The notes below the pieces were generated by a model. That model did no database searches. It saw only the letters and a list, made by a program, of their open reading frames with translations, and was not told the origin of the DNA. Source: Aeromicrobium fastidiosum (GTDB lineage: Bacteria; Actinomycetota; Actinomycetes; Propionibacteriales; Nocardioidaceae). Taken from it: 64,000 nucleotides of DNA. Shown here piece by piece: positions 1 to 64,000 of the stretch (position 1 is the first letter of the stretch; each line of letters starts with the position of its first letter). The DNA lies in contig NZ_JAGIOG010000001.1 in NCBI RefSeq assembly GCF_017876595.1, forward strand, positions 434,001 through 498,000. The letters are read 5' to 3'. A program made the position numbers and the translations under genes.

Positions 1-1
1 G

Positions 2-79
2 CAGCTCGAGAGGGCGTGGCTGGGCGGCAGCGGCGGCGTCGTCTACGTCATCCGACCCGACAGCGTCCCGCTCCCCTGA
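2..79 (+). CDS. C-terminal end of an unrecognised protein (partial)
   Basis: An open frame runs from the window edge to a TGA at 77-79. It ends in a plausible C-terminus: WLGGSGG, then VVYVIRPDSVPLP. Codon use is high-GC like the neighbours. Only about 25 residues are visible and I do not recognise the family. It converges on the oxidoreductase gene that ends at 110, with a single REP-like arm between them. The frame could be fortuitous, since short open frames are common at this GC content. Confidence 0.45.
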   Translation, partial: QLERAWLGGSGGVVYVIRPDSVPLP

Positions 80-90
80 CCCAGCCCGCC

Positions 91-109
91 CCTTGAGCTT
101 GTCGAAAGG
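91..109. repeat. Single arm of a REP-like element
   Basis: CCTTGAGCTTGTCGAAAGG lies between two convergent genes. Its core CTTGTCGAA recurs as both arms of the long hairpin at 49141-49185. Sequences of this TTCGACAAG/CTTGTCGAA type are known as dispersed intergenic elements in many bacteria. Only one arm is present here, so it cannot fold as the other copy does. Confidence 0.5.
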
Positions 110-1612
110 TCAGCCGACCGAGACCGTGATGCCGTCGTAGCCCGTGGCACCATCCGGCAGCACGTCGGCCCGCTCGGCGGTCTGCGTCGCACCCGTCGCG
201 TCGGTGGCCCGCACCTGGATGTCGTGGCGACCCGGCTCGGCGTCCCAGTCGATGCTCCACTGCACCCACGTGTCGGGGTTCGGCGCCACCGCGAGCGTCG
301 CCTCGCGCCAGTCGGCGTCGTCGATCCTGACCTCGACCCGTTCGATGCCGACGTGCTGGGCCCACGCGACACCGGCGATCGTCATGGTGCCCGCGTCGAC
401 CGTGCTGCCGTCGGCCGGGACGTCGATGCGTGACTGCGTCTTGACGGGTCCCCGTTCGCCCCAGCCGCGCTGGGTCCAGTAGGCCTCGAAGTCGGCGAAC
501 CGGGTGACCTCCCAGTCTGTGACCCACTTGGTCGCCGAGACGTAGCCATAGAGCCCCGGCACGACCTGGCGCACCGGGAAACCGTGCGGCACCGGCAGCG
601 GCTCGCCGTTCATGGTCAGGGCCAGCAGGGCGTCGCGGCCGTCCATCAACGCGTCGATCGGCGTGCCGCACGTCCAGCCGTCCTCCGACGTCGACAGCAG
701 GGCGTCGGCACCGGCCCGGACACCGACCTCCTCGAGGATGCCCTTGATCGGAACGCCTCCCCACACGGTGTTGCCGATCAGGTCGCCGCCGACCTCGTTG
801 GATACGCAGCAGATCGTGATCCACGCGTCGGTCAGGCCGCGGTCGAGCAGGTCCTGGTACGACAGCGTCAGCTCGCGATCGACCATGCCGTGGATGCGCA
901 GCCTCCACTCGGCCGGGTCGATCAGGGGTGCCTGCAGGGCCGTGTCGATGCGGTAGAAGTCGCGGTTGGACGTCAGCCAGGGCGCCTGCCCCTGGATGTC
1001 GAGATCGGCCCCGGCCGGGACGACGACGGCGCGGGTCGGGATCTTCAGCGCGGCGCGGGCCCGCTCGACGACCTCGCGACGGCGGTGCCGCGACGCGAGG
1101 GCCTGGCCGGCGGCACCCACCACGACGGTCGCGACGGCGACCGCGGCAGCCGTGCGCAGGAAGATGCGGCGCGACGCGTCGACCGTCGTGTGCTGGCCCT
1201 CGCGGAGCAGCAGCTGCAGCACCCCCATCAGCACGACACCCCCGGCCACAGAGGCGAAGACGCCCTCAGGCGACGCGTACGGGCGCGACAGCACCGACGC
1301 GACCGCGAGGACGACGAGGACCGCGACGAGGGAGAACGCCGCGAGACGTCGGGTCTGCCACCACCGCCCGACGACGCCGCCGAGCACGAGGATCGCGACG
1401 GCGACGCTCGCGACGGCCAACGGCTTGTCGCCCGTGCCGACGACCCCGATGATGGCCTCGGCCACGGGGCCGGGGGTCAGGGCGATGACCGACTGCCCCA
1501 CCGACAGCAGCGGCGACTCCCGGAGGTCGAGCACCGCGGCGAGGGCCTCGCTGGCCGCGATCGCGGCCGCTGCGGCCAGCACGCCGGCTGCGGTCGTCGC
1601 ACGAGATCTCAC
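110..1612 (-). CDS. Membrane-anchored molybdopterin-dependent oxidoreductase (sulfite oxidase fold)
   Basis: From the GTG at 1612 the product is about 500 residues. The first 130 or so are hydrophobic and look like four membrane helices. A Tat-like SRRIFLR motif followed by a further hydrophobic stretch leads into a sulfite-oxidase-type molybdopterin domain. [11 protein letters not shown] carries the candidate molybdenum-ligand cysteine, and [15 protein letters not shown] is typical of the family. The last 100 or so residues look like the Ig-like dimerisation domain ([11 protein letters not shown], then RVEVRIDD). The catalytic part is therefore probably extracytoplasmic. The substrate is unknown. 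The frame stays open to 1861, but that would overlap ispF, so GTG 1612 was chosen; an ATG at 1660 is an alternative. It is divergent from ispF. A MoaD-like protein is encoded at 39.2 kb. Confidence 0.85.
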
Positions 1613-1669
1613 CCGGTCATCCTCGCGCGCGGCACCAACCCGCGCCGGATGAACTGGCATGATCGCGGT

Positions 1670-2146
1670 GTGACTTCCGCGCGCATCGGCATCGGCACCG
1701 ACGTCCACCGGCTCGTCGACGGTCGCCCGATGTGGCTCGCCGGACTCGAGTGGCCAGACGAGCCGCAGGGACTCGAGGGACACTCCGACGGCGACTGCGT
1801 GGCCCACGCGATCGTCGACGCGGTGCTCGGAGCCGCGGGACTCGGCGACATCGGCAGCCACTTCGGCACGTCCGACCCGCAGTGGTCAGGTGCCGCGGGG
1901 GCCGACTTTCTGGTCGAGACGGCCCGCCGCCTGGACGAGCACGGCTGGACCGTCGGCAACGTGTCGGTGCAGGTCATCGGCAACCGCCCGAAGATCGGAC
2001 CCCGCCGCGAGCAGTCCCAGCGGGTGCTCTCGGACGCGATCGGCGGTGCCGTCAGTCTCTCGGCCACGACGACCGACGGGCTGGGCCTGACCGGACGCGG
2101 CGAGGGCATCGCCGCGATCGCCACGGCCCTCGTCGTCCCGCGCTGA
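1670..2146 (+). CDS. ispF: 2-C-methyl-D-erythritol 2,4-cyclodiphosphate synthase
   Basis: The 158-residue product has the usual family length. It catalyses the fifth step of the cytosolic MEP isoprenoid pathway, turning CDP-methylerythritol 2-phosphate into the cyclic diphosphate. The metal-site motif TDVHRL is at residues 10-15 and [12 protein letters not shown] at 37-48; [19 protein letters not shown] near the end is characteristic. The GTG start at 1670 gives the conserved N-terminus. In mycobacteria ispF follows carD and ispD in one operon. Here ispD is absent from the window, and carD and ispF are convergent and separated by repeats and a terminator, so the block has been rearranged. Confidence 0.95.
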
Positions 2147-2156
2147 CCCGCGCTGG

Positions 2157-2241
2157 CCGGTGCGCTGGCGTCCACCCATCCGCGGGGCCGGTGCGCTGGC
2201 GTCCACGGCGATCGTTGCGGTGGACGCTGACGCACCGCTCC
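2157..2241. repeat. Three copies of a dispersed GCGCACC-type element
   Basis: Two direct copies of CCGGTGCGCTGGCGTCCAC lie at 2157-2175 and 2188-2206; the first is followed by CCATCC. An inverted, diverged copy GGTGGACGCTGACGCACCG lies at 2219-2237. Related elements occur at 14569-14680 and 15692-15804. The copies can pair with one another. All sit downstream of genes rather than in promoters. Confidence 0.7.
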
Positions 2242-2259
2242 CCGGGGCCGGACGCACGA

Positions 2260-2293
2260 GGCCCCGGTCCCCGTACAGGCGGGGACCGGGGCG
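2260..2293. terminator. Bidirectional terminator between ispF and carD
   Basis: GCCCCGGTCCCC (2261-2272) pairs perfectly with GGGGACCGGGGC (2281-2292) around an 8-base loop. It sits between the convergent ends of ispF and carD and could stop both transcripts. There is no clear U-tract, which is common in high-GC actinobacteria. Confidence 0.8.
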
Positions 2294-2307
2294 TCGGACA
2301 ACTCAGA

Positions 2308-2793
2308 TCAGGACGCGAGGACCTCGTCGAGACGGGTCTCGGCCTTGTCTTCGTTGGTCTTCTCGGCGAGCGCGAGCTCGGAGACCAGGATCTGGCGGGC
2401 CTTGGCCAGCATGCGCTTCTCGCCGGCCGACAGGCCACGCTCGTGATCGCGGCGCCACAGGTCGCGCACGACCTCGGCCACCTTCAGCACGTCACCGGAG
2501 TGCAGCTTCTCGAGGTTGGCCTTGTAGCGGCGCGACCAGTTGGTCGGCTCCTCGACGTGCTCGGCACGGAGAACTCCGAAGACCCGCTCGAGTCCTGCTT
2601 CGTCGACGACGTCGCGGACTCCGACCAGATCGAGGTTGCACGCGGGGACGCGGACGACCAGGTCGTTCTGCGAGACGATGCGCAGCACGAGGTAATCACG
2701 CTCCTCGCCCTTGATCGTCCGGGTCTCGATGTCCTCGATCACTGCAGCACCGTGATTGGGATACACAACGGTTTCGCCGACAGTAAAAGTCAT
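2308..2793 (-). CDS. carD: CarD-family RNA polymerase-binding transcription regulator
   Basis: The product is 161 residues, the length of mycobacterial CarD. CarD binds the RNA polymerase beta subunit and stabilises open complexes at rRNA and many other promoters. The N-terminal RNAP-interaction domain begins [15 protein letters not shown]. The C-terminal helical domain contains [16 protein letters not shown] with the tryptophan that contacts the minor groove, then [16 protein letters not shown] and [13 protein letters not shown]. The frame is open 12 codons further up, to 2829, but the conserved N-terminus starts at ATG 2793. It is divergent from the LpqE-like lipoprotein gene, the same pairing as carD/lpqE in M. 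tuberculosis. ispD does not follow it. Confidence 0.95.
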
Positions 2794-3006
2794 AGAGAAA
2801 ACACCCTTCGTAGATTCCAAGAATACCATGAGGAGCCCACTGCGGCCCTTGCGCTTTCAGGGGATGGACCCCATAGCAGACCAGATGTCAGCAGGTCAAA
2901 GGCACAGCGACGGACGCCCTCCGATATCATCGGAGCGGGCTCCCGGCCCTCTCGCCGTCCCCGGCGGATCCGTCCCCGAACGTCTCCCTAAAGAAAGCGT
3001 GACCTG

Positions 3007-3570
3007 GTGAGCTCCGTACGACGTCGCCGTCTGACCGCCGTCTCCCTGACCGCCGTGGCAGGACTGACCCTGACCGCCTGCGGCACGAGCTTCGGCGCCC
3101 AGACCAATCAGGTCTACCAGCCCGCCGTCGGTGCCAACGAGCGCGGCGAGGTCGAGTCGCACAACACGCTGCTCGTGGGCAACCGAGACGGCTCCGCAAC
3201 GCTGTCGGCCGGCGTCGTCAGCAACCTCGACACCGACCAGACGCTGACCAAGGTCACCGTCGTCGACGAGGACGGCAAGACCCTCACGGTCAAGGCCCCC
3301 AAGGCTCCGCTGACGCTGGCCAGCCGGGCGTTCACGACGCTGGGCGGCACGACTCCCGACAGCGTCTTCGTCGTCACGTCCGGTGCCGTGCCCGGAGACT
3401 ACGTCACGGTCACCTACACGTTCAGCGACTCGGCCGAGGTCGAGATCGACGCCCCGGTCGTGGCACGCGCCGACCACGCGGGGGAGTACGAGGACGTCGC
3501 CGGCGGCGACGGCCTCGTCCCCGCCGCTGTCAGCGGCAGCGAGAGCTCCACGGAGACCGAGACCGAGTAG
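3007..3570 (+). CDS. LpqE-like secreted lipoprotein
   Basis: The 187-residue product has a basic start, a hydrophobic stretch and a lipobox LTAC with the modified cysteine near residue 25, so it should be an exported lipoprotein. The mature part is beta-rich (VVSNLDTDQTLTKVTVVDEDG, split here by eye into short strands) and the C-terminus is acidic and low-complexity (SSTETETE). Position next to and divergent from carD matches lpqE in mycobacteria, which is the main reason for the name. The function of LpqE is not firmly established. The GTG start at 3007 precedes the signal peptide directly. A strong hairpin follows the stop. Confidence 0.75.
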   Translation: MSSVRRRRLTAVSLTAVAGLTLTACGTSFGAQTNQVYQPAVGANERGEVESHNTLLVGNRDGSATLSAGVVSNLDTDQTLTKVTVVDEDGKTLTVKAPKAPLTLASRAFTTLGGTTPDSVFVVTSGAVPGDYVTVTYTFSDSAEVEIDAPVVARADHAGEYEDVAGGDGLVPAAVSGSESSTETETE

Positions 3571-3585
3571 CCGTCCAGGCATGAC

Positions 3586-3619
3586 AAGACCCCCGGTGCG
3601 GCAGGCAGCGGGGGTCTTT
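3586..3619. terminator. Intrinsic terminator between the LpqE-like gene and phoU
   Basis: AAGACCCCCG pairs with CGGGGGTCTT, flanking a loop of about 14 bases and followed by T-rich TTTCC on the plus strand. It is the best Rho-independent terminator in this part of the window and serves the convergent LpqE-like and phoU genes. Confidence 0.85.
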
Positions 3620-3663
3620 CCATGTCCCGGGGAGGCAGGCTCCAGCGGGACGGCTCGGGCGGG

Positions 3664-4305
3664 TCAGGCCATCTGGCCGGTCACCAGGTAGACGACCCGG
3701 CGGGCCATCGACACGGCGTGGTCGCCGATGCGCTCGTAGTAACGACCCAGCAGGGCGATGTCGACCGCCGGCTCCACGCCGTGGTCCCACGAGTCACCCA
3801 GCAGGGCACGGAACAGGTCCTTGCGCAGCAGGTCCATCTCGTCGTCCTCGGCCTCGAGCTGCGCGGCCTTGGCGACGTCGCGGTTGGCCACGATGCGCGA
3901 TGCCGACTCGATCATCGAGTCGGCCACGGCGGCCATCGACAGGATCGTCGGGTGCAGGTTGAGCGGCACCGCGGACTCGGGCATGCGACGGCGGGCGATC
4001 TTGGCGACGTGCACCGAGAGGTCACCCATCCGCTGCAGATCGGCCAGCATGCGCAGGGTCGCGACGAGCTGGCGCAGGTCGGTCGCGACCGGCTGCTGGG
4101 TGGCGAGGAGCAACAGGGTGCGCTCCTCGATGGTCTCTGTCTCTTCGTCGATGAGCTTGTCGCCTGCGATGACGGCCTCGGCAACCTGACCGTCTGCTTC
4201 GAGCAGGGCCTTGGTCGCGTCGGCGACGGCACGGCGGACGGTCCCGGTGAGGTTCACCAGGTCGTCGACGATGGCATCGAGCTGTTCGTAATACTGATCG
4301 CGCAT
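3664..4305 (-). CDS. phoU: PhoU phosphate-signalling protein
   Basis: The 213-residue, all-helical product carries two PhoU bundles (RDQYYEQLDAIVDDLVNLT near the start, ALLGRYYERIGDHAVSMARR near the end). PhoU links the Pst transporter to the phosphate-sensing histidine kinase and dampens signalling when phosphate is plentiful. The open frame extends to 4404, but that part lies in the promoter region; ATG 4305 begins the conserved MRDQYYEQLD. It is divergent from senX3-regX3 across a 133-base gap holding PHO-box repeats, so kinase, regulator and PhoU are probably co-controlled. The pst genes themselves are 44 kb away. A separate DUF47 PhoU-like protein (53295-53912) serves the Pit transporter. 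Confidence 0.95.
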   Translation of the reverse strand: MRDQYYEQLDAIVDDLVNLTGTVRRAVADATKALLEADGQVAEAVIAGDKLIDEETETIEERTLLLLATQQPVATDLRQLVATLRMLADLQRMGDLSVHVAKIARRRMPESAVPLNLHPTILSMAAVADSMIESASRIVANRDVAKAAQLEAEDDEMDLLRKDLFRALLGDSWDHGVEPAVDIALLGRYYERIGDHAVSMARRVVYLVTGQMA

Positions 4306-4327
4306 GTCCCCCACCGTAGAGAGAGCG

Positions 4328-4366
4328 GGTGAACGGACGGCGACGCCCGGTGAACGCGGCATGAAC
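4328..4366. promoter_or_regulatory. PHO-box repeats between phoU and senX3
   Basis: GGTGAAC at 4328-4334 and 4349-4355 and CATGAAC at 4360-4366 are reverse-oriented GTTCAYC units. The last two are exactly 11 bases apart; the first is 21 bases from the second, with a weak unit between. This is the pattern expected for RegX3/PhoP-type binding and suggests autoregulation of the two-component system. Confidence 0.7.
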
Positions 4367-4438
4367 GCCAGCCGAAAGCCCTGTCGCTGCGGGCGTCCAG
4401 ACACGGGTTTCGGCTCGACCGCCCCCTACGATCAACGT

Positions 4439-5587
4439 GTGGACATCAGCGCAGGCCTCGTGATCGCCGGAGCGATCGGAGCCGTCATCGGCGCGATGAT
4501 CACGTACCTGTGGAGATTCAGCGAGAGGACGCAGCAGACCGTGGCCGAGCCGACACCCGTGGTCCCACCCGGCGCAGAGCTCGTCCTGTCGGTGCTGTCG
4601 TCGTCGGCAGTGCTGATCGACTCCGCCGACACCGTCGTCAAGGCGTCAGCGCCCGCCTTCGCGATGGGCATCATCAACGACGACCGGCTCGAGCCCGACG
4701 AGCTCATGGCCCTCGTGCGCCAGGTGCGCCGCGACGGCCAGGTGCGCGAGGCCGACATCTCGCTGCAGCCCAAGCGCGGCACGACGGCCTACATCCACGC
4801 TCGCGTCGCGCCGCTGACGTCCCGGCTCATCCTGGTGCTCGCCGACGACCGCACCCGTGAGCAGCGCGTCGAGTCGATCCGGCGCGACTTCGTCGCCAAC
4901 GTCAGCCACGAGCTCAAGACGCCCGTCGGGGCGCTCAACCTGCTGGCGGAGGCCGTCGGCGAGGCCAAGGACGATCCCGAGGCCGTCGTGCGCTTCTCCA
5001 GCCGCATGCACCTCGAGAGCGAGCGGCTGACTCGGCTCGTCCAGCAGATCATCGACCTGTCGCGGCTGCAGAACGACATCTTGAGCGACGACGCCACGGC
5101 CATCAAGGTCGGCGAGCTCGTCGGCGAGGCCTGCGAGCACTCCTCCACCGAGGCCGAGCACAAGAAGATCGAGATCGCGACGTCGGTCGAGCCCGATCTG
5201 CAGGTCCACGGCGACCGATCGCAGCTGCACGCCGCGGTCAGCAACCTCGTCGAGAACGCCGTGACCTACAGCCCCGAGGGATCCCGTGTCACGGTCACCG
5301 CGCAGCTCGCGGACGGCGACGTGCGCCTGACCGTCACCGACAACGGCATCGGCATCCCGGGTGATGAGCTCGACCGCATCTTCGAGCGGTTCTACCGCGT
5401 CGACCCCGCCCGGGCCAGGGCCACCGGCGGGACGGGGCTGGGCCTGTCGATCGTCAAGCACGTCGCGGCCAGCAACGGCGGCACCGTGGAGGTGTGGAGC
5501 GAGCCGGGCCTCGGCTCGTCGTTCACCCTCGTGCTGCCGGCGTTCCAGCACGACATCGATGAAGACTCTGAGAGGAAGCCCGCGTGA
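4439..5587 (+). CDS. senX3: Phosphate-sensing histidine kinase SenX3
   Basis: The 382-residue product starts at GTG 4439 (VDISAGLVIAGAIGAVIGAM). It has one clear membrane segment at residues 5-25 and a PAS-like linker at about 45-135. The HisKA box is VSHELKTPVGALN with H157, followed by N box NAVTYSP, G1 DNGIGIP, F box FERFYRVD and G2 GGTGLGLSIVKH. It phosphorylates RegX3 in response to low phosphate, controlled through PhoU and Pst. The upstream extension of the frame to 4304 is rejected because it covers the PHO boxes. Its stop overlaps the regX3 start by four bases (ATGA), so the pair is translationally coupled. Confidence 0.95.
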   Translation: MDISAGLVIAGAIGAVIGAMITYLWRFSERTQQTVAEPTPVVPPGAELVLSVLSSSAVLIDSADTVVKASAPAFAMGIINDDRLEPDELMALVRQVRRDGQVREADISLQPKRGTTAYIHARVAPLTSRLILVLADDRTREQRVESIRRDFVANVSHELKTPVGALNLLAEAVGEAKDDPEAVVRFSSRMHLESERLTRLVQQIIDLSRLQNDILSDDATAIKVGELVGEACEHSSTEAEHKKIEIATSVEPDLQVHGDRSQLHAAVSNLVENAVTYSPEGSRVTVTAQLADGDVRLTVTDNGIGIPGDELDRIFERFYRVDPARARATGGTGLGLSIVKHVAASNGGTVEVWSEPGLGSSFTLVLPAFQHDIDEDSERKPA

Positions 5588-6264
5588 CGAAGGTACTGGT
5601 CGTCGAGGACGAGACGAGCTACAGCGAGGCGCTGTCGTACGTCCTGCGCAAGGAGGGTTTCGACGTCGCGATCGCCGAGACCGGGCCCGACGCGCTCACG
5701 GAGTTCGACCGCGGCGGTGCCGACATCGTCCTGCTCGACCTGATGCTGCCCGGCCTGTCGGGCACCGAGGTCTGCCGGGCGATCCGGCAGATCTCGTCGG
5801 TGCCGATCATCATGGTCAGCGCCAAGGACACCGAGGTCGACAAGGTCGTGGGGCTCGAGCTGGGTGCCGACGACTACGTCACCAAGCCGTACTCCCCCCG
5901 CGAGCTGGTCGCCCGCATCCGGGCCGTGCTGCGACGCGGCGCGACCGATGAGATCGACGACAACGCCTCGCTCGAGGCAGGCCGCGTGCGCATGGACGTC
6001 GACCGGCACCTCGTCACGATCGACGGCTCGGAGACCAAGTTCCCGCTCAAGGAGTTCGAGCTGCTCGAGTACTTCCTGCGCAACCCCGGCCGGGTGCTGA
6101 CCCGCGGGCAGCTCATCGACCGCGTGTGGGGCGCCGACTACGTCGGTGACACCAAGACGCTCGACGTCCATGTCAAGCGACTGCGCGCCAAGATCGAGCC
6201 CGACCCCACCAACCCCATCACCCTCACGACGGTCCGAGGCCTCGGTTACAAGTACGACAGCTAG
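5584..6264 (+). CDS. regX3: Phosphate response regulator RegX3
   Basis: The 226-residue product is an OmpR/PhoB-type regulator. The receiver domain has D52 in IVLLDLMLPGLSG, acidic residues in VVEDE near the start, and the SAKD and KPYSP elements. The C-terminal winged helix includes KEFELLEYFLRNPGRVLTR and a VRGLGYKY end. It should bind the 11-base GTTCAYC repeats seen at 4328, 34877, 43663 and 47922. It is cotranscribed with senX3. It converges on gpmA, with a dispersed repeat and hairpin between them. Confidence 0.95.
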   Translation: MTKVLVVEDETSYSEALSYVLRKEGFDVAIAETGPDALTEFDRGGADIVLLDLMLPGLSGTEVCRAIRQISSVPIIMVSAKDTEVDKVVGLELGADDYVTKPYSPRELVARIRAVLRRGATDEIDDNASLEAGRVRMDVDRHLVTIDGSETKFPLKEFELLEYFLRNPGRVLTRGQLIDRVWGADYVGDTKTLDVHVKRLRAKIEPDPTNPITLTTVRGLGYKYDS

Positions 6265-6289
6265 GGCGCGCGGCTTCGCCGCCTCAGCG

Positions 6290-6355
6290 GCTCGTCCCTC
6301 GCCGCTGCCGGGCTTCGCCCGGGCGCCAGCCTTCGCTCGCTGCGCTCGCTCGGCC
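6290..6355. repeat. Dispersed repeat with hairpin, copy 1
   Basis: This element between convergent regX3 and gpmA reads GCTCGTCCCTCGC, then GCCGGGCTTCGCCCGGGCGC, then GCCTTCG, TCGCT and CTCGGCC. The same blocks in the same order recur inverted at 52171-52237. The core CCGGGC-TTC-GCCCGG (6308-6322) folds as a compact hairpin and may act as a two-way terminator. Confidence 0.75.
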
Positions 6356-6375
6356 CGGGGTCACCTTGATGAGCG

Positions 6376-7119
6376 TCAGCGACCCTGATTCTTGACGGCG
6401 GCGATGGCGGCCGCGGCCGCGGCGGGGTCGAGGTACTGGCCGCCCTTGACGGTGGGACGCAGATCGGCGTCGAGCTCGTAGACCAGCGGGATGCCGGTCG
6501 GGATGTTGAGGCCGACGACCTCGTCCTCACCCAGTCCGTCGAGGTGCTTGACGAGGGCTCGCAGCGAGTTGCCGTGCGCCGTCACGAGGACGACCTTGTC
6601 GTCGAGCAGGTCGGGGACGATCGCGTCGTACCAGTACGGCAGCATGCGGTCGAGCACCTGGGCGAGCGCCTCGGTGCGGGGCAGCAGCTCGTCGGGCAGG
6701 GCCGCGTAGCGGGGATCGGTGGCCTGGCTGAACTCGTCGTCGTCGGTGATCGCCGGCGGCGGCGTGTCGTACGAGCGCCGCCAGGTCATGAACTGCTCCT
6801 CGCCGTACTCCTCGAGGGTGGCCTTCTTGTCCTTGCCCTGCAGCGCACCGTAGTGGCGCTCGTTGAGGCGCCACGACCGCTTGACCGGGATCCAGTGGCG
6901 GTCGATGCCGTCGAGCACGATCTGCGACGTGCGGATCGCGCGACGCAGCAGGGACGTGTGCGAGACGTCGGGCAACAGGCCGGCCTCGGCAAGCATCGAG
7001 GCACCCTTGCCGGCCTCCTCCACGCCCTGGTCGTTGAGGTCGACGTCGACCCAGCCGGTGAACAGGTTCTTGGCGTTCCACTCGCTGTGGCCGTGACGCA
7101 GGAGGATGAGAGTGCTCAT
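6376..7119 (-). CDS. gpmA: 2,3-bisphosphoglycerate-dependent phosphoglycerate mutase
   Basis: The 247-residue product interconverts 3- and 2-phosphoglycerate in glycolysis and gluconeogenesis. [18 protein letters not shown] carries the phosphorylated histidine; [21 protein letters not shown] and [15 protein letters not shown] are family hallmarks. It starts 18 bases after the DsbA-like gene and is the last gene of the mshA-ybjN-dsbA-gpm run, an order also found around gpm1 in mycobacteria next to senX3-regX3. Confidence 0.95.
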
Positions 7120-7137
7120 GCCCCTGAGCCTATGGGG

Positions 7138-7809
7138 TCACTCGTCCGCGGATGATTCGCCCTCGCCGCGGCGCTCGGCGTGCATCTGGCTCAGCGCCTG
7201 CACGTAGTCGTTCTGCGACTGGATGCCCTCGAGCGTCCAGCGCTGGTCGACCACGACGTACGGCAGCTGGGTGATGCCGAGCGACTGGCCGGTCTCGTTC
7301 TGCGTGCGGACCTCGTCGGCGTACTCGGTGCTCGCGAGCAGCGCCTCGGCCGTTTCGAGCTCGAGGCCGACGAGCGCAGCCCGCGTCGCGAGGGTGAACG
7401 GGTCGGCGACGTCGGCACCCTCCAGGAAGTGGGCGCGCCACAGCTGGTGGGCGAGGTCGCGCTGGAACCCCGGCCCGGCCTCGTCGGCCCAGGTCAGCAG
7501 CCGCCACGCGTCGAACGACGACGCCTCGACGGCCTCCTCGAAGTTGAGGTCGATGCCGGTGATCCTGGCGGCGGCGGTCACGCGCGCGTTGACGAGCTCG
7601 ACCTCGTCGCGGCCCCCGAGACGCTCCTGCATCGCGTCGAGCAGCAGGCGTCCCTCGCTGGACGTCTCGGGCTCGAGCTGGAAGGCCCGGAACGTCATCT
7701 CGACGGGCTCACCCGTCAGGATCGAGAACATCGCCGCGGCCCGCTCGAACCGGGTGGAACCCACATAGGCCCACGGGTCGGTGACGTCGGCGAACACGAT
7801 GACCTTCAC
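7138..7809 (-). CDS. DsbA-fold protein lacking the redox cysteines
   Basis: The 223-residue product resembles FrnE/2-hydroxychromene isomerase-type DsbA proteins: an N-terminal thioredoxin strand, an inserted helical domain, and a C-terminal ITQLPYVVVDQRWTLEGIQS with the cis-proline region. Where FrnE has a CPWC pair, this protein has ADVTDPWAYVGS, so both catalytic cysteines are absent. It has no signal peptide and is probably cytosolic. Disulfide exchange is therefore unlikely; a mycothiol- or ligand-binding role is possible but unproven. It lies between the ybjN and gpmA genes with short gaps (29 and 18 bases) in a probable operon with mshA. Confidence 0.8.
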   Translation of the reverse strand: MKVIVFADVTDPWAYVGSTRFERAAAMFSILTGEPVEMTFRAFQLEPETSSEGRLLLDAMQERLGGRDEVELVNARVTAAARITGIDLNFEEAVEASSFDAWRLLTWADEAGPGFQRDLAHQLWRAHFLEGADVADPFTLATRAALVGLELETAEALLASTEYADEVRTQNETGQSLGITQLPYVVVDQRWTLEGIQSQNDYVQALSQMHAERRGEGESSADE

Positions 7810-7838
7810 GCGACGAACCTACGTGAGCGCTGGTCGCG

Positions 7839-8333
7839 TCACGGCCGGAGGTGCTTGAACGCGTCGAGGTTGCGGGTCGACTCGCCGCGCGACTCGCGCC
7901 ACTCCCACTCCTTGCGGATCGAGGTGGCGAAGCCCAGCTCGAGGATCGTGTTGAACGACTCGTCGGCGTAGGTCAGCACCGAGCCCAGGAGCCGGTCGAG
8001 CTCGTCGGACGTGACCGACTCCAGCGGCACGCGTCCGTCGAGGTAGATGTCGCCCGCGGAGTCGACCGCGAACGCGACGCCGAACATCTTGAGGTTGCGC
8101 TCCAGCAGCCAGCGGTAGACGACCTGGTGGTTCTCGTCGGGGTTGCGGGCGACGAAGGCATGGACGCCGAGGGCATGCCGGCCGATCTCGAGGCGGCACG
8201 TCGTCTGCAGCTTGCGCTCGCCGGGCAGGGTCACCTCGAACGTGCCGGTCTGGTGCTCGGTGTAGGCCAGCTCGGCGGCCTCGAGCGTGTCGATGATGAC
8301 GCGGCGGACGTCGGACGTCGGGTGCGTGGTCAT
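7839..8333 (-). CDS. YbjN-domain protein
   Basis: The 164-residue product starts [13 protein letters not shown] and has the YbjN/type III secretion chaperone-like fold ([41 protein letters not shown]). The function is unknown in actinobacteria. Its start overlaps the stop of mshA by four bases, and the same gene pair exists in mycobacteria (Rv0486-Rv0487), so it may assist mycothiol synthesis or its regulation. The longer open frame up to 9323 runs antisense-like through mshA and is not real. Confidence 0.85.
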
Positions 8334-9583
8334 GGGCGTGCCTCCTGGTGGGCGGTGACGGCCTCGCCGTAGACGGCGAGCGTGCGGTCGGCGGTGACGT
8401 CCCAGCCGAATCCCTCGGCGTGGCGGACGGCCTTGTGGCTCATCGCCTCGCGGGCGTCGGCGTCGGTCAGCAGGTGGTGGATCGCGGCGGCGTAGTCGAC
8501 CGGGTCGTGGCCGTCGACGAGGACGCCGGTGACGCCGTCGGCCACCGACGTGACGAGCCCGCCGACCCGGGCGGCGACGACGGGCGTGCCACAGGCCTGG
8601 GCCTCGATCGCGACGAGCCCGAACGACTCGTTGTGCGAGGGCACGCAGACCACGGACGCCGCGGCGTACCAGTCGGCGAGCTCGCGCTGCGCGACCGCGG
8701 GGACGAACCGGACGACGTCCGCGATGCCGAGCTCGACCGCGAGGTCGGAGAGCGCGGACGGCTGGTCGAGCCCCGAGCCGGAGGCACCGCCCACGACCGC
8801 GACCACGAGGCGCGAGCGCAGCGCAGGATCGTCCTCGAGCATCACGGCCGCGGCGCGCAGCACGACGTCGGGTGCCTTGAGGGGCTGGATGCGTCCGGCG
8901 AACAACAGCAGCGCCGCATCGGCGGCGATGCCCAGGCGTCGGCGCGACTCGTCGTGCCGGCCCGCGCTGAACACCTCCAGGTCGACGCCCGGGTGCACGA
9001 CCGCGACCCGCTCGGGTGAGGCCCCGTAGAGGTCGACGAGCTCGCGGCGCTCCTCGGCGGTGTTGGCGATCAGGCGGTCGGCGAGGCGCACGATCTCCTC
9101 CTCGCCGTAGATGCGACCGATCGGCTCGGCGGCATCCCCCTCGGCGAGCATCGCGTTCTTGACCTTGGCCATGGTGTGCATCGTGTGGACGAGGGGGACG
9201 TCCCAGCGGTCGCGGGCGACCGTCCCGACCTGTCCCGAGAGCCAGTAGTGCGAGTGGATCAGGTCGAAGTGGCCGGGCTCGCGCTCGACCTCGGCCCGCA
9301 GCACGTCCCGCACGAACGAGCACAGCTGAGAAGGGAGGTCGTTCTTCTCGAGCCCCTCGAACGGACCGGCGGCGACGTGGTGCACCCGGATGCCGGGCTC
9401 GGCGTCGTGCACCGCCGGCTGGTGGCGGGACGTCGCGCGGGTGAAGATCTCGACCTCGATGCCGCGGGCGGCGAGCTGGCGGGACAGCTCGAGCACGTAG
9501 ACGTTCATGCCGCCGGCGTCACCGTCGCCGGGCTGCTCCAGCGGCGACGTGTGCGCAGAGAGCATGGCGATTCGCCTGAGCAT
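8330..9583 (-). CDS. mshA: D-inositol-3-phosphate glycosyltransferase MshA
   Basis: The 417-residue GT4 glycosyltransferase transfers N-acetylglucosamine from UDP-GlcNAc to inositol 3-phosphate, the first step of mycothiol synthesis. Visible features: [19 protein letters not shown] near the start, [37 protein letters not shown], and the donor-site [23 protein letters not shown] 9583 was chosen because a GAAAGGTGGG ribosome site precedes it; an ATG at 9607 is possible. It heads the minus-strand mshA-ybjN-dsbA-gpmA run. The later pathway gene mshD is at 41.7 kb; mshB and mshC are not in the window. Confidence 0.93.
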
Positions 9584-9659
9584 GTGCACCCCACCTTTCG
9601 GTTCCATCGTCCCACCTGCGCCGAACCGTGCACTCGCAGCCGTCTGCGACGATGGGCAC

Positions 9660-10397
9660 ATGCCTACCGCCGTCGTCACCGGAGCCAGCAGCGGCATCGG
9701 TGCCGCCACCGCCCGAGCCCTGTCCGCCGCCGGGTTCCACGTGTTCTGCGTGGCGCGCCGCACCGATCGCATCGCGGCCCTCGCCGACGAGATCGGCGGC
9801 ACGGCCGTGACGTGCGACGTGACCGACGAGGCCCAGGTCGCCGCCCTCGCCGAGGCCGTCGGGCCGACGCTCGACCTGCTGCTCAACAACGCGGGCGGCG
9901 CCCTCGGCACCGATCACGTGTCGGCCGGCGACCCCGACGACTGGCGGCGCATGTACGAGGTCAACGTCATCGGCACGCTGCTCGTCACCAAGGCGCTGCT
10001 GCCGGCCCTCGTCGCGAGCGGTGCCGGCACGCTGGTCAACCTCGGCTCGACCGCCGGGCACGTCACGTACGAGGGCGGCGGTGGCTACACCGCGGCCAAG
10101 CACGGCGTCACCGCGATGACCGAGACGCTGCGCCTCGAGCTCAACGGGCAGCCCGTGCGGGTCACCGAGATCGCGCCGGGCATGGTGCGCACCGACGAGT
10201 TCTCGCTCAACCGCTTCGGGGGCGACGAGGCTCGCGCCGACGCGATCTATGCCGGTGTGCGTGAGCCGCTCGTGGCCGACGACATCGCCGACACGATCGT
10301 GTGGGTCGCCACCCGACCCCATCACGTCAACATCGACCTGCTGGTGATCAAGCCCCTCGCCCAGGCGGCGGCTCACAAGGTGCACCGCGAGGGCTGA
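9660..10397 (+). CDS. Short-chain dehydrogenase/reductase
   Basis: The 245-residue classical SDR has [12 protein letters not shown] for NAD(P) binding (residues 8-19), LLNNAGG, a catalytic serine in NLGSTAGH and the YTAAKHG tyrosine-lysine motif. The acidic-region replacement CVARRTDR after the second strand suggests NADP preference. The C-terminus ([14 protein letters not shown]) is typical of YdfG-like serine/3-hydroxy-acid dehydrogenases, so oxidation of a hydroxy acid is plausible. It is divergent from mshA, and a perfect hairpin follows its stop. Confidence 0.88.
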
Positions 10398-10414
10398 ACC
10401 CGCCACCAACGACG

Positions 10415-10446
10415 ACGGCCCCACCGGATCGATCCGGTGGGGCCGT
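10415..10446. terminator. Perfect-palindrome terminator
   Basis: ACGGCCCCACCGGA pairs perfectly with TCCGGTGGGGCCGT around a TCGA loop (14-bp stem). It lies between the convergent dehydrogenase and MFS genes and can serve both strands. Confidence 0.9.
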
Positions 10447-10458
10447 CTGCGTGGCGCG

Positions 10459-12078
10459 TCAGTGCATCATGATCGGCGGCGTGGCACCGTCCTGGTCGTC
10501 GAGCAGGTGCGACTTCTCGCGCTTGCGCGGTAGCATCGCCACCGGCACGAGGGTCACGACCAGCACCGCGAAGGCGATCCAGTAGGACGACTGGAACGCG
10601 TCCGCGAGGTCCTGGAACCCCTGCCGCAGGACGTCCGCCGGCACGCCGAGCGCGTCGACGAGGCCCTGTCCCTGGGCGGTGTGCGAGCCTGCGGCCAGCT
10701 GGGCCGGCGTGAGCCCGCCCTCGACGCCCGGCAGCTGGTCGGATCCCGCGATGACCGAGCCGCTCTTCATGGCGTTGGTCAGCACGACCGAGATCGTCGC
10801 GATGCCGGTCGCGCTGGCGACCTGCTGCGTGACGTTGAGCAGCGTCGAGCCGCGGGCGACGTCGGACGCCTTGAGCGTCTTGAGCGCCGAGGTGAACAGC
10901 GGCATCATCGTCGCGCCCATGCCGAGGCCCGTCACGAACAGCCAGGCCATGATCGTCTGGTCGGCCGTTCCGGGATCGGTGCTGTTGGCCAGACCGAACA
11001 TGCCGATCAGGATGCCGATGAAGCCGAACGGGACGATGCGCCCGACCGGCATCTTGTCGGTCAGCGCACCGGCGATCGGCATCGTCAGCATCGCGCCGAT
11101 GCCCTGGGCGGCGATCAGCAGGCCGGCCTTCTTGACCGAGTAGCCGTCGACCTGCTGGAAGTAGGTCGGGACCAGCAGGAGGGCACCGAAGAACGCTGCG
11201 GCGAAGAAGAACATCGTGATGATCGAGACCGTCAGGTTGCGGTCACGGAACAGGCGCAGGTCGAGCAGCGGGTGCTCGGGCTTGAACGACCAGAACGCGA
11301 ACGCGGCGATCAGCAGGACGCCGGCGATCGCCGACAGCAGCACCTTGGCCGCGAGGACCGTGCCCTCCTCGGGGATCGAGGAGACGCCGTACAGCAGCAG
11401 CGCCAGGCCGGGCGACAGCAGGATCATGCCCACGACGTCGAGCTTCTCGGTGGGTTCAGGAGCGTCCTTGGGCAGCACGCGCTGGGCGTAGAGCAGGCCG
11501 ATGATGCCGATGGGCAGGTTGATCAGGAAGACCCAGTGCCACGAGGCCGCGTCGATCAGGACGCCGCCGAGGATCGGGCCGAGGATCGGTCCCAGCAGCA
11601 TCGGCACGCCGAGGATCGCCATCAGGCGGCCCATGCGGTGCGGGCCGGCGGCCTTGGTCATGATCGTCATGCCGAGCGGCATGAGCATGCCGCCGCCGAG
11701 GCCCTGGAGCACACGGAAGCCGATGAGGGCCTCGATGTTCCAGGCCGTCGCGCACAGCAGTGAGCCGATCGTGAACAGCGCGATGGCGGTCATGTAGAGG
11801 CGCTTGGTGCCGAACCGGTCGGCCGCCCAGCCCGTCAGCGGGATGACTGCGGCCAGCGCCAGCATGTAGGCCGTCGCGGTCCACGCCACGGTCGAGTAGG
11901 CCAGCGGCTCGCCGTTGCTGGAGAGCTCGGTCTGGAACGTCGGCAGGGCGACGTTGACGACCGTCACGTCGAGGATCGACATGATGGCACCCAGCACGAC
12001 GACGCCGGCGATCTTGAGCAGATCTGGGGTGATCTTGTCGTCGTCGGGGACGGCGACGGCGGGTTGGTCGGTGGTCAT
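10459..12078 (-). CDS. DHA2-family MFS drug exporter (EmrB/QacA type)
   Basis: The 539-residue product has about 14 hydrophobic helices. SILDVTVVNVALPTFQ in helix 1 and GWAADRFGTKRLY (motif A) are typical of DHA2 proton-drug antiporters; GPILGPILGGVLID is motif C. The inserted extracytoplasmic loop lies near QLPGVEGGLTPAQLAAGS. The C-terminus is cytosolic and charged. It is cotranscribed with the MarR-family gene immediately upstream (four-base overlap), which probably controls it in response to the exported compound. The substrate cannot be deduced. Confidence 0.93.
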   Translation of the reverse strand: MTTDQPAVAVPDDDKITPDLLKIAGVVVLGAIMSILDVTVVNVALPTFQTELSSNGEPLAYSTVAWTATAYMLALAAVIPLTGWAADRFGTKRLYMTAIALFTIGSLLCATAWNIEALIGFRVLQGLGGGMLMPLGMTIMTKAAGPHRMGRLMAILGVPMLLGPILGPILGGVLIDAASWHWVFLINLPIGIIGLLYAQRVLPKDAPEPTEKLDVVGMILLSPGLALLLYGVSSIPEEGTVLAAKVLLSAIAGVLLIAAFAFWSFKPEHPLLDLRLFRDRNLTVSIITMFFFAAAFFGALLLVPTYFQQVDGYSVKKAGLLIAAQGIGAMLTMPIAGALTDKMPVGRIVPFGFIGILIGMFGLANSTDPGTADQTIMAWLFVTGLGMGATMMPLFTSALKTLKASDVARGSTLLNVTQQVASATGIATISVVLTNAMKSGSVIAGSDQLPGVEGGLTPAQLAAGSHTAQGQGLVDALGVPADVLRQGFQDLADAFQSSYWIAFAVLVVTLVPVAMLPRKREKSHLLDDQDGATPPIMMH

Positions 12079-12530
12079 GCGGAGAGCTCCTGTTCGAGGG
12101 GGCTGCAGCGGAGCAGCGGGATGAGGGCGTCGTGGAGGCGATCGGCCTCCGCGGCGTCGAGTCGGCCGATCTGGGCACGCATGGCGTTCTTCTTGGCCTC
12201 GATGTGCGCCTCGGTGGCATCGAGCCCGGCCTGGGTGATCGTGACGAGCTTGACGCGCCGGTCGGCCGGGTTCTCGCGTCGCTCGGCCAGACCCGCCGTG
12301 ACGAGCAGGTCGACCGTTCGTCCCGTCGCCGCCACCGAGAGCCGCATGCGCTCGGCCAGTGCGTGGATCGGCAGCGGGTCGGGAGCCTGGGCCAGGACGA
12401 AGATCGCCTTGACCTGGCTGAGCGACAGCTCGAGCTCGACGAAGTGGTCGACTGATTCCGAATCACCCGCAGCCATGCAGGTCGCGAAGAATCCGTGGAG
12501 TGCGTCGAAGAGTCGGTCGTGGCTTGTCAC
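12075..12530 (-). CDS. MarR-family transcriptional regulator
   Basis: The 151-residue product has the winged helix-turn-helix of MarR: SLSQVKAIFVLAQAPDPLPIH, LAERMRLSVAATGRTVDLLV and the wing RRENPADRRVKLVTITQ. It should act as a ligand-responsive repressor of itself and the exporter that overlaps its 3' end. A long inverted repeat at 12558-12588, 28 bases before its start, is the likely operator. Confidence 0.92.
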   Translation of the reverse strand: MTSHDRLFDALHGFFATCMAAGDSESVDHFVELELSLSQVKAIFVLAQAPDPLPIHALAERMRLSVAATGRTVDLLVTAGLAERRENPADRRVKLVTITQAGLDATEAHIEAKKNAMRAQIGRLDAAEADRLHDALIPLLRCSPLEQELSA

Positions 12531-12557
12531 ATCCCGATACTAACCCATCTGCAACTA

Positions 12558-12588
12558 TTGCGATAACGAAATCTTTGTCACATCGCAA
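12558..12588. promoter_or_regulatory. Probable MarR operator
   Basis: TTGCGAT (12558-12564) and ATCGCAA (12582-12588) form a 7-bp inverted repeat around 17 AT-rich bases. It lies between the marR start (12530) and the typA promoter. The local AT content contrasts with the surroundings. Its role is inferred from position. Confidence 0.55.
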
Positions 12589-12632
12589 TGAACGGGGTGT
12601 TACGCGATTAGTCGGGGCAGGTCGTCCACCCG

Positions 12633-12638
12633 TAGAAT
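12633..12638 (+). promoter_or_regulatory. typA promoter -10 element
   Basis: TAGAAT lies 53 bases before the typA ATG and would place the transcript start near 12645. The same CGTAGAAT sequence occurs at 22623-22630 before the second EEP-domain gene. No convincing -35 element was seen. Confidence 0.5.
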
Positions 12639-12690
12639 GGGAAGGCTCCGTCTCTGTCGAGCATTCCCCCACGCTGAGGACTTCTTTCGC

Positions 12691-14556
<1,866 letters not shown>

Positions 14557-14568
14557 CCCCACCGAGGC

Positions 14569-14680
14569 GGCGACCTAGTCGCCTATCCGGCGGCAGAACG
14601 GCGACCTGGTCGCCCATCCCTGTAGGGACGGGTGGCTGGGTCGCCTTTCTCGTTGTGGATGGGCGACTGACGCACCGCCC
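14569..14680. repeat. Cluster of palindromic dispersed repeats
   Basis: GGCGACCTAGTCGCCTATCC (14569-14588) and GGCGACCTGGTCGCCCATCC (14600-14619) are direct repeats, each with its own GGCGAC/GTCGCC palindrome. A third, partial unit GGCTGGGTCGCC follows near 14633. An oppositely oriented GGATGGGCGACTGACGCACC starts at 14657. The same vocabulary occurs at 2157-2241 and 15692-15804. The cluster overlaps the 3' end of the DUF559-like gene. Confidence 0.75.
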
Positions 14681-15605
14681 CCGCCGGGATAGGTGCGTGC
14701 AGCTCGTCCCATCGACGCCCGAAGACAGGTGCCGGACCGTCGTAGCCCAGCTCGACCATGCGTGTGTGAATCCTGCTCACCAGCGTCCGTGGTCGGGTCC
14801 TCATCTCGTGGGTGACCTGCAGGTACTCGACACCATGCCGTCGAAAGGTCGCATATCTCTGGATGTCCCGGTTGAACTGCACGATGCTCTCGGCGTGCTG
14901 GCGTCCCTCGTACTCCAGTGCCAGCATCACCTCACGAACGAGCAGGTCGACGATGCCGAGCAGCTCACCGTCGACCACGATCGAGACATTGACCTCAGGG
15001 ACGGGGAGCCCCGCGAAGCCCAAGAGCAGGCGGACCTCCGACTCCGGCAAAGAGCGCGATCCTGCATCGAGGTGACGAAGCACTTGGCGCGCCTGTTGCG
15101 CACCCGGACGCCAACGATCCCTCCGGACCAGCTCCGCCAGCTCGATGATCGACAGGTGGCGACGATGGGCCAACCAGTCGCCTACCCCGATGGCATCGAT
15201 CAGCCGGGCCGTTGCGCAGTACTGGATGTAGGCGGCGGCGGGGGTGAGTCCCACGTCGTCGAGCGGCGGCATCACCTTCGTGCGGTGGAGGACGACGCCG
15301 TCCATGTCGAGGTGCAGGTCGCCGCTGATCGTGAAGTGGACGGGCATGACCTCACCGATGTCGAGACCGAGGTGCTGAAGACGCGACACGTGACTGAGCT
15401 GCGCACGGTCGGGCATCGCGAGGGTCGCTGCGGTGAGCCAGTCCGCGGACGTCATCACGTGATCGCGATGCACCCACACACGCGGCAGGACACGCGTCCA
15501 CGTCCGACCATCGAGCATGTGCTTCGTGAGGCCGGCCGCGGCGGCCTCCACCTGGCTGAAGGGTCGGTGACGAAACTCGGCGGGTACGAACGGTTGCGGG
15601 GGCAT
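14583..15605 (-). CDS. DUF559-like endonuclease-fold protein with AbiEi-type N-terminus
   Basis: The 340-residue product has an N-terminal region (PFSQVEAAAAGLTKHMLDG, then RTWTRVLPRVWVHRDHV) like the winged-helix AbiEi antitoxin family. Its C-terminal domain (ALEYEGRQHAESIVQFNRD, RYATFRRHGVEYLQVT) resembles DUF559/Vsr-type restriction-endonuclease folds. Proteins of this build are common and multicopy in Nocardioidaceae and have no firm function. The last 35 or so residues, from about IPAGAVRQS onward, are encoded inside the repeat cluster, and the TAG stop lies in a palindrome arm. ATG 15605 was chosen; ATG 15647 is possible. Neither has a clear ribosome site. Confidence 0.75.
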   Translation of the reverse strand: MPPQPFVPAEFRHRPFSQVEAAAAGLTKHMLDGRTWTRVLPRVWVHRDHVMTSADWLTAATLAMPDRAQLSHVSRLQHLGLDIGEVMPVHFTISGDLHLDMDGVVLHRTKVMPPLDDVGLTPAAAYIQYCATARLIDAIGVGDWLAHRRHLSIIELAELVRRDRWRPGAQQARQVLRHLDAGSRSLPESEVRLLLGFAGLPVPEVNVSIVVDGELLGIVDLLVREVMLALEYEGRQHAESIVQFNRDIQRYATFRRHGVEYLQVTHEMRTRPRTLVSRIHTRMVELGYDGPAPVFGRRWDELHAPIPAGAVRQSPIHNEKGDPATRPYRDGRPGRRSAAG

Positions 15606-15691
15606 GCGTCCAGCACACGCCGGGTTCCAACGACGATCCAGCGGCATTCGCGGTGCTGTGGACGGCCTCCGCACATCACATCCCCTGTGGA

Positions 15692-15804
15692 GCGGTGCCC
15701 CTGTCGTCCATCCGTGAGGCGGAGGGGCGACTGCACGACCGCCCTTCCTGACGATCAACGACCATGTCACCGCCCGCTCCCGGGATGGGCGACCAGCGCA
15801 CCGC
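15692..15804. repeat. Inverted pair plus single copy of the GCGCACC-type element
   Basis: AGCGGTGCCCCTGTCGTCCATCC (20-plus bases from 15692) and GGGGCGACTGCACGACCGCCC (about 15724-15744) are inverted relatives; GGATGGGCGACCAGCGCACC follows at 15783. They flank the start side of the DUF559-like gene and the 3' end of the AlkB-like gene, so that gene is bracketed by this repeat family on both sides. Confidence 0.7.
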
Positions 15805-15817
15805 TTCGGGGGAGGGG

Positions 15818-16489
15818 TCAGAGGACGCCGCGGGGGCGGAACTGGATGCTGATGCGGGGCCCGACCGGGCGGGCGGTCTTGAGGATCGCGTGGTCCCAGG
15901 TGCGCTGGCACGAGCCGCCCATCACGACGAGATCGCCGTGACCCAGCGAGAAGCCCACCTGCCGCCCTCCACCGCGCGGACGGAGCGAGAGCCGGCGAGC
16001 GGCTCCCAGCGAGACGATCGCGACCATCGTGTCGTCGCTGCGACCGCGACCGATGCGGTCGCCGTGCCACGCCACGCTGTCGCGGCCGTCGCGGTACAGG
16101 CACAGCCCCGCCGTCGCGAAGCGCTCGCCGAGCTCGGGCTCGTAGTGGTCGCCGAGCCTCTCGCGGGCCTCGAGCAGCAACGGATCGGGCAGCTGATCGC
16201 CCACCCCGAAGTGACACAGCAGCCGGGGGACGTCGACCACCCGGTCGTACATCTCACGTCGCTCCGCGCGCCATGCCACGCGATCCTGGAGCCGCAGGAA
16301 CAGGTCGTCGGACCCCGCGACCCACCCGGGCAGCACGTCGACCCAGGCCCCGTCTCCCAGCACGGTTCGCTGCGGCGCGAGCCCGCCGAAGCCGGTCGCC
16401 TCGGCGACGTCGAGCAGCGATCCCTGGTAGTAGTCGGACACGAACCGATCGTACGCCTGATCGAACACATGTTCTAGAGGTCGGGGCAC
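15818..16489 (-). CDS. AlkB-like 2-oxoglutarate/Fe(II) dioxygenase
   Basis: The roughly 223-residue product fits AlkB-type DNA/RNA alkylation repair enzymes, which remove methyl groups from bases oxidatively. The iron ligands are visible as WHGDRIG (H, D) and WDHAILK (H), and the 2-oxoglutarate-binding arginines lie in GPRISIQFRPRG at the end. CLYRDGRDSVAWHGD matches the usual lead-in. GTG 16489 was chosen because extending further would overlap the divergent small gene at 16502; GTG 16468 is an alternative. Repeats lie after its stop. Confidence 0.87.
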   Translation of the reverse strand: MPRPLEHVFDQAYDRFVSDYYQGSLLDVAEATGFGGLAPQRTVLGDGAWVDVLPGWVAGSDDLFLRLQDRVAWRAERREMYDRVVDVPRLLCHFGVGDQLPDPLLLEARERLGDHYEPELGERFATAGLCLYRDGRDSVAWHGDRIGRGRSDDTMVAIVSLGAARRLSLRPRGGGRQVGFSLGHGDLVVMGGSCQRTWDHAILKTARPVGPRISIQFRPRGVL

Positions 16490-16501
16490 TAGGCTCGTGC
16501 C

Positions 16502-16795
16502 ATGGACTCCGCCTGGGACCGACTGCTCGAGCTCGTCGAGCACCTCGCGACCGACCCCGGCGTCCCCCTCGACGCGCAGACAGAGGGCCGGCTGTCGCAC
16601 CTGGCGGCCGAGGCCGTCGAGGACCGCCACATCGACATCGAGCTGCACGTCCCCGACGTGACCCGCTGGCTGGCAGGCCTCGTGACGGCGCACCGCGCGT
16701 TGCGTGAGACCCACGGCGAGGTCGATGCCGACACCGAGCTCGGCAACCTCCTGCGCATCGTCACCCGCTGGCTGCACCCCGCCCGCCCCCGCTGA
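16502..16795 (+). CDS. Small conserved-looking protein of unknown function
   Basis: The 97-residue product is acidic and helical, with no signal or membrane segment (WDRLLELVEHLATDPG, RWLAGLVTAHRALRETHG). I do not recognise a domain. The ATG start is 12 bases from the divergent start of the AlkB-like gene, so the two may share a promoter region. Codon use is normal for the genome, which supports a real gene. Confidence 0.6.
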   Translation: MDSAWDRLLELVEHLATDPGVPLDAQTEGRLSHLAAEAVEDRHIDIELHVPDVTRWLAGLVTAHRALRETHGEVDADTELGNLLRIVTRWLHPARPR

Positions 16796-16832
16796 GGCGA
16801 GGACGGGCAGGCAGCAGGGCGGGCGGACGCCG

Positions 16833-18518
16833 TCAGCTGCGGTCGGGACCGTCCGTTGAGCCGTCGGACGGCTCGGCCGCCTCGACCACGAGGACGAACT
16901 CGCCGTCGTGCTCCTCGACGCCCGTCAGCACGGCACTCTCGACCATCTCCTCGCCGAGGCGACCGCGGACGACCATCGGGTCGGTCTGCAGGTCCTTGTA
17001 GAGCGAGACGCACAGCGCCGCCATCACGAGCACGAACGGCACCGCCGCGACGATCGTGATCTGCTGCAGCCCGGTCAGCGCGTCGTCACCACCGGTGACC
17101 AGCATGATCGCCGCGACACCGCCCATGACAGAGCCCCAGAACACGACCGAGCGCTTCGACGGCTCCGTCGATCCGTGCTCGCTCAGCGTGCCCATGACGA
17201 TCGAGGCCGCATCGGCGCCCGAGACGAAGAAGATGCCGACCAGCACCATGACGAGCACCGTCGTGACCGACGCCAGCGGCAGCTGGTCCAGCACCTGGAA
17301 GAGCGCCGAGTCGGTGTTGACCTCGCCTGCCGCGTCGACGAGCTTGCCGGTGGTGCGCTGGATGTCGATCGCGGTGCCGCCGAAGATCGCGAACCACACG
17401 AGGCTGACCAGCGACGGGACGATGAGCACACCCGTGACGAACTGGCGGATCGTGCGACCGCGACTGATGCGGGCGATGAACATGCCGACGAACGGCGTCC
17501 AGCTGACCCACCAGGCCCAGTAGAAGATCGTCCAGCCCGCGAGCCAGTCCTCCATGGCCTTGTCACCGCTGGCGGCGGTCCGCGACGCCATCTCGGTCAT
17601 CTGCGAGGCGTAGTCGCCGAGCGCCGTGGGCAGCAGGTTGAGGATCAGCAGCGTCGGGCCGGCGATGAAGACGAATGCGGCCAGGATCAGCGCGAGCACC
17701 ATGTTGGTGTTGGACAGCCACTGGATGCCCTTGGCGACGCCCGAGACCGCCGAGAAGATGAACGCGATCGTCAGCACCACGATGATCGCGACCAGCACGA
17801 TCTTGCCGGGGTTGTCGACCCAGCCGTTGTACCTCAGGCCGCTGCCGATCTGCAGGGCACCGAGGCCCAGCGAGGCGGCCGAGCCGAACAGCGTCGCGAA
17901 GATCGCGAGGATGTCGATGATGCGACCGATCGGTCCGTCGGCCTTGGCCCCGATGAGCGGCCGGAAAGCCGAGGAGATGAGCTGCGAGCGCCCCTTGCGG
18001 AACGTGCCGTACGCGATCGCGATGCCGACGACGGCGTAGATCGCCCACGGGTGCAGGGCCCAGTGGAACATCGTGGTGGCCATGGCCGTCTGGAAGGCCT
18101 CGTCGGACTGCGCCTTGGACGTTCCCGGGGGCGGCGTCACGAAGTGCGACAGCGGCTCGGCGACGCCCCAGAACATCAGGCCGATCCCCATCCCGGCGCT
18201 GAACATCATCGCGATCCACGAGACGGTCCTGAACTCCGGCTCCTCGTCGTCGTCACCCAGCGGGATGCGGCCGTACTTGCTGGCCGCGAGCCAGATCACG
18301 AAGATGACGAAGAACGTCGACGACAGGACGAAGAACCAGCCGGTGTTGGCGATGACCCAGCTCTGGGCGTCGCCCGAGGCCGTGCCGAGGCTGGACGTGC
18401 TCACCAGGCCCCACAGCACGAAGGCGATCGCGATGGCACCCGTCACGAAGAAGACGACCGGATCGATCCGGTCGCGCCACGTGCGGGTCTGGTCGGAGTT
18501 GTCGAGAGTTTCGGTCAT
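16833..18518 (-). CDS. BCCT-family betaine/choline/carnitine transporter
   Basis: The 561-residue product has about 12 helices. The BCCT signature is FYWAWWVSWTPFVGMFIARISRGRTIR (given as two halves: WAWWVSWTPFVG and ISRGRTIRQF), and GMGIGLMFWGVAEPLSHF carries the glycine and tryptophan-box residues of the substrate site. Such carriers import compatible solutes with sodium or protons under osmotic stress. The acidic C-tail of about 50 residues may sense osmolarity, as in BetP, although the sequence itself is not BetP-like there. ATG 18518 follows an AGGGGAC ribosome site; the longer frame to 18566 lacks one. It appears monocistronic. Confidence 0.92.
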   Translation of the reverse strand: MTETLDNSDQTRTWRDRIDPVVFFVTGAIAIAFVLWGLVSTSSLGTASGDAQSWVIANTGWFFVLSSTFFVIFVIWLAASKYGRIPLGDDDEEPEFRTVSWIAMMFSAGMGIGLMFWGVAEPLSHFVTPPPGTSKAQSDEAFQTAMATTMFHWALHPWAIYAVVGIAIAYGTFRKGRSQLISSAFRPLIGAKADGPIGRIIDILAIFATLFGSAASLGLGALQIGSGLRYNGWVDNPGKIVLVAIIVVLTIAFIFSAVSGVAKGIQWLSNTNMVLALILAAFVFIAGPTLLILNLLPTALGDYASQMTEMASRTAASGDKAMEDWLAGWTIFYWAWWVSWTPFVGMFIARISRGRTIRQFVTGVLIVPSLVSLVWFAIFGGTAIDIQRTTGKLVDAAGEVNTDSALFQVLDQLPLASVTTVLVMVLVGIFFVSGADAASIVMGTLSEHGSTEPSKRSVVFWGSVMGGVAAIMLVTGGDDALTGLQQITIVAAVPFVLVMAALCVSLYKDLQTDPMVVRGRLGEEMVESAVLTGVEEHDGEFVLVVEAAEPSDGSTDGPDRS

Positions 18519-18603
18519 ACAGGTCCCCTGATCCGTTGCTCTGGTGGTTGCCGGTCGAGAAGGCAACCACCCGACACTACGCGACGAGACGACCTGACGC
18601 GAT

Positions 18604-18870
18604 TCAGCGGCTGACCGAGCCCCTCACCTGGGCGAGGTAGACCAGCGCGGCAACGGTGCCCACGAGGTTGAGGATCGTGAGCGGGCCCCAGAAGACGGCA
18701 TGCGCCAGGACGGCGAGTCCGAGGATGATCAGCCACGTCTGCTTGGGGAGCGTGTCGAGGGACGCGAGCTGGGCTGGCCGGCGGGACACGCAGTCGACGA
18801 GGGCGAAGCCCTTGATCGCGAACAGCACGATCGTCAGGACCATCATCACGGCACCTTGCAGCTCGAACAT
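18604..18870 (-). CDS. DUF2516-family small membrane protein
   Basis: The 88-residue product has three hydrophobic segments (MMVLTIVLFAIKGFALVDC, WLIILGLAVLAHAVFWG, ILNLVGTVAALVYLAQV) and matches the DUF2516 family of actinobacterial membrane proteins. The function is unknown. It follows the hbhA-like gene as Rv0476 follows hbhA in M. tuberculosis, but a hairpin lies between them here, so it is probably transcribed separately or by read-through. Confidence 0.8.
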   Translation of the reverse strand: MFELQGAVMMVLTIVLFAIKGFALVDCVSRRPAQLASLDTLPKQTWLIILGLAVLAHAVFWGPLTILNLVGTVAALVYLAQVRGSVSR

Positions 18871-18894
18871 GCCCGAAGGCTACCGGGACGACGA

Positions 18895-18924
18895 GAGGCG
18901 GACCCCCCTCAGGGAGTCCGCCTC
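18895..18924. terminator. Hairpin after the HbhA-like gene
   Basis: GAGGCGGAC (18895-18903) pairs with GTCCGCCTC (18916-18924). A second perfect palindrome GCGCGATCGATCGCGC lies at 18931-18946, nearer the hbhA stop. Either or both could end the minus-strand transcript before DUF2516. Confidence 0.75.
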
Positions 18925-18953
18925 GGCGTCGCGCGATCGATCGCGCTGAGGTG

Positions 18954-19652
18954 TCAGGCCTGGTCGGTCGACGCAGGCTTGGCGGCGGGGGCCTTCTTGG
19001 CAGCGGCCGTCGTGGTGGCGGTCGCGGTCTTCTTGGCCGCCGTGGCGGTCTTGGCGGGGGCCTTCTTGGCCGCCGTGGCGGTCTTGGCCGGAGCCTTCTT
19101 GGCCGCGGTCGCGCTCTTGGCCGGAGCCTTCTTGGCCGCGGTCGCGCTCTTGGCCGGAGCCTTCTTCGCGGCGGGGGCCTTCTTGGCCGCAGGAGCCTTC
19201 TTCGCGGCGGGAGCCTTCTTGGCGGCGGGAGCCTTCTTGGCGGCGGGGGCCTTCTTGGCCGGCTCCGGCGTCTTCTTGACCGTCGTGTCGACCGTCTCCG
19301 CGGCCTTGCGCACCGTCGTCGGCGCCTTCGACGTCACCTTGGTGACCTGCGCCTTGGCGACCGACACGTAGTCGAACGCGATCTTCTGGGCGTCGGCCGC
19401 GAAGCCCTTGGCCTGCTTGGTGACGTCCTCGACGACGTCCTCGACGCTGTCCTCGGCCTTGTCGAAGAAGTCGTCGGCCTTGCCGCGCAGGTCGGAGTAG
19501 GTGCTCGTCGCGGTGCCGAGGGCGATCTGCGCGAAGTCCTGGGCCTGCTTCTGCAGGTCGGCGATGTCGATCTTCTTGATCGTGTCGGGAAGGCCCAAGA
19601 CGTCGTCGACGATGGCCTTGACCTGGGTCGTGATGGTGTCAGTGATGGTCAT
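18954..19652 (-). CDS. HbhA-like protein with lysine/alanine/proline repeat tail
   Basis: The 232-residue product has an N-terminal helical, coiled-coil-prone region of about 110 residues (like mycobacterial heparin-binding haemagglutinin) and a very basic tail. In frame order the tail holds five KKAPAA hexads and then four KKAPAKxATAA 11-residue units. The tail also resembles histone H1-like DNA-binding proteins, so it may bind polyanions (glycans or DNA). No signal peptide is seen, as in HbhA. ATG 19652 follows an AAGGAG site and lies two bases after the stop of the XRE gene; the GTG at 19658 is too close to that site. Confidence 0.85.
19029..19256. repeat. In-frame tandem repeats in the HbhA-like tail
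   Basis: Five 18-base units (KKAPAA) followed by four 33-base units ([11 protein letters not shown] or [11 protein letters not shown]). The 33-base units are almost identical in DNA, pointing to recent expansion by slippage or recombination. Copy number should vary between strains. Confidence 0.9.
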
Positions 19653-19654
19653 GC

Positions 19655-20095
19655 TCACTCCTTGGTGGGTGAAGTCTGCTCGGTGGGTGCACTCGGGTGG
19701 TTGGCGGCCGTCACGGTCGTGGCGAGCTCGTTGTCGGTGGCCTCGTCGCTGCCGACGAAGGAGCGGTAGATGTCGAGCATCGCGCTCTTCTGACGCTCCG
19801 TGAGCCGCGGATCGAGGGCGATGGCGTCCTCGACCATGCGGGCTCCGTGCTCGTCGGCATCGAGGATGCCGGCGCGGACGTAGAGCGACTCGGCCGAGAT
19901 CCTGAGTGCTTTCGCGATCTGCTGCAGGACTTCTGCCGACGGCCGGCGCAGCCCACGCTCGATCTGGCTGAGGTAGGGGTTGGAGACGTCCGTCAGCTCC
20001 GAGAGCTGACGTAGCGACATCTGCGCCAGGCCGCGCTGCTCACGCAGGTAGTCGCCGAGTCCTTCGACGGTCCTGTGCATGCTCAGCTTGGCCAT
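19655..20095 (-). CDS. XRE-family transcriptional regulator (Rv0474-like)
   Basis: The 146-residue product has an N-terminal Cro/C1 helix-turn-helix at residues 12-70 (LREQRGLAQMSLRQLSELT, VSNPYLSQIERGLRRPS) and a short helical C-terminus. It is followed at two bases by the hbhA-like gene, the same arrangement as Rv0474-hbhA, and probably controls it. An AT-rich inverted and direct repeat of GCAAGC lies 12-37 bases before its start codon and is the likely autoregulatory site. Confidence 0.9.
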   Translation of the reverse strand: MAKLSMHRTVEGLGDYLREQRGLAQMSLRQLSELTDVSNPYLSQIERGLRRPSAEVLQQIAKALRISAESLYVRAGILDADEHGARMVEDAIALDPRLTERQKSAMLDIYRSFVGSDEATDNELATTVTAANHPSAPTEQTSPTKE

Positions 20096-20106
20096 GCCTC
20101 CATCGT

Positions 20107-20132
20107 GCTTGCAAAAGCAAGCAAGTGCAAGC
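20107..20132. promoter_or_regulatory. Probable operator of the XRE regulator
   Basis: GCTTGC-AAAA-GCAAGC (20107-20122) is a perfect inverted repeat; a third GCAAGC follows at 20127-20132. It lies just upstream of the XRE start codon in an unusually AT-rich patch, where a repressor would block transcription of the XRE-hbhA unit. Confidence 0.6.
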
Positions 20133-20175
20133 AGAACTGTTTGCGAGATGGGTCACAGCACCACATCCGTGCAGG

Positions 20176-21105
20176 TCAGAAGGTTGTGCGCACCTCTCCG
20201 ACCTGCTTGCCGCCACCCAGCACGGAGGGCCGTTCATGCAGGATCGGCGCGTCGAGACCGGCCAGCTCGAGCATCCGGGCCATGACCGCGTGGAGCGGCC
20301 GCTCGGCACCGTCCTCGATCTTGAGGGCGAAGGCCGAGCCGTCGGGGAGCCCCACGACGTAGACGCTCTCGGCACCCGACTTGGCGACCAGCCCGGGGAA
20401 CGCCAGCATCAGGTCTCGCTCGGTGCGGCCCGTGCCGCTGACGTACTCGGGATGCTCGCGCATGGCCCCGACCAGCCGGGCGCCCGGCGATCCGGCCGGT
20501 TCGCGGACGATGCGACCGATCGCCCGGGCCAGCTGCTGCAGCGGGGTGGCCAGCAGAGGGGCGCCGCACCCGTCCGTGCCCACCGCCGCGGGGGGCCCGT
20601 CGGTGAGATCGGTGAACGTCGCGGTGACGGCCTGCTGCAGGGGGTGGTCGACCTCGAGGTACGTGCCGGTGTCCCACCCGTTGACGACGCACGTCAGCAG
20701 CATCGCCGCGTGCTTGCCCGAGCAGTCCATGCAGATGGGCTCGCGCCCGCCGCCCGCGCGCAGGTGATCGGCGTGCACATGGGGGTCGAGGGGGTACGAC
20801 GGCGGCGTCTGGAGGGCCGACTCGTCGAGCTCGGCCAGTGCGAGGATCTCGCGCACGGCCTCGAGGTGGAACGGCTCCCCCGAGTGGCTGGCCGACGCCA
20901 GCGCGAGCAGGCGTCCGTCCAGCGGCAGCCCCGCGCGCAGCATCGCGAGCGCCTGGATCGGCTTGTTGGCCGACCGCGGGAAGATCACGGTCGCGGGATC
21001 GCCCAGCGACCACACCACCTCGCCGTCGGAGTCGACCCGCACCGCGACACCTCGATGACGGCTCTCGACGAGCCCTGAACGCACGACCTCGGCCAATGTC
21101 TCCAC
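20176..21105 (-). CDS. Asparaginase II family protein (Rhizobium etli type)
   Basis: The roughly 309-residue product matches the Asparaginase_II family, unrelated to the E. coli enzymes. It would hydrolyse asparagine to aspartate and ammonia. SANKPIQAL carries the Ser-x-x-Lys pair of this family, SASHSGE a second conserved serine, and CSGKHAAML and GTDGCGAP the conserved cysteines linked to zinc binding in the rhizobial enzyme. No signal peptide is present. GTG 21105 (VETLAEVVRSG) was preferred to GTG 21126; neither has a strong ribosome site. Confidence 0.88.
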   Translation of the reverse strand: METLAEVVRSGLVESRHRGVAVRVDSDGEVVWSLGDPATVIFPRSANKPIQALAMLRAGLPLDGRLLALASASHSGEPFHLEAVREILALAELDESALQTPPSYPLDPHVHADHLRAGGGREPICMDCSGKHAAMLLTCVVNGWDTGTYLEVDHPLQQAVTATFTDLTDGPPAAVGTDGCGAPLLATPLQQLARAIGRIVREPAGSPGARLVGAMREHPEYVSGTGRTERDLMLAFPGLVAKSGAESVYVVGLPDGSAFALKIEDGAERPLHAVMARMLELAGLDAPILHERPSVLGGGKQVGEVRTTF

Positions 21106-21290
21106 GGCCCCGAGCCTACGCGGCACCCGGCGCGGGCTTCTCGTCCTGCCATTCTTCGCCTACCCTGTGTGGATTGGTCCTCTCGGGCCGCTCGACTGTC
21201 CCTTCCCCTACGACCGAGGCGTCCCGCCAGCGCTGCAGGCATGGCCGCGTCGCGACAATCAGCCGACACCAATTCACCTAAGGTTCACCC

Positions 21291-22583
21291 ATGCGCAGAT
21301 CCTTCGCCGCCATCCTGGTCGGCTTCCTCGTCGTCGCCGGGCTCCAGGCCCAGCCCGCCTCCGCCGCCACCAAGAAGCCCAGCAAGGTCGGGCTCGTGTC
21401 GTTCGTCAAGGCCGACTACGACCGCAAGAGCAACCGCACGAGCCTGTCGCTGGACTGGCCCGACGCCCGCAACGCCAAGAAGTACGAGATCTTCGTGTCG
21501 CGCTACTCGTCGATGAAGAAGGCCAAGCGCTACCAGCAGAAGTCGAGCAAGACCACGATCCGCAAGCTCGTCCGCGGCAAGGACTACTACTTCCAGGTGC
21601 GCGGAGTCAACGGCCGCAAGCACGGCTCCAAGTCGTCGGTGGTCGCCCGCACGACGATCCTGCGCCCCGGCCCGTCGACCAACCTCATGCCCCTGCGCCT
21701 CATGACCTACAACGTGTGCAGCAGGGTCTGCGACGACAACGGATACCCGTGGTTCGGCCGCCAGCCGGGCGTCTGGGACCGTGCCGCCACGTCGGGTGCC
21801 GACATCATCGCGACGCAGGAGGCCGACAACCTCGACGCCGTGCCCGGCTACACCCTCGCGGTGAGCTTCAGCGCCAAGAAGCTCTGGTACAACGCCGGCC
21901 GCTTCGCCCTGGCCGACGCTCCCGCGCCGGTCGTCGCGCCGACACCGACACCCACCCCGACGTCACCCACACCGACACCCACCCCGACGCCGACGGCCCC
22001 CGTCGACCCGGCCACGGGATGCCGCATGACGTCCGACCTCTCCCAGCCCAAGGGCCAGATCTGGCTGGGCCGTCACGGCGGCGGCTGCCGCTACGCCGTG
22101 TGGGCCGAGCTCGTCGAGCGCGCGACCGGCCGCAGCATCATGATGGTCGACGTCCACACGGTCAGCGGCTTCACGAAGGCCGCGAACGACTACCGGCGCA
22201 CCGAGATCAACACGATGCTGGCCGCGATCCAGACGGCCAACTCCGAGGGACGCCCCGTCGTCTACGCGGGCGACTTCAACTCGCACAAGCAGACCCGGCC
22301 CAGCGACTCCCCCCGTCCGGTCATGAACCGCCAGAAGTTCTACGACGCCTACGACCAGGCCCGCCGCGTCTCCGGCCAGCACATCAACAGCTACAACGGC
22401 TTCAAGAGCACCCCCGTGATCGGCACCAAGTGGGGCGACCACATCGACAAGGTGTGGATCGACCCGTGGAAGGTGCGCGTCGACGGCTGGTACAACCACG
22501 CGCTGATCGGCGCCAACGGCAAGATGGTCCAGCCGATCCCGTCCGACCACAGCCCGGTCATCGTCGACCTGCGCATCGGCTGA
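21291..22583 (+). CDS. Secreted endonuclease/exonuclease/phosphatase-fold protein with a Pro-Thr insert
   Basis: The 430-residue product has a signal peptide (residues 1-26, ending ASAA), a fibronectin III-like domain (about 30-125) and an EEP catalytic domain. The active-site elements are all visible: LMTYNVC, TQEADN, YAGDFNSH and PSDHSP. A PTPTPT low-complexity run of about 25 residues (near 216-240) splits the EEP domain between the QE and GDFN elements, an odd place for a linker. It may act on extracellular nucleic acid or phosphoesters. A second EEP protein without the insert follows. The start follows an AAGG site. Confidence 0.85.
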   Translation: MRRSFAAILVGFLVVAGLQAQPASAATKKPSKVGLVSFVKADYDRKSNRTSLSLDWPDARNAKKYEIFVSRYSSMKKAKRYQQKSSKTTIRKLVRGKDYYFQVRGVNGRKHGSKSSVVARTTILRPGPSTNLMPLRLMTYNVCSRVCDDNGYPWFGRQPGVWDRAATSGADIIATQEADNLDAVPGYTLAVSFSAKKLWYNAGRFALADAPAPVVAPTPTPTPTSPTPTPTPTPTAPVDPATGCRMTSDLSQPKGQIWLGRHGGGCRYAVWAELVERATGRSIMMVDVHTVSGFTKAANDYRRTEINTMLAAIQTANSEGRPVVYAGDFNSHKQTRPSDSPRPVMNRQKFYDAYDQARRVSGQHINSYNGFKSTPVIGTKWGDHIDKVWIDPWKVRVDGWYNHALIGANGKMVQPIPSDHSPVIVDLRIG

Positions 22584-22589
22584 CCCGGC

Positions 22590-22623
22590 GGGGTCATCAC
22601 GGGCTCCGGCTCGTGGTGACCCC
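22590..22623. terminator. Terminator after the first EEP gene
   Basis: GGGGTCATCACG pairs with CGTGGTGACCCC (one G-U) around a 10-base loop, seven bases after the stop. A TAGAAT -10-like hexamer (22625-22630) follows at once, so a new transcription unit probably starts here. Confidence 0.8.
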
Positions 22624-22819
22624 GTAGAATTCGCCTGACCTGTCCGCACGCCTCTGGAGCAGTCCCGTCGCCACCCGCAGAAGAATCGCGCCAGCACGTC
22701 GGCGCGCGACGACCCAGGGCACGCGACCCCCGGCTGCCCGACGTCGCGTCGGCGGTCGTCGCCGCACCCCTGACCGCCGACGGCTGCTCGTCGTCGGTCT
22801 GAGCCTCGCCCTGGTCGCG

Positions 22820-24265
22820 GTGCTCGTGGGCGGGCTGTCGATGACCTATGCCAAGCAGGATCGGCTTCAGGCCCCCACGCGGGTCGCCGCGACGCCGCTC
22901 TCGCCGACGAGCGTCGAGCTCGATTGGTCCGGTGCTGGCGACGTCGACTCCTACGTGGTCAAGGTGGGCGCCGACCGCGCCCTGACCCAGCCCGTCAGCA
23001 CCCGGGTGCCCGCCACGGGCACCAAGGTGACGATCGACGACCTCGCCGCCTCGACTCCCGGCGTCGACCACTTCTACCGGGTCGACGCCGTGCGCGAGGG
23101 CGAGGTCCGCTCGTCGCGCACCGGACGCTTCGTGCTCAAGCCGGGCAACGTCGCCGACCTCGCCGTGACGGCCGTCAGCGCCAACGGCTACCGGGCCGAC
23201 TGGGCGGACGTGCCCAACGCCCGCCAGTTCGACGTGGCCATCGCCCGCGACAAGGGGTTCACGAAGGACGCCAGCGCGGCGCGCACCGTGGGTTCGGCCA
23301 GCGAGTTCGTGCAGAAGGGCCTCAAGCCCGACACCAAGTACTGGATCCGCGTCCGACCCGTCAACGGCGACCAGGTCGGTGCCTTCACCGCGCCGGTCGC
23401 GCTGCGCACCAGCGTCCGCGAGGCCTCGTTCAAGATCGCCACCTGGAACGTGTGCTCCGAGAAGTGCAAGGGCTACGCCGGACGCGCCCGCATCATGGCC
23501 GACTTCCTCACCGCCAACGAGGTCGACATCTTCGGCCTGCAGGAGGCCGGCGGGGTCCGCGTCGGAGCGGTCACCAAGTCGATCTTCAGCGGTGGCCCGC
23601 GCGGCTTCGTCGTCGCCGAGGGCGGGGCCAAGGCGCGCTACATCTTCTTCCGCCCCGACGTGTTCGAGCAGGAGAGCGGTGGCAACTTCGACGTCGGCGA
23701 CGGCCGTGACGCGACGTGGGCCAAGTTCCGCGTCAGGGCCACCGACCGCATCTTCTACTACGTCGACGTGCACCTCGACAACGGCAAGAGCAAGGACGCC
23801 AACGCACGCCGCGCCCGCGAGATGGGCCGCCTGCTGTCGCAGATGGCGTTGATCAACGACACCGACAAGCCCATGATCTACGCCGGCGACTTCAACTCCG
23901 GCCTGCACCGCGATGCCGACGCCCCCGGCGACCGCATGCGCGGCGCGGGGCTGCGCAACACCGAGCTGCTGACCAAGAACGTCGAGAACGCCCGCATCAA
24001 CACCGGACACACGTTCAGCACCGAGGTGCTCTCCTCGGGTGCGCACATCGACCACATCTGGGTCACCCCCGACTTCGAGGTCGACTCCTGGAAGCAGCTC
24101 GTGCGCATCACCGGTGGGCGCTACACGACCCCCGTCGTGTCCGACCACAACGCGGTCAGCGCCGTCGTGGCGCTCGACGCGCCGCGCAAGTCGATCGGCG
24201 AGGCGACCCCGACGGTCGAGGTGCCCGCAGACCCACCAGCGACCGCCCCGCCTGCCCTAGACTGA
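22820..24265 (+). CDS. Secreted or membrane-anchored EEP-domain protein with two FnIII-like domains
   Basis: Listed from GTG 22820 (481 residues), but the true start is uncertain. The frame is open from 22628, and the upstream codons read as an Arg-rich stretch followed by LLVVGLSLALVAVLVGGLSM, a convincing signal anchor or signal peptide. No ATG, GTG or TTG occurs in frame in that stretch; CTG 22640, ten bases after a TAGAAT box, is one candidate. Two FnIII-like modules (about residues 15-105 and 110-195) precede an EEP domain with IATWNVC, GLQEAGG, IYAGDFNSG and SDHNAV. It probably acts outside the cell. It is followed at five bases by manC. Confidence 0.82.
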   Translation: MLVGGLSMTYAKQDRLQAPTRVAATPLSPTSVELDWSGAGDVDSYVVKVGADRALTQPVSTRVPATGTKVTIDDLAASTPGVDHFYRVDAVREGEVRSSRTGRFVLKPGNVADLAVTAVSANGYRADWADVPNARQFDVAIARDKGFTKDASAARTVGSASEFVQKGLKPDTKYWIRVRPVNGDQVGAFTAPVALRTSVREASFKIATWNVCSEKCKGYAGRARIMADFLTANEVDIFGLQEAGGVRVGAVTKSIFSGGPRGFVVAEGGAKARYIFFRPDVFEQESGGNFDVGDGRDATWAKFRVRATDRIFYYVDVHLDNGKSKDANARRAREMGRLLSQMALINDTDKPMIYAGDFNSGLHRDADAPGDRMRGAGLRNTELLTKNVENARINTGHTFSTEVLSSGAHIDHIWVTPDFEVDSWKQLVRITGGRYTTPVVSDHNAVSAVVALDAPRKSIGEATPTVEVPADPPATAPPALD

Positions 24266-24270
24266 CCGCC

Positions 24271-25347
24271 GTGTCGCACCCTCTCGAGTCGTTCCACGCC
24301 GTCATTCCGGCCGGCGGTGCCGGCACCAGGCTCTGGCCGCTGTCGCGGGCCTCGCGCCCCAAGTTCCTGCTCGACCTCGACGGCTCCGGCCGGTCGCTGA
24401 TCCAGCAGACGTGGGACCGTCTCCACGACCTGATCCCCGCCGACCGCATCCACGTCGTCACGGGGCGCGCCCACGCCCAGGCGATCCGCGAGCAGCTGCC
24501 CGATCTCACGGGGCTCATCGTCGAGCCGTCGCCGCGCGACTCGATGCCGGCGATCGGTCTCGCGGCAGCCGTGATCGGCGCGCAGCACCCCGGCGCGATC
24601 ATCGGCTCGTTCGCCGCCGACCACGTCATCGACGACCAGGTCTCGTTCGCCGAGGCGATCGGGCAGGCCGTCGCCGTCGCCCGCACGGGGCTCGTCACGA
24701 CGATTGGCATCACGCCCACCGAGGCATCGACGGCGTTCGGCTACATCGAGTCGGGCGAACGGCTCGGCGTCGAGGGCGCCGGATCAGCACGGGCCATCCG
24801 CTCGTTCGTCGAGAAGCCCGATGCCGCCACCGCCGCCGACTACGTCGCGTCCGGCTCGTACAGCTGGAACGGCGGGATGTTCGTGACCCGCACCGACGTG
24901 CTGCTCGGCCACCTCGAACGACTCCAGCCGGGGCTCCACGCCGGACTCATGACGATCGCCTCTGCCTGGACCGGTGGCGATCGTCAGGCCGTCCTCGACT
25001 CGACGTGGCCAGCCCTGACCAAGATCGCGATCGACCACGCCGTCGCGGAGCCCGTCTCGCTCGAGGGCGGCATGGCGGTCGTCCCGGGCGAGTTCACGTG
25101 GGACGACGTGGGCGACTTCGCCGCACTGCAGGACATCGGTGCCGCATCGTCACCCGAGACGATCTGGGTCGACGCCGGCGGGCTGGCGATCGCCGAGGAC
25201 GGCACGACGATCGCGGTGGTCGGCCTCGACGACGTCGTCGTGGTGCGCACCTCCGACGCGCTGCTCGTCGTCGCCCGTGACAGCGCCCAGAGCGTCAAGG
25301 ACGTCGTGGCCGAGCTCAAGCGTCGAGGTCGCGACGACCTCGTCTGA
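24271..25347 (+). CDS. manC: Mannose-1-phosphate guanylyltransferase
   Basis: The 358-residue single-domain nucleotidyltransferase makes GDP-mannose from mannose 1-phosphate and GTP, for polysaccharide, glycolipid and mannosylation pathways. The signature is PAGGAGTRLWPLSRASRPK, with SFAADHVI, GYIESGE, FVEKPD and TWDDVGD further on. Unlike E. coli ManC it has no fused isomerase domain; that activity is encoded by the convergent manA, whose 3' end overlaps this gene by 32 bases. GTG 24271 starts five bases after the EEP gene. Confidence 0.92.
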   Translation: MSHPLESFHAVIPAGGAGTRLWPLSRASRPKFLLDLDGSGRSLIQQTWDRLHDLIPADRIHVVTGRAHAQAIREQLPDLTGLIVEPSPRDSMPAIGLAAAVIGAQHPGAIIGSFAADHVIDDQVSFAEAIGQAVAVARTGLVTTIGITPTEASTAFGYIESGERLGVEGAGSARAIRSFVEKPDAATAADYVASGSYSWNGGMFVTRTDVLLGHLERLQPGLHAGLMTIASAWTGGDRQAVLDSTWPALTKIAIDHAVAEPVSLEGGMAVVPGEFTWDDVGDFAALQDIGAASSPETIWVDAGGLAIAEDGTTIAVVGLDDVVVVRTSDALLVVARDSAQSVKDVVAELKRRGRDDLV

Positions 25348-26554
25348 GCTGCCGCACGTCGAACGGCACCACGAGGTCGACCAGCTCGCCCACGGGCAGG
25401 TCGGCGTCGGGCGTGTAGGCCTGGGCGACCTCGCCGGTGCCGAACACCCGCACATCGCCGTCGTCGGGCCCCGCGTACACCGAGTCGCCGCGCCCCAGCA
25501 GGAGGCGCTGGTCGGCGCCGTTGACGAGCTCGACCTCGCCGCCCGTGCAGACCACGATGCGGTGCGCGGCCGGGGGCAGCAGCGTGCCGTGGGGCTCGGC
25601 CTTGGAGCACTGGCTGACCGCCAGCGCGAACTCGTCGACCTCGGGGTTGAAGATGTCGGTCGAGAAACCGAACGGCTCGGGCGTGACCCGAGCCAGCCGT
25701 GACATGCCCTCCTCGAGGCACTGCACGAGCCCCGTGGGATTGAGCGCCTTGCTGGTCAGCCCGGCGCGCAGGACGTTGTCGGAGGCGGCCATGATCTCGA
25801 GGCACATGCCCTTGAGGTGGGCATGGATGATGCCGGCCCCCAGGAACGCCGCCTCGCCCGGCTGCAGCGTCAGGCGGTTGAGCGTCAGGGAGATGACGAC
25901 CCCCACGTCGGACGGATGGTGGTCGGCGATCTCGACGGCCGTCACGTAGGCCCGCTTGACGTCCACTCCCGCATCGACGAGCTCACGGCACGCCGCGACG
26001 ACGGTGGCGACGTCGGCGGCATCGACCCCCTGCGTCAGCAGCCGCTCGACGAGCCGCACGATGCCGCGGAAGCCGGGCTCGGCGTGCAGCTCGTCGGCGA
26101 GGCTGCGCGTGAGCGGCGTGTCGATGCCGTGCAGGACACGCAGGATCTCGGCGGTCGGACGAAAGCCCACGAGCGTGTCGAACGTCGTGAGCGCATAGGC
26201 CATCTCGGGCTTGTGCGAGGCGTCCCGGAAGGTGCGATGCGGAGCGTCGAGCGGCACACCGGCCGCCTCCTCGGCGTCGAAGCCCGCACGCGCGATCGAG
26301 GCGTTGGGGTGCACCTGCAGCGACAGCGGCCGGTCGGCAGCCAGGATCTTGAACATGAACGGCAGGTCACCGGCGACCTCCGACAGCGGGACGACCGCCC
26401 CCGTGGGGTCGACGACCGTCGACTGGCCCAGGGGGTGCGTGCCCATCCAGACCTCGGCCAGGCGTCCGCCGTCGGGACGCTGACCCAGGAAGCGCGGGAT
26501 GTCGGAGGCAGAGCCCCAGTCGTACGCACGTGACGCGTTGTCGAGCAGGAACAT
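25316..26554 (-). CDS. manA: Mannose-6-phosphate isomerase, class I
   Basis: The roughly 412-residue cupin enzyme interconverts fructose 6-phosphate and mannose 6-phosphate and feeds GDP-mannose synthesis. Zinc-site motifs are visible: LSLQVHPNAS, HKPEMAYAL and LGAGIIHAHLKG; YDWGS near the start is typical. ATG 26554 follows an AGAGGTG site; a TTG precedes it directly. Its last 32 bases overlap the end of convergent manC, so the two mRNAs share complementary 3' ends. Confidence 0.93.
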   Translation of the reverse strand: MFLLDNASRAYDWGSASDIPRFLGQRPDGGRLAEVWMGTHPLGQSTVVDPTGAVVPLSEVAGDLPFMFKILAADRPLSLQVHPNASIARAGFDAEEAAGVPLDAPHRTFRDASHKPEMAYALTTFDTLVGFRPTAEILRVLHGIDTPLTRSLADELHAEPGFRGIVRLVERLLTQGVDAADVATVVAACRELVDAGVDVKRAYVTAVEIADHHPSDVGVVISLTLNRLTLQPGEAAFLGAGIIHAHLKGMCLEIMAASDNVLRAGLTSKALNPTGLVQCLEEGMSRLARVTPEPFGFSTDIFNPEVDEFALAVSQCSKAEPHGTLLPPAAHRIVVCTGGEVELVNGADQRLLLGRGDSVYAGPDDGDVRVFGTGEVAQAYTPDADLPVGELVDLVVPFDVRQLRRGRRDLDA

Positions 26555-26623
26555 CAAGCACCTCTGGGCCGGGGAGTGTCGGACGACATCAGTGTAGGGA
26601 GTCGGTCGACCCGCGACCGTCCC

Positions 26624-28471
26624 CTACTTGTGACGGGGCTTGCGCTCCGGCTTCTCCCACGTCTCGTCGGAGGAAGGACGCCTGACGGCCGGCTTCTTGT
26701 CGGGTGCCTTGGAGGGGTACGCCCGGTTCTCGTGGCTCTTCTTGTACGGCTTGCGGTCCTCGCGCGTGCGACGGATCGGCGGGCCGGAGTCGCGCTCGAG
26801 GTTGATGAGCCGGCCCGAGATGCGGGTGTTGGCCAGCGCCTCGAAGACCGCGTCGGGCAGGTCGGCCGGAAGCTCGACGAGGGTGTGGTCCTGGCCGATC
26901 GTGATCTTGCCGAAGTCGGACCGCTTGAGGCTGCCCTCGTTGGCCAGCGCGCCGACGATCGCCGAGGGGCCGACCTTGTGCCGCTTGCCGACCGCGACGC
27001 GGTAGACCGCGGCACCCTCGGCGGGCAGACGGTCGCTGCGACCGTAGCCGGCCGGCTTGCGCCCCGGGCCGTCGTCACCGTCGTCGCGACGGGGTGAACG
27101 TTCGCGCGGCGCGGCCTTGGGCGGGTCAGGCCGCAGGAAGAACTCCTTGTCGGTCTGGCTCATGACGGCCAGCGCGGCGGCGACGTCGGTCATCGAGACG
27201 TCGTTCTCGCTCGCGTACTCCTCGACCAGCGACCGGAACGCGTGGAACGTCGGCGACCCCATGCTGGACGTGATGGCCTGCGCGAAGCGTCCGGCGCGGC
27301 GCTCGTTGACCTCCTCGGCCGACGGCACCGACATCTCCTCGACGGGACGCCCCGACACCTTCTCGATCGCGGACAGCATGCGGCGCTCGCGCGGCGTGAC
27401 GAACAAGATCGCCTCGCCCGTGCGCCCGGCGCGGCCCGTGCGGCCGATGCGGTGCACGTAGGCCTCGGTGTCGTGCGGGATGTCGTAGTTGACGACGTGC
27501 GTGATGCGCTCGACGTCGAGCCCTCGGGCGGCGACGTCGGTCGCGACGATCACGTCGATCTGGCCCGACTTGAGCTGGGCGACGGTGCGCTCGCGCTGCG
27601 CCTGCACCAGGTCGCCGTTGAGAGCTGCTGCCGTGTACCCGCGGGTGCGCAGCTTCTCGGCGATCTCCTCGGTGGCCGACTTGGTGCGGACGAACACGAT
27701 CATGCCGTCGCCGGTCTCGACCTCGAGCAGACGCGTCAGGGCGTCGAGCTTGTGGTGGTGCGAGACCTGGATCCAGCGCTGGCGGACCGTCGTGGTCGAC
27801 GTCGTCGCCTTGGGCGTCGCGATGTCGACGGGATCGTGCAGGTACTTCTTGGCCAGCCCGCGGATGGTCTTGGGCATCGTGGCCGAGAACAGCGCGACCT
27901 GCTTGTACTCGGGGGTGTCGGCGAGGATGCGCTCGACGTCCTCGGCGAAGCCCATGTTGAGCATCTCGTCGGCCTCGTCGAGCACCAGGAACTCCAGCGC
28001 CGTCAGGTCGAGGCTGCCGCGCTCGAGGTGGTCGATGACGCGACCGGGCGTGCCGACGACGATGTGTGCGCCGCGCTGCAGGCCCTGCAGCTGGAAGCCG
28101 TAGCCCTGGCCGCCGTAGACGGGCAGCACGCGGATGCCGGGCAGGTTGATCGCGTAGGTCGTGATGGCCTCGCAGACCTGCAGAGCGAGCTCACGGGTCG
28201 GCGCGAGCACGATGGCCTGCGTCTTGGAGTTCTTGGGGTCGATCTTCTGCAGGATCGGCAGCGCGAACGCAGCGGTCTTGCCGGTACCGGTCTGCGCGAG
28301 GCCGACGACGTCCTTGCCCTCGAGCAGGGTCGGGATCGCCCGCGCCTGGATGGGCGTCGGGGTCTCGTAGCCGAGCGACGAGAGACGGTCGACGAGGACG
28401 TCGAGCAGACCGAGGTCGGCGAACGTCGGGGTCGAGTCGGGCAGCGTCTCGGAAGAGATGTCAGTGGTCAT
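26624..28471 (-). CDS. DEAD-box RNA helicase (DeaD/CsdA-like)
   Basis: The 615-residue product has the Q motif (FADLGL, PTPIQARAIP), Walker A AQTGTGKTAAF, DEAD box VLDEADEML, SAT motif LFSATMP, motif V VATDVAARGLDVERI and motif VI HRIGRTGRAG. A C-terminal DbpA-type RNA-binding domain (VAVGKRHKVGPSAIVGALAN, LINLERD) is followed by a basic tail rich in Lys, Arg and Pro. Such helicases unwind structured RNA in ribosome assembly and cold adaptation. The frame extends to 29413, but ATG 28471 gives the family N-terminus. It is divergent from the tyrosine-kinase gene. Confidence 0.93.
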   Translation of the reverse strand: MTTDISSETLPDSTPTFADLGLLDVLVDRLSSLGYETPTPIQARAIPTLLEGKDVVGLAQTGTGKTAAFALPILQKIDPKNSKTQAIVLAPTRELALQVCEAITTYAINLPGIRVLPVYGGQGYGFQLQGLQRGAHIVVGTPGRVIDHLERGSLDLTALEFLVLDEADEMLNMGFAEDVERILADTPEYKQVALFSATMPKTIRGLAKKYLHDPVDIATPKATTSTTTVRQRWIQVSHHHKLDALTRLLEVETGDGMIVFVRTKSATEEIAEKLRTRGYTAAALNGDLVQAQRERTVAQLKSGQIDVIVATDVAARGLDVERITHVVNYDIPHDTEAYVHRIGRTGRAGRTGEAILFVTPRERRMLSAIEKVSGRPVEEMSVPSAEEVNERRAGRFAQAITSSMGSPTFHAFRSLVEEYASENDVSMTDVAAALAVMSQTDKEFFLRPDPPKAAPRERSPRRDDGDDGPGRKPAGYGRSDRLPAEGAAVYRVAVGKRHKVGPSAIVGALANEGSLKRSDFGKITIGQDHTLVELPADLPDAVFEALANTRISGRLINLERDSGPPIRRTREDRKPYKKSHENRAYPSKAPDKKPAVRRPSSDETWEKPERKPRHK

Positions 28472-28669
28472 GGATGCTCCTGTTGGGATGACGCGGGACC
28501 GGATCGGCCGGGACCGGTGCAACCTCACAGTCGACAGGCAGTACACGCGCAGGACCAACGGTATCGGTCCTGACCTCGATCGGTGAAACCCGTGACCCCG
28601 CGGACGCGGACGGAGACCCGGCCGGGGGCCGGTAGCCTGTGGTCCCTCGACACCCGAAAGGATCGTGGC

Positions 28670-30055
28670 GTGAGCCAAACCCGTCGTGCCTCCCCCGTCC
28701 TGAGCCGCTGGCCGTCGATCGTCGTCCTCACGCTGCTCGGCGTCGGCGCCGCCGCGCTCGTGCTGTCGCTCGTGACGCCGCGCTACGCGGCCCACGCGGA
28801 CGTCCTGGTGTCCCCGCCCGAGGCGCAGAGCACGTCGGCCCCCGCGGAGCGCACCGTCGCGTCCTACGCGGAGGTGCTGGGCGGACGCACCACGGCCGCC
28901 GACGTCGTCGACGCGCTGGCGCTCGACCGCAGCGTCCGATCGGTCGACGGCGACCTCTCGGCAGCGGTCGTCGACGGCACCGCCGTGTTGCGCGTCACGG
29001 CCACCAGCACCGACGCCGACGAGTCCGCCCGCATCAGCCAGGCGGCGGCCGACGCCTTCGTCACGTGGGTCAAGCAGCAGAAGACGACGCTCACGGCATC
29101 CGTCGTCAGCACCGCGGTGCCGCCCACGACGCCTGCCAGCCCCGCCCGCCCGCTGTGGCTCGTCCTGGGCGGCCTCCTCGGCCTGCTGGTGGGCGTCACT
29201 GCAGCGGTCCTGCGCCAGCGGGCCGACCACAGCATCCGCTCCCCCGCCGAGCTCGAGGAGGTCGCCGGGGCACCCGTGCTCGGTGCCATCGCCTACGACA
29301 AGGCGGCGACCGACACGCCACTCATCACCTCGCTCGGCACGCACCACCCCCGGTTCGAGGCAGTCCGGATCCTGCGCACCAACCTGCAGTTCGTCGACAT
29401 CGACCACGACCACAAGGTCATCACCGTGACGAGCGCGGTCCCGGGCGAGGGCAAGTCGACGACGGCCTGCAACCTGGCGATCGCCCTGGCCCAGACGGGC
29501 GTGCGCGTGGCGCTCGTCGAGGGCGACCTGCGGCGTCCCCGCGTCGCGGAGTACCTCTCCCTCGAGCGCTCGGTCGGGCTCACCACGGTGCTCGTCGGCC
29601 GGGTCGCGCTCGAGGCAGGCCTGCAGCAGGCCAGCACCCCGGGACTCGACGTCCTGACGAGCGGCGCGCTGCCGCCCAACCCGTCCGAGATCCTGCAGAC
29701 GTCGGTCATGAGCGCGGTCGTCGCCGACCTGCGCGAGGCCTACGACATCGTGCTGATCGACGCCCCTCCGCTGCTGCCCGTCACCGACGCCTCACTGCTG
29801 GCGTCGATCTCCGACGGTGCGCTGCTCGTGGTGCGCCACGGCGACACCGGACGCGAGGCCGTCGCCAGCGCCGTCGGACGCCTGGAGGCCGTCGGGGCCC
29901 GGGTGCTCGGCACGGTGCTGACGATGGCACCGGTCAAGGAGCTCGCCCGCACGGGCTACGGATACGGCTACGGGTACGGCCCCGAGTTCTTCTCCCGCGC
30001 CACGGGTGAGCCGAAGGCCCGCGGTGGGGCACGGCGCACCCGCCGGACGGAGTAG
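28670..30055 (+). CDS. Polysaccharide co-polymerase / bacterial tyrosine autokinase
   Basis: The 461-residue product joins a Wzz-like chain-length domain (membrane helices near residues 15-37 and 160-182) to a cytosolic BY-kinase. Walker A is SAVPGEGKSTTA, Walker A' VALVEGDLRRPR and Walker B IVLIDAPPLLPV. A tyrosine-rich GYGYGYGYG run near the C-terminus is the expected autophosphorylation cluster. Such kinases control export and length of capsule or exopolysaccharide. GTG 28670 follows an AAAGGA site. The gene converges at 10 bases on a low-molecular-weight tyrosine phosphatase, its usual partner. Confidence 0.92.
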   Translation: MSQTRRASPVLSRWPSIVVLTLLGVGAAALVLSLVTPRYAAHADVLVSPPEAQSTSAPAERTVASYAEVLGGRTTAADVVDALALDRSVRSVDGDLSAAVVDGTAVLRVTATSTDADESARISQAAADAFVTWVKQQKTTLTASVVSTAVPPTTPASPARPLWLVLGGLLGLLVGVTAAVLRQRADHSIRSPAELEEVAGAPVLGAIAYDKAATDTPLITSLGTHHPRFEAVRILRTNLQFVDIDHDHKVITVTSAVPGEGKSTTACNLAIALAQTGVRVALVEGDLRRPRVAEYLSLERSVGLTTVLVGRVALEAGLQQASTPGLDVLTSGALPPNPSEILQTSVMSAVVADLREAYDIVLIDAPPLLPVTDASLLASISDGALLVVRHGDTGREAVASAVGRLEAVGARVLGTVLTMAPVKELARTGYGYGYGYGPEFFSRATGEPKARGGARRTRRTE

Positions 30056-30065
30056 GGGCCGCGGT

Positions 30066-30611
30066 CTACCGGGCAGCCGGCACGAGGGCGTTGAGCCGGG
30101 TGGCGATCGTCGCGACGGCCGCGTCGATCTGGTCGGCCGTCGCCCGGTGCACGTCGGGACCCCGGCGGTAGGGGTCGGCGACATCGGCGTCGGCCGGTGC
30201 GAGGCTGCGCCGCTGGGCCGCCTGGGCGACCAGCGCGGCGGGATCGGCACCGTCGACCAGCTCGGTCAGCGCCGCGAACTCGACCAGCGTGAAGCTGCGG
30301 CGCAGGGCCTGCGGGTTCATCGACAGCACGGCCGAGCGGTGCTCACGGGTGGCCGTCAGGATCAGATCGGCCGAGTCGACGAGGTAGGAGTCGATCGCGT
30401 GCGACCGGAACGACTCCGAGGAGTGTCCCAGTCGCGCGAGCTCGAGCGAGGCCATCGAGTCCATGGGCTTGCGGTCCCAGCCCCGCACCCCGGCGCTGGC
30501 GACCTCGAACCGCGCGTCGTCGAGCCGTGCTCGCAGCAGGATCTCGATCATCGGCGACCGGCAGATGTTGGCGGTGCAGACCGCCAGCACCGCGAACCGG
30601 TGCCCGCTCAC
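30066..30611 (-). CDS. Low-molecular-weight protein tyrosine phosphatase
   Basis: The 181-residue product begins with the P-loop VCTANICRSP, a CX5R active site near residues 12-18. The acid loop near DVADPYRRG carries the Asp-Pro of the family. It should dephosphorylate tyrosine residues in the cytosol, most likely those of the adjacent BY-kinase. GTG 30611 starts 11 bases after the ygfZ stop, so it is probably translated from the nitrobindin-ygfZ transcript. Confidence 0.9.
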   Translation of the reverse strand: MSGHRFAVLAVCTANICRSPMIEILLRARLDDARFEVASAGVRGWDRKPMDSMASLELARLGHSSESFRSHAIDSYLVDSADLILTATREHRSAVLSMNPQALRRSFTLVEFAALTELVDGADPAALVAQAAQRRSLAPADADVADPYRRGPDVHRATADQIDAAVATIATRLNALVPAAR

Positions 30612-30621
30612 GGTCGCGCCG

Positions 30622-31572
30622 TCACGACAGCACCGGACGCACGTGCAGCCCGGCCTCGGGGTCGACCAGGACCTCCTGCGTCGCGGCGACGCCATCGGCG
30701 AGCAGCGTCGCGTCGACCGGGACGTTGCGCTTGACGGTCGCGAGTGCGATGGGTCCCAGCTCGTGGTGGCGCGCCGCCGTGCCGACGACGCCGACGGCCT
30801 TGCCGTCGAGCACGACCTCGGCCCCGTGCGGCGGGAGGTGGTCGACGGAGCCGTCGAGGTGCAGCATGACGAGACGGCGGGGCGGACGTCCGAGCGTGTG
30901 CACGCGCGCGACGGTCTCCTGGCCGCGGTAGCAGCCCTTGTCGAGGTGCACCGCGACGCCCAGCAGCCCTGCCTCGTTGGGGATCGAGCGCTCGTCGGTG
31001 TCGAGGCCCACCCGCACGTGGCCCGCCTCGATGCGCAGCGCCTCCCAGGCCCACAGGCCGACGGGGTCGCCGAGCTCGGCCGGGAGACCCGCGAGCGTCT
31101 CGCGCGGCACGATGCGCCACGTGAGCCCCGGCAGTCCGATGACCGCGAAGGCATCGGTGACGTCGGCGACCTCGACCCGGGTGAAGAACTTCATCCGGTC
31201 GAGGAAGGTCACGAGCGGAGCGCCCGCACCCTGCTCGGTGTGCGCCCAGAACGTCTCGCCGTCGTCGACTCCCGAGAACCCGTGCTCGATGCGGCCCTGC
31301 GGCGACAGCAGCAGCACCTCGGTGGGCACGCCGGGGGCCAGGCCCTCGAGGTGCTGGGTCGTCAGGGAGTGCAGCCACGTCAGCCGGTCGGGTCCGGAGA
31401 TCGTGACGACGTCGCGGTGCGACAGGTCGACGAAGGTCGACCCGGCGACGAGGCTGCGCTGCTCGGACGAGATCGCCCCGTAGTGCGCGGCGACGTCGCC
31501 GTCGGGGGCGTCGCCCGGCACGGCACCCGGCAGGTCGAGCAACGGGCTGCGGCGCGCGGACACGTCAGACAC
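30622..31572 (-). CDS. ygfZ: Folate-binding YgfZ/GcvT-like protein
   Basis: The 316-residue product carries the YgfZ signature KGCYRGQETVARVHTLG (written here as KGCYRGQE plus VARVHT). YgfZ proteins use tetrahydrofolate and help maintain iron-sulfur enzymes under oxidative stress. The rest resembles the glycine-cleavage T-protein fold. Its start overlaps the nitrobindin stop by eight bases. The order nitrobindin-ygfZ is shared with M. tuberculosis Rv0813c-Rv0811c. Confidence 0.9.
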   Translation of the reverse strand: MSDVSARRSPLLDLPGAVPGDAPDGDVAAHYGAISSEQRSLVAGSTFVDLSHRDVVTISGPDRLTWLHSLTTQHLEGLAPGVPTEVLLLSPQGRIEHGFSGVDDGETFWAHTEQGAGAPLVTFLDRMKFFTRVEVADVTDAFAVIGLPGLTWRIVPRETLAGLPAELGDPVGLWAWEALRIEAGHVRVGLDTDERSIPNEAGLLGVAVHLDKGCYRGQETVARVHTLGRPPRRLVMLHLDGSVDHLPPHGAEVVLDGKAVGVVGTAARHHELGPIALATVKRNVPVDATLLADGVAATQEVLVDPEAGLHVRPVLS

Positions 31573-32059
31573 GCTGCAGCCGTCCCCACAGGTGCGACTG
31601 CATCTCCTGGCCCTCGGCGGCCATGTCGTGGGCGTACATCAGGTCGCCCTCGACGAGGCCGTACATGCGCTGGCCGGCGGTGTACTCCTTGGCCGACGAC
31701 GTGCGGGCCACGAGATCGGTCGCCAGCGTGACGCGGGGCCCGTCGACCTCGCCGTACCAGACCTCGGCGTAGCCGGTCGGGTGCGCCAGGACCAGCTCGA
31801 GCTGCTTGTCGCCCGCGGGTCGCAGGAAGCCCGTCTCGAGGGCACCGGGGCGCACGCGCTCGCCGGCCTCGTCGGTGATCCACGTGCGGCTGAAGTAGTG
31901 CAGGAACGGCCGGGTGTCGTGGGCGAACACGACGTCCTGCTCGTACGTGAACGGATCGATCGTCGGGTAGTCGCCCTGACCGTTGCCGTGCCACGAGCCG
32001 AGCAGCCACACGACCGGCATGAGGTCGGGGTGGAGGTCGGACGGGATCTCGAACGGCAT
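31565..32059 (-). CDS. Nitrobindin-like heme-binding beta-barrel protein
   Basis: The 164-residue product has the GxWxGxG motif (LLGSWHGNGQGDYP) of DUF1794/nitrobindin beta-barrels and ends SHLWGRLQRV, whose histidine corresponds to the heme-iron ligand of mycobacterial nitrobindin. Known members bind ferric heme and isomerise peroxynitrite, so a role against nitrogen oxides is likely. It is the first gene of the nitrobindin-ygfZ-phosphatase unit and is divergent from dtd with a 54-base gap. Confidence 0.9.
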   Translation of the reverse strand: MPFEIPSDLHPDLMPVVWLLGSWHGNGQGDYPTIDPFTYEQDVVFAHDTRPFLHYFSRTWITDEAGERVRPGALETGFLRPAGDKQLELVLAHPTGYAEVWYGEVDGPRVTLATDLVARTSSAKEYTAGQRMYGLVEGDLMYAHDMAAEGQEMQSHLWGRLQRV

Positions 32060-32113
32060 ACCCCCGATTCTACGGGTTCGGGCCAGTCTCCCGACCCCCG
32101 CTAGCGTTGCCCC

Positions 32114-32536
32114 ATGAGAGCCGTCGTGCAGAGGGTCACGCAAGCGCACGTCGACGTGGACGGCCGCACCGTCGGTCGCATCGGCACGGGTCTGGTGGTG
32201 CTGCTCGGCGTGACGCACCACGACACGCTCGACACCGCCACGCGGCTGGCCGCCAAGGTGCACGGGCTGCGCATCCTGCGGGACGAGCAGTCGGTCGCCG
32301 AGACGGGTGCCGGCATCCTCGTCGTCAGCCAGTTCACGCTCTACGGCGACGCGCGCAAGGGCCGCCGCCCGACGTGGACCGCCGCGGCCCCGGGGGCCGT
32401 GGCCGAGCCGCTCTACGACGCGTTCTGCGGGGCGCTGCGCGCCTTGGGCGCGACGGTCGAGGAGGGGGTCTTCGGGGCCGACATGACCGTGAGCATGACC
32501 AACGACGGCCCGACGACGCTGCTGCTCGACCTCTGA
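32114..32536 (+). CDS. dtd: D-aminoacyl-tRNA deacylase
   Basis: The 140-residue product hydrolyses D-amino acids mischarged on t[20 protein letters not shown] starts the family, [12 protein letters not shown] is one active-site loop and [12 protein letters not shown] the other; the latter carries NDGP where many members have NxGP. Length is normal. It converges on the DUF4012 gene across 28 bases. Confidence 0.94.
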
Positions 32537-32564
32537 GGCCGGCGTCCGGCGTGCGGCCGGCAGG

Positions 32565-34370
32565 TCAGCGACAGGCCGACGGGACGGCGACGTCGTTGCG
32601 GATCGTCTGCACCCCCGGGGTCGTGCTGAGCACCGGGTCGCCCTCCTGCCCCGGGCCACTGACCATCGTCGCGGTCAGTCGCCGGCGCTGACCGGGGTCG
32701 AGCGTGAAGGGCACCGACGTCTCGGCACGACCGTCCAGCGAGGCCGTCGTGACGACCTGGGGCTTGCCGTCGAGCCGGATGTCGGTGAACCGTCCCCCGG
32801 ACGGGGCGTAGAGCCAGGCCAGCAGACGCATCTGGCTGAGGGGGACGTCGGCGTCGATGCTCGAGACGCCGCGCGGCAGGCTTCGCGGCGCGTTCGACAC
32901 GACGTCGGCGGTCACCGTGATGAGCTGGCGGCCGTCGGCGAGACAGCGGCGTGACGTCGCGAGCGTCGTGAAGTCGAAGTAGTACTCCATCTTGCTCGCG
33001 GTGGTGTCGCCGAAGTAGACACCCACGTGGGGCGTGCGATCGTCGCCCCGCGGGAACGCCCCCGAGACGCCCGTCCGTGCGATCGCGGCCTGCTCGCCCG
33101 GGTGCCGCGACCACAGCATCAGCCGGTTCTCGTCGGCGGCCCGCACCAGCCCGCCGATGACGGTGCGGGTCTGCCCGTCGCCGGACGTGACGACGTCGAA
33201 GATCGAGCGCGCCGCGCTCTCGTAGAAGTCGTCCTGGGCGAGGAGGTCGGTCGACGTGAGGTAGACCCGGTTGAGCAGCTGCTCGACCGCAGTGCCCTGG
33301 TCGAGCGTGGCTCCGCTCTCGAGCGTGACCGGTCCGGTGCCGGCCAGGAGATAGCTCATCGCGACGGGATCGACCGACAGCACGCCGTCGACGTCGACGC
33401 CGAGGCCGTCCTTGGCCATGGTGCGGGCGATCTCCCCCGACCGTGGGAAGTCGGGGGTCACGTTGACGTCGCGCAGGTCGCGCACGAGCTGGTCGGTGAA
33501 GACCGACGTCTCGTCCTTCGTCATGGGCAGCACGGGGTCGTCGAACTGCTTCAGGTCGAGGTTCGAGCCCTGCTCCCCCATCGTGAGCCGGCCGTTCTTC
33601 GCGGTGATGACGGCGTAGGAGCCGACGATGCCGCCCGTCGCCCGCACCTCGGCGTTGTTCTGGATGACCAGCAGGTAGCGCCGCGTGCCGCTGCCGCCCA
33701 GCATCGTCGGCATGAGCCGTGCCGCGACGTCGCTCGACGCAGCCGCCTCCTGGGCCCGGACGACCTGGTCCTTGATCGTGCCCACGGGTCGGCGCAGCGG
33801 CGCGAGCAGATCGGTCGGGTCGATCCCGGCCAGATCGGCGCGTGCCTTGGTCAGTGCCGCGTCGGCAGCGGCGACAGCCGGGGCGATCGCCTCGACGTTG
33901 GCCAGGTCGACCGTGCCGTCCCGCGGGCTGAACGCGTCGAGATCGACCCGGGCCGACACCTCCACGACGGGTGGCAGCGCCTCGCGGGCGACCAGGTCGA
34001 GCGCTGCCGAGACGGTGCGGACCGCCTCGACGTTGTCGCCGACGACCGGCAGCAGCGATCCGATCGACCACAGCACGCCGTCGGTGCGCGACTCGGCGGA
34101 CGCCGTCGAGGCACGCAGCTCGTCGAGCGTCCGCCGGGCCGCGGCGTCGCCCGTGATGACCTGCTCCTGCAGGAGGGTCGACTGCTGGGCGGCACGGCGC
34201 AGGTCGGAGGTCGTGCGCAGTGCCTGGTAGGTGAACACCAGCAGGCCGAGCGCCAGCACCGCCGCGACGCCCATGACGACGACGCGCCGCGTGCCCTGCC
34301 GGCGGTACCAGCGCCTGATCCGGCGTCGGGTGCGACGTGCCCGGGTGCGGACCCGGTCGAGGAGCTCCAT
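32565..34370 (-). CDS. DUF4012 envelope protein
   Basis: The roughly 601-residue product has a very basic cytosolic N-terminus, one membrane helix (about residues 30-50, VVVMGVAAVLALGLLVFTYQ) and a long extracellular part matching DUF4012 (RYLLVIQNNAEVRATGGIVG is the hallmark). DUF4012 proteins are often found near exopolysaccharide genes; the function is not known. GTG 34373 and ATG 34370 are both possible starts after a GAGGG site. It lies 69 bases downstream of the LPXTG gene on the same strand, and the two may be cotranscribed. Confidence 0.85.
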   Translation of the reverse strand: MELLDRVRTRARRTRRRIRRWYRRQGTRRVVVMGVAAVLALGLLVFTYQALRTTSDLRRAAQQSTLLQEQVITGDAAARRTLDELRASTASAESRTDGVLWSIGSLLPVVGDNVEAVRTVSAALDLVAREALPPVVEVSARVDLDAFSPRDGTVDLANVEAIAPAVAAADAALTKARADLAGIDPTDLLAPLRRPVGTIKDQVVRAQEAAASSDVAARLMPTMLGGSGTRRYLLVIQNNAEVRATGGIVGSYAVITAKNGRLTMGEQGSNLDLKQFDDPVLPMTKDETSVFTDQLVRDLRDVNVTPDFPRSGEIARTMAKDGLGVDVDGVLSVDPVAMSYLLAGTGPVTLESGATLDQGTAVEQLLNRVYLTSTDLLAQDDFYESAARSIFDVVTSGDGQTRTVIGGLVRAADENRLMLWSRHPGEQAAIARTGVSGAFPRGDDRTPHVGVYFGDTTASKMEYYFDFTTLATSRRCLADGRQLITVTADVVSNAPRSLPRGVSSIDADVPLSQMRLLAWLYAPSGGRFTDIRLDGKPQVVTTASLDGRAETSVPFTLDPGQRRRLTATMVSGPGQEGDPVLSTTPGVQTIRNDVAVPSACR

Positions 34371-34439
34371 CACCGATTCCCTCCCGGTCGCCGAGCGCGG
34401 TCGGTCACGCGCGCACGGCGAATGTGTCGACCGGTGGGA

Positions 34440-34769
34440 TCAGTAGGCGTTCTGACGGCGGGACGAGTAGACGACTCCTCCACCGACGACCAGCAGTGCG
34501 CCGCCGATCAGCAGGACGTAGATGCTCGCGCCGCCCGTTCCGGGCAGGACGCCGTTGGCGTCTGGGGCCAGCGCCCTGTCGTTGTCCGGCGCAGTGTCGT
34601 CGGGTGCCGCGCTGTCGTCGGGCGAGAGCGCGTCGTTGTCGGGCGCGATCGACGCGGTCGGGGACGGCGTGGCGACGGGGTACGGATCGGCGGCCTGCGC
34701 GAGCGAGCCCGTGATCAGCAGGAGCACGCCGGTCAGCAGCGCCACGGCGGCGAGACGAATGGTGGTCAT
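34440..34769 (-). CDS. Small LPXTG cell-wall-anchored protein
   Basis: The 109-residue product has a signal peptide (1-26, ending AQAA), an acidic Pro/Asp/Ala-rich middle and a sortase signal: LPGTG at residues 75-79, a hydrophobic helix, then YSSRRQNAY. It should be displayed on the wall as a short acidic peptide of about 50 residues. No sortase gene is in the window. It is divergent from the secreted phosphatase; the shared region holds a PHO box. Confidence 0.85.
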   Translation of the reverse strand: MTTIRLAAVALLTGVLLLITGSLAQAADPYPVATPSPTASIAPDNDALSPDDSAAPDDTAPDNDRALAPDANGVLPGTGGASIYVLLIGGALLVVGGGVVYSSRRQNAY

Positions 34770-34876
34770 AGCGATACTCCGAGCTCACGGTCATGAGGGG
34801 TTGTGCGTGCGCTGGGCACACACAGACAACGACGCGCCGGGGCGGACGTTATGCCCGACCTCACGCGTCGCGGACC

Positions 34877-34920
34877 GTTCATCCGGTGTTCGGTCGATCG
34901 CCCACGAGCGGCGCTAGCTT
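34877..34920 (+). promoter_or_regulatory. PHO box and -10 of the secreted phosphatase gene
   Basis: GTTCATC (34877-34883) and GTTCGGT (34888-34894) are exactly 11 bases apart, the RegX3/PhoP box spacing. A TAGCTT -10-like hexamer lies at 34915-34920, 21 bases after the box and 65 before the start codon. The arrangement fits activation by phosphate starvation. Confidence 0.65.
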
Positions 34921-34984
34921 GCGGTAGTCGTCCACGGCCCATCGGCCTCTTCCCGCCGGACGACCCGATCTGACAAGGACCCTC

Positions 34985-35881
34985 ATGACCACCCGTCACC
35001 GCCACGCGTCCACGCCGCTCGTCGCATCCGCCCTCGCCCTGATGGCGGCACTCGGCACCATCGGCCTGTCGTCGACCAGCGCCAGCGCCGCCGACTCCTC
35101 ATCCCTCCAGCCCGCATTCGCCGCCACGGACCACCCCGTCACCGACGTGCCGGGCCTGGTCAACGCTCGTGAGCTGGGCTCCTTCGTCACCGCAGACGGC
35201 CGGTCCGTTGCCAGCTCGAAGCTGATCCGCTCGGAGTCGCTCGACAAGATCACCCCTGCGGGTGCCTCGACACTCGCGAAGAAGTACCACGTCGAGCTCG
35301 TCATCGACCTTCGCACGCCGGCGCAGATCGCGGCCAAGCCGGACGTGCCGGTGCCCGGCGCGAAGGTGGTCAACGTGTCCGTGCTCGGCGCGGATGCCGA
35401 CTACAGCGACGACACCGTCATGTATCACGACCTGGCCGACAAGGGCTACGTCAGTGCTTCGACCCCCGGTCCGACGATCAAGGCCTATGCGAAGGTCCTC
35501 CACCTGCTCGCGAAGCAGCGTCACGGCACCGTGCTGATCCACTGCTCGCACGGCATGGACCGCACCGGCACGGTCGTCGACCTGCTCGATCACGTCCTCG
35601 GCGTCTCCCGCTCCGACACGCTCCACGACTACCTGCTCTCCAACACCCAGCTGGGCGTCACGTGGGCCACGCCCGAGCTCTTGCAGGGCACCTTCGAGAC
35701 CGACGTCGCGAACACGTACGCCGGCCTGGACTCGTACATCAGCAAGACCCTGAAGGTCTCTCACCACGACCTGGCCGAGCTCCGCACGACGTACCTCGTG
35801 GCCAAGGCGGCACCGGGTGACCCCTGCCACCATGGCAAGGGCAAGGGCCACGGGGCCGGTCCTGCAGGCCACGCGATCTGA
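34985..35881 (+). CDS. Secreted tyrosine-type phosphatase (Y_phosphatase3 family)
   Basis: The 298-residue product has a signal peptide (about 1-36, ending ASAA) and a protein-tyrosine/dual-specificity fold. The P-loop is HCSHGMDRTG, with C187 and R193; many relatives read HCTAGKDRTG. VPGLVNARELGSF and VIDLRTPAQ are conserved family elements. The C-terminus is His/Gly/Lys-rich (HHGKGKGHGAG) and could bind metal. It should release phosphate from phosphotyrosine, lipids or small phosphoesters outside the cell. A PHO box in its promoter suggests a phosphate-scavenging role. A strong hairpin follows. Confidence 0.88.
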   Translation: MTTRHRHASTPLVASALALMAALGTIGLSSTSASAADSSSLQPAFAATDHPVTDVPGLVNARELGSFVTADGRSVASSKLIRSESLDKITPAGASTLAKKYHVELVIDLRTPAQIAAKPDVPVPGAKVVNVSVLGADADYSDDTVMYHDLADKGYVSASTPGPTIKAYAKVLHLLAKQRHGTVLIHCSHGMDRTGTVVDLLDHVLGVSRSDTLHDYLLSNTQLGVTWATPELLQGTFETDVANTYAGLDSYISKTLKVSHHDLAELRTTYLVAKAAPGDPCHHGKGKGHGAGPAGHAI

Positions 35882-35883
35882 TC

Positions 35884-35936
35884 GCACCACGACGAAGGCC
35901 CGCCCGGACGAGCCGGGCGGGCCTCTCACGTGGTGC
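35884..35936. terminator. Extended bidirectional terminator
   Basis: AGGCCCGCCCGG (35896-35907) pairs with CCGGGCGGGCCT (35913-35924), and outer arms GCACCACG and CGTGGTGC extend the stem. It separates the convergent phosphatase and DUF1416 genes. Confidence 0.88.
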
Positions 35937-35946
35937 GGGGGGCAGG

Positions 35947-36242
35947 TCAGACGGCGACCGCGACCTCCGCGACGACGCCCTTGGCGGCCGTCACCGTGTT
36001 GTCGACCGACACCGCGCGGGGTGCCAGCGTGCGCAGCGTCCACTCGCCGGGACCGGCGAAGAAGCGGAACTGGCCCGTGGCCGAGGTCGGGACCTCGGCG
36101 GTGAACTCGCCCGTCCGGTCGAGCAGACGCACGTAGGCGTTGCCGACCGGCTCGCCGTCACGCGTCACGACGCCCTGGATGACGGCTTCGTTCTTGACGT
36201 CGACGCCCTCGAGCGAGGGGCCGCCCTTGACCGCGCCGCACA

Positions 36243-36243
<1 letters not shown>
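35947..36243 (-). CDS. DUF1416 protein (SseC-like)
   Basis: The 98-residue product begins MCGAVKGGPSLEGVDVKNE and forms a small beta sandwich (VIQGVVTRDGEPVGNAYVRL). It matches the SseC/DUF1416 proteins that always follow thiosulfate sulfurtransferase genes in actinobacteria. Its ATG shares one base with the sseA stop (TGATG), so it is tightly coupled to that enzyme. The conserved N-terminal cysteine may take part in sulfur transfer; this is inference. Confidence 0.88.
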
Positions 36244-37091
<848 letters not shown>

Positions 37092-37164
37092 GGATTACCT
37101 CCGTTGTGCCCGGGTGGGCGTTGGTTGTCGTGTCGGGTGACGTGGTGGATGTGGGGTGAGGGGG

Positions 37165-37605
37165 TCAGGCGCCGGCCGGGGAGAGCCGGCGCACGGCCAG
37201 GTACAGCTCGCAGCCGAGGCACAGGCCCACGACGGCGTTGAGCAGGGCCGCCACGAGCGCGAACGCCGTGGCGACGAGGGCGATGGTCGTGGACCCGGCG
37301 AGCAGGGCCACGAGCGCGACGGTCGTGAAGGCGAGCCCGACCAGCTGGGCGAACCGGGGCGGACGGGCGTCCTCGAGCGCGGCCGGCGGCGCGAGCCGTG
37401 GGCGGACCACCTTGGCGTAGACGAGCGCCCACGGCGATGCCGTCAGCCCCACGAACGACGCGATCGCGAAGACCGCCACCTGAACCGCCAGCAGCGCGGT
37501 GCGGACCGGCTCGGAGGGGACCACCAGCACGAGTGCGAGGACGACGGCCGTGATGCCGGCGACGACCCGCAGACCGCGCGGGTCGACCTGGGTGGGCTGG
37601 GACAT
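37165..37605 (-). CDS. DUF4395 membrane protein
   Basis: The 146-residue product has about four membrane helices and matches DUF4395. A CLGCELYL motif near the C-terminus holds a CxxC pair that could handle sulfur or redox chemistry. It is the first structural gene after the leader peptide and lies 73 bases before sseA on the same strand. The family is common in actinobacterial thiosulfate sulfurtransferase operons, where it may move a sulfur compound or act with the nearby thioredoxin-like protein; this is inference. Confidence 0.85.
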   Translation of the reverse strand: MSQPTQVDPRGLRVVAGITAVVLALVLVVPSEPVRTALLAVQVAVFAIASFVGLTASPWALVYAKVVRPRLAPPAALEDARPPRFAQLVGLAFTTVALVALLAGSTTIALVATAFALVAALLNAVVGLCLGCELYLAVRRLSPAGA

Positions 37606-37639
37606 GATGCTCCTGGGCTGGGACGGACGGCACGGCTGG

Positions 37640-37659
37640 CCTGCCGCGAGAACGGCAGG
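37640..37659 (-). promoter_or_regulatory. Stem-loop between leader peptide and DUF4395
   Basis: CCTGCCG (37640-37646) pairs with CGGCAGG (37653-37659), with further complementarity outside (CACGGCTGG and GGGCGTG). It lies between the leader-peptide stop and the first structural gene and is the candidate attenuator hairpin of this operon. Confidence 0.5.
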
Positions 37660-37686
37660 GGCGTGCGGGCTGACGGAGGGTACGGG

Positions 37687-37767
37687 TCAGCGCATGCGAC
37701 ACAGCGACGAGCGCGTGCGGCAGTTGTCCACTGCACGGCGGCGCGTCAGGTGTGTCGTCCGGAACAT
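37687..37767 (-). CDS. Cysteine-type leader peptide of the sulfur operon
   Basis: A 26-codon ORF begins MFRTTHLTRRRAVDN, then CRTRSSLCRMR. It matches the actinobacterial leader-peptide class (THLTRRR, then two spaced cysteines and a serine run) found before sulfur-assimilation operons. In mycobacteria, cysteine-rich leader ORFs work as cysteine-responsive attenuators. A TACTCT -10 box ends six bases before the ATG, so the transcript probably starts at the A of ATG (leaderless). Stalling at the Cys codons when cysteine is low would change folding of the downstream stem-loop and raise DUF4395-sseA-sseC expression. Confidence 0.8.
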   Translation of the reverse strand: MFRTTHLTRRRAVDNCRTRSSLCRMR

Positions 37768-37773
37768 GACTCC

Positions 37774-37798
37774 AGAGTAGGGACACCCGGCGTGTCAT
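37774..37798 (-). promoter_or_regulatory. Leaderless promoter of the sulfur operon with inverted repeat
   Basis: On the minus strand TACTCT (37779-37774) is the -10 box. Upstream, GACAC-CCGGC-GTGTC (37784-37798) is an inverted repeat that could bind a regulator. A TGGATG-type -35 lies about 16 bases above the -10. Confidence 0.55.
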
Positions 37799-37865
37799 CC
37801 ACCGTGCGATCTCACCATGTGGATGCTCGTCCCACTATGTGGCGGGGCTGCTGGAACGGCAGCAG

Positions 37866-38303
37866 TTATTTCTCGACGTCGGCGGCCCGCGCGAGGGCCG
37901 CCATGACCTGATCGCGGCGCGGGAGGCCCGAGGCACGGGTCGTGACGGTGCCCGCCGCGTCGAGCACCAGCACGGTCGGCGTGCGCCGGACGTCGAGGTC
38001 GCGGACGAGCTGCAGGTGCGACTCGGCGTCGATCTCGACCGTCTCGACGCCCGGCACGGTCGCCGCGATGTCGGCGAGCAGCACCCGCGTGGCCCGGCAG
38101 GGGCTGCAGAAGGCGCTCGAGAACTGCACCAGGGTCGCCCGGTCGCCCAGCGACGCACCGATCTGGTCGGGCGTGAGCCGCTCCCGGTCGTCCGTCACGG
38201 CCGGCGCAGCGACGGTCGAGAACCTGCCGTTCTTCCAGCGCAAGGCCGCGGCGATCACGATCGTCGCGAGCAGCGCGGCGGCAAGGACGAGGAGACCGGT
38301 CAC
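37866..38303 (-). CDS. Membrane-anchored thioredoxin-like protein (ThiX-like)
   Basis: The 145-residue product has one N-terminal helix (GLLVLAAALLATIVIAAAL) and a thioredoxin fold with active site FCSPCRATR and cis-proline RRTPTVLVLD. The catalytic domain is predicted outside or at the membrane face. It corresponds in position to Rv0816c (thiX) next to cysA2. It may reduce disulfides or accept sulfur. It starts 29 bases after the membrane-protein gene on the same strand. Confidence 0.88.
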   Translation of the reverse strand: MTGLLVLAAALLATIVIAAALRWKNGRFSTVAAPAVTDDRERLTPDQIGASLGDRATLVQFSSAFCSPCRATRVLLADIAATVPGVETVEIDAESHLQLVRDLDVRRTPTVLVLDAAGTVTTRASGLPRRDQVMAALARAADVEK

Positions 38304-38332
38304 ACGACCAGCCTACGACCGTCCGCGAGGCG

Positions 38333-39151
38333 CTATCGCAGCAGCGGCACGGTCACGAGCTGGCCGCCGATGTAGACGACGGGAGCGGCGAAGGCCACCG
38401 ACATCGCCCCCGGGAATCCCCAGCGCGCAGCCGGCTGGAGGCTGTTGCCGGCCATGACCCGTCCGACGACCTGCCCCAGCACCGCGAAGAGGGCCGTGCC
38501 AGCGCCGACCACGACCCCGAAGTAGACCGTCATGCTCGACTCGACGGTCGCCGCGACGGCGGCACCCCCGGCCGCGCCGGCTGCCGTGGCCAAGCTGAAG
38601 CAGATCCACCGGTCGATCGGCAGCATCCAGACCACGAGCCCCGCCGCGAGCCCCGCCGCCCCGACCGCGACGGCCTGGGCGTCGCCCAGCGACTGGGCGG
38701 CTCCCAGCCAGCCGGCCGCGAACGCCGCGACGACCGACAGCGTCACGGCGTAGCCGACCGACGACACGAGCTGACCCCGACCGTCCTTGCGGAGCATCTG
38801 GGCCACCAGCGCGACGAACACCGCCACCATGACGGCGGGGAGCACCCCCGCGAACATGCCGGTGTCGGTCACGTCGACGACGTCGGGCGAGGTGCCGTCG
38901 GCGCCCTCCAGCAGCGCGGGCTCCAGCGTCAGCACCGTCGCGACCACGCCCGCGACCAGGACCGGGACGAAGCGGGGCGACCCGATGACCTCGCCCGACG
39001 CGGACGTCAGCGGCGGCGACACCGCGACGAGCACCTGCACCAGGACGACGGCGGCGGCGACCACGACCGGATCGGCGTAGGCCGCGAGCGTCAGGACCCC
39101 CGCGAGAGCGAGGGCCAGCAGCGTGGATCCGAGTCGTGACACCCCACGCAT
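38333..39151 (-). CDS. Polytopic membrane protein (Rv0817c-like position)
   Basis: The 272-residue product has about eight hydrophobic helices rich in Ala and Val and no recognisable catalytic motif. The start at ATG 39151 gives MRGVSRLGSTLLALALAGVL; the longer frame to 39244 overlaps the MoaD-like gene. Its place between a thioredoxin-like gene and a MoaD/GlnR pair suggests Rv0817c-type proteins, which are uncharacterised. Confidence 0.75.
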   Translation of the reverse strand: MRGVSRLGSTLLALALAGVLTLAAYADPVVVAAAVVLVQVLVAVSPPLTSASGEVIGSPRFVPVLVAGVVATVLTLEPALLEGADGTSPDVVDVTDTGMFAGVLPAVMVAVFVALVAQMLRKDGRGQLVSSVGYAVTLSVVAAFAAGWLGAAQSLGDAQAVAVGAAGLAAGLVVWMLPIDRWICFSLATAAGAAGGAAVAATVESSMTVYFGVVVGAGTALFAVLGQVVGRVMAGNSLQPAARWGFPGAMSVAFAAPVVYIGGQLVTVPLLR

Positions 39152-39167
39152 GATGCCAGTCGCCGGC

Positions 39168-39413
39168 TCAGCCGCCGGCGAACGGTGGCAGGAACTCGAC
39201 GTTGACGCCCGCGGGCAGCCGCACGTCCGCCGGGTCCTTGGCACCCACCGGGGTCTCGCCGACCAGGACCGAGCAGAACTCGATGACGTCGTCGAACCGG
39301 TCGCGATGACCGTGGCGGCGGTGGATCTCGGTCAGCAGCTCGGCGAGGGTCACGGCCGAGACGTGCTCCTCCGCGATACCTGCGGCAGCCCGGGCCGCGG
39401 CCCAGTAGTGCAC
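39168..39413 (-). CDS. MoaD/ThiS-family sulfur-carrier protein
   Basis: The roughly 81-residue beta-grasp product starts VHYWAAARAAAGIAEEHV and ends PPFAGG, with the C-terminal diglycine that is adenylylated and thiocarboxylated. It is most like MoaD of molybdopterin synthase, which would suit the molybdoenzyme at the start of the window, but a dedicated sulfur carrier is also possible. No MoaE is nearby. GTG 39413 fits the family length; GTG 39461 would add 16 residues and approach the glnR promoter. Confidence 0.78.
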   Translation of the reverse strand: MHYWAAARAAAGIAEEHVSAVTLAELLTEIHRRHGHRDRFDDVIEFCSVLVGETPVGAKDPADVRLPAGVNVEFLPPFAGG

Positions 39414-39567
39414 TGTGACGTCGTTCTCATTCGCGTCACCTCGTGGCAATTGATCCGACACATGTCGTATTCTTGACCATGCAACGAGGCCACGGTGACT
39501 CACCATGGCCTCTTCGCACATCTGCACACTGTGCCCGGCACGAATCGCAGCACCGGAGGTAGCGACG

Positions 39568-40281
39568 ATGTCCCACCTGCTCCTGCTCACCAAGAGCACC
39601 CAGTCCTCGGTCGAGGTGCTGCCGGCCCTCGCGCTGCTGCCGCACCACGTCAAGATCCTGCCCGCCGAGGCCAGCGCCCTGCTCGACGCTCCCCCGTGCG
39701 ACGCCGTCCTCGTCGACGGACGTCACGACCTCGCGCAGGTGCGCAGCCTGACCCGGGTCATCCGCACGACGGGCGTCGAGTGCCCGCTGATCCTGATCCT
39801 CACCGAGGGCGGCCTCGCGGTAGCGGCGTCCGACTGGGGCATGGACGACGTCATCCTCACGACAGCCGGTCCCGCCGAGCTCGAGGCCCGGTTGCGCCTC
39901 GGCATCGGCCGCATCGCGGCATCGCTCGACACCGACAACGAGAGCCACGTCATCTCCTCGAGCGGTCTCGTCGTCGACGACGCGACCTACACCGCGAAGC
40001 TCGAGAACCGCACGCTCGACCTGACGTTCAAGGAGTTCGAGCTGCTCAAGTTCCTCGCGCAGCACCCCGGCCGGGTCTTCACCCGCCAGCAGCTGCTGCA
40101 GGAGGTGTGGGGCTACGACTACTTCGGCGGCACCCGCACCGTCGACGTCCACGTGCGCCGGCTGCGCGCCAAGCTCGGCACCGACAACGAGACGCTGATC
40201 GGCACGGTTCGCAACGTCGGCTACCGCTTCGTCGCGACCAAGTCCGAGCCCGCTCGCGAGACCGCCGACATCGACGGCTGA
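39568..40281 (+). CDS. glnR: GlnR-type OmpR-family regulator
   Basis: The 237-residue product has a receiver-like domain that keeps the aspartate corresponding to GlnR D50 (AVLVDGRHD) but lacks the usual acidic pocket and partner kinase, and a C-terminal winged helix ([32 protein letters not shown]). GlnR controls nitrogen assimilation in actinobacteria as a phosphorylation-independent dimer. The position beside mshD matches Rv0818-Rv0819. ATG 39568 was chosen over 39505 because it begins MSHLLLLTK. It is divergent from the MoaD-like gene. Confidence 0.88.
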
Positions 40282-40293
40282 CAGACTGGGCCC

Positions 40294-41721
40294 ATGGCCC
40301 ACCTGACAGCGCACGGTCTGCTCGACCTCGTCCTCGACGACGGCTCGTTCGAGTCGTGGGACGAACCGGTCGACCACTCGGGCCTCGACGCCGGCTACCG
40401 CCAGGAGCTCGCTGCCGCGGCCGAGAGGGCCGGCACCGACGAGTCGGTGCTGACCGGTCGCGGCCTGATGCGCGGACGTCCGGTGGCCGTCGTGGTCAAC
40501 GAGTTCCGCTTTCTGGCCGGCTCGATCGGCCAGGCCGCCGCGGCCCGCATCGTGTCGGCCGTGCGACGGGCGACTGCCGAGGGCATCCCCGTCCTGGCCA
40601 CCACGGCGTCCGGCGGCACCCGCATGCAGGAGGGCACGCCGGCGTTCGTCCAGATGGTCGACATCACGCGCGCGATCATGGACCACCGTGCGGCTGGTCT
40701 GCCGTACCTGATCTACCTGCGTCACCCCACGACCGGCGGGGTCTTCGCCTCGTGGGGCTCGCTCGCACACGTCACGGTCGCCGAGCCCGGCGCGCTGATC
40801 GGCTTCCTCGGGCCCAAGGTCTACGAGCTGCTCGAGGGCAAGCCCTTCCCTCCGGGCGTCCAGACCGCCGAGAACCTCGCCGACCGCGGCATCATCGACG
40901 CCGTCGTGCTGCCCGACGAGCTGCCGCTCATGATCGACCGCGCCCTCGGCCTGCTCGTCGACCCGCCCACGGCGAGCACCCGCGACCGGCGCGCGGGCGC
41001 GACGGGGCGACCACTACGCACGGCATGGGAGTCGATCCAGATCACGCGGGGGCCGCAGCGGGCCGGGGTGCGAGAGGTGCTGCGCTACGGCAGCGACGCG
41101 ACCGTCCGCCTGCAGGGCACCGAGAAGGGCGAGCGCGACTCCGCGATGATCGTGGCCCTCGCCCGCATCGACGGCCAGCCGTGCGTCGTGATCGGCCAGG
41201 ACCGCACGACCCAGACCCGACTCAAGCCCATGGGCCCCGCGGCGCTGCGCGAGGCCCGGCGCGGCATGCGCCTGGCCAACGAGCTCGGCCTGCCGCTGGT
41301 CTCGTTCATCGACACCCCCGGTGCCGAGCTGTCGCCCCGCGCCGAGGAGGGGGCCGTCGCCGGCGAGATCGCCCGGTGCATCAGCTGGATGTCGACCATG
41401 AAGGTGCCCACCGTGTCCGTCCTGCTGGGTCAGGGGTGCGGCGGCGGGGCGCTGGCCCTGCTGCCCGCCGACGTCGTCATCGCCGCCGAGAACGCCTGGC
41501 TGTCGCCCCTGCCGCCCGAGGGCGCGAGCGCGATCGTGCACGGTGACCTCGACCACGCCGCCGAGATGGCCGGGGCGCAGCGCGTCGGTGCCCTCGACCT
41601 GCACGCCAACGGCACGGTGCACCACGTCGTGCCCGAACCTCCCGGCGACACCGCCGAGGCCTTCGCGCGGGCCGTCGCCGCCGAGGTCGCGGCCCAGCTC
41701 GTGGGGCTGAGGTCGCGATGA
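40294..41721 (+). CDS. Acyl-CoA carboxylase carboxyltransferase, AccD-AccA fusion
   Basis: The 475-residue product fuses beta-type (about 1-225; TTASGGTRMQEGTPAF) and alpha-type (about 245-475; FIDTPGAELSPRAEEG, GQGCGGGALALLPAD) carboxyltransferase halves, like mycobacterial AccD3. It would move the carboxyl group from carboxybiotin to acetyl- or another acyl-CoA. The zinc ribbon of E. coli AccD is absent. No biotin carboxylase or carrier gene is in the window. It lies between glnR (12-base gap) and mshD (four-base overlap), so it probably shares their transcript. Confidence 0.9.
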   Translation: MAHLTAHGLLDLVLDDGSFESWDEPVDHSGLDAGYRQELAAAAERAGTDESVLTGRGLMRGRPVAVVVNEFRFLAGSIGQAAAARIVSAVRRATAEGIPVLATTASGGTRMQEGTPAFVQMVDITRAIMDHRAAGLPYLIYLRHPTTGGVFASWGSLAHVTVAEPGALIGFLGPKVYELLEGKPFPPGVQTAENLADRGIIDAVVLPDELPLMIDRALGLLVDPPTASTRDRRAGATGRPLRTAWESIQITRGPQRAGVREVLRYGSDATVRLQGTEKGERDSAMIVALARIDGQPCVVIGQDRTTQTRLKPMGPAALREARRGMRLANELGLPLVSFIDTPGAELSPRAEEGAVAGEIARCISWMSTMKVPTVSVLLGQGCGGGALALLPADVVIAAENAWLSPLPPEGASAIVHGDLDHAAEMAGAQRVGALDLHANGTVHHVVPEPPGDTAEAFARAVAAEVAAQLVGLRSR

Positions 41722-42566
41722 GCATCGTGCAGCTGGCCGAGCGCGCACGCCTCGCCGACGGCGTCGCGCCCCTCAACGAGGCCAGCCTGCTGGCGCTGCG
41801 CGACCGGGCACGCGCCCGGGTCGTCGTGCACCAGACGCAGCCCGACGGCACGGTCGTCGCGGCCGCCTACGCGGTCGGCGACGCCCCCGTCGAGATCGTC
41901 GTCGACCCCGCCCACCGGCGAACCGGCATCGGGCGCCGCCTGCTCGACGAGCTGCTGGCCGACGGCGAGCACCACTTCTGGGCGCACGGCGACCTGTCGG
42001 CGGCGCAGGCCCTCGCGGCGTCGGCCGGCCTGACGGCCGAACGCACACTGCTGGTGCTGCGCCTGACGTTCGACGGTGCCCCCGAGCCCGAGCGGGTCCC
42101 CGACGGCATCGCCCTGCGGACGTACACGCCCGCCGACGCCGACGCGGTCGTCGCGGTCAACGGTCGGGCCTTCGCCCACCACCCCGAGCAGGGGGCGATG
42201 GACCGGGCCGATCTCGACCGACGCATGTCGTCCGACTGGTTCGATCCGGCCGGCCTGTTCATCGCCGAGCGGGACGGGCGGGTCGTCGGGTTCCACTGGA
42301 CCAAGGTCGAGGACTCCGTCGGCGAGGTCTACGTCGTCGGCATCGACCCCGACGCCCAGGGCGTGGGCCTCGGCACGGCGTTGACGGCCCGCGGCCTGCG
42401 GCACCTGTTCGACCGGGGGCTCGACGTCGTCGACCTCTACGTCGAGGGCGACAACGGCGCGGCGCTCACGGTCTACCGCCGGCTCGGCTTCGTCGACCAC
42501 GCCCGTGACACCCTCTACGTCGCGCCGCCCCCACCCGAGGATCCCCACACCCACGACCACCCCTGA
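41718..42566 (+). CDS. mshD: Mycothiol synthase MshD
   Basis: The 282-residue product has two GNAT domains. The acetyl-CoA motif of the C-terminal one is GIDPDAQGVGLGTALT, followed by LYVEGDNGAALTVYRRLGF; the N-terminal one is weaker (DPAHRRTGIGRRLLDELL). It acetylates Cys-GlcN-Ins, the last step of mycothiol synthesis in the cytosol. Its ATG overlaps the stop of the carboxyltransferase gene, and it converges on a lipase gene 14 bases on. Confidence 0.94.
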   Translation: MSIVQLAERARLADGVAPLNEASLLALRDRARARVVVHQTQPDGTVVAAAYAVGDAPVEIVVDPAHRRTGIGRRLLDELLADGEHHFWAHGDLSAAQALAASAGLTAERTLLVLRLTFDGAPEPERVPDGIALRTYTPADADAVVAVNGRAFAHHPEQGAMDRADLDRRMSSDWFDPAGLFIAERDGRVVGFHWTKVEDSVGEVYVVGIDPDAQGVGLGTALTARGLRHLFDRGLDVVDLYVEGDNGAALTVYRRLGFVDHARDTLYVAPPPPEDPHTHDHP

Positions 42567-42580
42567 CGCCGAGGCGTGGG

Positions 42581-43624
42581 TCAGGAGAGGCCGCGCTGAA
42601 GGGCCGCGGCGGCGCGGCGGACGGCCCTGGGTGCCGTGCGGCCCATCGCGACCATGTTGATGAAGCCGTGGATCAGGCCGTCCTCGGTGACGTGCTCGAC
42701 GCGCACGCCAGCGGCCTTGAGCTTGTCGGCGTAGGCATTGCCCTCGTCGAGCAGCGGGTCGAAGCCGGCCGTCACGACGTACGCCGGGGCGACACCCGTG
42801 ACGTCCCCGTATAGCGGGGACAGCCGCGGGTCCGACCTGTCCTCGCCGCCGACGAGGTAGTTCTCCTCGGCGAGATCCATGAACGCCTTGGTCAGGAAGA
42901 AGCCGTCGGCGTAGGTCGTGCGGCTCGGTGCCGTCTCGAGGAAGTCGGTCGCGGGGTAGATCAGCAGCTGGAAGGCCGGCGACGGCCCACCCGCCTGCAC
43001 CGTCTGCTGGGCGACGATCGCGGCGAGGTTGCCCCCGGCGCTGTCACCGCCGACGGCGATGCGCGCCGGATCGATGCCAAGGCCCTGGGCGTGCTCGGCG
43101 ATCCAGTGCCAGGCGGCCATGACGTCGTCGACCGCCGCCGGGAAGGGCGCCTCGGGCGCGAGCCGGTAGTCGACCGCGACGACCCGCACCTGGGCCTCCT
43201 CGGCCAGGAACCGGCACGTCGCGTCATGGCTCTCGAGGTCGCCGTAGATCCAGCCGCCGCCGTGGAAGAACAGCAGCGCCGGTGAGCGTCCCGACAGGCC
43301 CCGCGGCGTGTAGAACCGCAGGCGCAGCGGTCCGCCCGGGCCGTCGATCGTCCGGTCGGTCACGGCACCGATCGGCTGACGCCCGCCGGCCAGCACCGAC
43401 GACGAGACGATGATGCGACGGCCGCGGCTGATGGAGACCGACTCGGCTGCCGGGCCCTCGAGGTGCTGCAGCTTCAGCAGCAGCTGCATCTCGGGGTCGA
43501 GCGTGCGACCGTTGACGACGACCGGGGCACCCGCGAGCCGGGTCAGCACCGGCCTCGGCAGCTGCATGATCGAGCGTGCGGTGGCACCGCGGACGGCACC
43601 GATCAGCTGGGGCACGAGAGACAT
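42581..43624 (-). CDS. Alpha/beta hydrolase, hormone-sensitive-lipase family
   Basis: The 347-residue esterase has the oxyanion motif FFHGGGW, nucleophile elbow GGDSAGGNLAA, and the acid and histidine in TAGFDPLLDEG and GLIHGF. Such enzymes hydrolyse short to medium acyl esters in the cytosol. No signal peptide is seen. ATG 43624 (MSLVPQLIG) was preferred to the GTG at 43633. The start is 77 bases from that of divergent ppk, and the gap holds the ppk PHO box. Confidence 0.88.
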   Translation of the reverse strand: MSLVPQLIGAVRGATARSIMQLPRPVLTRLAGAPVVVNGRTLDPEMQLLLKLQHLEGPAAESVSISRGRRIIVSSSVLAGGRQPIGAVTDRTIDGPGGPLRLRFYTPRGLSGRSPALLFFHGGGWIYGDLESHDATCRFLAEEAQVRVVAVDYRLAPEAPFPAAVDDVMAAWHWIAEHAQGLGIDPARIAVGGDSAGGNLAAIVAQQTVQAGGPSPAFQLLIYPATDFLETAPSRTTYADGFFLTKAFMDLAEENYLVGGEDRSDPRLSPLYGDVTGVAPAYVVTAGFDPLLDEGNAYADKLKAAGVRVEHVTEDGLIHGFINMVAMGRTAPRAVRRAAAALQRGLS

Positions 43625-43662
43625 GCAGCACACGCTAGCGGGTCGGGCGTCCTCCGGCGCTC

Positions 43663-43680
43663 GTTCAATCCGCGTTCATC
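43663..43680 (+). promoter_or_regulatory. PHO box of ppk
   Basis: GTTCAAT (43663-43669) and GTTCATC (43674-43680) are exactly 11 bases apart, 22 bases before the ppk start codon. This suggests direct control of polyphosphate synthesis by RegX3. Confidence 0.7.
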
Positions 43681-43701
43681 TTGGTCTGACACTCTGGACA
43701 T

Positions 43702-45843
43702 GTGGACACACACGACATGGCGGTCGCCGCACTCGAAGATCCGGCCTCTCCCGACGAGTTCGACGTCGACCCGCCCTACGAGCCGGCCGAGAGCGTCCTG
43801 CCCCCCGACCGCTTCCTCGACCGCGAGCTCTCGTGGATCGCGTTCAACTCCCGCGTGCTCGAGCTGGCCCAGGACGAGAACCTGCCGCTGCTGGAGCGCG
43901 TGCGGTTCCTGGCGATCTTCGCGAGCAACCTCGACGAGTTCTTCATGGTGCGCATCGCGGGCCTCAAGCGCCGCATCGCCGCCGGCGTCGCGGTGCCGTC
44001 CGCGAGCGGCCTCAACCCCCGCAACGTGCTGACCCGGAGCCTCGAGGCCAGCCAGGACCTCATGGTGCGCCACGCCGAGACGTACCACGAGCACCTCGTG
44101 CCGGCGCTGGCCGCCGAAGGCATCGAGCTGCTGCACTGGGACTCGTTGCGCGACGACGAGCAGGAGCGCATCACGGCGGTCTACCGCGACCGGGTCTTCC
44201 CGATCCTGACGCCGCTGGCGGTCGACCCGGCCCACCCGTTCCCGTACATCTCGGGACTGTCGCTCAACCTGGCGCTCGTGATGCGCAACCCCGCCACGGG
44301 CAAGGACCACTTCGCGCGCGTCAAGGTGCCGCCCATCATCAACCGCTGGATGGAGGCCGACGCCGGACGCTTCGTGCCCCTCGAGGAGGTCATCGCGGCC
44401 CACCTCGACCTGCTGTTCCCTGGCATGGAGCTCATCGCCCACCACGCGTTCCGCGTGACCCGCAACGAGGACCTCGAGGTCGAGGAGGACGACGCCGAGA
44501 ACCTGCTCAAGGCCCTCGAGAAGGAGCTGCTGCGCCGCAAGTTCGGCCCGCCCGTGCGTCTCGAGGTCGAGGAGTCGATCGACGACGACGTGCTCGACCT
44601 GCTGGTCTCCGAGCTCGGCGTGCGGCCCGACGAGGTCATCCGGCTCAAGGGCCCGCTCGACCTGCGCAGCCTCAACGAGATCGCCGATCTCGACCGTCCC
44701 GAGCTGCGCTACGAGCCGTTCGTCCCGGGCACCCACCAGCACCTCGCCGAGGTCGAGACCGCCAAGCCGGCCGACCTGTTCAGCGCCCTGCGCAAGCGCG
44801 ACGTGCTGGTGCACCACCCGTACGACTCGTTCGCCACGAGCGTGCAGCGCTTCATCGAGCAGGCCGCGACCGATCCGCACGTGCTCGCGATCAAGCAGAC
44901 GCTCTACCGCACGTCGGGCGACTCCCCCATCATCGACTCGCTGGTCGATGCGGCACGCGCCGGCAAGCAGGTGCTGGTGCTGGTCGAGATCAAGGCCCGC
45001 TTCGACGAGCAGGCCAACATCCGCTGGGCCCGCAAGCTCGAGCGCGCCGGCTGCCACGTCGTCTACGGGCTCGTGGGCCTCAAGACGCACTGCAAGCTCG
45101 CCCTGGTCGTGCGCGACGAGCCCGACGGCCTGCGCCGCTACGCCCACATCGGCACCGGCAACTACAACCCCAAGACCGCGCGCCTCTACGAGGACTTCGG
45201 CCTGCTGACGTCCGACCCCGCGATCACCCACGACCTCACCGACCTGTTCAACAACCTGTCGGGCTTCGCGCAGGACTTCTCGTACCAGCAGCTGCTCGTG
45301 GCCCCCGCGGGGCTGCGCGACGGGATCGTCGACCGCATCGACGCCGAGATCGCGCACCATCGGGCCGGCCGCCCCGCCTGCATCCGGTTCAAGGTCAACT
45401 CGCTGGTCGACGAGGCCGTCATCGACAAGCTGTACGAGGCCTCGCGCGCCGGCGTCGAGGTCGACCTCGTGATCCGCGGCATCTGCACGTTGCGTCCCGG
45501 GGTGCCCGGACTGAGCGACACCATCCGCGTGCGCAGCATCCTCGGACGATTCCTCGAGCACAGCCGCATCTACTGGTTCGCGGGCGGCGGCGAGCCCGAG
45601 GCATGGATGGGCTCGGCCGACCTGATGCACCGCAACCTCGACCGGCGCGTCGAGGTGCTGGTGCGCGTGCCGACGGCCGAGCACACCGAGGCCCTCGGCG
45701 ACCTGCTCGCGCGGTCGGTAGACCCCGAGACGACGTCGTGGCACCTCGACGGCGACGGCCGGTGGCACCGCCACCTCGGCTCGTCCAATCTGCAGTCCGA
45801 GCTCATCGCCCGGGCGCGGTCACGACGGTCCCGCCAGGTCTGA
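43702..45843 (+). CDS. ppk: Polyphosphate kinase 1
   Basis: The 713-residue product makes polyphosphate from ATP reversibly at the inner membrane or in the cytosol. Family hallmarks: [19 protein letters not shown] near the start, [21 protein letters not shown], the phospho-histidine region [15 protein letters not shown] and [19 protein letters not shown]. Its length is normal. The start is taken as GTG 43702; ATG 43717 is an alternative. A PHO box precedes it. As in mycobacteria, a mutT1-type gene lies close downstream, here separated by one minus-strand gene. Antisense open frames across this gene are GC-driven shadows. Confidence 0.95.
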
Positions 45844-45857
45844 CGGGGCGGGCCGGC

Positions 45858-45885
45858 TCAGACGGGCCGGATCAGACGGGCCGGA
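45858..45885. repeat. 14-base tandem repeat after ppk
   Basis: TCAGACGGGCCGGA occurs twice in tandem, with a degenerate third unit TCAGGCGGGGCAGG running into the stop of the next minus-strand gene. It occupies the whole gap between the convergent genes. Confidence 0.8.
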
Positions 45886-46959
45886 TCAGGCGGGGCAGGC
45901 CGCGAACAGGACGGGGCCCTCGCCGCTCATGTACGCGGCGAGGTCGGGGTCGACCGAGAAGCGGAGCGTCGTGACGGTGCCGTCGGCCGTGGCGTCGCGC
46001 AGGGCGAGGGTGTCCTCGATGCGTCCGGTGCGACCGATGAACGGCCCCGTCGTGAGGGCCGAGCGGACGCGGAGCTGCTCGGCCGCCTCGGCCGGCGAGC
46101 CGAACGCCGCGACGAAACGGATCGACTGGTGCCCCGGGCCGTCGGTCAGGCCACGGCCCGTGAACGTCGGCGACGTGAGCTCGCCCACCCGGCTGAGCGC
46201 GGCGCGGGCCTGCGCCTGCACGGTCGCATCGGCCTGGGCGAACGACGTGGCCCGGCAGCCGAAGGCACGCCCCTGCAGCACCGCCGTGTCGGAACCGACC
46301 AGAGACTGCGCGACGTCCGCGAGCGGCCGGACGGACAGTGCCGATGCCCTGGTGCCGGCGATCGTCGCCAGCACGTCGGGGACATAGCCGGCGCGGTCGG
46401 CCGCGACGACGAGCCGCCGGTCGCGCACGAACGACAGGTTGCCGAGGGTGCTTGCGAGCTCGGGTCCCACGCTCGACCCGTTGGCCGAGTCGAGCGACCA
46501 GACGTCGCCGCTGCGGGTGTATCCCAGACGGCCGAGCCGCTTCTCGACCGCGTCGATCGACACACCGTCGGAGAACCGTCCCACCATCGCGGCACCACCC
46601 GGTGCCCGGCCGTAGGACTCCCAGTCGAGGTCGGCCGCCGACCAGCCGTAGGCGTCGTGCATGTCCTCGACGAACCCGCCGATGACCGAGCGGGTGGTCA
46701 GGTCGCGCAGCGATGCGTCGTCGGCCAGCGCGGCCCGGCCGGCGGCGGTCGACGCCGAGCCGAGGCCCAGGCTGCGACGGATGCCCGCCCAGTCGGTGAA
46801 GCCCGCGACCACGGTGTCGCGCGGCAGGGCGTCGAGCGCCTGGCTCAGCGCCGGACGCGGATCGGCGGCGCGACCCGAGGCCCACGACCCGGCGGACACG
46901 GCCAGGGCGATCGCGACCAGCGGCGCCACCACGAGGATCAGGGAACGACTAGGACGCAT
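45886..46959 (-). CDS. Exported protein of unknown function
   Basis: The 357-residue product has a signal anchor or signal peptide (about 5-28, LILVVAPLVAIALAVSAG) and a soluble extracellular part with no motif I recognise (AGFTDWAGIRRSLGLG, WESYGRAPGGAAMVGRFSDG). Only two cysteines are visible in the mature part (FGCRATS and AACPA), so one disulfide is possible. ATG 46959 follows a strong AGGAGG site; the upstream ATG at 46980 overlaps that site. It is divergent from the mutT1-like gene. Confidence 0.7.
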   Translation of the reverse strand: MRPSRSLILVVAPLVAIALAVSAGSWASGRAADPRPALSQALDALPRDTVVAGFTDWAGIRRSLGLGSASTAAGRAALADDASLRDLTTRSVIGGFVEDMHDAYGWSAADLDWESYGRAPGGAAMVGRFSDGVSIDAVEKRLGRLGYTRSGDVWSLDSANGSSVGPELASTLGNLSFVRDRRLVVAADRAGYVPDVLATIAGTRASALSVRPLADVAQSLVGSDTAVLQGRAFGCRATSFAQADATVQAQARAALSRVGELTSPTFTGRGLTDGPGHQSIRFVAAFGSPAEAAEQLRVRSALTTGPFIGRTGRIEDTLALRDATADGTVTTLRFSVDPDLAAYMSGEGPVLFAACPA

Positions 46960-47014
46960 GTCGGTCGCACCTCCTGACATCGTCCGTTCATCTCCTCAGG
47001 GGACAATACGCACC

Positions 47015-47902
47015 ATGGCAAGTGAACGGATCACGACCGCAGCGGGTGGAGTCGTGTGGCGCAAGCGTCCCGGGACACGTCGGCCGGAGACCCGCGTCGA
47101 CGTCCTCGTCGTCCACCGCCCGTCGTACGACGACTGGACGTTCCCGAAGGGCAAGACCGATCCGGGCGAGACGCTGCAGCAGACCGCGGTGCGCGAGATC
47201 GGCGAGGAGGCCGGCGTGCGCGTGCGCCTCGGCCATCCGCTCCGGCCCGTGACCTACCCGATCAGCGGCGGCACCAAGATCGTCTCCTACTGGAGCGCCC
47301 GGATGACGGGCACCGACGACGAGACCCCGTTCGTGCCCAACAAGGAGGTCGACGAGATCCGCTGGGTCGGTCTCGCCGAGGCGCGGACGCTGCTGACGTA
47401 CGACCACGACCTCGGACTGCTCGAGGAGTTCCGCGCGCTGCGCGAGCGGCAGGCGCACCGCACCCGGACGCTCGTCGTGCTGCGTCACGCCAAGGCCGAG
47501 GCGCGTTCGGCCGACGTCGACGACCTCGACCGTCCGCTGACCCCGGTCGGCGAGGCGCGCGCCGCAGACCTCGTACCGGTGCTCGACGCGTACGGCGTCG
47601 AGCGGGTCGTGACGAGCCCGGCGGTGCGGTGCGCGCAGACCGTCGAGCCGTACGCCCGGTCGATCGCGACGTTCCTCGAGGTCGACGACCGATTGTCCGA
47701 GCAGACCAGCGTCGTCCACGTGCGGCGATCCCTCGCGACGCTGATGGATCGCAAGAAGCCGGTCGTGCTGTGCAGCCACCGCCCGACCCTGCCCTGGGTG
47801 CTCGACGCGATCGGCACCGAGCTCGAGGAGTTGGCCCCCGGTCAGGGTGTCGTGGTGCACCACCGCGGCGGGGTGATCCACGCCACGGAGAAGCTGCTCT
47901 GA
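47015..47902 (+). CDS. mutT1: Nudix hydrolase fused to a histidine phosphatase (MutT1-like)
   Basis: The 295-residue product has a Nudix domain (about 1-135) with GKTDPGETLQQTAVREIGEE, matching the GX5EX7REUXEEXGU box, and a SixA-type histidine phosphatase domain (about 148-295) with LVVLRHAKAEAR. This two-domain layout is that of mycobacterial MutT1, which clears oxidised guanine nucleotides and also acts on diadenosine polyphosphates. Linkage to ppk is also conserved. The start at ATG 47015 gives MASERITTAAGGVVW. Confidence 0.92.
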   Translation: MASERITTAAGGVVWRKRPGTRRPETRVDVLVVHRPSYDDWTFPKGKTDPGETLQQTAVREIGEEAGVRVRLGHPLRPVTYPISGGTKIVSYWSARMTGTDDETPFVPNKEVDEIRWVGLAEARTLLTYDHDLGLLEEFRALRERQAHRTRTLVVLRHAKAEARSADVDDLDRPLTPVGEARAADLVPVLDAYGVERVVTSPAVRCAQTVEPYARSIATFLEVDDRLSEQTSVVHVRRSLATLMDRKKPVVLCSHRPTLPWVLDAIGTELEELAPGQGVVVHHRGGVIHATEKLL

Positions 47903-47921
47903 CCAGCGGTTCGTCTCGACC

Positions 47922-47950
47922 GTTACGGCGCCGTTCACCCTGCGTTCACT
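47922..47950 (+). promoter_or_regulatory. Triple PHO box of the pst operon
   Basis: GTTACGG (47922), GTTCACC (47933) and GTTCACT (47944) follow one another at exactly 11-base intervals, 77 bases before the pstS start. This is the clearest PHO box in the window. Confidence 0.85.
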
Positions 47951-48026
47951 CTCGCGCGGAGATCGATACATCTGCGCTGCCTACGTTCACCGGGTACGTA
48001 TCATCTGATCCCAGAGAGGGACCCCC

Positions 48027-49133
48027 GTGAACCGCAAGAACCTGCGCATCGCCGCCCCGGCCGCCATGCTCGCCCTCGCACTCGGCCTGAGCGCCTGTGG
48101 CGCCGGCAACGAAGACTCGTCCTCCGACTCGAGCGGCTCCGGAGACTCCGGCAGCAAGATCTCAGGCACCCTGAACGGCGCCGGATCCAGCGCCCAGGAA
48201 GCCGCCGTCGCCGCCTGGAAGAAGCAGTTCCAGACCGCCAACCCCGACGCCACGGTCAACTACGACCCGGTCGGCTCGGGCGGCGGCCGTGAGCAGTTCA
48301 TCGCGGGCGGCGTGCAGTTCGCCGGTTCCGACGCCTACCTGACGGACGAGGAGCTCGCCTCCGCCAAGGAGAAGTGCGGCAGCGACATCGTCGAGGTGCC
48401 CACGTACGTCAGCCCCATCGCCGTGGTCTACAACCTCGACGGCGTCGACGACCTGAACCTCTCGGCCAAGACGATCGGCGAGATCTTCGAGGGCAAGATC
48501 ACCAAGTGGGACGACGCGGCCATCAAGGCCGACAACCCCGACGCCGACCTGCCCGACAGCAACATCACGGCCGTGCACCGCTCGGACGACTCGGGCACCA
48601 CGAAGAACTTCACCGACTACCTCGACAAGGCGTCCGAGGGCGGCTGGAGCGGCGGAGTCGTCGAGACGTGGCCGCTGAAGGGTGGCGAGGCTGCCGAGGG
48701 CACCTCGGGCGTCATCTCCGCCGTCCAGGGCGGCAACGGCACGATCGGCTACGCCGACGAGAGCCAGGCCGGCGAGCTCGGCAAGGCCAACGTCAAGGTC
48801 GGCGACGACTTCGTCGCTCCGACCCCCGAGGCCGCCGCCAAGGTGCTCGACACGGCCAAGCCCGTCGAGGGCCGCGACGCGACCGACATCGCCGTCGACA
48901 TCGACCGCACGACGACCGAGTCAGGCGTCTACCCCATCGTCCTCGCGTCGTACCAGATCGCCTGCCAGACGCAGAAGGACGCCGCGACGGCCGATCTCGT
49001 CAAGGGCTGGCTGACCTACGTGACGAGCACCGAGGGTCAGTCCGCTGCGGCTGAGACCGCCGGCTCGGCACCGCTCTCGGGCGACTTCGCCTCGAAGGTC
49101 CAGGCCGCGGTCGAGACGATCAAGGCTTCCTGA
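48027..49133 (+). CDS. pstS: Phosphate-binding lipoprotein PstS
   Basis: The 368-residue product has a lipobox LSAC with C24 and a mature periplasmic-binding-protein fold. Phosphate-site motifs are LNGAGSSAQEAA, GGGREQFIAGGVQFAGSDA and RSDDSGTTKNFTDYL. It captures phosphate at the outer membrane face for PstCAB. GTG 48027 follows GAGGGAC. A triple PHO box precedes it, and a 19-bp hairpin between it and pstC may hold pstS mRNA at a higher level than the rest of the operon. Confidence 0.95.
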   Translation: MNRKNLRIAAPAAMLALALGLSACGAGNEDSSSDSSGSGDSGSKISGTLNGAGSSAQEAAVAAWKKQFQTANPDATVNYDPVGSGGGREQFIAGGVQFAGSDAYLTDEELASAKEKCGSDIVEVPTYVSPIAVVYNLDGVDDLNLSAKTIGEIFEGKITKWDDAAIKADNPDADLPDSNITAVHRSDDSGTTKNFTDYLDKASEGGWSGGVVETWPLKGGEAAEGTSGVISAVQGGNGTIGYADESQAGELGKANVKVGDDFVAPTPEAAAKVLDTAKPVEGRDATDIAVDIDRTTTESGVYPIVLASYQIACQTQKDAATADLVKGWLTYVTSTEGQSAAAETAGSAPLSGDFASKVQAAVETIKAS

Positions 49134-49140
49134 GCCACCT

Positions 49141-49185
49141 GCTCCTTGGGCTTGTCGAAAGACCTCTTCGACAAGCCCAAGGAGC
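49141..49185. repeat. REP-like 19-bp hairpin between pstS and pstC
   Basis: GCTCCTTGGGCTTGTCGAA (49141-49159) pairs perfectly with the arm at 49167-49185 around a 7-base loop. The element lies eight bases after the pstS stop. Its CTTGTCGAA core is shared with 91-109. It could stabilise pstS mRNA or attenuate transcription into pstCAB. Confidence 0.9.
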
Positions 49186-49231
49186 GTTCGTCCGCCACCC
49201 CACCACCCCTCTTCGCTGAAAGGCACCGCCT

Positions 49232-50179
49232 GTGACCAGCACGCTGGAACCCCGTCGCAAGCGCTCGACCGTCGTCCGTCCCGGTGACCGCATCTTCTCG
49301 GGTCTGTCGACCAGCGCGGGAATCCTCATCCTGCTGGTCCTCGCCGGCGTCGCGGCCTTCCTCACGATCGAGGGCGTGCCCGGCATCACCGCCAGCCCCG
49401 ACGAGGTCAAGAGCGGCGAGAGCTTCCTGCCGTACGTCTGGCCCCTCGTCTACGGCACGCTGCTCGCCGCGACGATCGCCCTCATCATCGCGGTGCCCGT
49501 CGCGATCGGCGTCGCCCTGTTCATCTCGCACTACTCGCCCCGCAAGCTCGGACAGGTGCTCGGCTACCTGATCGACCTGCTCGCCGCGGTGCCCAGCGTC
49601 GTCTACGGCCTGTGGGGCATCGGCTTCCTGGCCCCGAAGATGGCACCCATCTACGCGTGGCTCGAGACCCACCTCGGCTTCATCCCGTTCTTCGCCGGCC
49701 CCGCATCGGCCACGGGCCGCACGATCATGACGGCGTCCATCGTGCTGGCGGTCATGATCCTGCCGATCATGACCGCGATCTGCCGCGAGATCTTCCTGCA
49801 GACGCCCCGCCTGCACGAGGAGGCCGCGCTCGCGCTCGGCGCCACCCGCTGGGAGATGGCCCGCATGGCGATCTTCCCGTACGCGCGCTCCGGCATCGTC
49901 TCGGCCGCGATGCTCGGCCTCGGCCGCGCACTGGGCGAGACGCTCGCCGTCGCGATGGTGCTCTCGGTCTCGGCCGGCACCGTCACCGCCAACCTGATCA
50001 GCAGCACCAACCCCAGCACGATCGCCGCCAACATCGCCCTCAGCTTCGGCGAGGCCAGCGGCAAGACCGTCAACGTCCTGATCGCCAGCGGCCTGGTGCT
50101 GTTCGTGATCACCTTCCTCGTCAACTTCGCAGCGCGGGCCATCGTGGACCGCCGCAAGGAATTCTCCGGAGCCAACTGA
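49232..50179 (+). CDS. pstC: Phosphate ABC transporter permease PstC
   Basis: The 315-residue permease has six to seven helices. The EAA-type loop is EEAALALGATRWEMARMAIFP, which contacts PstB, and GLGRALGETLAVAMVLS is typical of PstC. The start is GTG 49232 after an AAAGGC site. It overlaps pstA by one base (TGATG). Confidence 0.95.
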   Translation: MTSTLEPRRKRSTVVRPGDRIFSGLSTSAGILILLVLAGVAAFLTIEGVPGITASPDEVKSGESFLPYVWPLVYGTLLAATIALIIAVPVAIGVALFISHYSPRKLGQVLGYLIDLLAAVPSVVYGLWGIGFLAPKMAPIYAWLETHLGFIPFFAGPASATGRTIMTASIVLAVMILPIMTAICREIFLQTPRLHEEAALALGATRWEMARMAIFPYARSGIVSAAMLGLGRALGETLAVAMVLSVSAGTVTANLISSTNPSTIAANIALSFGEASGKTVNVLIASGLVLFVITFLVNFAARAIVDRRKEFSGAN

Positions 50180-51246
50180 TGACGACCACTCTCACGCCGC
50201 CTCCCGTCGACGTCCAGAAGGAGCTGCACGGTGCCCAGCTCCCGGCCCGCGCCCCCCTCGGGGTGGTGTGCGGCGGCCTGGTCGTCGGTGCCGCGCTCTA
50301 CCTCGGGGCCGGCGTCAACCTGATGCTCGCCGCGCTGGTCGTGTTCGCGATCAGCCTGCTGCTGCCGGCCTGGTCGGCCGCGGTCGAGGGACGCCGCAAG
50401 GCCACGGACCGCCTCGTCACCGTGCTGGTGACCTCGTCGTTCGTGCTCGCGATGTTCCCGCTGTTCAGCATCTTGGTGACGGTCATCAGCAAGGGCTCGA
50501 AGGTGCTGGGGGTGGACTTCTTCACCTTCTCGATGCGCAACGTCGTGGGTGAGGGCGGTGGCATCTACCACGCGCTGGTCGGCACGCTGCTGATCACCGG
50601 CGCGGCCACCCTGATCTCGGTGCCGATCGGCCTGTTCGCCGCGATCTACCTCGTGGAGTACTCCGAGGGCAACCGGCTCTCGCGCTGGATCCGCTTCCTG
50701 GTCGACGTCATGACCGGCATCCCCTCGATCGTCGCCGGGCTGTTCGCCTACGCCTTGTTCGTGCTGTTCTTCGGCGAGGGTGTCCGGATGGGCATCGGCG
50801 GTTCCGTCGCCCTGTCGGTGCTGATGATCCCCGTGGTCGTCCGCTCCACCGAGGAGATGCTGAAGCTCGTGCCCAACGAGCTGCGCGAGGCCTCGTACGC
50901 GCTGGGCGTGCCCAAGTGGCGCACCGTCGCCAAGGTCGTGCTGCCGACGGCCCTGGCCGGCATCGTCACCGGCGTGACGTTGGCGATCGCCCGCGTCATC
51001 GGCGAGACCGCTCCCCTGCTGATCATCGCCGGGGCCACCGACTCGGTGAACTTCAACCTGTTCGACGGGCGCATGGCGTCGCTGCCGGTGTTCGCCTACG
51101 CCTCGCAGCGCAACCCCGGCATCCCGCCCGAGTTCAGCATCGACCGTGCCTGGGGCGCGGCCTTCACGCTGCTGCTGATCGTCATGCTGCTCAACCTCAT
51201 CGCCCGTCTCGTCTCCTACTTCTTCTCGCCCAAGGGCGAGCGTTAA
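50179..51246 (+). CDS. pstA: Phosphate ABC transporter permease PstA
   Basis: The 355-residue product has about eight hydrophobic segments, somewhat longer at the N-terminus than E. coli PstA, with two extra helices (about 27-65) before the core permease. The coupling loop is [22 protein letters not shown], shown here as [16 protein letters not shown], and [15 protein letters not shown] is typical. ATG 50179 shares a base with the pstC stop. Confidence 0.95.
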
Positions 51247-51265
51247 TCCGGAAGGACCACCCCTC

Positions 51266-52045
51266 ATGGCCAAGAGCATCGACGTCTCGGACCTGAACAT
51301 CTACTACGGAGACTTCCTCGCTGTCGAGGACGTCACCATCCCGATCGCGGCGAAGTCCGTCACCGCCTTCATCGGCCCCTCGGGCTGCGGCAAGTCGACC
51401 TTCCTGCGGTCGCTCAACCGCATGCACGAGGTCATCCGCGGTGCGCGTGTCGAGGGCAAGGTGCTGATCGACGGGCAGGACCTGTACGCGTCCGACATGG
51501 ACCCGGTCAACGTCCGCCGCATGATCGGCATGGTCTTCCAGCGGCCGAACCCGTTCCCGACGATGTCGATCTACGACAACGTCCTGGCCGGGCAGAAGCT
51601 CAACAGCAAGCGCATGAAGAAGACCGAGTCCGACGACATCGTCGAGCGCTCGCTGCGCAGCGCCGGTCTGTGGGCCGAGGTCAAGGACCGTCTCGACCGT
51701 CCCGGCTCGGGGCTTTCGGGTGGTCAGCAGCAGCGTCTGTGCATCGCCCGCGCGATCTCGGTCGAGCCCGAGATCCTGCTGATGGACGAGCCCTGCTCGG
51801 CGCTCGACCCGATCTCGACGAGCGTCATCGAGGACCTGATCCACGAGCTCAAGACGCAGTACACGATCGTGATCGTGACCCACAACATGCAGCAGGCGGC
51901 GCGCGTGTCGGACGAGACGGCGTTCTTCAACCTGTCGGGCGTCGGCAAGCCGGGACGCCTGATCGAGGTCGGCCGCACCGAGGCGATCTTCTCCAATCCC
52001 CAGGACCCCGCCACCGAGGCCTACATCCAGGGAAGATTCGGATAA
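51266..52045 (+). CDS. pstB: Phosphate ABC transporter ATPase PstB
   Basis: The 259-residue ATPase has Walker [11 protein letters not shown]-loop VFQRPNPFP, signature LSGGQQQR, Walker [14 protein letters not shown] and the switch histidine in VTHNMQQA. It powers phosphate import by PstCA. It starts 19 bases after pstA and ends at a strong hairpin. Confidence 0.96.
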
Positions 52046-52066
52046 CTCCCAGTCAGCGAGACCACG

Positions 52067-52100
52067 AAGACGCCGCGAGCCACCAGGCTCGCGGCGTCTT
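52067..52100. terminator. pst operon terminator
   Basis: AAGACGCCGCGAGCC (52067-52081) pairs perfectly with GGCTCGCGGCGTCTT (52086-52100) around ACCA, 21 bases after the pstB stop. Much of it is copied in the tandem repeat that follows. Confidence 0.92.
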
Positions 52101-52186
52101 GCGTCCCGGCCACGGGCCGAGGAAGCGCCAGCGAGCCACCAGGCTCGCGGCGTCTCGCGTCCCGACCACTGGCCGAGGGAGCGCCA
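52075..52186. repeat. 56-base direct tandem duplication
   Basis: Units 52075-52130 and 52131-52186 both begin GCGAGCCACCAGGCTCGCGG and are identical at 52 of 56 positions. The second copy repeats the terminator loop and right arm without a full left arm. The duplication lies between convergent pstB and pit. Confidence 0.88.
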
Positions 52187-52237
52187 GCGACCGAAGGCAA
52201 GCGCCCGGGCGAAGCCCGGCTGCTGCGAGGGACGAGC
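52171..52237. repeat. Dispersed repeat with hairpin, copy 2 (inverted)
   Basis: Inverted relative of 6290-6355: reading the minus strand gives GCTCGTCCCTCGC, GCCGGGCTTCGCCCGGGCGC, GCCTTCG and CTCGGCC in the same order and spacing. It contains the same CCGGGC-TTC-GCCCGG hairpin, and it overlaps the tandem duplication. Confidence 0.75.
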
Positions 52238-52266
52238 AGCAGGAGCCGCGAGGTACGAGCGGCGCG

Positions 52267-53292
52267 CTACTGGGGGATGAAGCTGTGCAGCACGACGTAG
52301 GTCAGCGCGGCGACGGCGGCCGACGCCGGGATCGTGATGATCCATGCGGTGATGATGCCGCGCGCGACGCCCCAGCGGACGGCGCTGAACCGCTTGGTCG
52401 CTCCCGCACCCATGACGGCGGACGTCATGGTGTGCGTGGTCGAGACGGGGGCGTGGGCGCCGATCGCCATGCCGTAGAGCACGATCGCGGCGGTCGACTC
52501 GGCGGCGAAGCCACGTGGCGGGTCGAGTGCGATGATGCGCCGGCCCATCGTGCGCATGATGCGCATGCCGCCCGACATCGTGCCGAGCGAGATCGCCCCG
52601 GCGGCCGAGAGGATGACCCACAACGGGATGTCGTCGTTGGCGGACGTGTGATAGCCGCCGGCGATCAGCGCGAGGACGATGACGCCCATGGTCTTCTGTG
52701 CGTCCTGCAGGCCGTGACCCAGCGAGAGTGCTGCGGCCGAGACGGTCTGCGAGAGCCGGAACCCGCGGTTGACGGTGTGCGGGTTGGCGCGTCGGAAGAT
52801 CCACATGATCGACGTCATGATGATGAACGCGCCGCCGAAGCCGAGCGCGGGGCTCAGCACCATCGGGATCGCGACCTTGTCGATGACCTTGTCCCAGTCG
52901 ACCGTGACGCCGGCCGCCATGCCCACGCCGATCAGGCCGCCGATCAGGGCGTGCGACGAGGACGACGGGATGCCGAAGTACCACGTGATGAGGTTCCAGA
53001 CGATCGCGCCGACCAGGGCGCTCAGCACGACCGTGAGGGCATGTGACTGGCTCTGCGCGGTGATGTTGTCGAACCCGCTCAGGATGTCCTTGATGGTCTT
53101 GGCCACCCCCACGCCGAGCAGCGCTCCGACGAAGTTGAGGATGCCGGCCATCGTCAGGGCGATGCGCGGGGTCAGCGCACGCGTCGACACCGAGGTCGCG
53201 ATCGCGTTGGCGGCGTCGTGGAAGCCGTTGGTGTAGTCGAAGAACAGGGCGATCGCGACGGTGGCGATCACCAGGACGAGGACGAGGTCCAC
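52267..53292 (-). CDS. pit: Low-affinity inorganic phosphate transporter (PiT)
   Basis: The 341-residue product has about ten helices with the paired PiT signatures GFHDAANAIATSV (N-terminal) and the PVSTTHTMTSAVMGAGATKR half (C-terminal). It imports metal-phosphate complexes with protons. It starts two bases after the DUF47 gene, forming the standard DUF47-pit pair. It complements the high-affinity PstSCAB encoded next door on the other strand. Confidence 0.94.
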   Translation of the reverse strand: MDLVLVLVIATVAIALFFDYTNGFHDAANAIATSVSTRALTPRIALTMAGILNFVGALLGVGVAKTIKDILSGFDNITAQSQSHALTVVLSALVGAIVWNLITWYFGIPSSSSHALIGGLIGVGMAAGVTVDWDKVIDKVAIPMVLSPALGFGGAFIIMTSIMWIFRRANPHTVNRGFRLSQTVSAAALSLGHGLQDAQKTMGVIVLALIAGGYHTSANDDIPLWVILSAAGAISLGTMSGGMRIMRTMGRRIIALDPPRGFAAESTAAIVLYGMAIGAHAPVSTTHTMTSAVMGAGATKRFSAVRWGVARGIITAWIITIPASAAVAALTYVVLHSFIPQ

Positions 53293-53294
53293 CC

Positions 53295-53912
53295 TCAGGA
53301 CTCCTTGACGGCGATCTGCTCCACCGTGTTCGCGACCGACTCGAGGGCGTCGATCGCGTGCTCGAGCGAGTCGACGACGTCCTTGAGCTTCAGCACCTCG
53401 AGCGACTTGTAGCTGCCGCCGAACAGGTGGGCCACGATGCGGCGGTAGGAGCGGTCGCCCTGGTTCTCGAGGCGGTTGATCTCGATCCAGTACTCGTCGA
53501 GGTCCTTCATGGTGCGCAGCCGCGGCATGGCCTCGGCGGTCAGCTGGGTGGCACGCTGCAGCACCTCGACCTGCGGGGCGAAGTCGGCTGGCAGGTCGCC
53601 GAGCTCGTACAGGCCCACGAGGTCGACGGTCTCCTCCATGAAGTCCATGACGTCGTCGAGGCTGCTCGCGAGGCGGTAGATGTCCTCGCGGTCGAAGGGC
53701 GTGATGAACGTCGAGTTGGCCCGCTTGATGATCTTGTGGGTCGTCTCGTCGGCCTGGTGCTCGGCCTCTCGCATCTGTTCACCGAGAGCCGTCTTGTCGG
53801 TGCTCGAGTCGAGCATCTGCGCCAGCAGATTCGCGCCTTCGACGAGGTGGTTCGCCATCTCGGTGAACAACTCGTAGAAGGATGTCTCAACTGGTCGGAT
53901 GCGAAAACGCAC
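53295..53912 (-). CDS. DUF47 (PhoU-like) partner of PiT
   Basis: The 205-residue helical product begins MRFRIRPVETSFYELFTEMANHL (shown in part) and has FITPFDREDIYRLASSLDDV, the typical DUF47 motif. Such proteins resemble PhoU and sit with PiT transporters, probably tuning their activity. It is the first gene of a two-gene unit with pit. Confidence 0.92.
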   Translation of the reverse strand: MRFRIRPVETSFYELFTEMANHLVEGANLLAQMLDSSTDKTALGEQMREAEHQADETTHKIIKRANSTFITPFDREDIYRLASSLDDVMDFMEETVDLVGLYELGDLPADFAPQVEVLQRATQLTAEAMPRLRTMKDLDEYWIEINRLENQGDRSYRRIVAHLFGGSYKSLEVLKLKDVVDSLEHAIDALESVANTVEQIAVKES

Positions 53913-53963
53913 GACTAGCTCCTGTCAATGCTGAGTAGGGCACGCCCATGCTAGAGGCACGAT

Positions 53964-54003
53964 GTTCATCGGTGTCAATCGCGGGTGTCGCCGTCCGTTC
54001 AAC
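53964..54003. promoter_or_regulatory. Possible weak PHO box upstream of the DUF47-pit unit
   Basis: GTTCATC (53964-53970) and GTTCAAC (53997-54003) are 33 bases apart, three times the 11-base PHO period, but the two units between them match poorly. The second overlaps the end of the small ORF at 53999. Orientation is opposite to the DUF47-pit unit. Low confidence. Confidence 0.3.
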
Positions 54004-54151
54004 TGACGGTGGCAATGCCCAGGATCTCGTCGACCTCGCGTTGGCTGAGGTGGGTGTCCCTGGCAGACGCGGCGATGATCAGCCGGCTGGTCAGCTCGAT
54101 CTCGTCGAGCGCCTGGTCGTCGCGGAGGCGACTGTCCAACGGCTCGGGCAT
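53999..54151 (-). CDS. Small acidic protein of unknown function
   Basis: A 50-residue product beginning MPEPLDSRLRDDQALDEIE and ending SQREVDEILGIATVS. ATG 54151 follows a GGGAG site eight bases upstream. It has the composition of a real protein (amphipathic helices, LTSRLIIAASARDTHLS) and resembles small actinobacterial hypothetical proteins with a HLSQxEVDxxLG end, but I cannot assign a family. It lies upstream of the DUF47-pit pair on the same strand. Confidence 0.6.
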   Translation of the reverse strand: MPEPLDSRLRDDQALDEIELTSRLIIAASARDTHLSQREVDEILGIATVS

Positions 54152-54288
54152 GGTGCGTGCTCCCACGGTGATCGGTGCTGACAACGACGGGTCGCCTGCT
54201 GCAGCGTGAGCGGCAGCCGGCCGGTTTCCCCGTCACCGAGGCTAACCGGTGGGTCCACGTCCGCGCAGCGAATCGGGTGTCTCGGACC

Positions 54289-55740
54289 TCACGCGACGCC
54301 GGTGTCGTCTCGGTCGCGGGCGCGCCGCACCAGGTCGAGCAGCCCCATCGCGAGCGCCACGACGACGAAGGCGATCGTGACGTGCAGGCTGTACGACAGG
54401 GCATCGGCGAAGTCGCCGTCGCTCGACCGCACCCGCTCGAAGAACAGGGCCAGCACGATCGCGACGCCGATCGCCGACCCGACCCGTTGCGCAGTCTGCA
54501 GCAGTCCCCCACCGGCACCGGCGCGCGCCGGCTCCACCTCGTCGAGCGAGAGCGTGATGTTGGGGGTGATGACGAGCCCGCCGCCGAGGCCGGCCAGCAG
54601 CAGGACGGGTGCCAGCTTGAGACCGACGTCGCCCGACAGGTGCGGGACGAGGAGGTCGACGACCACGAGCGCCACGGTGATCAGCGTCAGGCCTGTCACG
54701 ACGAGCAGCCGTCCGAACCGCTCGACGAGGCGTCCGCCGACCAGTGCGGACGTGGCCGACCCGACGGCGAACGGCAGCTGTGCGAGACCGGCCTCGAGCG
54801 CCGAGTAGCCGAGGCCCTGCTGCAGGTAGAGGGTCAGGACGATGAAGATCGACGTGAAGCCCGCGAAGTAGAACGTGCCGAGGCCCACGCCGAGGACGAA
54901 CGACCGCACCTTGACCAGCGAGAGGTCGAGCAGCGTCTCGCGACCCGTCGACGTCCAGCGACGCTCCCACAGGACGAACACGGCCAGCAGCACCGCCGAG
55001 ACGCCCAGCAGCCACCACGGGCGCTGCGACAGCGAGTCGTCCTGGCTGCCCGACACGAGCGGCAGCAGCACGAAGAACATCGCGGCACCGAACAGGACGA
55101 CGCCGACGGGATCGAGCGACTGCCGCGGCCCGCGTGCGGACACCGGGAGGTAGCGGTGCGCGAGCACCAGGAGCAGGATGCCGATCGGCACGTTGACGAA
55201 GAACACGAGCCGCCAGCCCGACTCCTGCCCACCGAGCTGGATCAGCAGGCCGCCGAGCACGGGGCCGATCGCGGTCGAGACGCCGATCGTCGCGCCGAAC
55301 AGGCCGAACGCCCGACCGCGCTCCGGTCCCTTGAACAGGTTCTGGATGAACCCGGACACCTGCGGCGTGATGAGACCCCCGCCGATGCCCTGGACGACGC
55401 GCGCCGCGGCGATCCACAGCGGCTCCTGCGCGGCCCCGCACACCGCACTCGCGACGGTGAACACCGCCACGCCGACCATGAAGACGGTGCGCCGGCTCCG
55501 GGCGTCGCCGAGACGACCGGCCGGCACCAGCACGATGCCGAAGGCCAGGGCGTAGCCCGCGACGACCCACTGGATCGTGCTGTTGCCGGCGTCGAGCCCG
55601 TCGCGGATCGAGGGCAGGGCGACGTTGACGATGCTGACGTCGAGCAGCGTCATCGAGCCGGCCAGCAGGCACACGGCCAGGGCGTGCCACCGCCGCGCGC
55701 GCTCCTCGGGGGTCAGCTCGGGCTGATCGGTCTGGGTCAC
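54289..55740 (-). CDS. DHA2-family MFS exporter, second copy
   Basis: The 483-residue product has 14 predicted helices. MTLLDVSIVNVALPSIRDG marks helix 1, GRLGDARSRRTVFMVG motif A, and IGPVLGGLLIQLGG motif C. It is distinct in sequence from the exporter at 10459-12078 and has no adjacent regulator of the same strand. GTG 55740 (VTQTDQPELTPEERARRWH) was chosen; the frame is open to 55845, but that part is Arg/Gly-rich and untypical. The substrate is unknown. Confidence 0.9.
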   Translation of the reverse strand: MTQTDQPELTPEERARRWHALAVCLLAGSMTLLDVSIVNVALPSIRDGLDAGNSTIQWVVAGYALAFGIVLVPAGRLGDARSRRTVFMVGVAVFTVASAVCGAAQEPLWIAAARVVQGIGGGLITPQVSGFIQNLFKGPERGRAFGLFGATIGVSTAIGPVLGGLLIQLGGQESGWRLVFFVNVPIGILLLVLAHRYLPVSARGPRQSLDPVGVVLFGAAMFFVLLPLVSGSQDDSLSQRPWWLLGVSAVLLAVFVLWERRWTSTGRETLLDLSLVKVRSFVLGVGLGTFYFAGFTSIFIVLTLYLQQGLGYSALEAGLAQLPFAVGSATSALVGGRLVERFGRLLVVTGLTLITVALVVVDLLVPHLSGDVGLKLAPVLLLAGLGGGLVITPNITLSLDEVEPARAGAGGGLLQTAQRVGSAIGVAIVLALFFERVRSSDGDFADALSYSLHVTIAFVVVALAMGLLDLVRRARDRDDTGVA

Positions 55741-55827
55741 GCGTCCACGGTAGGTGCAGCCCGTCCTGTGCGCTGGGCGTCGGCGTCGGCCACCGACGCG
55801 ATGCCAGCAGCGGGGTCCCGTGAGACA

Positions 55828-55847
55828 GTAGGACCTAAGTCCCAAAG
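55828..55847. promoter_or_regulatory. DevR/DosR-like palindrome before the GAF kinase gene
   Basis: On the minus strand TTTGGGACTTAGGTCCTAC fits the core of the mycobacterial DevR box (GGGAC, six bases, GTCC) at about 14 of 20 positions by eye. It sits 11-30 bases before the start codon, overlapping a possible -10/ribosome-site region, where binding would more likely repress than activate. Confidence 0.4.
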
Positions 55848-55857
55848 GGGGGATCGC

Positions 55858-57066
55858 ATGGTGCAGGATGTCGTCGAATCAGCCGTCGTCGACCACGAGC
55901 TCGAGCGCTATCGCGCCCTCGAGCGGTCATCCGGTCGTGATCTGCAGTCACTCGTCGACCTGATCGCGCAGATCTGCGATGTGCCGCACGCCGTCATCAA
56001 CATGATCGGCAGCACCGACCAGCACCAGATCGTGGCGACGGGCTTCGAGCCGTCGATCTGCGCCCGAGAGGACTCGATGTGCGCCATCGTGATGGACGAG
56101 CCCCGGGCGATCGTGGTCGCCGATGCCAGCGTCGATCCACGTTTCCGGCACAACCCCTTCGTCACGGGCGAGATCGGCACGGTGCGGTTCTATGCGTCCG
56201 CTCCGATCGTCACGCCTGACGGGGTACCGATCGGTCGCCTGTGCGTGTTCGACGTCGTCCCGCGCACCCTGTCCGACCTGCAGAAGCAGGCCTTGGGGGT
56301 CATGGCCTCCCAGGTCATGGACCTGCTGGAGCTGCGGTTCCGCAGCCAGGAGCTCGAGGACTCCCTGCGCGAGCTGACCCAGGCGCGCGACGACCTGCGC
56401 CGCTCGAACGAGCACCTGACACTGTTCGCCGGACAGGTCAGTCACGACCTGCGCACGCCGCTCACCGCGATCCTCGTCAACGCGGAGCTGTTGGCGACCG
56501 AACCCGTCGTCGCGAGCGATGCCGACGTGGCGCAGATGGTCGGGGCCGTCGAGCAGGCCGGGCACCGGATGGACTCGATGATCCAGCGGATGCTGTCGTT
56601 CGCGCAGCAGGGTGGACGGTTGCGCAGCGCGGACGTCGACCTCCGGTACGTGCTCGACCTGGCGCTGAAGGACGTCGCTCCGCTCTCGCAGCGCAGCGAC
56701 GCCCAGATCACGGTCGGCGAGCTGCCCCTGGTGATCGGCGACGCCGACCTCCTCTACTCCGTGCTGCTCAACCTCATGACCAATGCGATCAAGTTCGCCC
56801 GTCCGGATCGACGGCCAAAGGTGACCGTGTCGGCCGAGCAGCGCGAGCGGCATTGGCGCATCCGCGTCGACGACAACGGCATCGGCGTGCCGGAGGACCG
56901 GCGCGAGTCGATGTTCGACCTCTTCACGCGTGACGACCACGACCGTGCGGGCCATGGCATCGGGCTGGCGACAGCGCGGCAGATCGTCGAGGCACACGGC
57001 GGGACGATCGCCATGGAGGGCAACGTCGCGGGCGGCACGAGCGTCTGGTTCGACCTGCCGCTGTAG
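55858..57066 (+). CDS. GAF-domain sensor histidine kinase
   Basis: The 402-residue soluble kinase has an N-terminal GAF domain (about 18-160; TGFEPSICAREDSMCAIVMD with two nearby cysteines), a short coiled coil (about 162-190), HisKA VSHDLRTPLTAIL with H196, N-box NLMTNAIKFAR, G1 DDNGIGVPED and G2 GHGIGLATARQIVEAHGG. Without a membrane segment it must sense a cytosolic signal. No response regulator is adjacent. ATG 55858 follows an AAAGGGGGG site. The frame upstream of 55858 runs antisense to the MFS gene and is not coding. Confidence 0.9.
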   Translation: MVQDVVESAVVDHELERYRALERSSGRDLQSLVDLIAQICDVPHAVINMIGSTDQHQIVATGFEPSICAREDSMCAIVMDEPRAIVVADASVDPRFRHNPFVTGEIGTVRFYASAPIVTPDGVPIGRLCVFDVVPRTLSDLQKQALGVMASQVMDLLELRFRSQELEDSLRELTQARDDLRRSNEHLTLFAGQVSHDLRTPLTAILVNAELLATEPVVASDADVAQMVGAVEQAGHRMDSMIQRMLSFAQQGGRLRSADVDLRYVLDLALKDVAPLSQRSDAQITVGELPLVIGDADLLYSVLLNLMTNAIKFARPDRRPKVTVSAEQRERHWRIRVDDNGIGVPEDRRESMFDLFTRDDHDRAGHGIGLATARQIVEAHGGTIAMEGNVAGGTSVWFDLPL

Positions 57067-57099
57067 CCCCGAGCACTGGTCGGCAGGTGGTGCCGAAGT

Positions 57100-57152
57100 G
57101 TGGAGATCGTGGGGAAGTGATGTGGAGATCGCGTGGATCGCGGCTCCATAAG
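57100..57152 (+). promoter_or_regulatory. Promoter P1 of the TasA/SipW locus: four GTGG half-sites and -10
   Basis: GTGG half-sites start at 57100, 57109, 57122 and 57133 (steps 9, 13, 11). CATAAG at 57147-57152 is the -10-like hexamer, 14 bases after the last half-site, giving a leader of about 47 bases. Steps are identical to those in P3, and the proximal 27 bases are identical in P2. Confidence 0.75.
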
Positions 57153-57205
57153 TTGGTGCCACAAGCCAACGCAGCACCCGCCGCCCACGACTCCAAGGAC
57201 CCGCC

Positions 57206-57733
57206 ATGAAGAGCAAGAAGATCCTCCTCCCCCTCGCCACCCTCGTCGCCGCCGGCGCCATCGCCGTCGGATCGGGTGCCACGTTCACCTCGACCAGCGC
57301 CAACACGATCAGCTCGGTCACCTCCGGCACGCTGACGCAGAGCAACTCCAAGGCCGACGCGGCCATCTTCAACCTCAGCAACATCAAGCCCGGCGACGTC
57401 GTCAACGGCAGCCTCACGATCAAGAACACCGGCAGCCTGCCCGCCACGTTCTCGCTGACCGAGACCTCCTCGGTCAACGGCTTCGCGGCGGCCAACCTGA
57501 CGCTCGACATCACCAACACCACGACCGGGACCAAGGTCTGGTCGGGCACGTTCGGCGACCTGGTCGACGGCGCGAAGACCCCCCTCGGCCTCGTCGAGCC
57601 CGGCGTGTCGAACGTCTACACGTTCAGCGCCAAGCTGGCCACCGCGACGCCGAACACCGATCAGGGCAAGACCGCCTCGGCCGCCTTCCAGTGGGACTCG
57701 GTCCAGGCCGACGCCACCACCACCAACCAGTAA
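57206..57733 (+). CDS. TasA/camelysin-like matrix fibre protein, copy 1
   Basis: The 175-residue exported protein has a signal peptide with a SipW-type end (VAAGAIAVGSGATFTST). The mature domain keeps the TasA landmarks: VTSGTLTQSNSKADAAIFNL, NLSNIKPGD at residues 56-64 and LTIKNTGSLPATFSL. In Bacillus, TasA builds extracellular amyloid-like fibres and is processed by the dedicated peptidase SipW. The first 88 residues are almost identical to copy 2, while the middle differs. A promoter with GTGG repeats precedes it, a stem-loop follows, and then the sipW-like gene. Confidence 0.88.
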   Translation: MKSKKILLPLATLVAAGAIAVGSGATFTSTSANTISSVTSGTLTQSNSKADAAIFNLSNIKPGDVVNGSLTIKNTGSLPATFSLTETSSVNGFAAANLTLDITNTTTGTKVWSGTFGDLVDGAKTPLGLVEPGVSNVYTFSAKLATATPNTDQGKTASAAFQWDSVQADATTTNQ

Positions 57734-57739
57734 GCCCCT

Positions 57740-57763
57740 CCGGGGTGCCACCCGGCACCCCGG
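57740..57763. terminator. Stem-loop between tasA copy 1 and the signal peptidase gene
   Basis: CCGGGGTGCC (57740-57749) pairs with GGCACCCCGG (57754-57763) around ACCC, six bases after the stop. There is no U-tract, so it more likely attenuates or stabilises than fully terminates, leaving less peptidase than fibre protein. Confidence 0.7.
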
Positions 57764-57793
57764 CCCGATGACCGGTCCCGAAAGGACGACATC

Positions 57794-58381
57794 ATGAGCC
57801 GCGCCCTTCGTACCCGCCGCAGCGCCGCCTCGCGCGCCGGCTCGTGGCTGGTCAACATCGTCATGGTCGTGGCGACGGTGGCCGGCGTCGGCTACCTCGC
57901 CCCCAGCCTGTTCGGGTTCGAGCGCTACGTCATCACCGGCGGATCGATGTCGGGGACGTTCGAGAAGGGCTCCATCGCCTTCGAGCAGCGCGTGCCGGTC
58001 GAGGACGTCAAGATCGGCGACGTCATCACGTACCTGCCGCCCGCCGACAGCGGCACGAACCACCTGGTCACCCACCGCGTCATCTCCGACACCGTGCTGC
58101 CGACCGGAGTCCGCCAGCTGCAGACGCAGGGCGACGCCAACCCCGACCCCGACCCGTGGAAGTTCAGCCTGACCGAGAGCACGCAGCCGGTCGTCCGCAC
58201 CACGGTGCCGTACGCCGGATGGGTCTTCGTCGCCCTGGCCGACCGTGAGATCCGCATGGTGGCGATCGGCGTCCCCGCCGCGCTCATCGCCCTCGCCAGC
58301 CTCGTCGAGCTGACCCGTGGCGTGCGCGGGGTGCGGGTCGAGCGACGCGAGAAGCGCCACGCGGCTCTCGTCACCGCCTGA
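57794..58381 (+). CDS. sipW: SipW-type signal peptidase I
   Basis: The 195-residue product has a membrane helix at about 17-40, the catalytic serine in ITGGSMSGTF (S51) and a histidine (LVTHRVIS, H94) in place of the lysine of standard signal peptidases, the mark of SipW/eukaryotic-type enzymes. A second helix lies near 154-173. It should cleave the TasA-like proteins and the Ig-like protein outside the membrane. It lies between the two tasA-like genes. ATG 57794 follows GAAAGGA. Confidence 0.9.
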   Translation: MSRALRTRRSAASRAGSWLVNIVMVVATVAGVGYLAPSLFGFERYVITGGSMSGTFEKGSIAFEQRVPVEDVKIGDVITYLPPADSGTNHLVTHRVISDTVLPTGVRQLQTQGDANPDPDPWKFSLTESTQPVVRTTVPYAGWVFVALADREIRMVAIGVPAALIALASLVELTRGVRGVRVERREKRHAALVTA

Positions 58382-58439
58382 CGCCTACGCCACTCAGCAC
58401 AACCCGGCTCAGCACGACCCCGCACATCGACACCGAACC

Positions 58440-58492
58440 GTGTACATCGTGGGGAGATCGTGGGGAGATCGCGTGGATCGCGGCTCCATAAC
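58440..58492 (+). promoter_or_regulatory. Promoter P2 of the TasA/SipW locus
   Basis: Half-sites start at 58440 (GTGT variant), 58449, 58460 and 58473 (steps 9, 11, 13; total 33, as in P1 and P3). CATAAC at 58487-58492 is the -10-like hexamer, again 14 bases after the last half-site. Confidence 0.72.
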
Positions 58493-58579
58493 GTTGGTGT
58501 CACCAGCCGAGGAACGCTCCCGGCCAACGACCTCCCCCCACCTCGGACCTTCAGGGTCCACCACCCGAAGGGCACCACC

Positions 58580-59107
58580 ATGAAGACCAAGAAGATCCTC
58601 CTCCCCCTCGCCACCCTCGTCGCCGCCGGTGCCATCGCCGTCGGATCGGGTGCCACGTTCACCTCGACCAGCGCCAACACGATCAGCTCGGTCACCTCCG
58701 GCACGCTGACGCAGAGCAACTCCAAGGCCAACGCCGCGGTCTTCAACCTCACGAACATCAAGCCCGGCGACGTCGTCAACGGCAGCCTCACGATCAAGAA
58801 CACCGGCAGCCTGCCCGCCACGTTCTCGCTGACCGAGACCTCCTCGACCAACACGTTCACGGCGTCCAACCTGTCGATGACGATCACGAACGCCACGACC
58901 AACAAGGTCGTCTACACCGGCACGTTCGGCGGACTGGTCGACGGCACCAAGAACGACCTCGGCCTCGTCGCACCGGGCGTCTCCAACGACTTCGTCTTCA
59001 GCGTCAAGCTCGACCAGGGCACCACGAACGTCGACCAGGGCAAGACCGCCTCGGCCGCGTACCAGTGGGACTCGGTCCAGGCCGACGCCACCACGACCAA
59101 CCAGTAG
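58580..59107 (+). CDS. TasA/camelysin-like matrix fibre protein, copy 2
   Basis: The 175-residue product matches copy 1 in length, signal peptide and TasA landmarks (NLTNIKPGD) and in its last residues (SVQADATTTNQ), but residues from about 90 to 155 have diverged. The DNA of the 5' half is nearly the same in both copies, pointing to recent duplication or gene conversion. ATG 58580 is used; the frame is open to 58460 but that covers promoter P2. A strong terminator follows. Confidence 0.88.
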   Translation: MKTKKILLPLATLVAAGAIAVGSGATFTSTSANTISSVTSGTLTQSNSKANAAVFNLTNIKPGDVVNGSLTIKNTGSLPATFSLTETSSTNTFTASNLSMTITNATTNKVVYTGTFGGLVDGTKNDLGLVAPGVSNDFVFSVKLDQGTTNVDQGKTASAAYQWDSVQADATTTNQ

Positions 59108-59150
59108 GTGCACGACACCCCCGAACCCGCGGCTTTCCCCCGAGCCGCAT

Positions 59151-59192
59151 GAGAAGCGCCGCCGACCCACTCCCGGGTCGGCGGCACTTCTC
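59151..59192. terminator. Terminator after tasA copy 2
   Basis: GAGAAGCGCCGCCGACCC pairs with GGGTCGGCGGCACTTCTC with one C-A mismatch around ACTCCC. It separates the tasA2 unit from the Ig-like protein unit, which has its own promoter. Confidence 0.88.
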
Positions 59193-59232
59193 GTCGTCCC
59201 GGGGATCGATCACCCCGTGGGCTCGCGCGCAG

Positions 59233-59287
59233 ATGTGGAGAACGTGGGGAACTCGCGTGGAGTTCGCGTGGATCGACTCTCCCTAGG
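59233..59287 (+). promoter_or_regulatory. Promoter P3 of the TasA/SipW locus
   Basis: GTGG half-sites start at 59233, 59242, 59255 and 59266 (steps 9, 13, 11, identical to P1). A TAGGCT -10-like hexamer at 59282-59287 would put the transcript start at or next to the ATG at 59296, so the mRNA is probably leaderless. Confidence 0.72.
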
Positions 59288-59295
59288 CTCGACAC

Positions 59296-61119
59296 ATGAG
59301 CTCGACGACTCCCCGACACCGCCAGGTGGCAGCCCGGAAGACCTCCCGGTTGCCCCTCGCGCTCGCTGCCCTGGTCGCAGTCGTCGCCGCCGTCGCGCTC
59401 ACCGGATCGTCCTCCGCCTCCTTCGTCTCCACCTCGGCGTCGACGGGCACGGTCAGCGCCGCGGCCGACTGGACGCCGCCGACCGTCGCGGTGTCGGCAC
59501 CGGCGTCGATCGTCAAGGGCATCGTCACCGTCACCGCCACGGCGTCCGACGCCGACTCGGGCGTCGCCGGCGTCAACATCCAGCGCGCGGCCGCCGGCAG
59601 CTCCGACTGGACGAGCCTGTGCATCACCAACACGTCGCCCTTCTCCTGCAGCTGGGACACCACCCAGGTCGCCGACGGCGCCTACGACCTGCGCGCCATC
59701 GCGGTCGACCGGGCGGCCAACTCGACCACGTCCGCCGTCGTGAGGACCACGGTCGCCAACAACGTCACGGTGGTGCTGGCCCGTCCCGGCGACGTCCTCA
59801 GCGGCACGGCGACCACCACGACCACCGTCACCGGTGCCGCCGGCATCACCCCGACGGTCCGCGTCGAGTACGCGCCGACCGCCACCACGACGTGGACGAC
59901 GCTGTGCACCGCGGCGACCTCGCCGTTCACCTGCTCGGTCAACACCGCGAACCTGCCCAACGGCACGTACGACCTCCGCTCCGTCGCCGTGTCCGGCTCG
60001 ACGACCTACACCTCGGCCGTCGTCAGCAGGGTCGTCGTCGACAACCTCGCCCCCACCGTGACGATGACCGACCCGGGCACTGCGCTCAAGGGCACCAAGA
60101 CCTTCACGGCCACCGCCGCCGACACGCACTCGGGCATCGCCAAGGTCGTCATCCAGTCGTCGACCGGTGGCACCTGGAGCGACCTGTGCACCATCACGAG
60201 CAGCGCGACCACGTCGTACTCGTGCTCGGTCGACACCGGCGCGCAGCTCCCCAACGGCACGTACAGCTTCCGCGCCCAGGCGACCGACCGCGCGGGCAAC
60301 GCCACCACGTCCGCCGCGATCACGGGCCGCGTCGTCCAGAACACCGTCTCGACCGTCGTGCTGAACGCTCCGAGCACCTACCTGCGCGGGACGGTCCCCT
60401 TGACCGCCACCACGACCACGAACGGGACCATCAGCTCGGTCAGGTTCCAGCGCTCGCCCGCCGGGGCCGGCACGTGGACCGACATCTGCACCGACACCAC
60501 CTCGCCGTACACGTGCTCGTTCACGACGAACGGCACGGCCGGCGTGGCCGACGGCACCTACGACCTGCGCGCCGTCCTGACCGACTCCGACGGCCGCACG
60601 ACCACCTCGACCGTCGTCACGAACCGCATCGTCGACAACACGGCAGCCAGGGGCGTCGACGTCCAGACCACGAACGGCGGCACCGCCGGGCGCATCGACG
60701 CCGGCGACACCATGGTCTTCACGTTCAGCGAGCAGATGGACCTCAGCTCGATCTACGCCGGCTGGTCGGGCTCCGCGACGTTGGGCACCGTGCGCGTTCG
60801 TGGCGCCCTCTCCGGTGCGTCCAACGTGCTCGACGTCACCGCTCCCTCGAACGTCCGGCTCGGCACCGTCGACCTCATCGAGAACTTCAGCCTGCTGTTC
60901 GACAACACGGCCGACATGTCGATGACGGCGTCCACGGTCACGGTCGACGGCGTCGCCCGCACCGTCGTCACGATCAAGGTCCTGAGCGCGAGCGGCTACC
61001 AGGTCAGCTCCCCCGCGACGATGGTGTGGACGCCCTCCGCCGCCGCGCTCGACCTGGCCGGCAACCCGACCAGCACCGCCACGGTGTCCGAATCCGGCCA
61101 GCCCGACCTGGACTTCTGA
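59296..61119 (+). CDS. Secreted multi-domain Ig-like protein with a TasA-like N-terminus
   Basis: The 607-residue product has a signal peptide whose end (SSSASFVSTSASTGTVSA) resembles that of the TasA-like proteins, so it is a likely SipW substrate. Four Ig-like modules of about 95 residues follow. Each carries a cysteine pair about 10-14 residues apart (LCITNTSPFSC, LCTAATSPFTC, LCTITSSATTSYSC, ICTDTTSPYTC) and a DGTYDLRA-type strand. A fifth, distinct C-terminal domain (GDTMVFTFSEQMD) ends with LDLAGNPTSTAT, as in bacterial Ig-like SwmB/Big modules. No wall anchor is present. A role as an adhesin or matrix scaffold is inferred. Confidence 0.85.
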   Translation: MSSTTPRHRQVAARKTSRLPLALAALVAVVAAVALTGSSSASFVSTSASTGTVSAAADWTPPTVAVSAPASIVKGIVTVTATASDADSGVAGVNIQRAAAGSSDWTSLCITNTSPFSCSWDTTQVADGAYDLRAIAVDRAANSTTSAVVRTTVANNVTVVLARPGDVLSGTATTTTTVTGAAGITPTVRVEYAPTATTTWTTLCTAATSPFTCSVNTANLPNGTYDLRSVAVSGSTTYTSAVVSRVVVDNLAPTVTMTDPGTALKGTKTFTATAADTHSGIAKVVIQSSTGGTWSDLCTITSSATTSYSCSVDTGAQLPNGTYSFRAQATDRAGNATTSAAITGRVVQNTVSTVVLNAPSTYLRGTVPLTATTTTNGTISSVRFQRSPAGAGTWTDICTDTTSPYTCSFTTNGTAGVADGTYDLRAVLTDSDGRTTTSTVVTNRIVDNTAARGVDVQTTNGGTAGRIDAGDTMVFTFSEQMDLSSIYAGWSGSATLGTVRVRGALSGASNVLDVTAPSNVRLGTVDLIENFSLLFDNTADMSMTASTVTVDGVARTVVTIKVLSASGYQVSSPATMVWTPSAAALDLAGNPTSTATVSESGQPDLDF

Positions 61120-61508
61120 TGCGCCGCCGCAGCACGACGTCGAGGATCACGACGGCGACGATGGCCTTGCTCTGCGTGGCGCAGCTCGGGCACCTGGTCG
61201 CCGACGGCCACACCCCCTACATCGCCGCGCTGCTGCTCACCCTGCTCGTGCTGCTCGTCGCGACGACCGTCAAGCTGCATCGCGACGACTGCGTCGAGTC
61301 GCGGATGAGCGCCGCGGTCCTGGCGCTGCTCAGCGGCGGAGGTGTCGCCCTGACCGCGACGATCGGTCTGCCGGGCCAGTCCGACAACGGTCTGGACCTG
61401 CTCGGCGCCGCGACGCTCGTCCTGTCGGTGACAACGCTGACGACGCTCGCCCTGACCGCACGACGGCAGGCTCGCGAGACCGGTCCGAGGTCACCGTATG
61501 CTCTCTGA
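61119..61508 (+). CDS. Small polytopic membrane protein
   Basis: The 129-residue product has about four hydrophobic helices (LLCVAQLGHLVADGH, IAALLLTLLVLLVATTVKL, AAVLALLSGGGVALTATIG, LLGAATLVLSVTTLTTLAL) and no recognised domain. Its ATG shares a base with the stop of the Ig-like protein gene and its end overlaps the response regulator gene, so it is tightly embedded in the operon. It may help sense the envelope state or assist the kinase; this is inference. Confidence 0.75.
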   Translation: MRRRSTTSRITTATMALLCVAQLGHLVADGHTPYIAALLLTLLVLLVATTVKLHRDDCVESRMSAAVLALLSGGGVALTATIGLPGQSDNGLDLLGAATLVLSVTTLTTLALTARRQARETGPRSPYAL

Positions 61509-62235
61509 GATGCCCCACCTCGTGCTGATCGTCGAGGATGACGACCAGATCGCCGCGCCCCTCGTCCGTACGCTCGAGCGGGAGGGATACGCCGTCGAGC
61601 GAGTCGCTGCCGGGCTCCCCGCGGTCGAGCGGGTCCGCGCGGGTGACGTCGACCTCGTGCTGCTCGACCTCGGTCTCCCCGACGTCGACGGGCTCGAGGT
61701 GTGTCGCCGCATCCGCGCCAACGGCTACCTCGGCGGCGTCCTGATCCTGACCGCACGAGGCGGCGAGCTCGACCGGGTCGTCGGGCTCGACGTCGGTGCC
61801 GACGACTACCTGGCCAAGCCCTTCGGCCTCGCGGAGCTGCTCGCACGGGCGCGGGCCCTGCTGCGCCGCAGCGCGCCGGCAGTCGACGCACCGGCAGCTG
61901 TCTCCGCCCCGGCTCCGGCTCCGGCCGTCGACCACGGCACGAGCCTGCGCATCGACACCGGGTCGCGCCGCGTCTGGGTGGGTGCGGACGAGCTCGCCGT
62001 GACGGCCAAGGAGTTCGACGTGCTGGCACTGCTGCACTCCTCGCCCGGGGCGGTCTTCACCCGCGAGAGGGTCATGGACGAGGTGTGGGACGAGAACTGG
62101 TTCGGCTCCACCAAGACCCTCGACACGACGATCGGACGACTCCGGCAGAAGCTCGAGGACAGCGGCACGTCGTCGCGCATCGTGACGGTGCGGGGCGTCG
62201 GCTTCAGGCTCGAGAGCGAACCGGCGGATGCGTGA
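61498..62235 (+). CDS. OmpR-family response regulator of the matrix locus
   Basis: The 245-residue product has a receiver domain with D57 in VLLDLGLPDVDG, IVEDDD near the start and KPFGLAEL, then an Ala/Pro-rich linker of about 25 residues (APAAVSAPAPAPAVD), then a winged helix (VTAKEFDVLALLHSSPGAVFTR, VRGVGFRLE). OmpR-type regulators bind direct repeats with about 10-11 base spacing, so the GTGG arrays in P1-P3 are candidate targets. ATG 61498 overlaps the preceding gene by 11 bases; ATG 61510 is possible. It overlaps the kinase gene by eight bases. Confidence 0.9.
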   Translation: MLSEMPHLVLIVEDDDQIAAPLVRTLEREGYAVERVAAGLPAVERVRAGDVDLVLLDLGLPDVDGLEVCRRIRANGYLGGVLILTARGGELDRVVGLDVGADDYLAKPFGLAELLARARALLRRSAPAVDAPAAVSAPAPAPAVDHGTSLRIDTGSRRVWVGADELAVTAKEFDVLALLHSSPGAVFTRERVMDEVWDENWFGSTKTLDTTIGRLRQKLEDSGTSSRIVTVRGVGFRLESEPADA

Positions 62236-63466
62236 ACGCCTGGTCGTGACGCTGGTTTCGATGACGGTCGGCATCCTCGCGGTGTTCGGCGTCGTCCGCG
62301 CCTACTCGACCGCAGACCTGGTGCGCGATCAGGAACGCGTCAGCGTCCAGCAGACGGCTGACCTAGCTGCCGTCGCGATCGCCGCACGCCTCCAGAGCGG
62401 TGCTCCGGTGACGCCGACCTTCCTGGCCTCGATGGCCGGCGAGGACCGACGCATCACCTTCGTCGACGGCCAGGACGCCCGCACGTCCGGGGGTAGCGCC
62501 GGGAGCGACGGCGTCGACGCGCGGCGAGCCGTCGAGGGCGGGGGACGCGTGACGGTCTCCGAGTCGGGGTCGGTGCAGTCCGAGCGGGTCTCGGACGCCC
62601 TGCTGCCGCTGGTGCTGCTGGGGCTGGCCCTGGCCGCTGCGGCAGCCGTCATCGGCTGGCTCCTGGCTCGTTTGTTCGCGCGGCCGTTCCGCCTGCTCGC
62701 CGATGACGCGACCCGCATCGGCGACGGGCACTTCGACGTCAAGGTGCACCACTCGTCGATCAGCGAGGCCGAAGACCTGGGCAACGCGCTCAGGCGGGCC
62801 GCGAGCCAGCTCGACACGCTCGTCCGGCGCGAGCGCGAGCTGGCGACCGTGGCGTCCCACGAGCTGCGCACCCCCATCACGGCGCTGCGACTGTCGCTCG
62901 AGGACCTCAGCCTGTGGCCACAGACGCCGGCCGATGTCGCCGAGGAGCTGCAGCGGGGGCTGACCGAGGTCGACCGCCTCAGCGACGTCGTCAGCACGCT
63001 GCTCGAGAGCGGCGACCGCAGCCAGCTCGGCGCCGTCTCGGAGGTCGAGCTGCGCGAGCTGGCCGGCGACGCCGTCGACCGCTGGGCCGACCGCGCCCGC
63101 CACCTCCGCCGGCCGCTCCTGCTGGGATCGGCGGCCCCTCTGCGTGCCACGGTCGTCCGCGCGTCGGTCGACCGCATCCTCGACGAGCTCGTCGAGAACG
63201 CCCTCCTGCACGGCACCGGCACCGTGACGGTCGACGCCGTCGTGGGTCACACGTATGCCGGGATCGGAGTCTCCGACGAGGGTGCCAAGGCCTTCCAGAC
63301 CGGGGTGCTGCACGCCTCGCCCGCGGGCGGCAGCCACGGGCTGACCGAGGCCGCCGTGCAGGCCGAGTCGCTGGGCGGGTTCATCAGTGTCATCGACGTG
63401 CCCGAGACCCGGGTGGTGCTGGCCCTGCCGTTGCCGGGCCGCGCAACGGACCACCATCCCGTGTGA
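62228..63466 (+). CDS. Membrane sensor histidine kinase of the matrix locus
   Basis: The 412-residue product has two membrane helices (about 6-26 and 123-146) bracketing an extracellular sensor of roughly 95 residues, then HAMP (ARPFRLLADDATRIGDG), HisKA VASHELRTPITALRL with H211 and an ATPase domain. The N box is recognisable (DELVENALLHG), but the G1 box is degenerate: VSDEGAKAFQ replaces the usual DxGxG, and the domain ends early at VVLALPLPG. It may have weak kinase or mainly phosphatase activity. It overlaps the regulator gene by eight bases. Confidence 0.88.
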   Translation: MRERLVVTLVSMTVGILAVFGVVRAYSTADLVRDQERVSVQQTADLAAVAIAARLQSGAPVTPTFLASMAGEDRRITFVDGQDARTSGGSAGSDGVDARRAVEGGGRVTVSESGSVQSERVSDALLPLVLLGLALAAAAAVIGWLLARLFARPFRLLADDATRIGDGHFDVKVHHSSISEAEDLGNALRRAASQLDTLVRRERELATVASHELRTPITALRLSLEDLSLWPQTPADVAEELQRGLTEVDRLSDVVSTLLESGDRSQLGAVSEVELRELAGDAVDRWADRARHLRRPLLLGSAAPLRATVVRASVDRILDELVENALLHGTGTVTVDAVVGHTYAGIGVSDEGAKAFQTGVLHASPAGGSHGLTEAAVQAESLGGFISVIDVPETRVVLALPLPGRATDHHPV

Positions 63467-63485
63467 CTCAGGTCACGCGGAGCCA

Positions 63486-63514
63486 TTGACTTCTCGACGT
63501 CCGTGGGCTGGCAT
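63486..63514 (+). promoter_or_regulatory. Possible promoter of the GDSL lipase gene
   Basis: TTGACT (63486-63491), a 17-base spacer and TGGCAT (63509-63514) fit a housekeeping promoter, 39 bases before the start codon. Confidence 0.4.
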
Positions 63515-63552
63515 GGCTGGAGCGACACGGCGTCGCCGGGGATGGGGACGAC

Positions 63553-64000
63553 ATGCGCAGACTTCTGGCCGGGGCACTCACGATGACGATCGTCGCGGCG
63601 CTGGCACCGCTGTCCGTGGCCGGTGCGGCCACCACCGGCGGCGATGTCTTCGACCGCGGCCCGGGCGGGCTGAGATACGTGGCGCTGGGCGACTCCGCCG
63701 CTGCCGGCCCGATCATCCTCCCCCAGCGCGCCGGCTCCCCATGCTTCCGCAGCGAGCGGAACTTCGCGACCGCGACCGCCGCCGCGCTGGACGTCCGCGC
63801 GTTCACCGACGTGACCTGCTCCAGCGCCACGGTCGACAACATGACCGTCCCGCAGGACTCGGAGCCTCCACAGCTCGATGCGCTGCGCCCCGACACGACG
63901 CTCGTGACCCTCGGCCCGATCGGGGCCAACGACGCCGGCATCGTCAGCACCGTGACCGGGTGCCTGGTGCCCGGCTGCAAGGAGCGCGACGGCCGGACCG
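63553..64000 (+). CDS. Secreted GDSL/SGNH-family lipase (partial, cut by window end)
   Basis: About 149 residues are visible before the window ends. A signal peptide (about 1-26, ending AGAA) is followed by block I YVALGDSAAAGP with the nucleophile serine, a TCSSATVDNM segment, and block III LGPIGANDAG with the Asn of the SGNH set. It resembles secreted actinobacterial lipases that hydrolyse ester lipids outside the cell. Cysteines at CFRSE, TCSS and CLVPGC suggest disulfides. The C-terminal His block lies beyond the window. The start is ATG 63553. Confidence 0.85.
   Translation, partial: MRRLLAGALTMTIVAALAPLSVAGAATTGGDVFDRGPGGLRYVALGDSAAAGPIILPQRAGSPCFRSERNFATATAAALDVRAFTDVTCSSATVDNMTVPQDSEPPQLDALRPDTTLVTLGPIGANDAGIVSTVTGCLVPGCKERDGRT

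Follow-up and report, generated by a model that had tools for sequence, protein, structure and literature searches.

A locus for putative TasA-type surface fibres with its own two-component system and promoter arrays in Aeromicrobium fastidiosum

Results

Organization of the locus

The window, the whole stretch of 64,000 nucleotides analysed in A. fastidiosum, carries a set of seven genes on the + strand, at positions 57206-63466. These genes, a hairpin and a further kinase gene are the following.

55858..57066 (approximate; start inferred from alignment), + strand: GAF-domain histidine kinase (Pfam GAF, HisKA, HATPase_c)
57206..57733, + strand: tasA-like A, 175 aa, putative fibre subunit with SipW-type signal peptide
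57740..57763, + strand: GC-rich hairpin between tasA-like A and sipW, folding energy z -2.7
57794..58381, + strand: sipW-like ER-type signal peptidase, 195 aa, TIGR02228, S51/H94/D114
58580..59107, + strand: tasA-like B, 175 aa, putative second fibre subunit
59296..61119, + strand: Ig-repeat surface protein, 607 aa, SipW-type signal, four Ig-like domains, C-terminal domain
61119..61508, + strand: small membrane protein, ATG overlapping the stop codon of the Ig gene
61498..62235, + strand: OmpR/PhoB-type response regulator (alternative start 61510), Response_reg and Trans_reg_C
62228..63466, + strand: sensor histidine kinase, 8-nt overlap with the regulator gene

All seven genes had been named, in this order, in the sequence-only reading, and its interpretation as a TasA/SipW-type locus with its own two-component system is supported. 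The overlap that it described is seen between regulator and kinase genes, and the Ig and membrane protein genes overlap too. It overlooked the GAF-histidine kinase gene and a 59-nt upstream repeat present in three copies. The small membrane protein features 4 hydrophobic segments, as seen with a simple hydropathy script, and an ORF with such segments lies between the Ig and regulator genes in 31 of the 40 loci listed. No Rfam family was found in the region 55500-64000.

TasA-like proteins and peptidase

The two TasA-like proteins are 82% identical and belong to the camelysin/TasA family (PF12389), matching the Pfam model at 29.1 bits (A) and 26.3 bits (B), with a gathering score of 22.5. Up to E = 1, a TasA profile hit two distinct PDB sequences only, 8aur (E 3.3e-6) and 5of1 (E 3.5e-6), both B. 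subtilis TasA. Scores against the NCBIfam TasA equivalog NF046066 (26.3 and 26.5 bits) lie far below the cut-off of 450. The AF2 model features a beta-sandwich core; residues 1-50 form a stretch modelled with low confidence, and this N-terminus is conserved.

The peptidase, encoded between the two tasA-like genes, is of the ER type (Ser-His-Asp) and SipW-like. It scores 63.9 with TIGR02228 (cut-off 51.85), and SEC11A/SEC11C are the sole PDB matches of its profile at E <= 0.01. The Bacillus SipW equivalog NF046067 is matched at 61.6 bits, under the cut-off of 190. Histidine in place of lysine, already remarked from the sequence, is His94; with Ser51 and Asp114 it is invariant in 31 of 31 aligned peptidases, the window sequence among them, and the three residues are presumably catalytic. 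The hairpin ahead of the peptidase gene is a possible processing or attenuation site. When tasA-sipW gaps were folded, z was below -2 in 14 of 41 (mean z -1.35 over 41). Since the hairpin is strong in many loci and absent in others, it is not regarded as a general feature, and its conservation is not claimed.

Ig surface protein

Big_7 (Pfam) matches four stretches of the Ig protein, and the AF2 model has a mean pLDDT of 88.1. Alignment of 37 sequences revealed a conserved C-terminal domain, ending in consensus with ExGxxDxDF. The domain has no PDB match, and no Pfam match in the window protein; a Pfam scan of 21 members gave just single weak matches. The idea that it may be a second TasA fold was discarded, as profile similarity is missing (hhalign probability 0.3); when the whole Ig model was compared by fold, residues 60-449 were covered and this domain was barely touched. 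The TapA model TIGR04087 covers residues 23-59 only of the Ig protein, at 12.3 bits (cut-off 80).

The mature N-terminus is disordered, or of low confidence, in the model. It resembles the TasA donor strand above shuffles, shared ancestry being uncorrected, in agreement with the earlier suggestion that Ig and TasA-like proteins have N-termini of the same kind. Resemblance above shuffles, again uncorrected for shared ancestry, was observed in distant loci too. In both comparisons anchors were picked after viewing the sequences; L051 and L054 were dropped from the former, and 3 of 8 loci, which miss the anchor pattern, from the latter.

Promoter arrays

The 59-nt repeat lies at 57093, 58433 and 59228, upstream of both tasA genes and of the Ig operon. 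In front of each of these there are GTGGA repeats, four of 11 bp, together with a -10-like TAGCGT, and these sites are three candidate operators.

57098..57158, + strand: operator/promoter A, four 11-bp GTGGA-type repeats from 57100, -10-like TAAGTT at 57149, profile E 7.0e-15
58438..58497, + strand: operator/promoter B, repeats, TA of the -10 at 58489, profile E 4.9e-14
59233..59286, + strand: operator/promoter C, -10-like TAGGCT at 59284, profile E 2.6e-13

Repeats have the form GTGGA-N6, and their spacing peaks at 11 bp. Because the start codon of the Ig gene (59296) is so near TAGGCT, the Ig operon mRNA is perhaps leaderless. A sigma-70 consensus scan of 57000-59400 found no promoter.

A promoter profile was built without the window genome, from 42 of 62 listed arrays. 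Window and L033 arrays were excluded on purpose; the others omitted were mostly out of register or without the -10-like TA, but arrays upstream of Ig in L044 and L057, though in register, are also missing from the profile. In the genome of the window (3.93 Mb) the profile recognizes three sites, all at the locus (E<=2.6e-13); the next has an E value of 0.34. In the phylum 2 of 396 genomes match, the own genome and G019, which carries the locus. Within Aeromicrobium, matches were found in all 13 genomes with the locus (own included), and in none of the 11 without it. Around the matches with E values of 1.1e-8 (G029) and 7.1e-4 (G072), a search of ~8 kb gave no match to proteins of the system.

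Arrays scoring at least 16 of 20 are found upstream of 41/60 tasA and 26/43 Ig genes, against 0/600 and 0/430 shuffles, respectively, and upstream of sipW, regulator and kinase genes in 2/48, 0/42 and 0/39 cases. Of 75 arrays scoring at least 17, 71 precede a tasA or Ig gene at a distance of up to 230 bp.

Regulator and kinases

The regulator is a member of the OmpR/PhoB family, made by a receiver and a winged-helix Trans_reg_C domain (Response_reg 94.8 bits, Trans_reg_C 83.8 bits, both above Pfam cut-offs). In the kinase, HisKA (41.1) and, just, HAMP (25.2) pass the Pfam cut-offs; HATPase_c (20, cut-off 26.4) is below. Conservation was analyzed in 42 regulator and 37 kinase sequences. In 18 of 38 full loci the stretch also has the GAF-histidine kinase gene, on the same strand, and in L051, L055, L063, L065, L066 and L067 it comes next after the sensor kinase; it is a linked gene, whose membership in the system is uncertain.

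Arrays follow the regulator across loci, as shown statistically. Those scoring at least 16 precede tasA in 34 of 48 stretches with an orthologous regulator, versus 3 of 27 without; each of these three genomes has the regulator at another place or on a different contig. The count leaves out 8 of 83 stretches, L035, with tasA at a contig edge, and seven without a tasA match (L127, L153, L156, L158, L159, L161, L164).

Distribution

Of the 48 loci compared, 38 carry tasA, sipW, Ig, regulator and kinase genes all on a single strand, a grouping that exceeds chance. Among 15 loci outside the class that encode the Ig C-terminal domain, 8 keep the tasA-sipW-Ig triad, without this regulator or the arrays.

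Discussion

The locus is probably a self-contained, autoregulated unit for a surface fibre of the TasA type, built by donor-strand exchange. Both TasA-like proteins and the Ig protein would be exported, and the SipW-like peptidase would remove their signal peptides, as suggested by their shared N-termini and the linkage of the genes; the expected cleavage sites are near residue 25 in the TasA-like proteins and near residue 40 in the Ig protein. Removal would free in each TasA-like protein a short N-terminal strand, which would complete the fold of the next subunit, the fibre growing, by homology, as in B. subtilis. The Ig protein has a predicted N-terminal strand of the TasA kind ahead of closed Ig domains; it would therefore donate a strand and be unable to accept one. 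Its most likely role, played by TapA in B. subtilis, is to start or cap the fibre, and it would display its four Ig domains and the conserved C-terminal domain. By analogy it may work like TapA, but is no member of the TapA family. Kinase and regulator, products of the Ig operon, would activate the three promoters, the regulator presumably binding directly to the arrays of 11-bp repeats. Activation would include the promoter of the regulator itself, and hence a positive feedback. The most likely use is in surface adhesion or as a biofilm matrix.

Alternatively, instead of fibres the locus may make coat proteins that stay monomeric or form sheets, resembling an S-layer or being loosely secreted, with the regulator setting surface composition under envelope stress. 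The link to TasA is a family relation, short of polymerisation, the fold search retrieved many other beta-sandwiches at similar Z, and the kinase has its best NCBIfam matches, none of which reaches the cut-off, with RstB, EnvZ and BaeS. Yet the N-terminal stretch common to TasA-like and Ig proteins, of low confidence in both models, would be difficult to account for if no strand were donated, and 9 of 38 full loci encode two to four copies of the small T/S-rich subunit, as would suit the major component of a fibre. Coat proteins are unlikely. Less likely still, the arrays might be bound by another regulator, the two-component genes being linked passengers. L044, L064, L074, L076 and L121 have arrays scoring at least 15 and miss the regulator in the same stretch, but four of the five genomes hold an orthologous regulator elsewhere (58-78% identity), G085 (L121) being the exception. 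Moreover, the 11 Aeromicrobium genomes without locus and profile matches have only more distant regulators (best matches 40-50% identity), and 11-bp direct repeats are typical of OmpR/PhoB sites. That the TasA-like proteins are camelysin-type metalloproteases, as the Pfam name of PF12389 (Peptidase_M73) and scores above its gathering threshold might imply, can be dismissed with near certainty, since both window proteins have zero His and zero Cys and HExxH occurs in 0 of 59 sequences.

The locus has counterparts in Bacillus, on which the TasA reports consulted focus, mentioning archaeal relatives. SinR control is known in B. subtilis. The tapA-sipW-tasA operon of this species similarly encodes a TasA-family subunit with SipW-type signal peptide, a dedicated signal peptidase and a partner of Ig fold; the N-terminal donor strand that this partner has is predicted in the Aeromicrobium partner. 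According to the account in PMC10151520, TapA has an Ig fold and gives a strand to the filament, which it is able only to start. At 175 aa the Aeromicrobium subunits are shorter, and they score far under the TasA equivalog cut-off, the partner differs from TapA in having four Ig domains and an extra C-terminal domain, and fails the TapA model; unlike in Bacillus, an OmpR-type pair with its own candidate operators is linked. The B. cereus sipW-tasA-capP-calY region also combines a pair of TasA/camelysin paralogues with SipW and one more secreted protein that acts in assembly, as outlined in PMC13082335 and PMC4292775. In these descriptions CapP differs in having a DUF4047 domain and tandem repeats, and a linked two-component pair is not mentioned; SinR is described as controlling sipW, tasA and calY (PMC4292775). 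Archaeal bundling pili (7ueg) and the Sulfolobus 0406 filament (7pnb) are also among the closest known systems.

OmpR/PhoB regulators are described as binding direct repeats, often with an 11-bp period, as GTTCACC-N4 for S. coelicolor PhoP (PMC4832192, PMC7866108). Streptomyces PHO boxes are similarly 11-nt direct repeat arrays, four-unit cases being reported (PMC7866108), but the Aeromicrobium repeat is GTGGA-N6, and clear targets are confined to one locus. Promoter arrays whose clear sites in this genome are all at the locus, and which statistically follow the linked regulator, are new.

A broader view is tentative, and somewhat short of an even chance. A tasA-sipW-Ig fibre module may be phylum-wide, with a multi-Ig partner, featuring a TasA-like donor strand and an undescribed ExGxxDxDF-ending domain, as starter or tip. 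In Nocardioidaceae it may have been captured by a dedicated two-component system, having the locus alone as regulon and possibly monitoring fibre assembly at the envelope.

If the proposed fibre is borne out, the locus would be a compact actinobacterial version of the system, which, with its own regulator and three operators, would provide an easy model for the switching on of a donor-strand fibre, and the Ig partner and its C-terminal domain would gain a testable job.

Gene content and conservation of the locus

The genome in which the locus resides is complete and measures 3.93 Mb. The features are arranged as follows, the genes at 57206–63466 each being described correctly in the sequence-only reading:

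57206–63466, forward strand: genes for tasA-like A, the sipW-like peptidase, tasA-like B, the Ig-repeat surface protein (Ig), a small membrane protein, an OmpR/PhoB-type response regulator (RR) and a histidine kinase (HK), in this order
62228–63466, forward strand: the HK gene of this string
55858–57066: GAF-histidine kinase gene, directly upstream
57740–57763: strong, GC-rich hairpin in the tasA-sipW gap

The closest named relative at the locus is Aeromicrobium endophyticum, the tasA-like protein being 96% identical; the host is accordingly treated as an Aeromicrobium, a genus of the Nocardioidaceae. The ATPase domain of HK scores under the Pfam cut-off, and its glycine-box region is only partially conserved in 37 relatives. 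The GAF-histidine kinase is linked to the locus: it lies upstream in those Aeromicrobium loci that have one, follows HK in six others (L051, L055, L063, L065, L066, L067), and might feed a second signal into the regulator. In other loci the tasA-sipW gap carries hairpins differing in sequence, or none; the hairpin could leave tasA in excess over sipW. Genes for a binding protein (PBP_like_2; 48027–49130) and a NUDIX/histidine phosphatase protein (46661–47899) are found about 8–10 kb upstream of the locus.

A search identified SipW matches in 131 of 197 genomes of the family, 43 of them at E 1.7e-42 or better. The gene set proposed as a system from sequence recurs: among 48 loci (47 fetched plus the window), 38 carry tasA, sipW, Ig, RR and HK on a single strand, and ten lack the full one-strand set (L035, L038, L044, L064, L073, L074, L076, L077, L078, L079). 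L038, from Serinicoccus, is a close relative, its tasA being 67% identical, with sipW and RR adjoining. Two to four tasA copies per stretch are present in 9 of the 38 full loci. A small ORF with hydrophobic segments starts at the Ig stop in 31 of the 40 listed loci having Ig and RR on one strand, a count that leaves out L053, where other genes occupy the Ig-RR gap. A reduced set, tasA-sipW-RR-HK without Ig, resides elsewhere in the family (e.g. L117, L118, L125, L126). In L121 (genome G085) tasA-like and kinase genes are adjacent, with no match to sipW or the regulator in the stretch; this is possibly a decaying locus. Class-wide, the TasA profile matched 39 of 394 genomes at E ≤ 1e-6, and outside the family only one genome, G308, matched better than 1e-20.

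The peptidase had been assigned to the SipW type, with His instead of Lys. The assignment is supported by a score above the TIGR02228 cut-off (63.9 vs 51.85), by Ser51, His94 and Asp114, which do not vary among the 31 sequences aligned, and by PDB matches which, up to E 0.01, include only the signal peptidase complex subunits SEC11A and SEC11C.

Predicted operator arrays

A repeat of 59 nt precedes each of three genes, tasA-like A, tasA-like B and Ig (predicted operators A, B and C, respectively). Comparison across loci resolves it into four GTGGA units at 11-bp spacing, followed by a TAGCGT-like -10 element that lies 16 bases beyond the point where the last unit starts. In the DNA preceding tasA and Ig genes, the spacing of GTGG words shows peaks at 11, 22 and 33; no such peaks were found upstream of RR, HK and GAF-HK genes. 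Arrays of four GTGGA-type units were scored out of 20. The best array reaches at least 16 upstream of 41/60 tasA genes (vs 0/600 shuffled) and 26/43 Ig genes (vs 0/430 shuffled). Upstream of other genes this score is found in 2/48 (sipW), 0/42 (RR), 0/39 (HK), 0/21 (GAF-HK) and 0/7 (MFS). Across the 48 whole stretches, 71 of 75 arrays scoring at least 17 are located no more than 230 bp ahead of a tasA or Ig gene; a simulated background, made for 47 of the stretches, gave 2 arrays of at least 16 and none of at least 17. The Ig mRNA may be leaderless, since the -10-like element (59284) ends 7 bases ahead of the Ig start codon (59296), and Ig arrays begin at -61 or -62 in many loci.

Arrays and the regulator

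Direct repeats are known binding targets of OmpR/PhoB regulators, and arrays of four 11-nt units occur with Streptomyces PhoP, according to two reports (PMC4832192, PMC7866108). Out of 83 stretches, 75 hold a TasA-family gene plus enough upstream DNA. An orthologous regulator, defined by a profile score above 250 bits, is present in 48, and here the array upstream of tasA scores at least 16 in 34 and at least 15 in 41; the corresponding figures for the 27 stretches lacking it are 3 and 5. A regulator elsewhere in the genome was looked for in these last five. It was found in all three with arrays of at least 16 (L044/G157, L074/G013, L076/G135) and in L064/G102, with 58–78% identity across the four genomes; G085 (L121, array score 15) has only a 43%-identical relative. 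As operator C precedes an overlapping string of genes that runs from Ig to RR and HK, the simplest reading is that they would autoregulate via operator C, positively, as we infer.

Extent of the predicted regulon

A pattern of two repeats plus the -10 element, with at most one mismatch, occurs at three places in the whole genome, all at the locus; with up to three mismatches there is no enrichment in this genome (234 vs 366 in the reversed control). A promoter profile, built from 42 promoters of the 62 arrays listed, to which this genome and L033 contributed none, identified three sites here, with E-values of 7.0e-15, 4.9e-14 and 2.6e-13; the fourth-best site has 0.34 (values are rough, calibration having been shortened). 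Thirty chosen relatives, 23 Aeromicrobium and 7 further family genomes, were searched. All 12 Aeromicrobium relatives with the locus matched, including G140, whose locus is broken across contig ends and yielded no sipW; none matched among the 11 without it, whose SipW matches, if any, were no better than E 2.2e-17. Including the genome under study, the tally is 13/13 vs 0/11. G170, G029 and G072 of the further family genomes match, G061, G004, G028 and G021 do not. The matches in G029 (L131, about 8286–8331) and G072 (L132, about 7873–7917) have no match nearby to proteins of this system. Among 396 phylum genomes, searched under stricter filters, matches at E ≤ 1e-6 mark only this genome and G019, another carrier of the locus.

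Age and novelty of the system

The profile of the C-terminal domain, the conserved end of the Ig protein, matched 17 of 396 phylum genomes; leaving out the two Aeromicrobium, 15 loci were compared. tasA, sipW and Ig follow in that order on one strand in 8 of the 15, all outside the class. The stretches L153, L161 and L164 contain neither tasA nor sipW, L163 shows a weak tasA but lacks sipW, and the contigs of L156, L158 and L159 are short. The terminal tail E-x-G-x-x-D-x-[DE]-F is conserved in 11 loci, the departures being L160, L162, L163 and L164. No array of at least 16 and no regulator above 250 bits (best 139 in L150 and 149 in L164) was found in any of the 15. Because the triad occurs outside the class without either, it seems to predate the dedicated control, which was apparently added in or near the Nocardioidaceae.

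A literature search, covering titles and the beginnings of abstracts, returned no paper describing such an actinobacterial TasA/SipW system, and the claim of novelty is accordingly limited to the gene combination and its regulation; TasA relatives in the phylum are not claimed as new. A function in biofilm would be a guess. The locus is best read as encoding donor-strand-type fibres, in which, as in Bacillus subtilis TasA, an N-terminal strand would complete the fold of the next subunit, a part predicted from homology, under its own dedicated control, a part that the comparisons of loci and genomes appear to support well.
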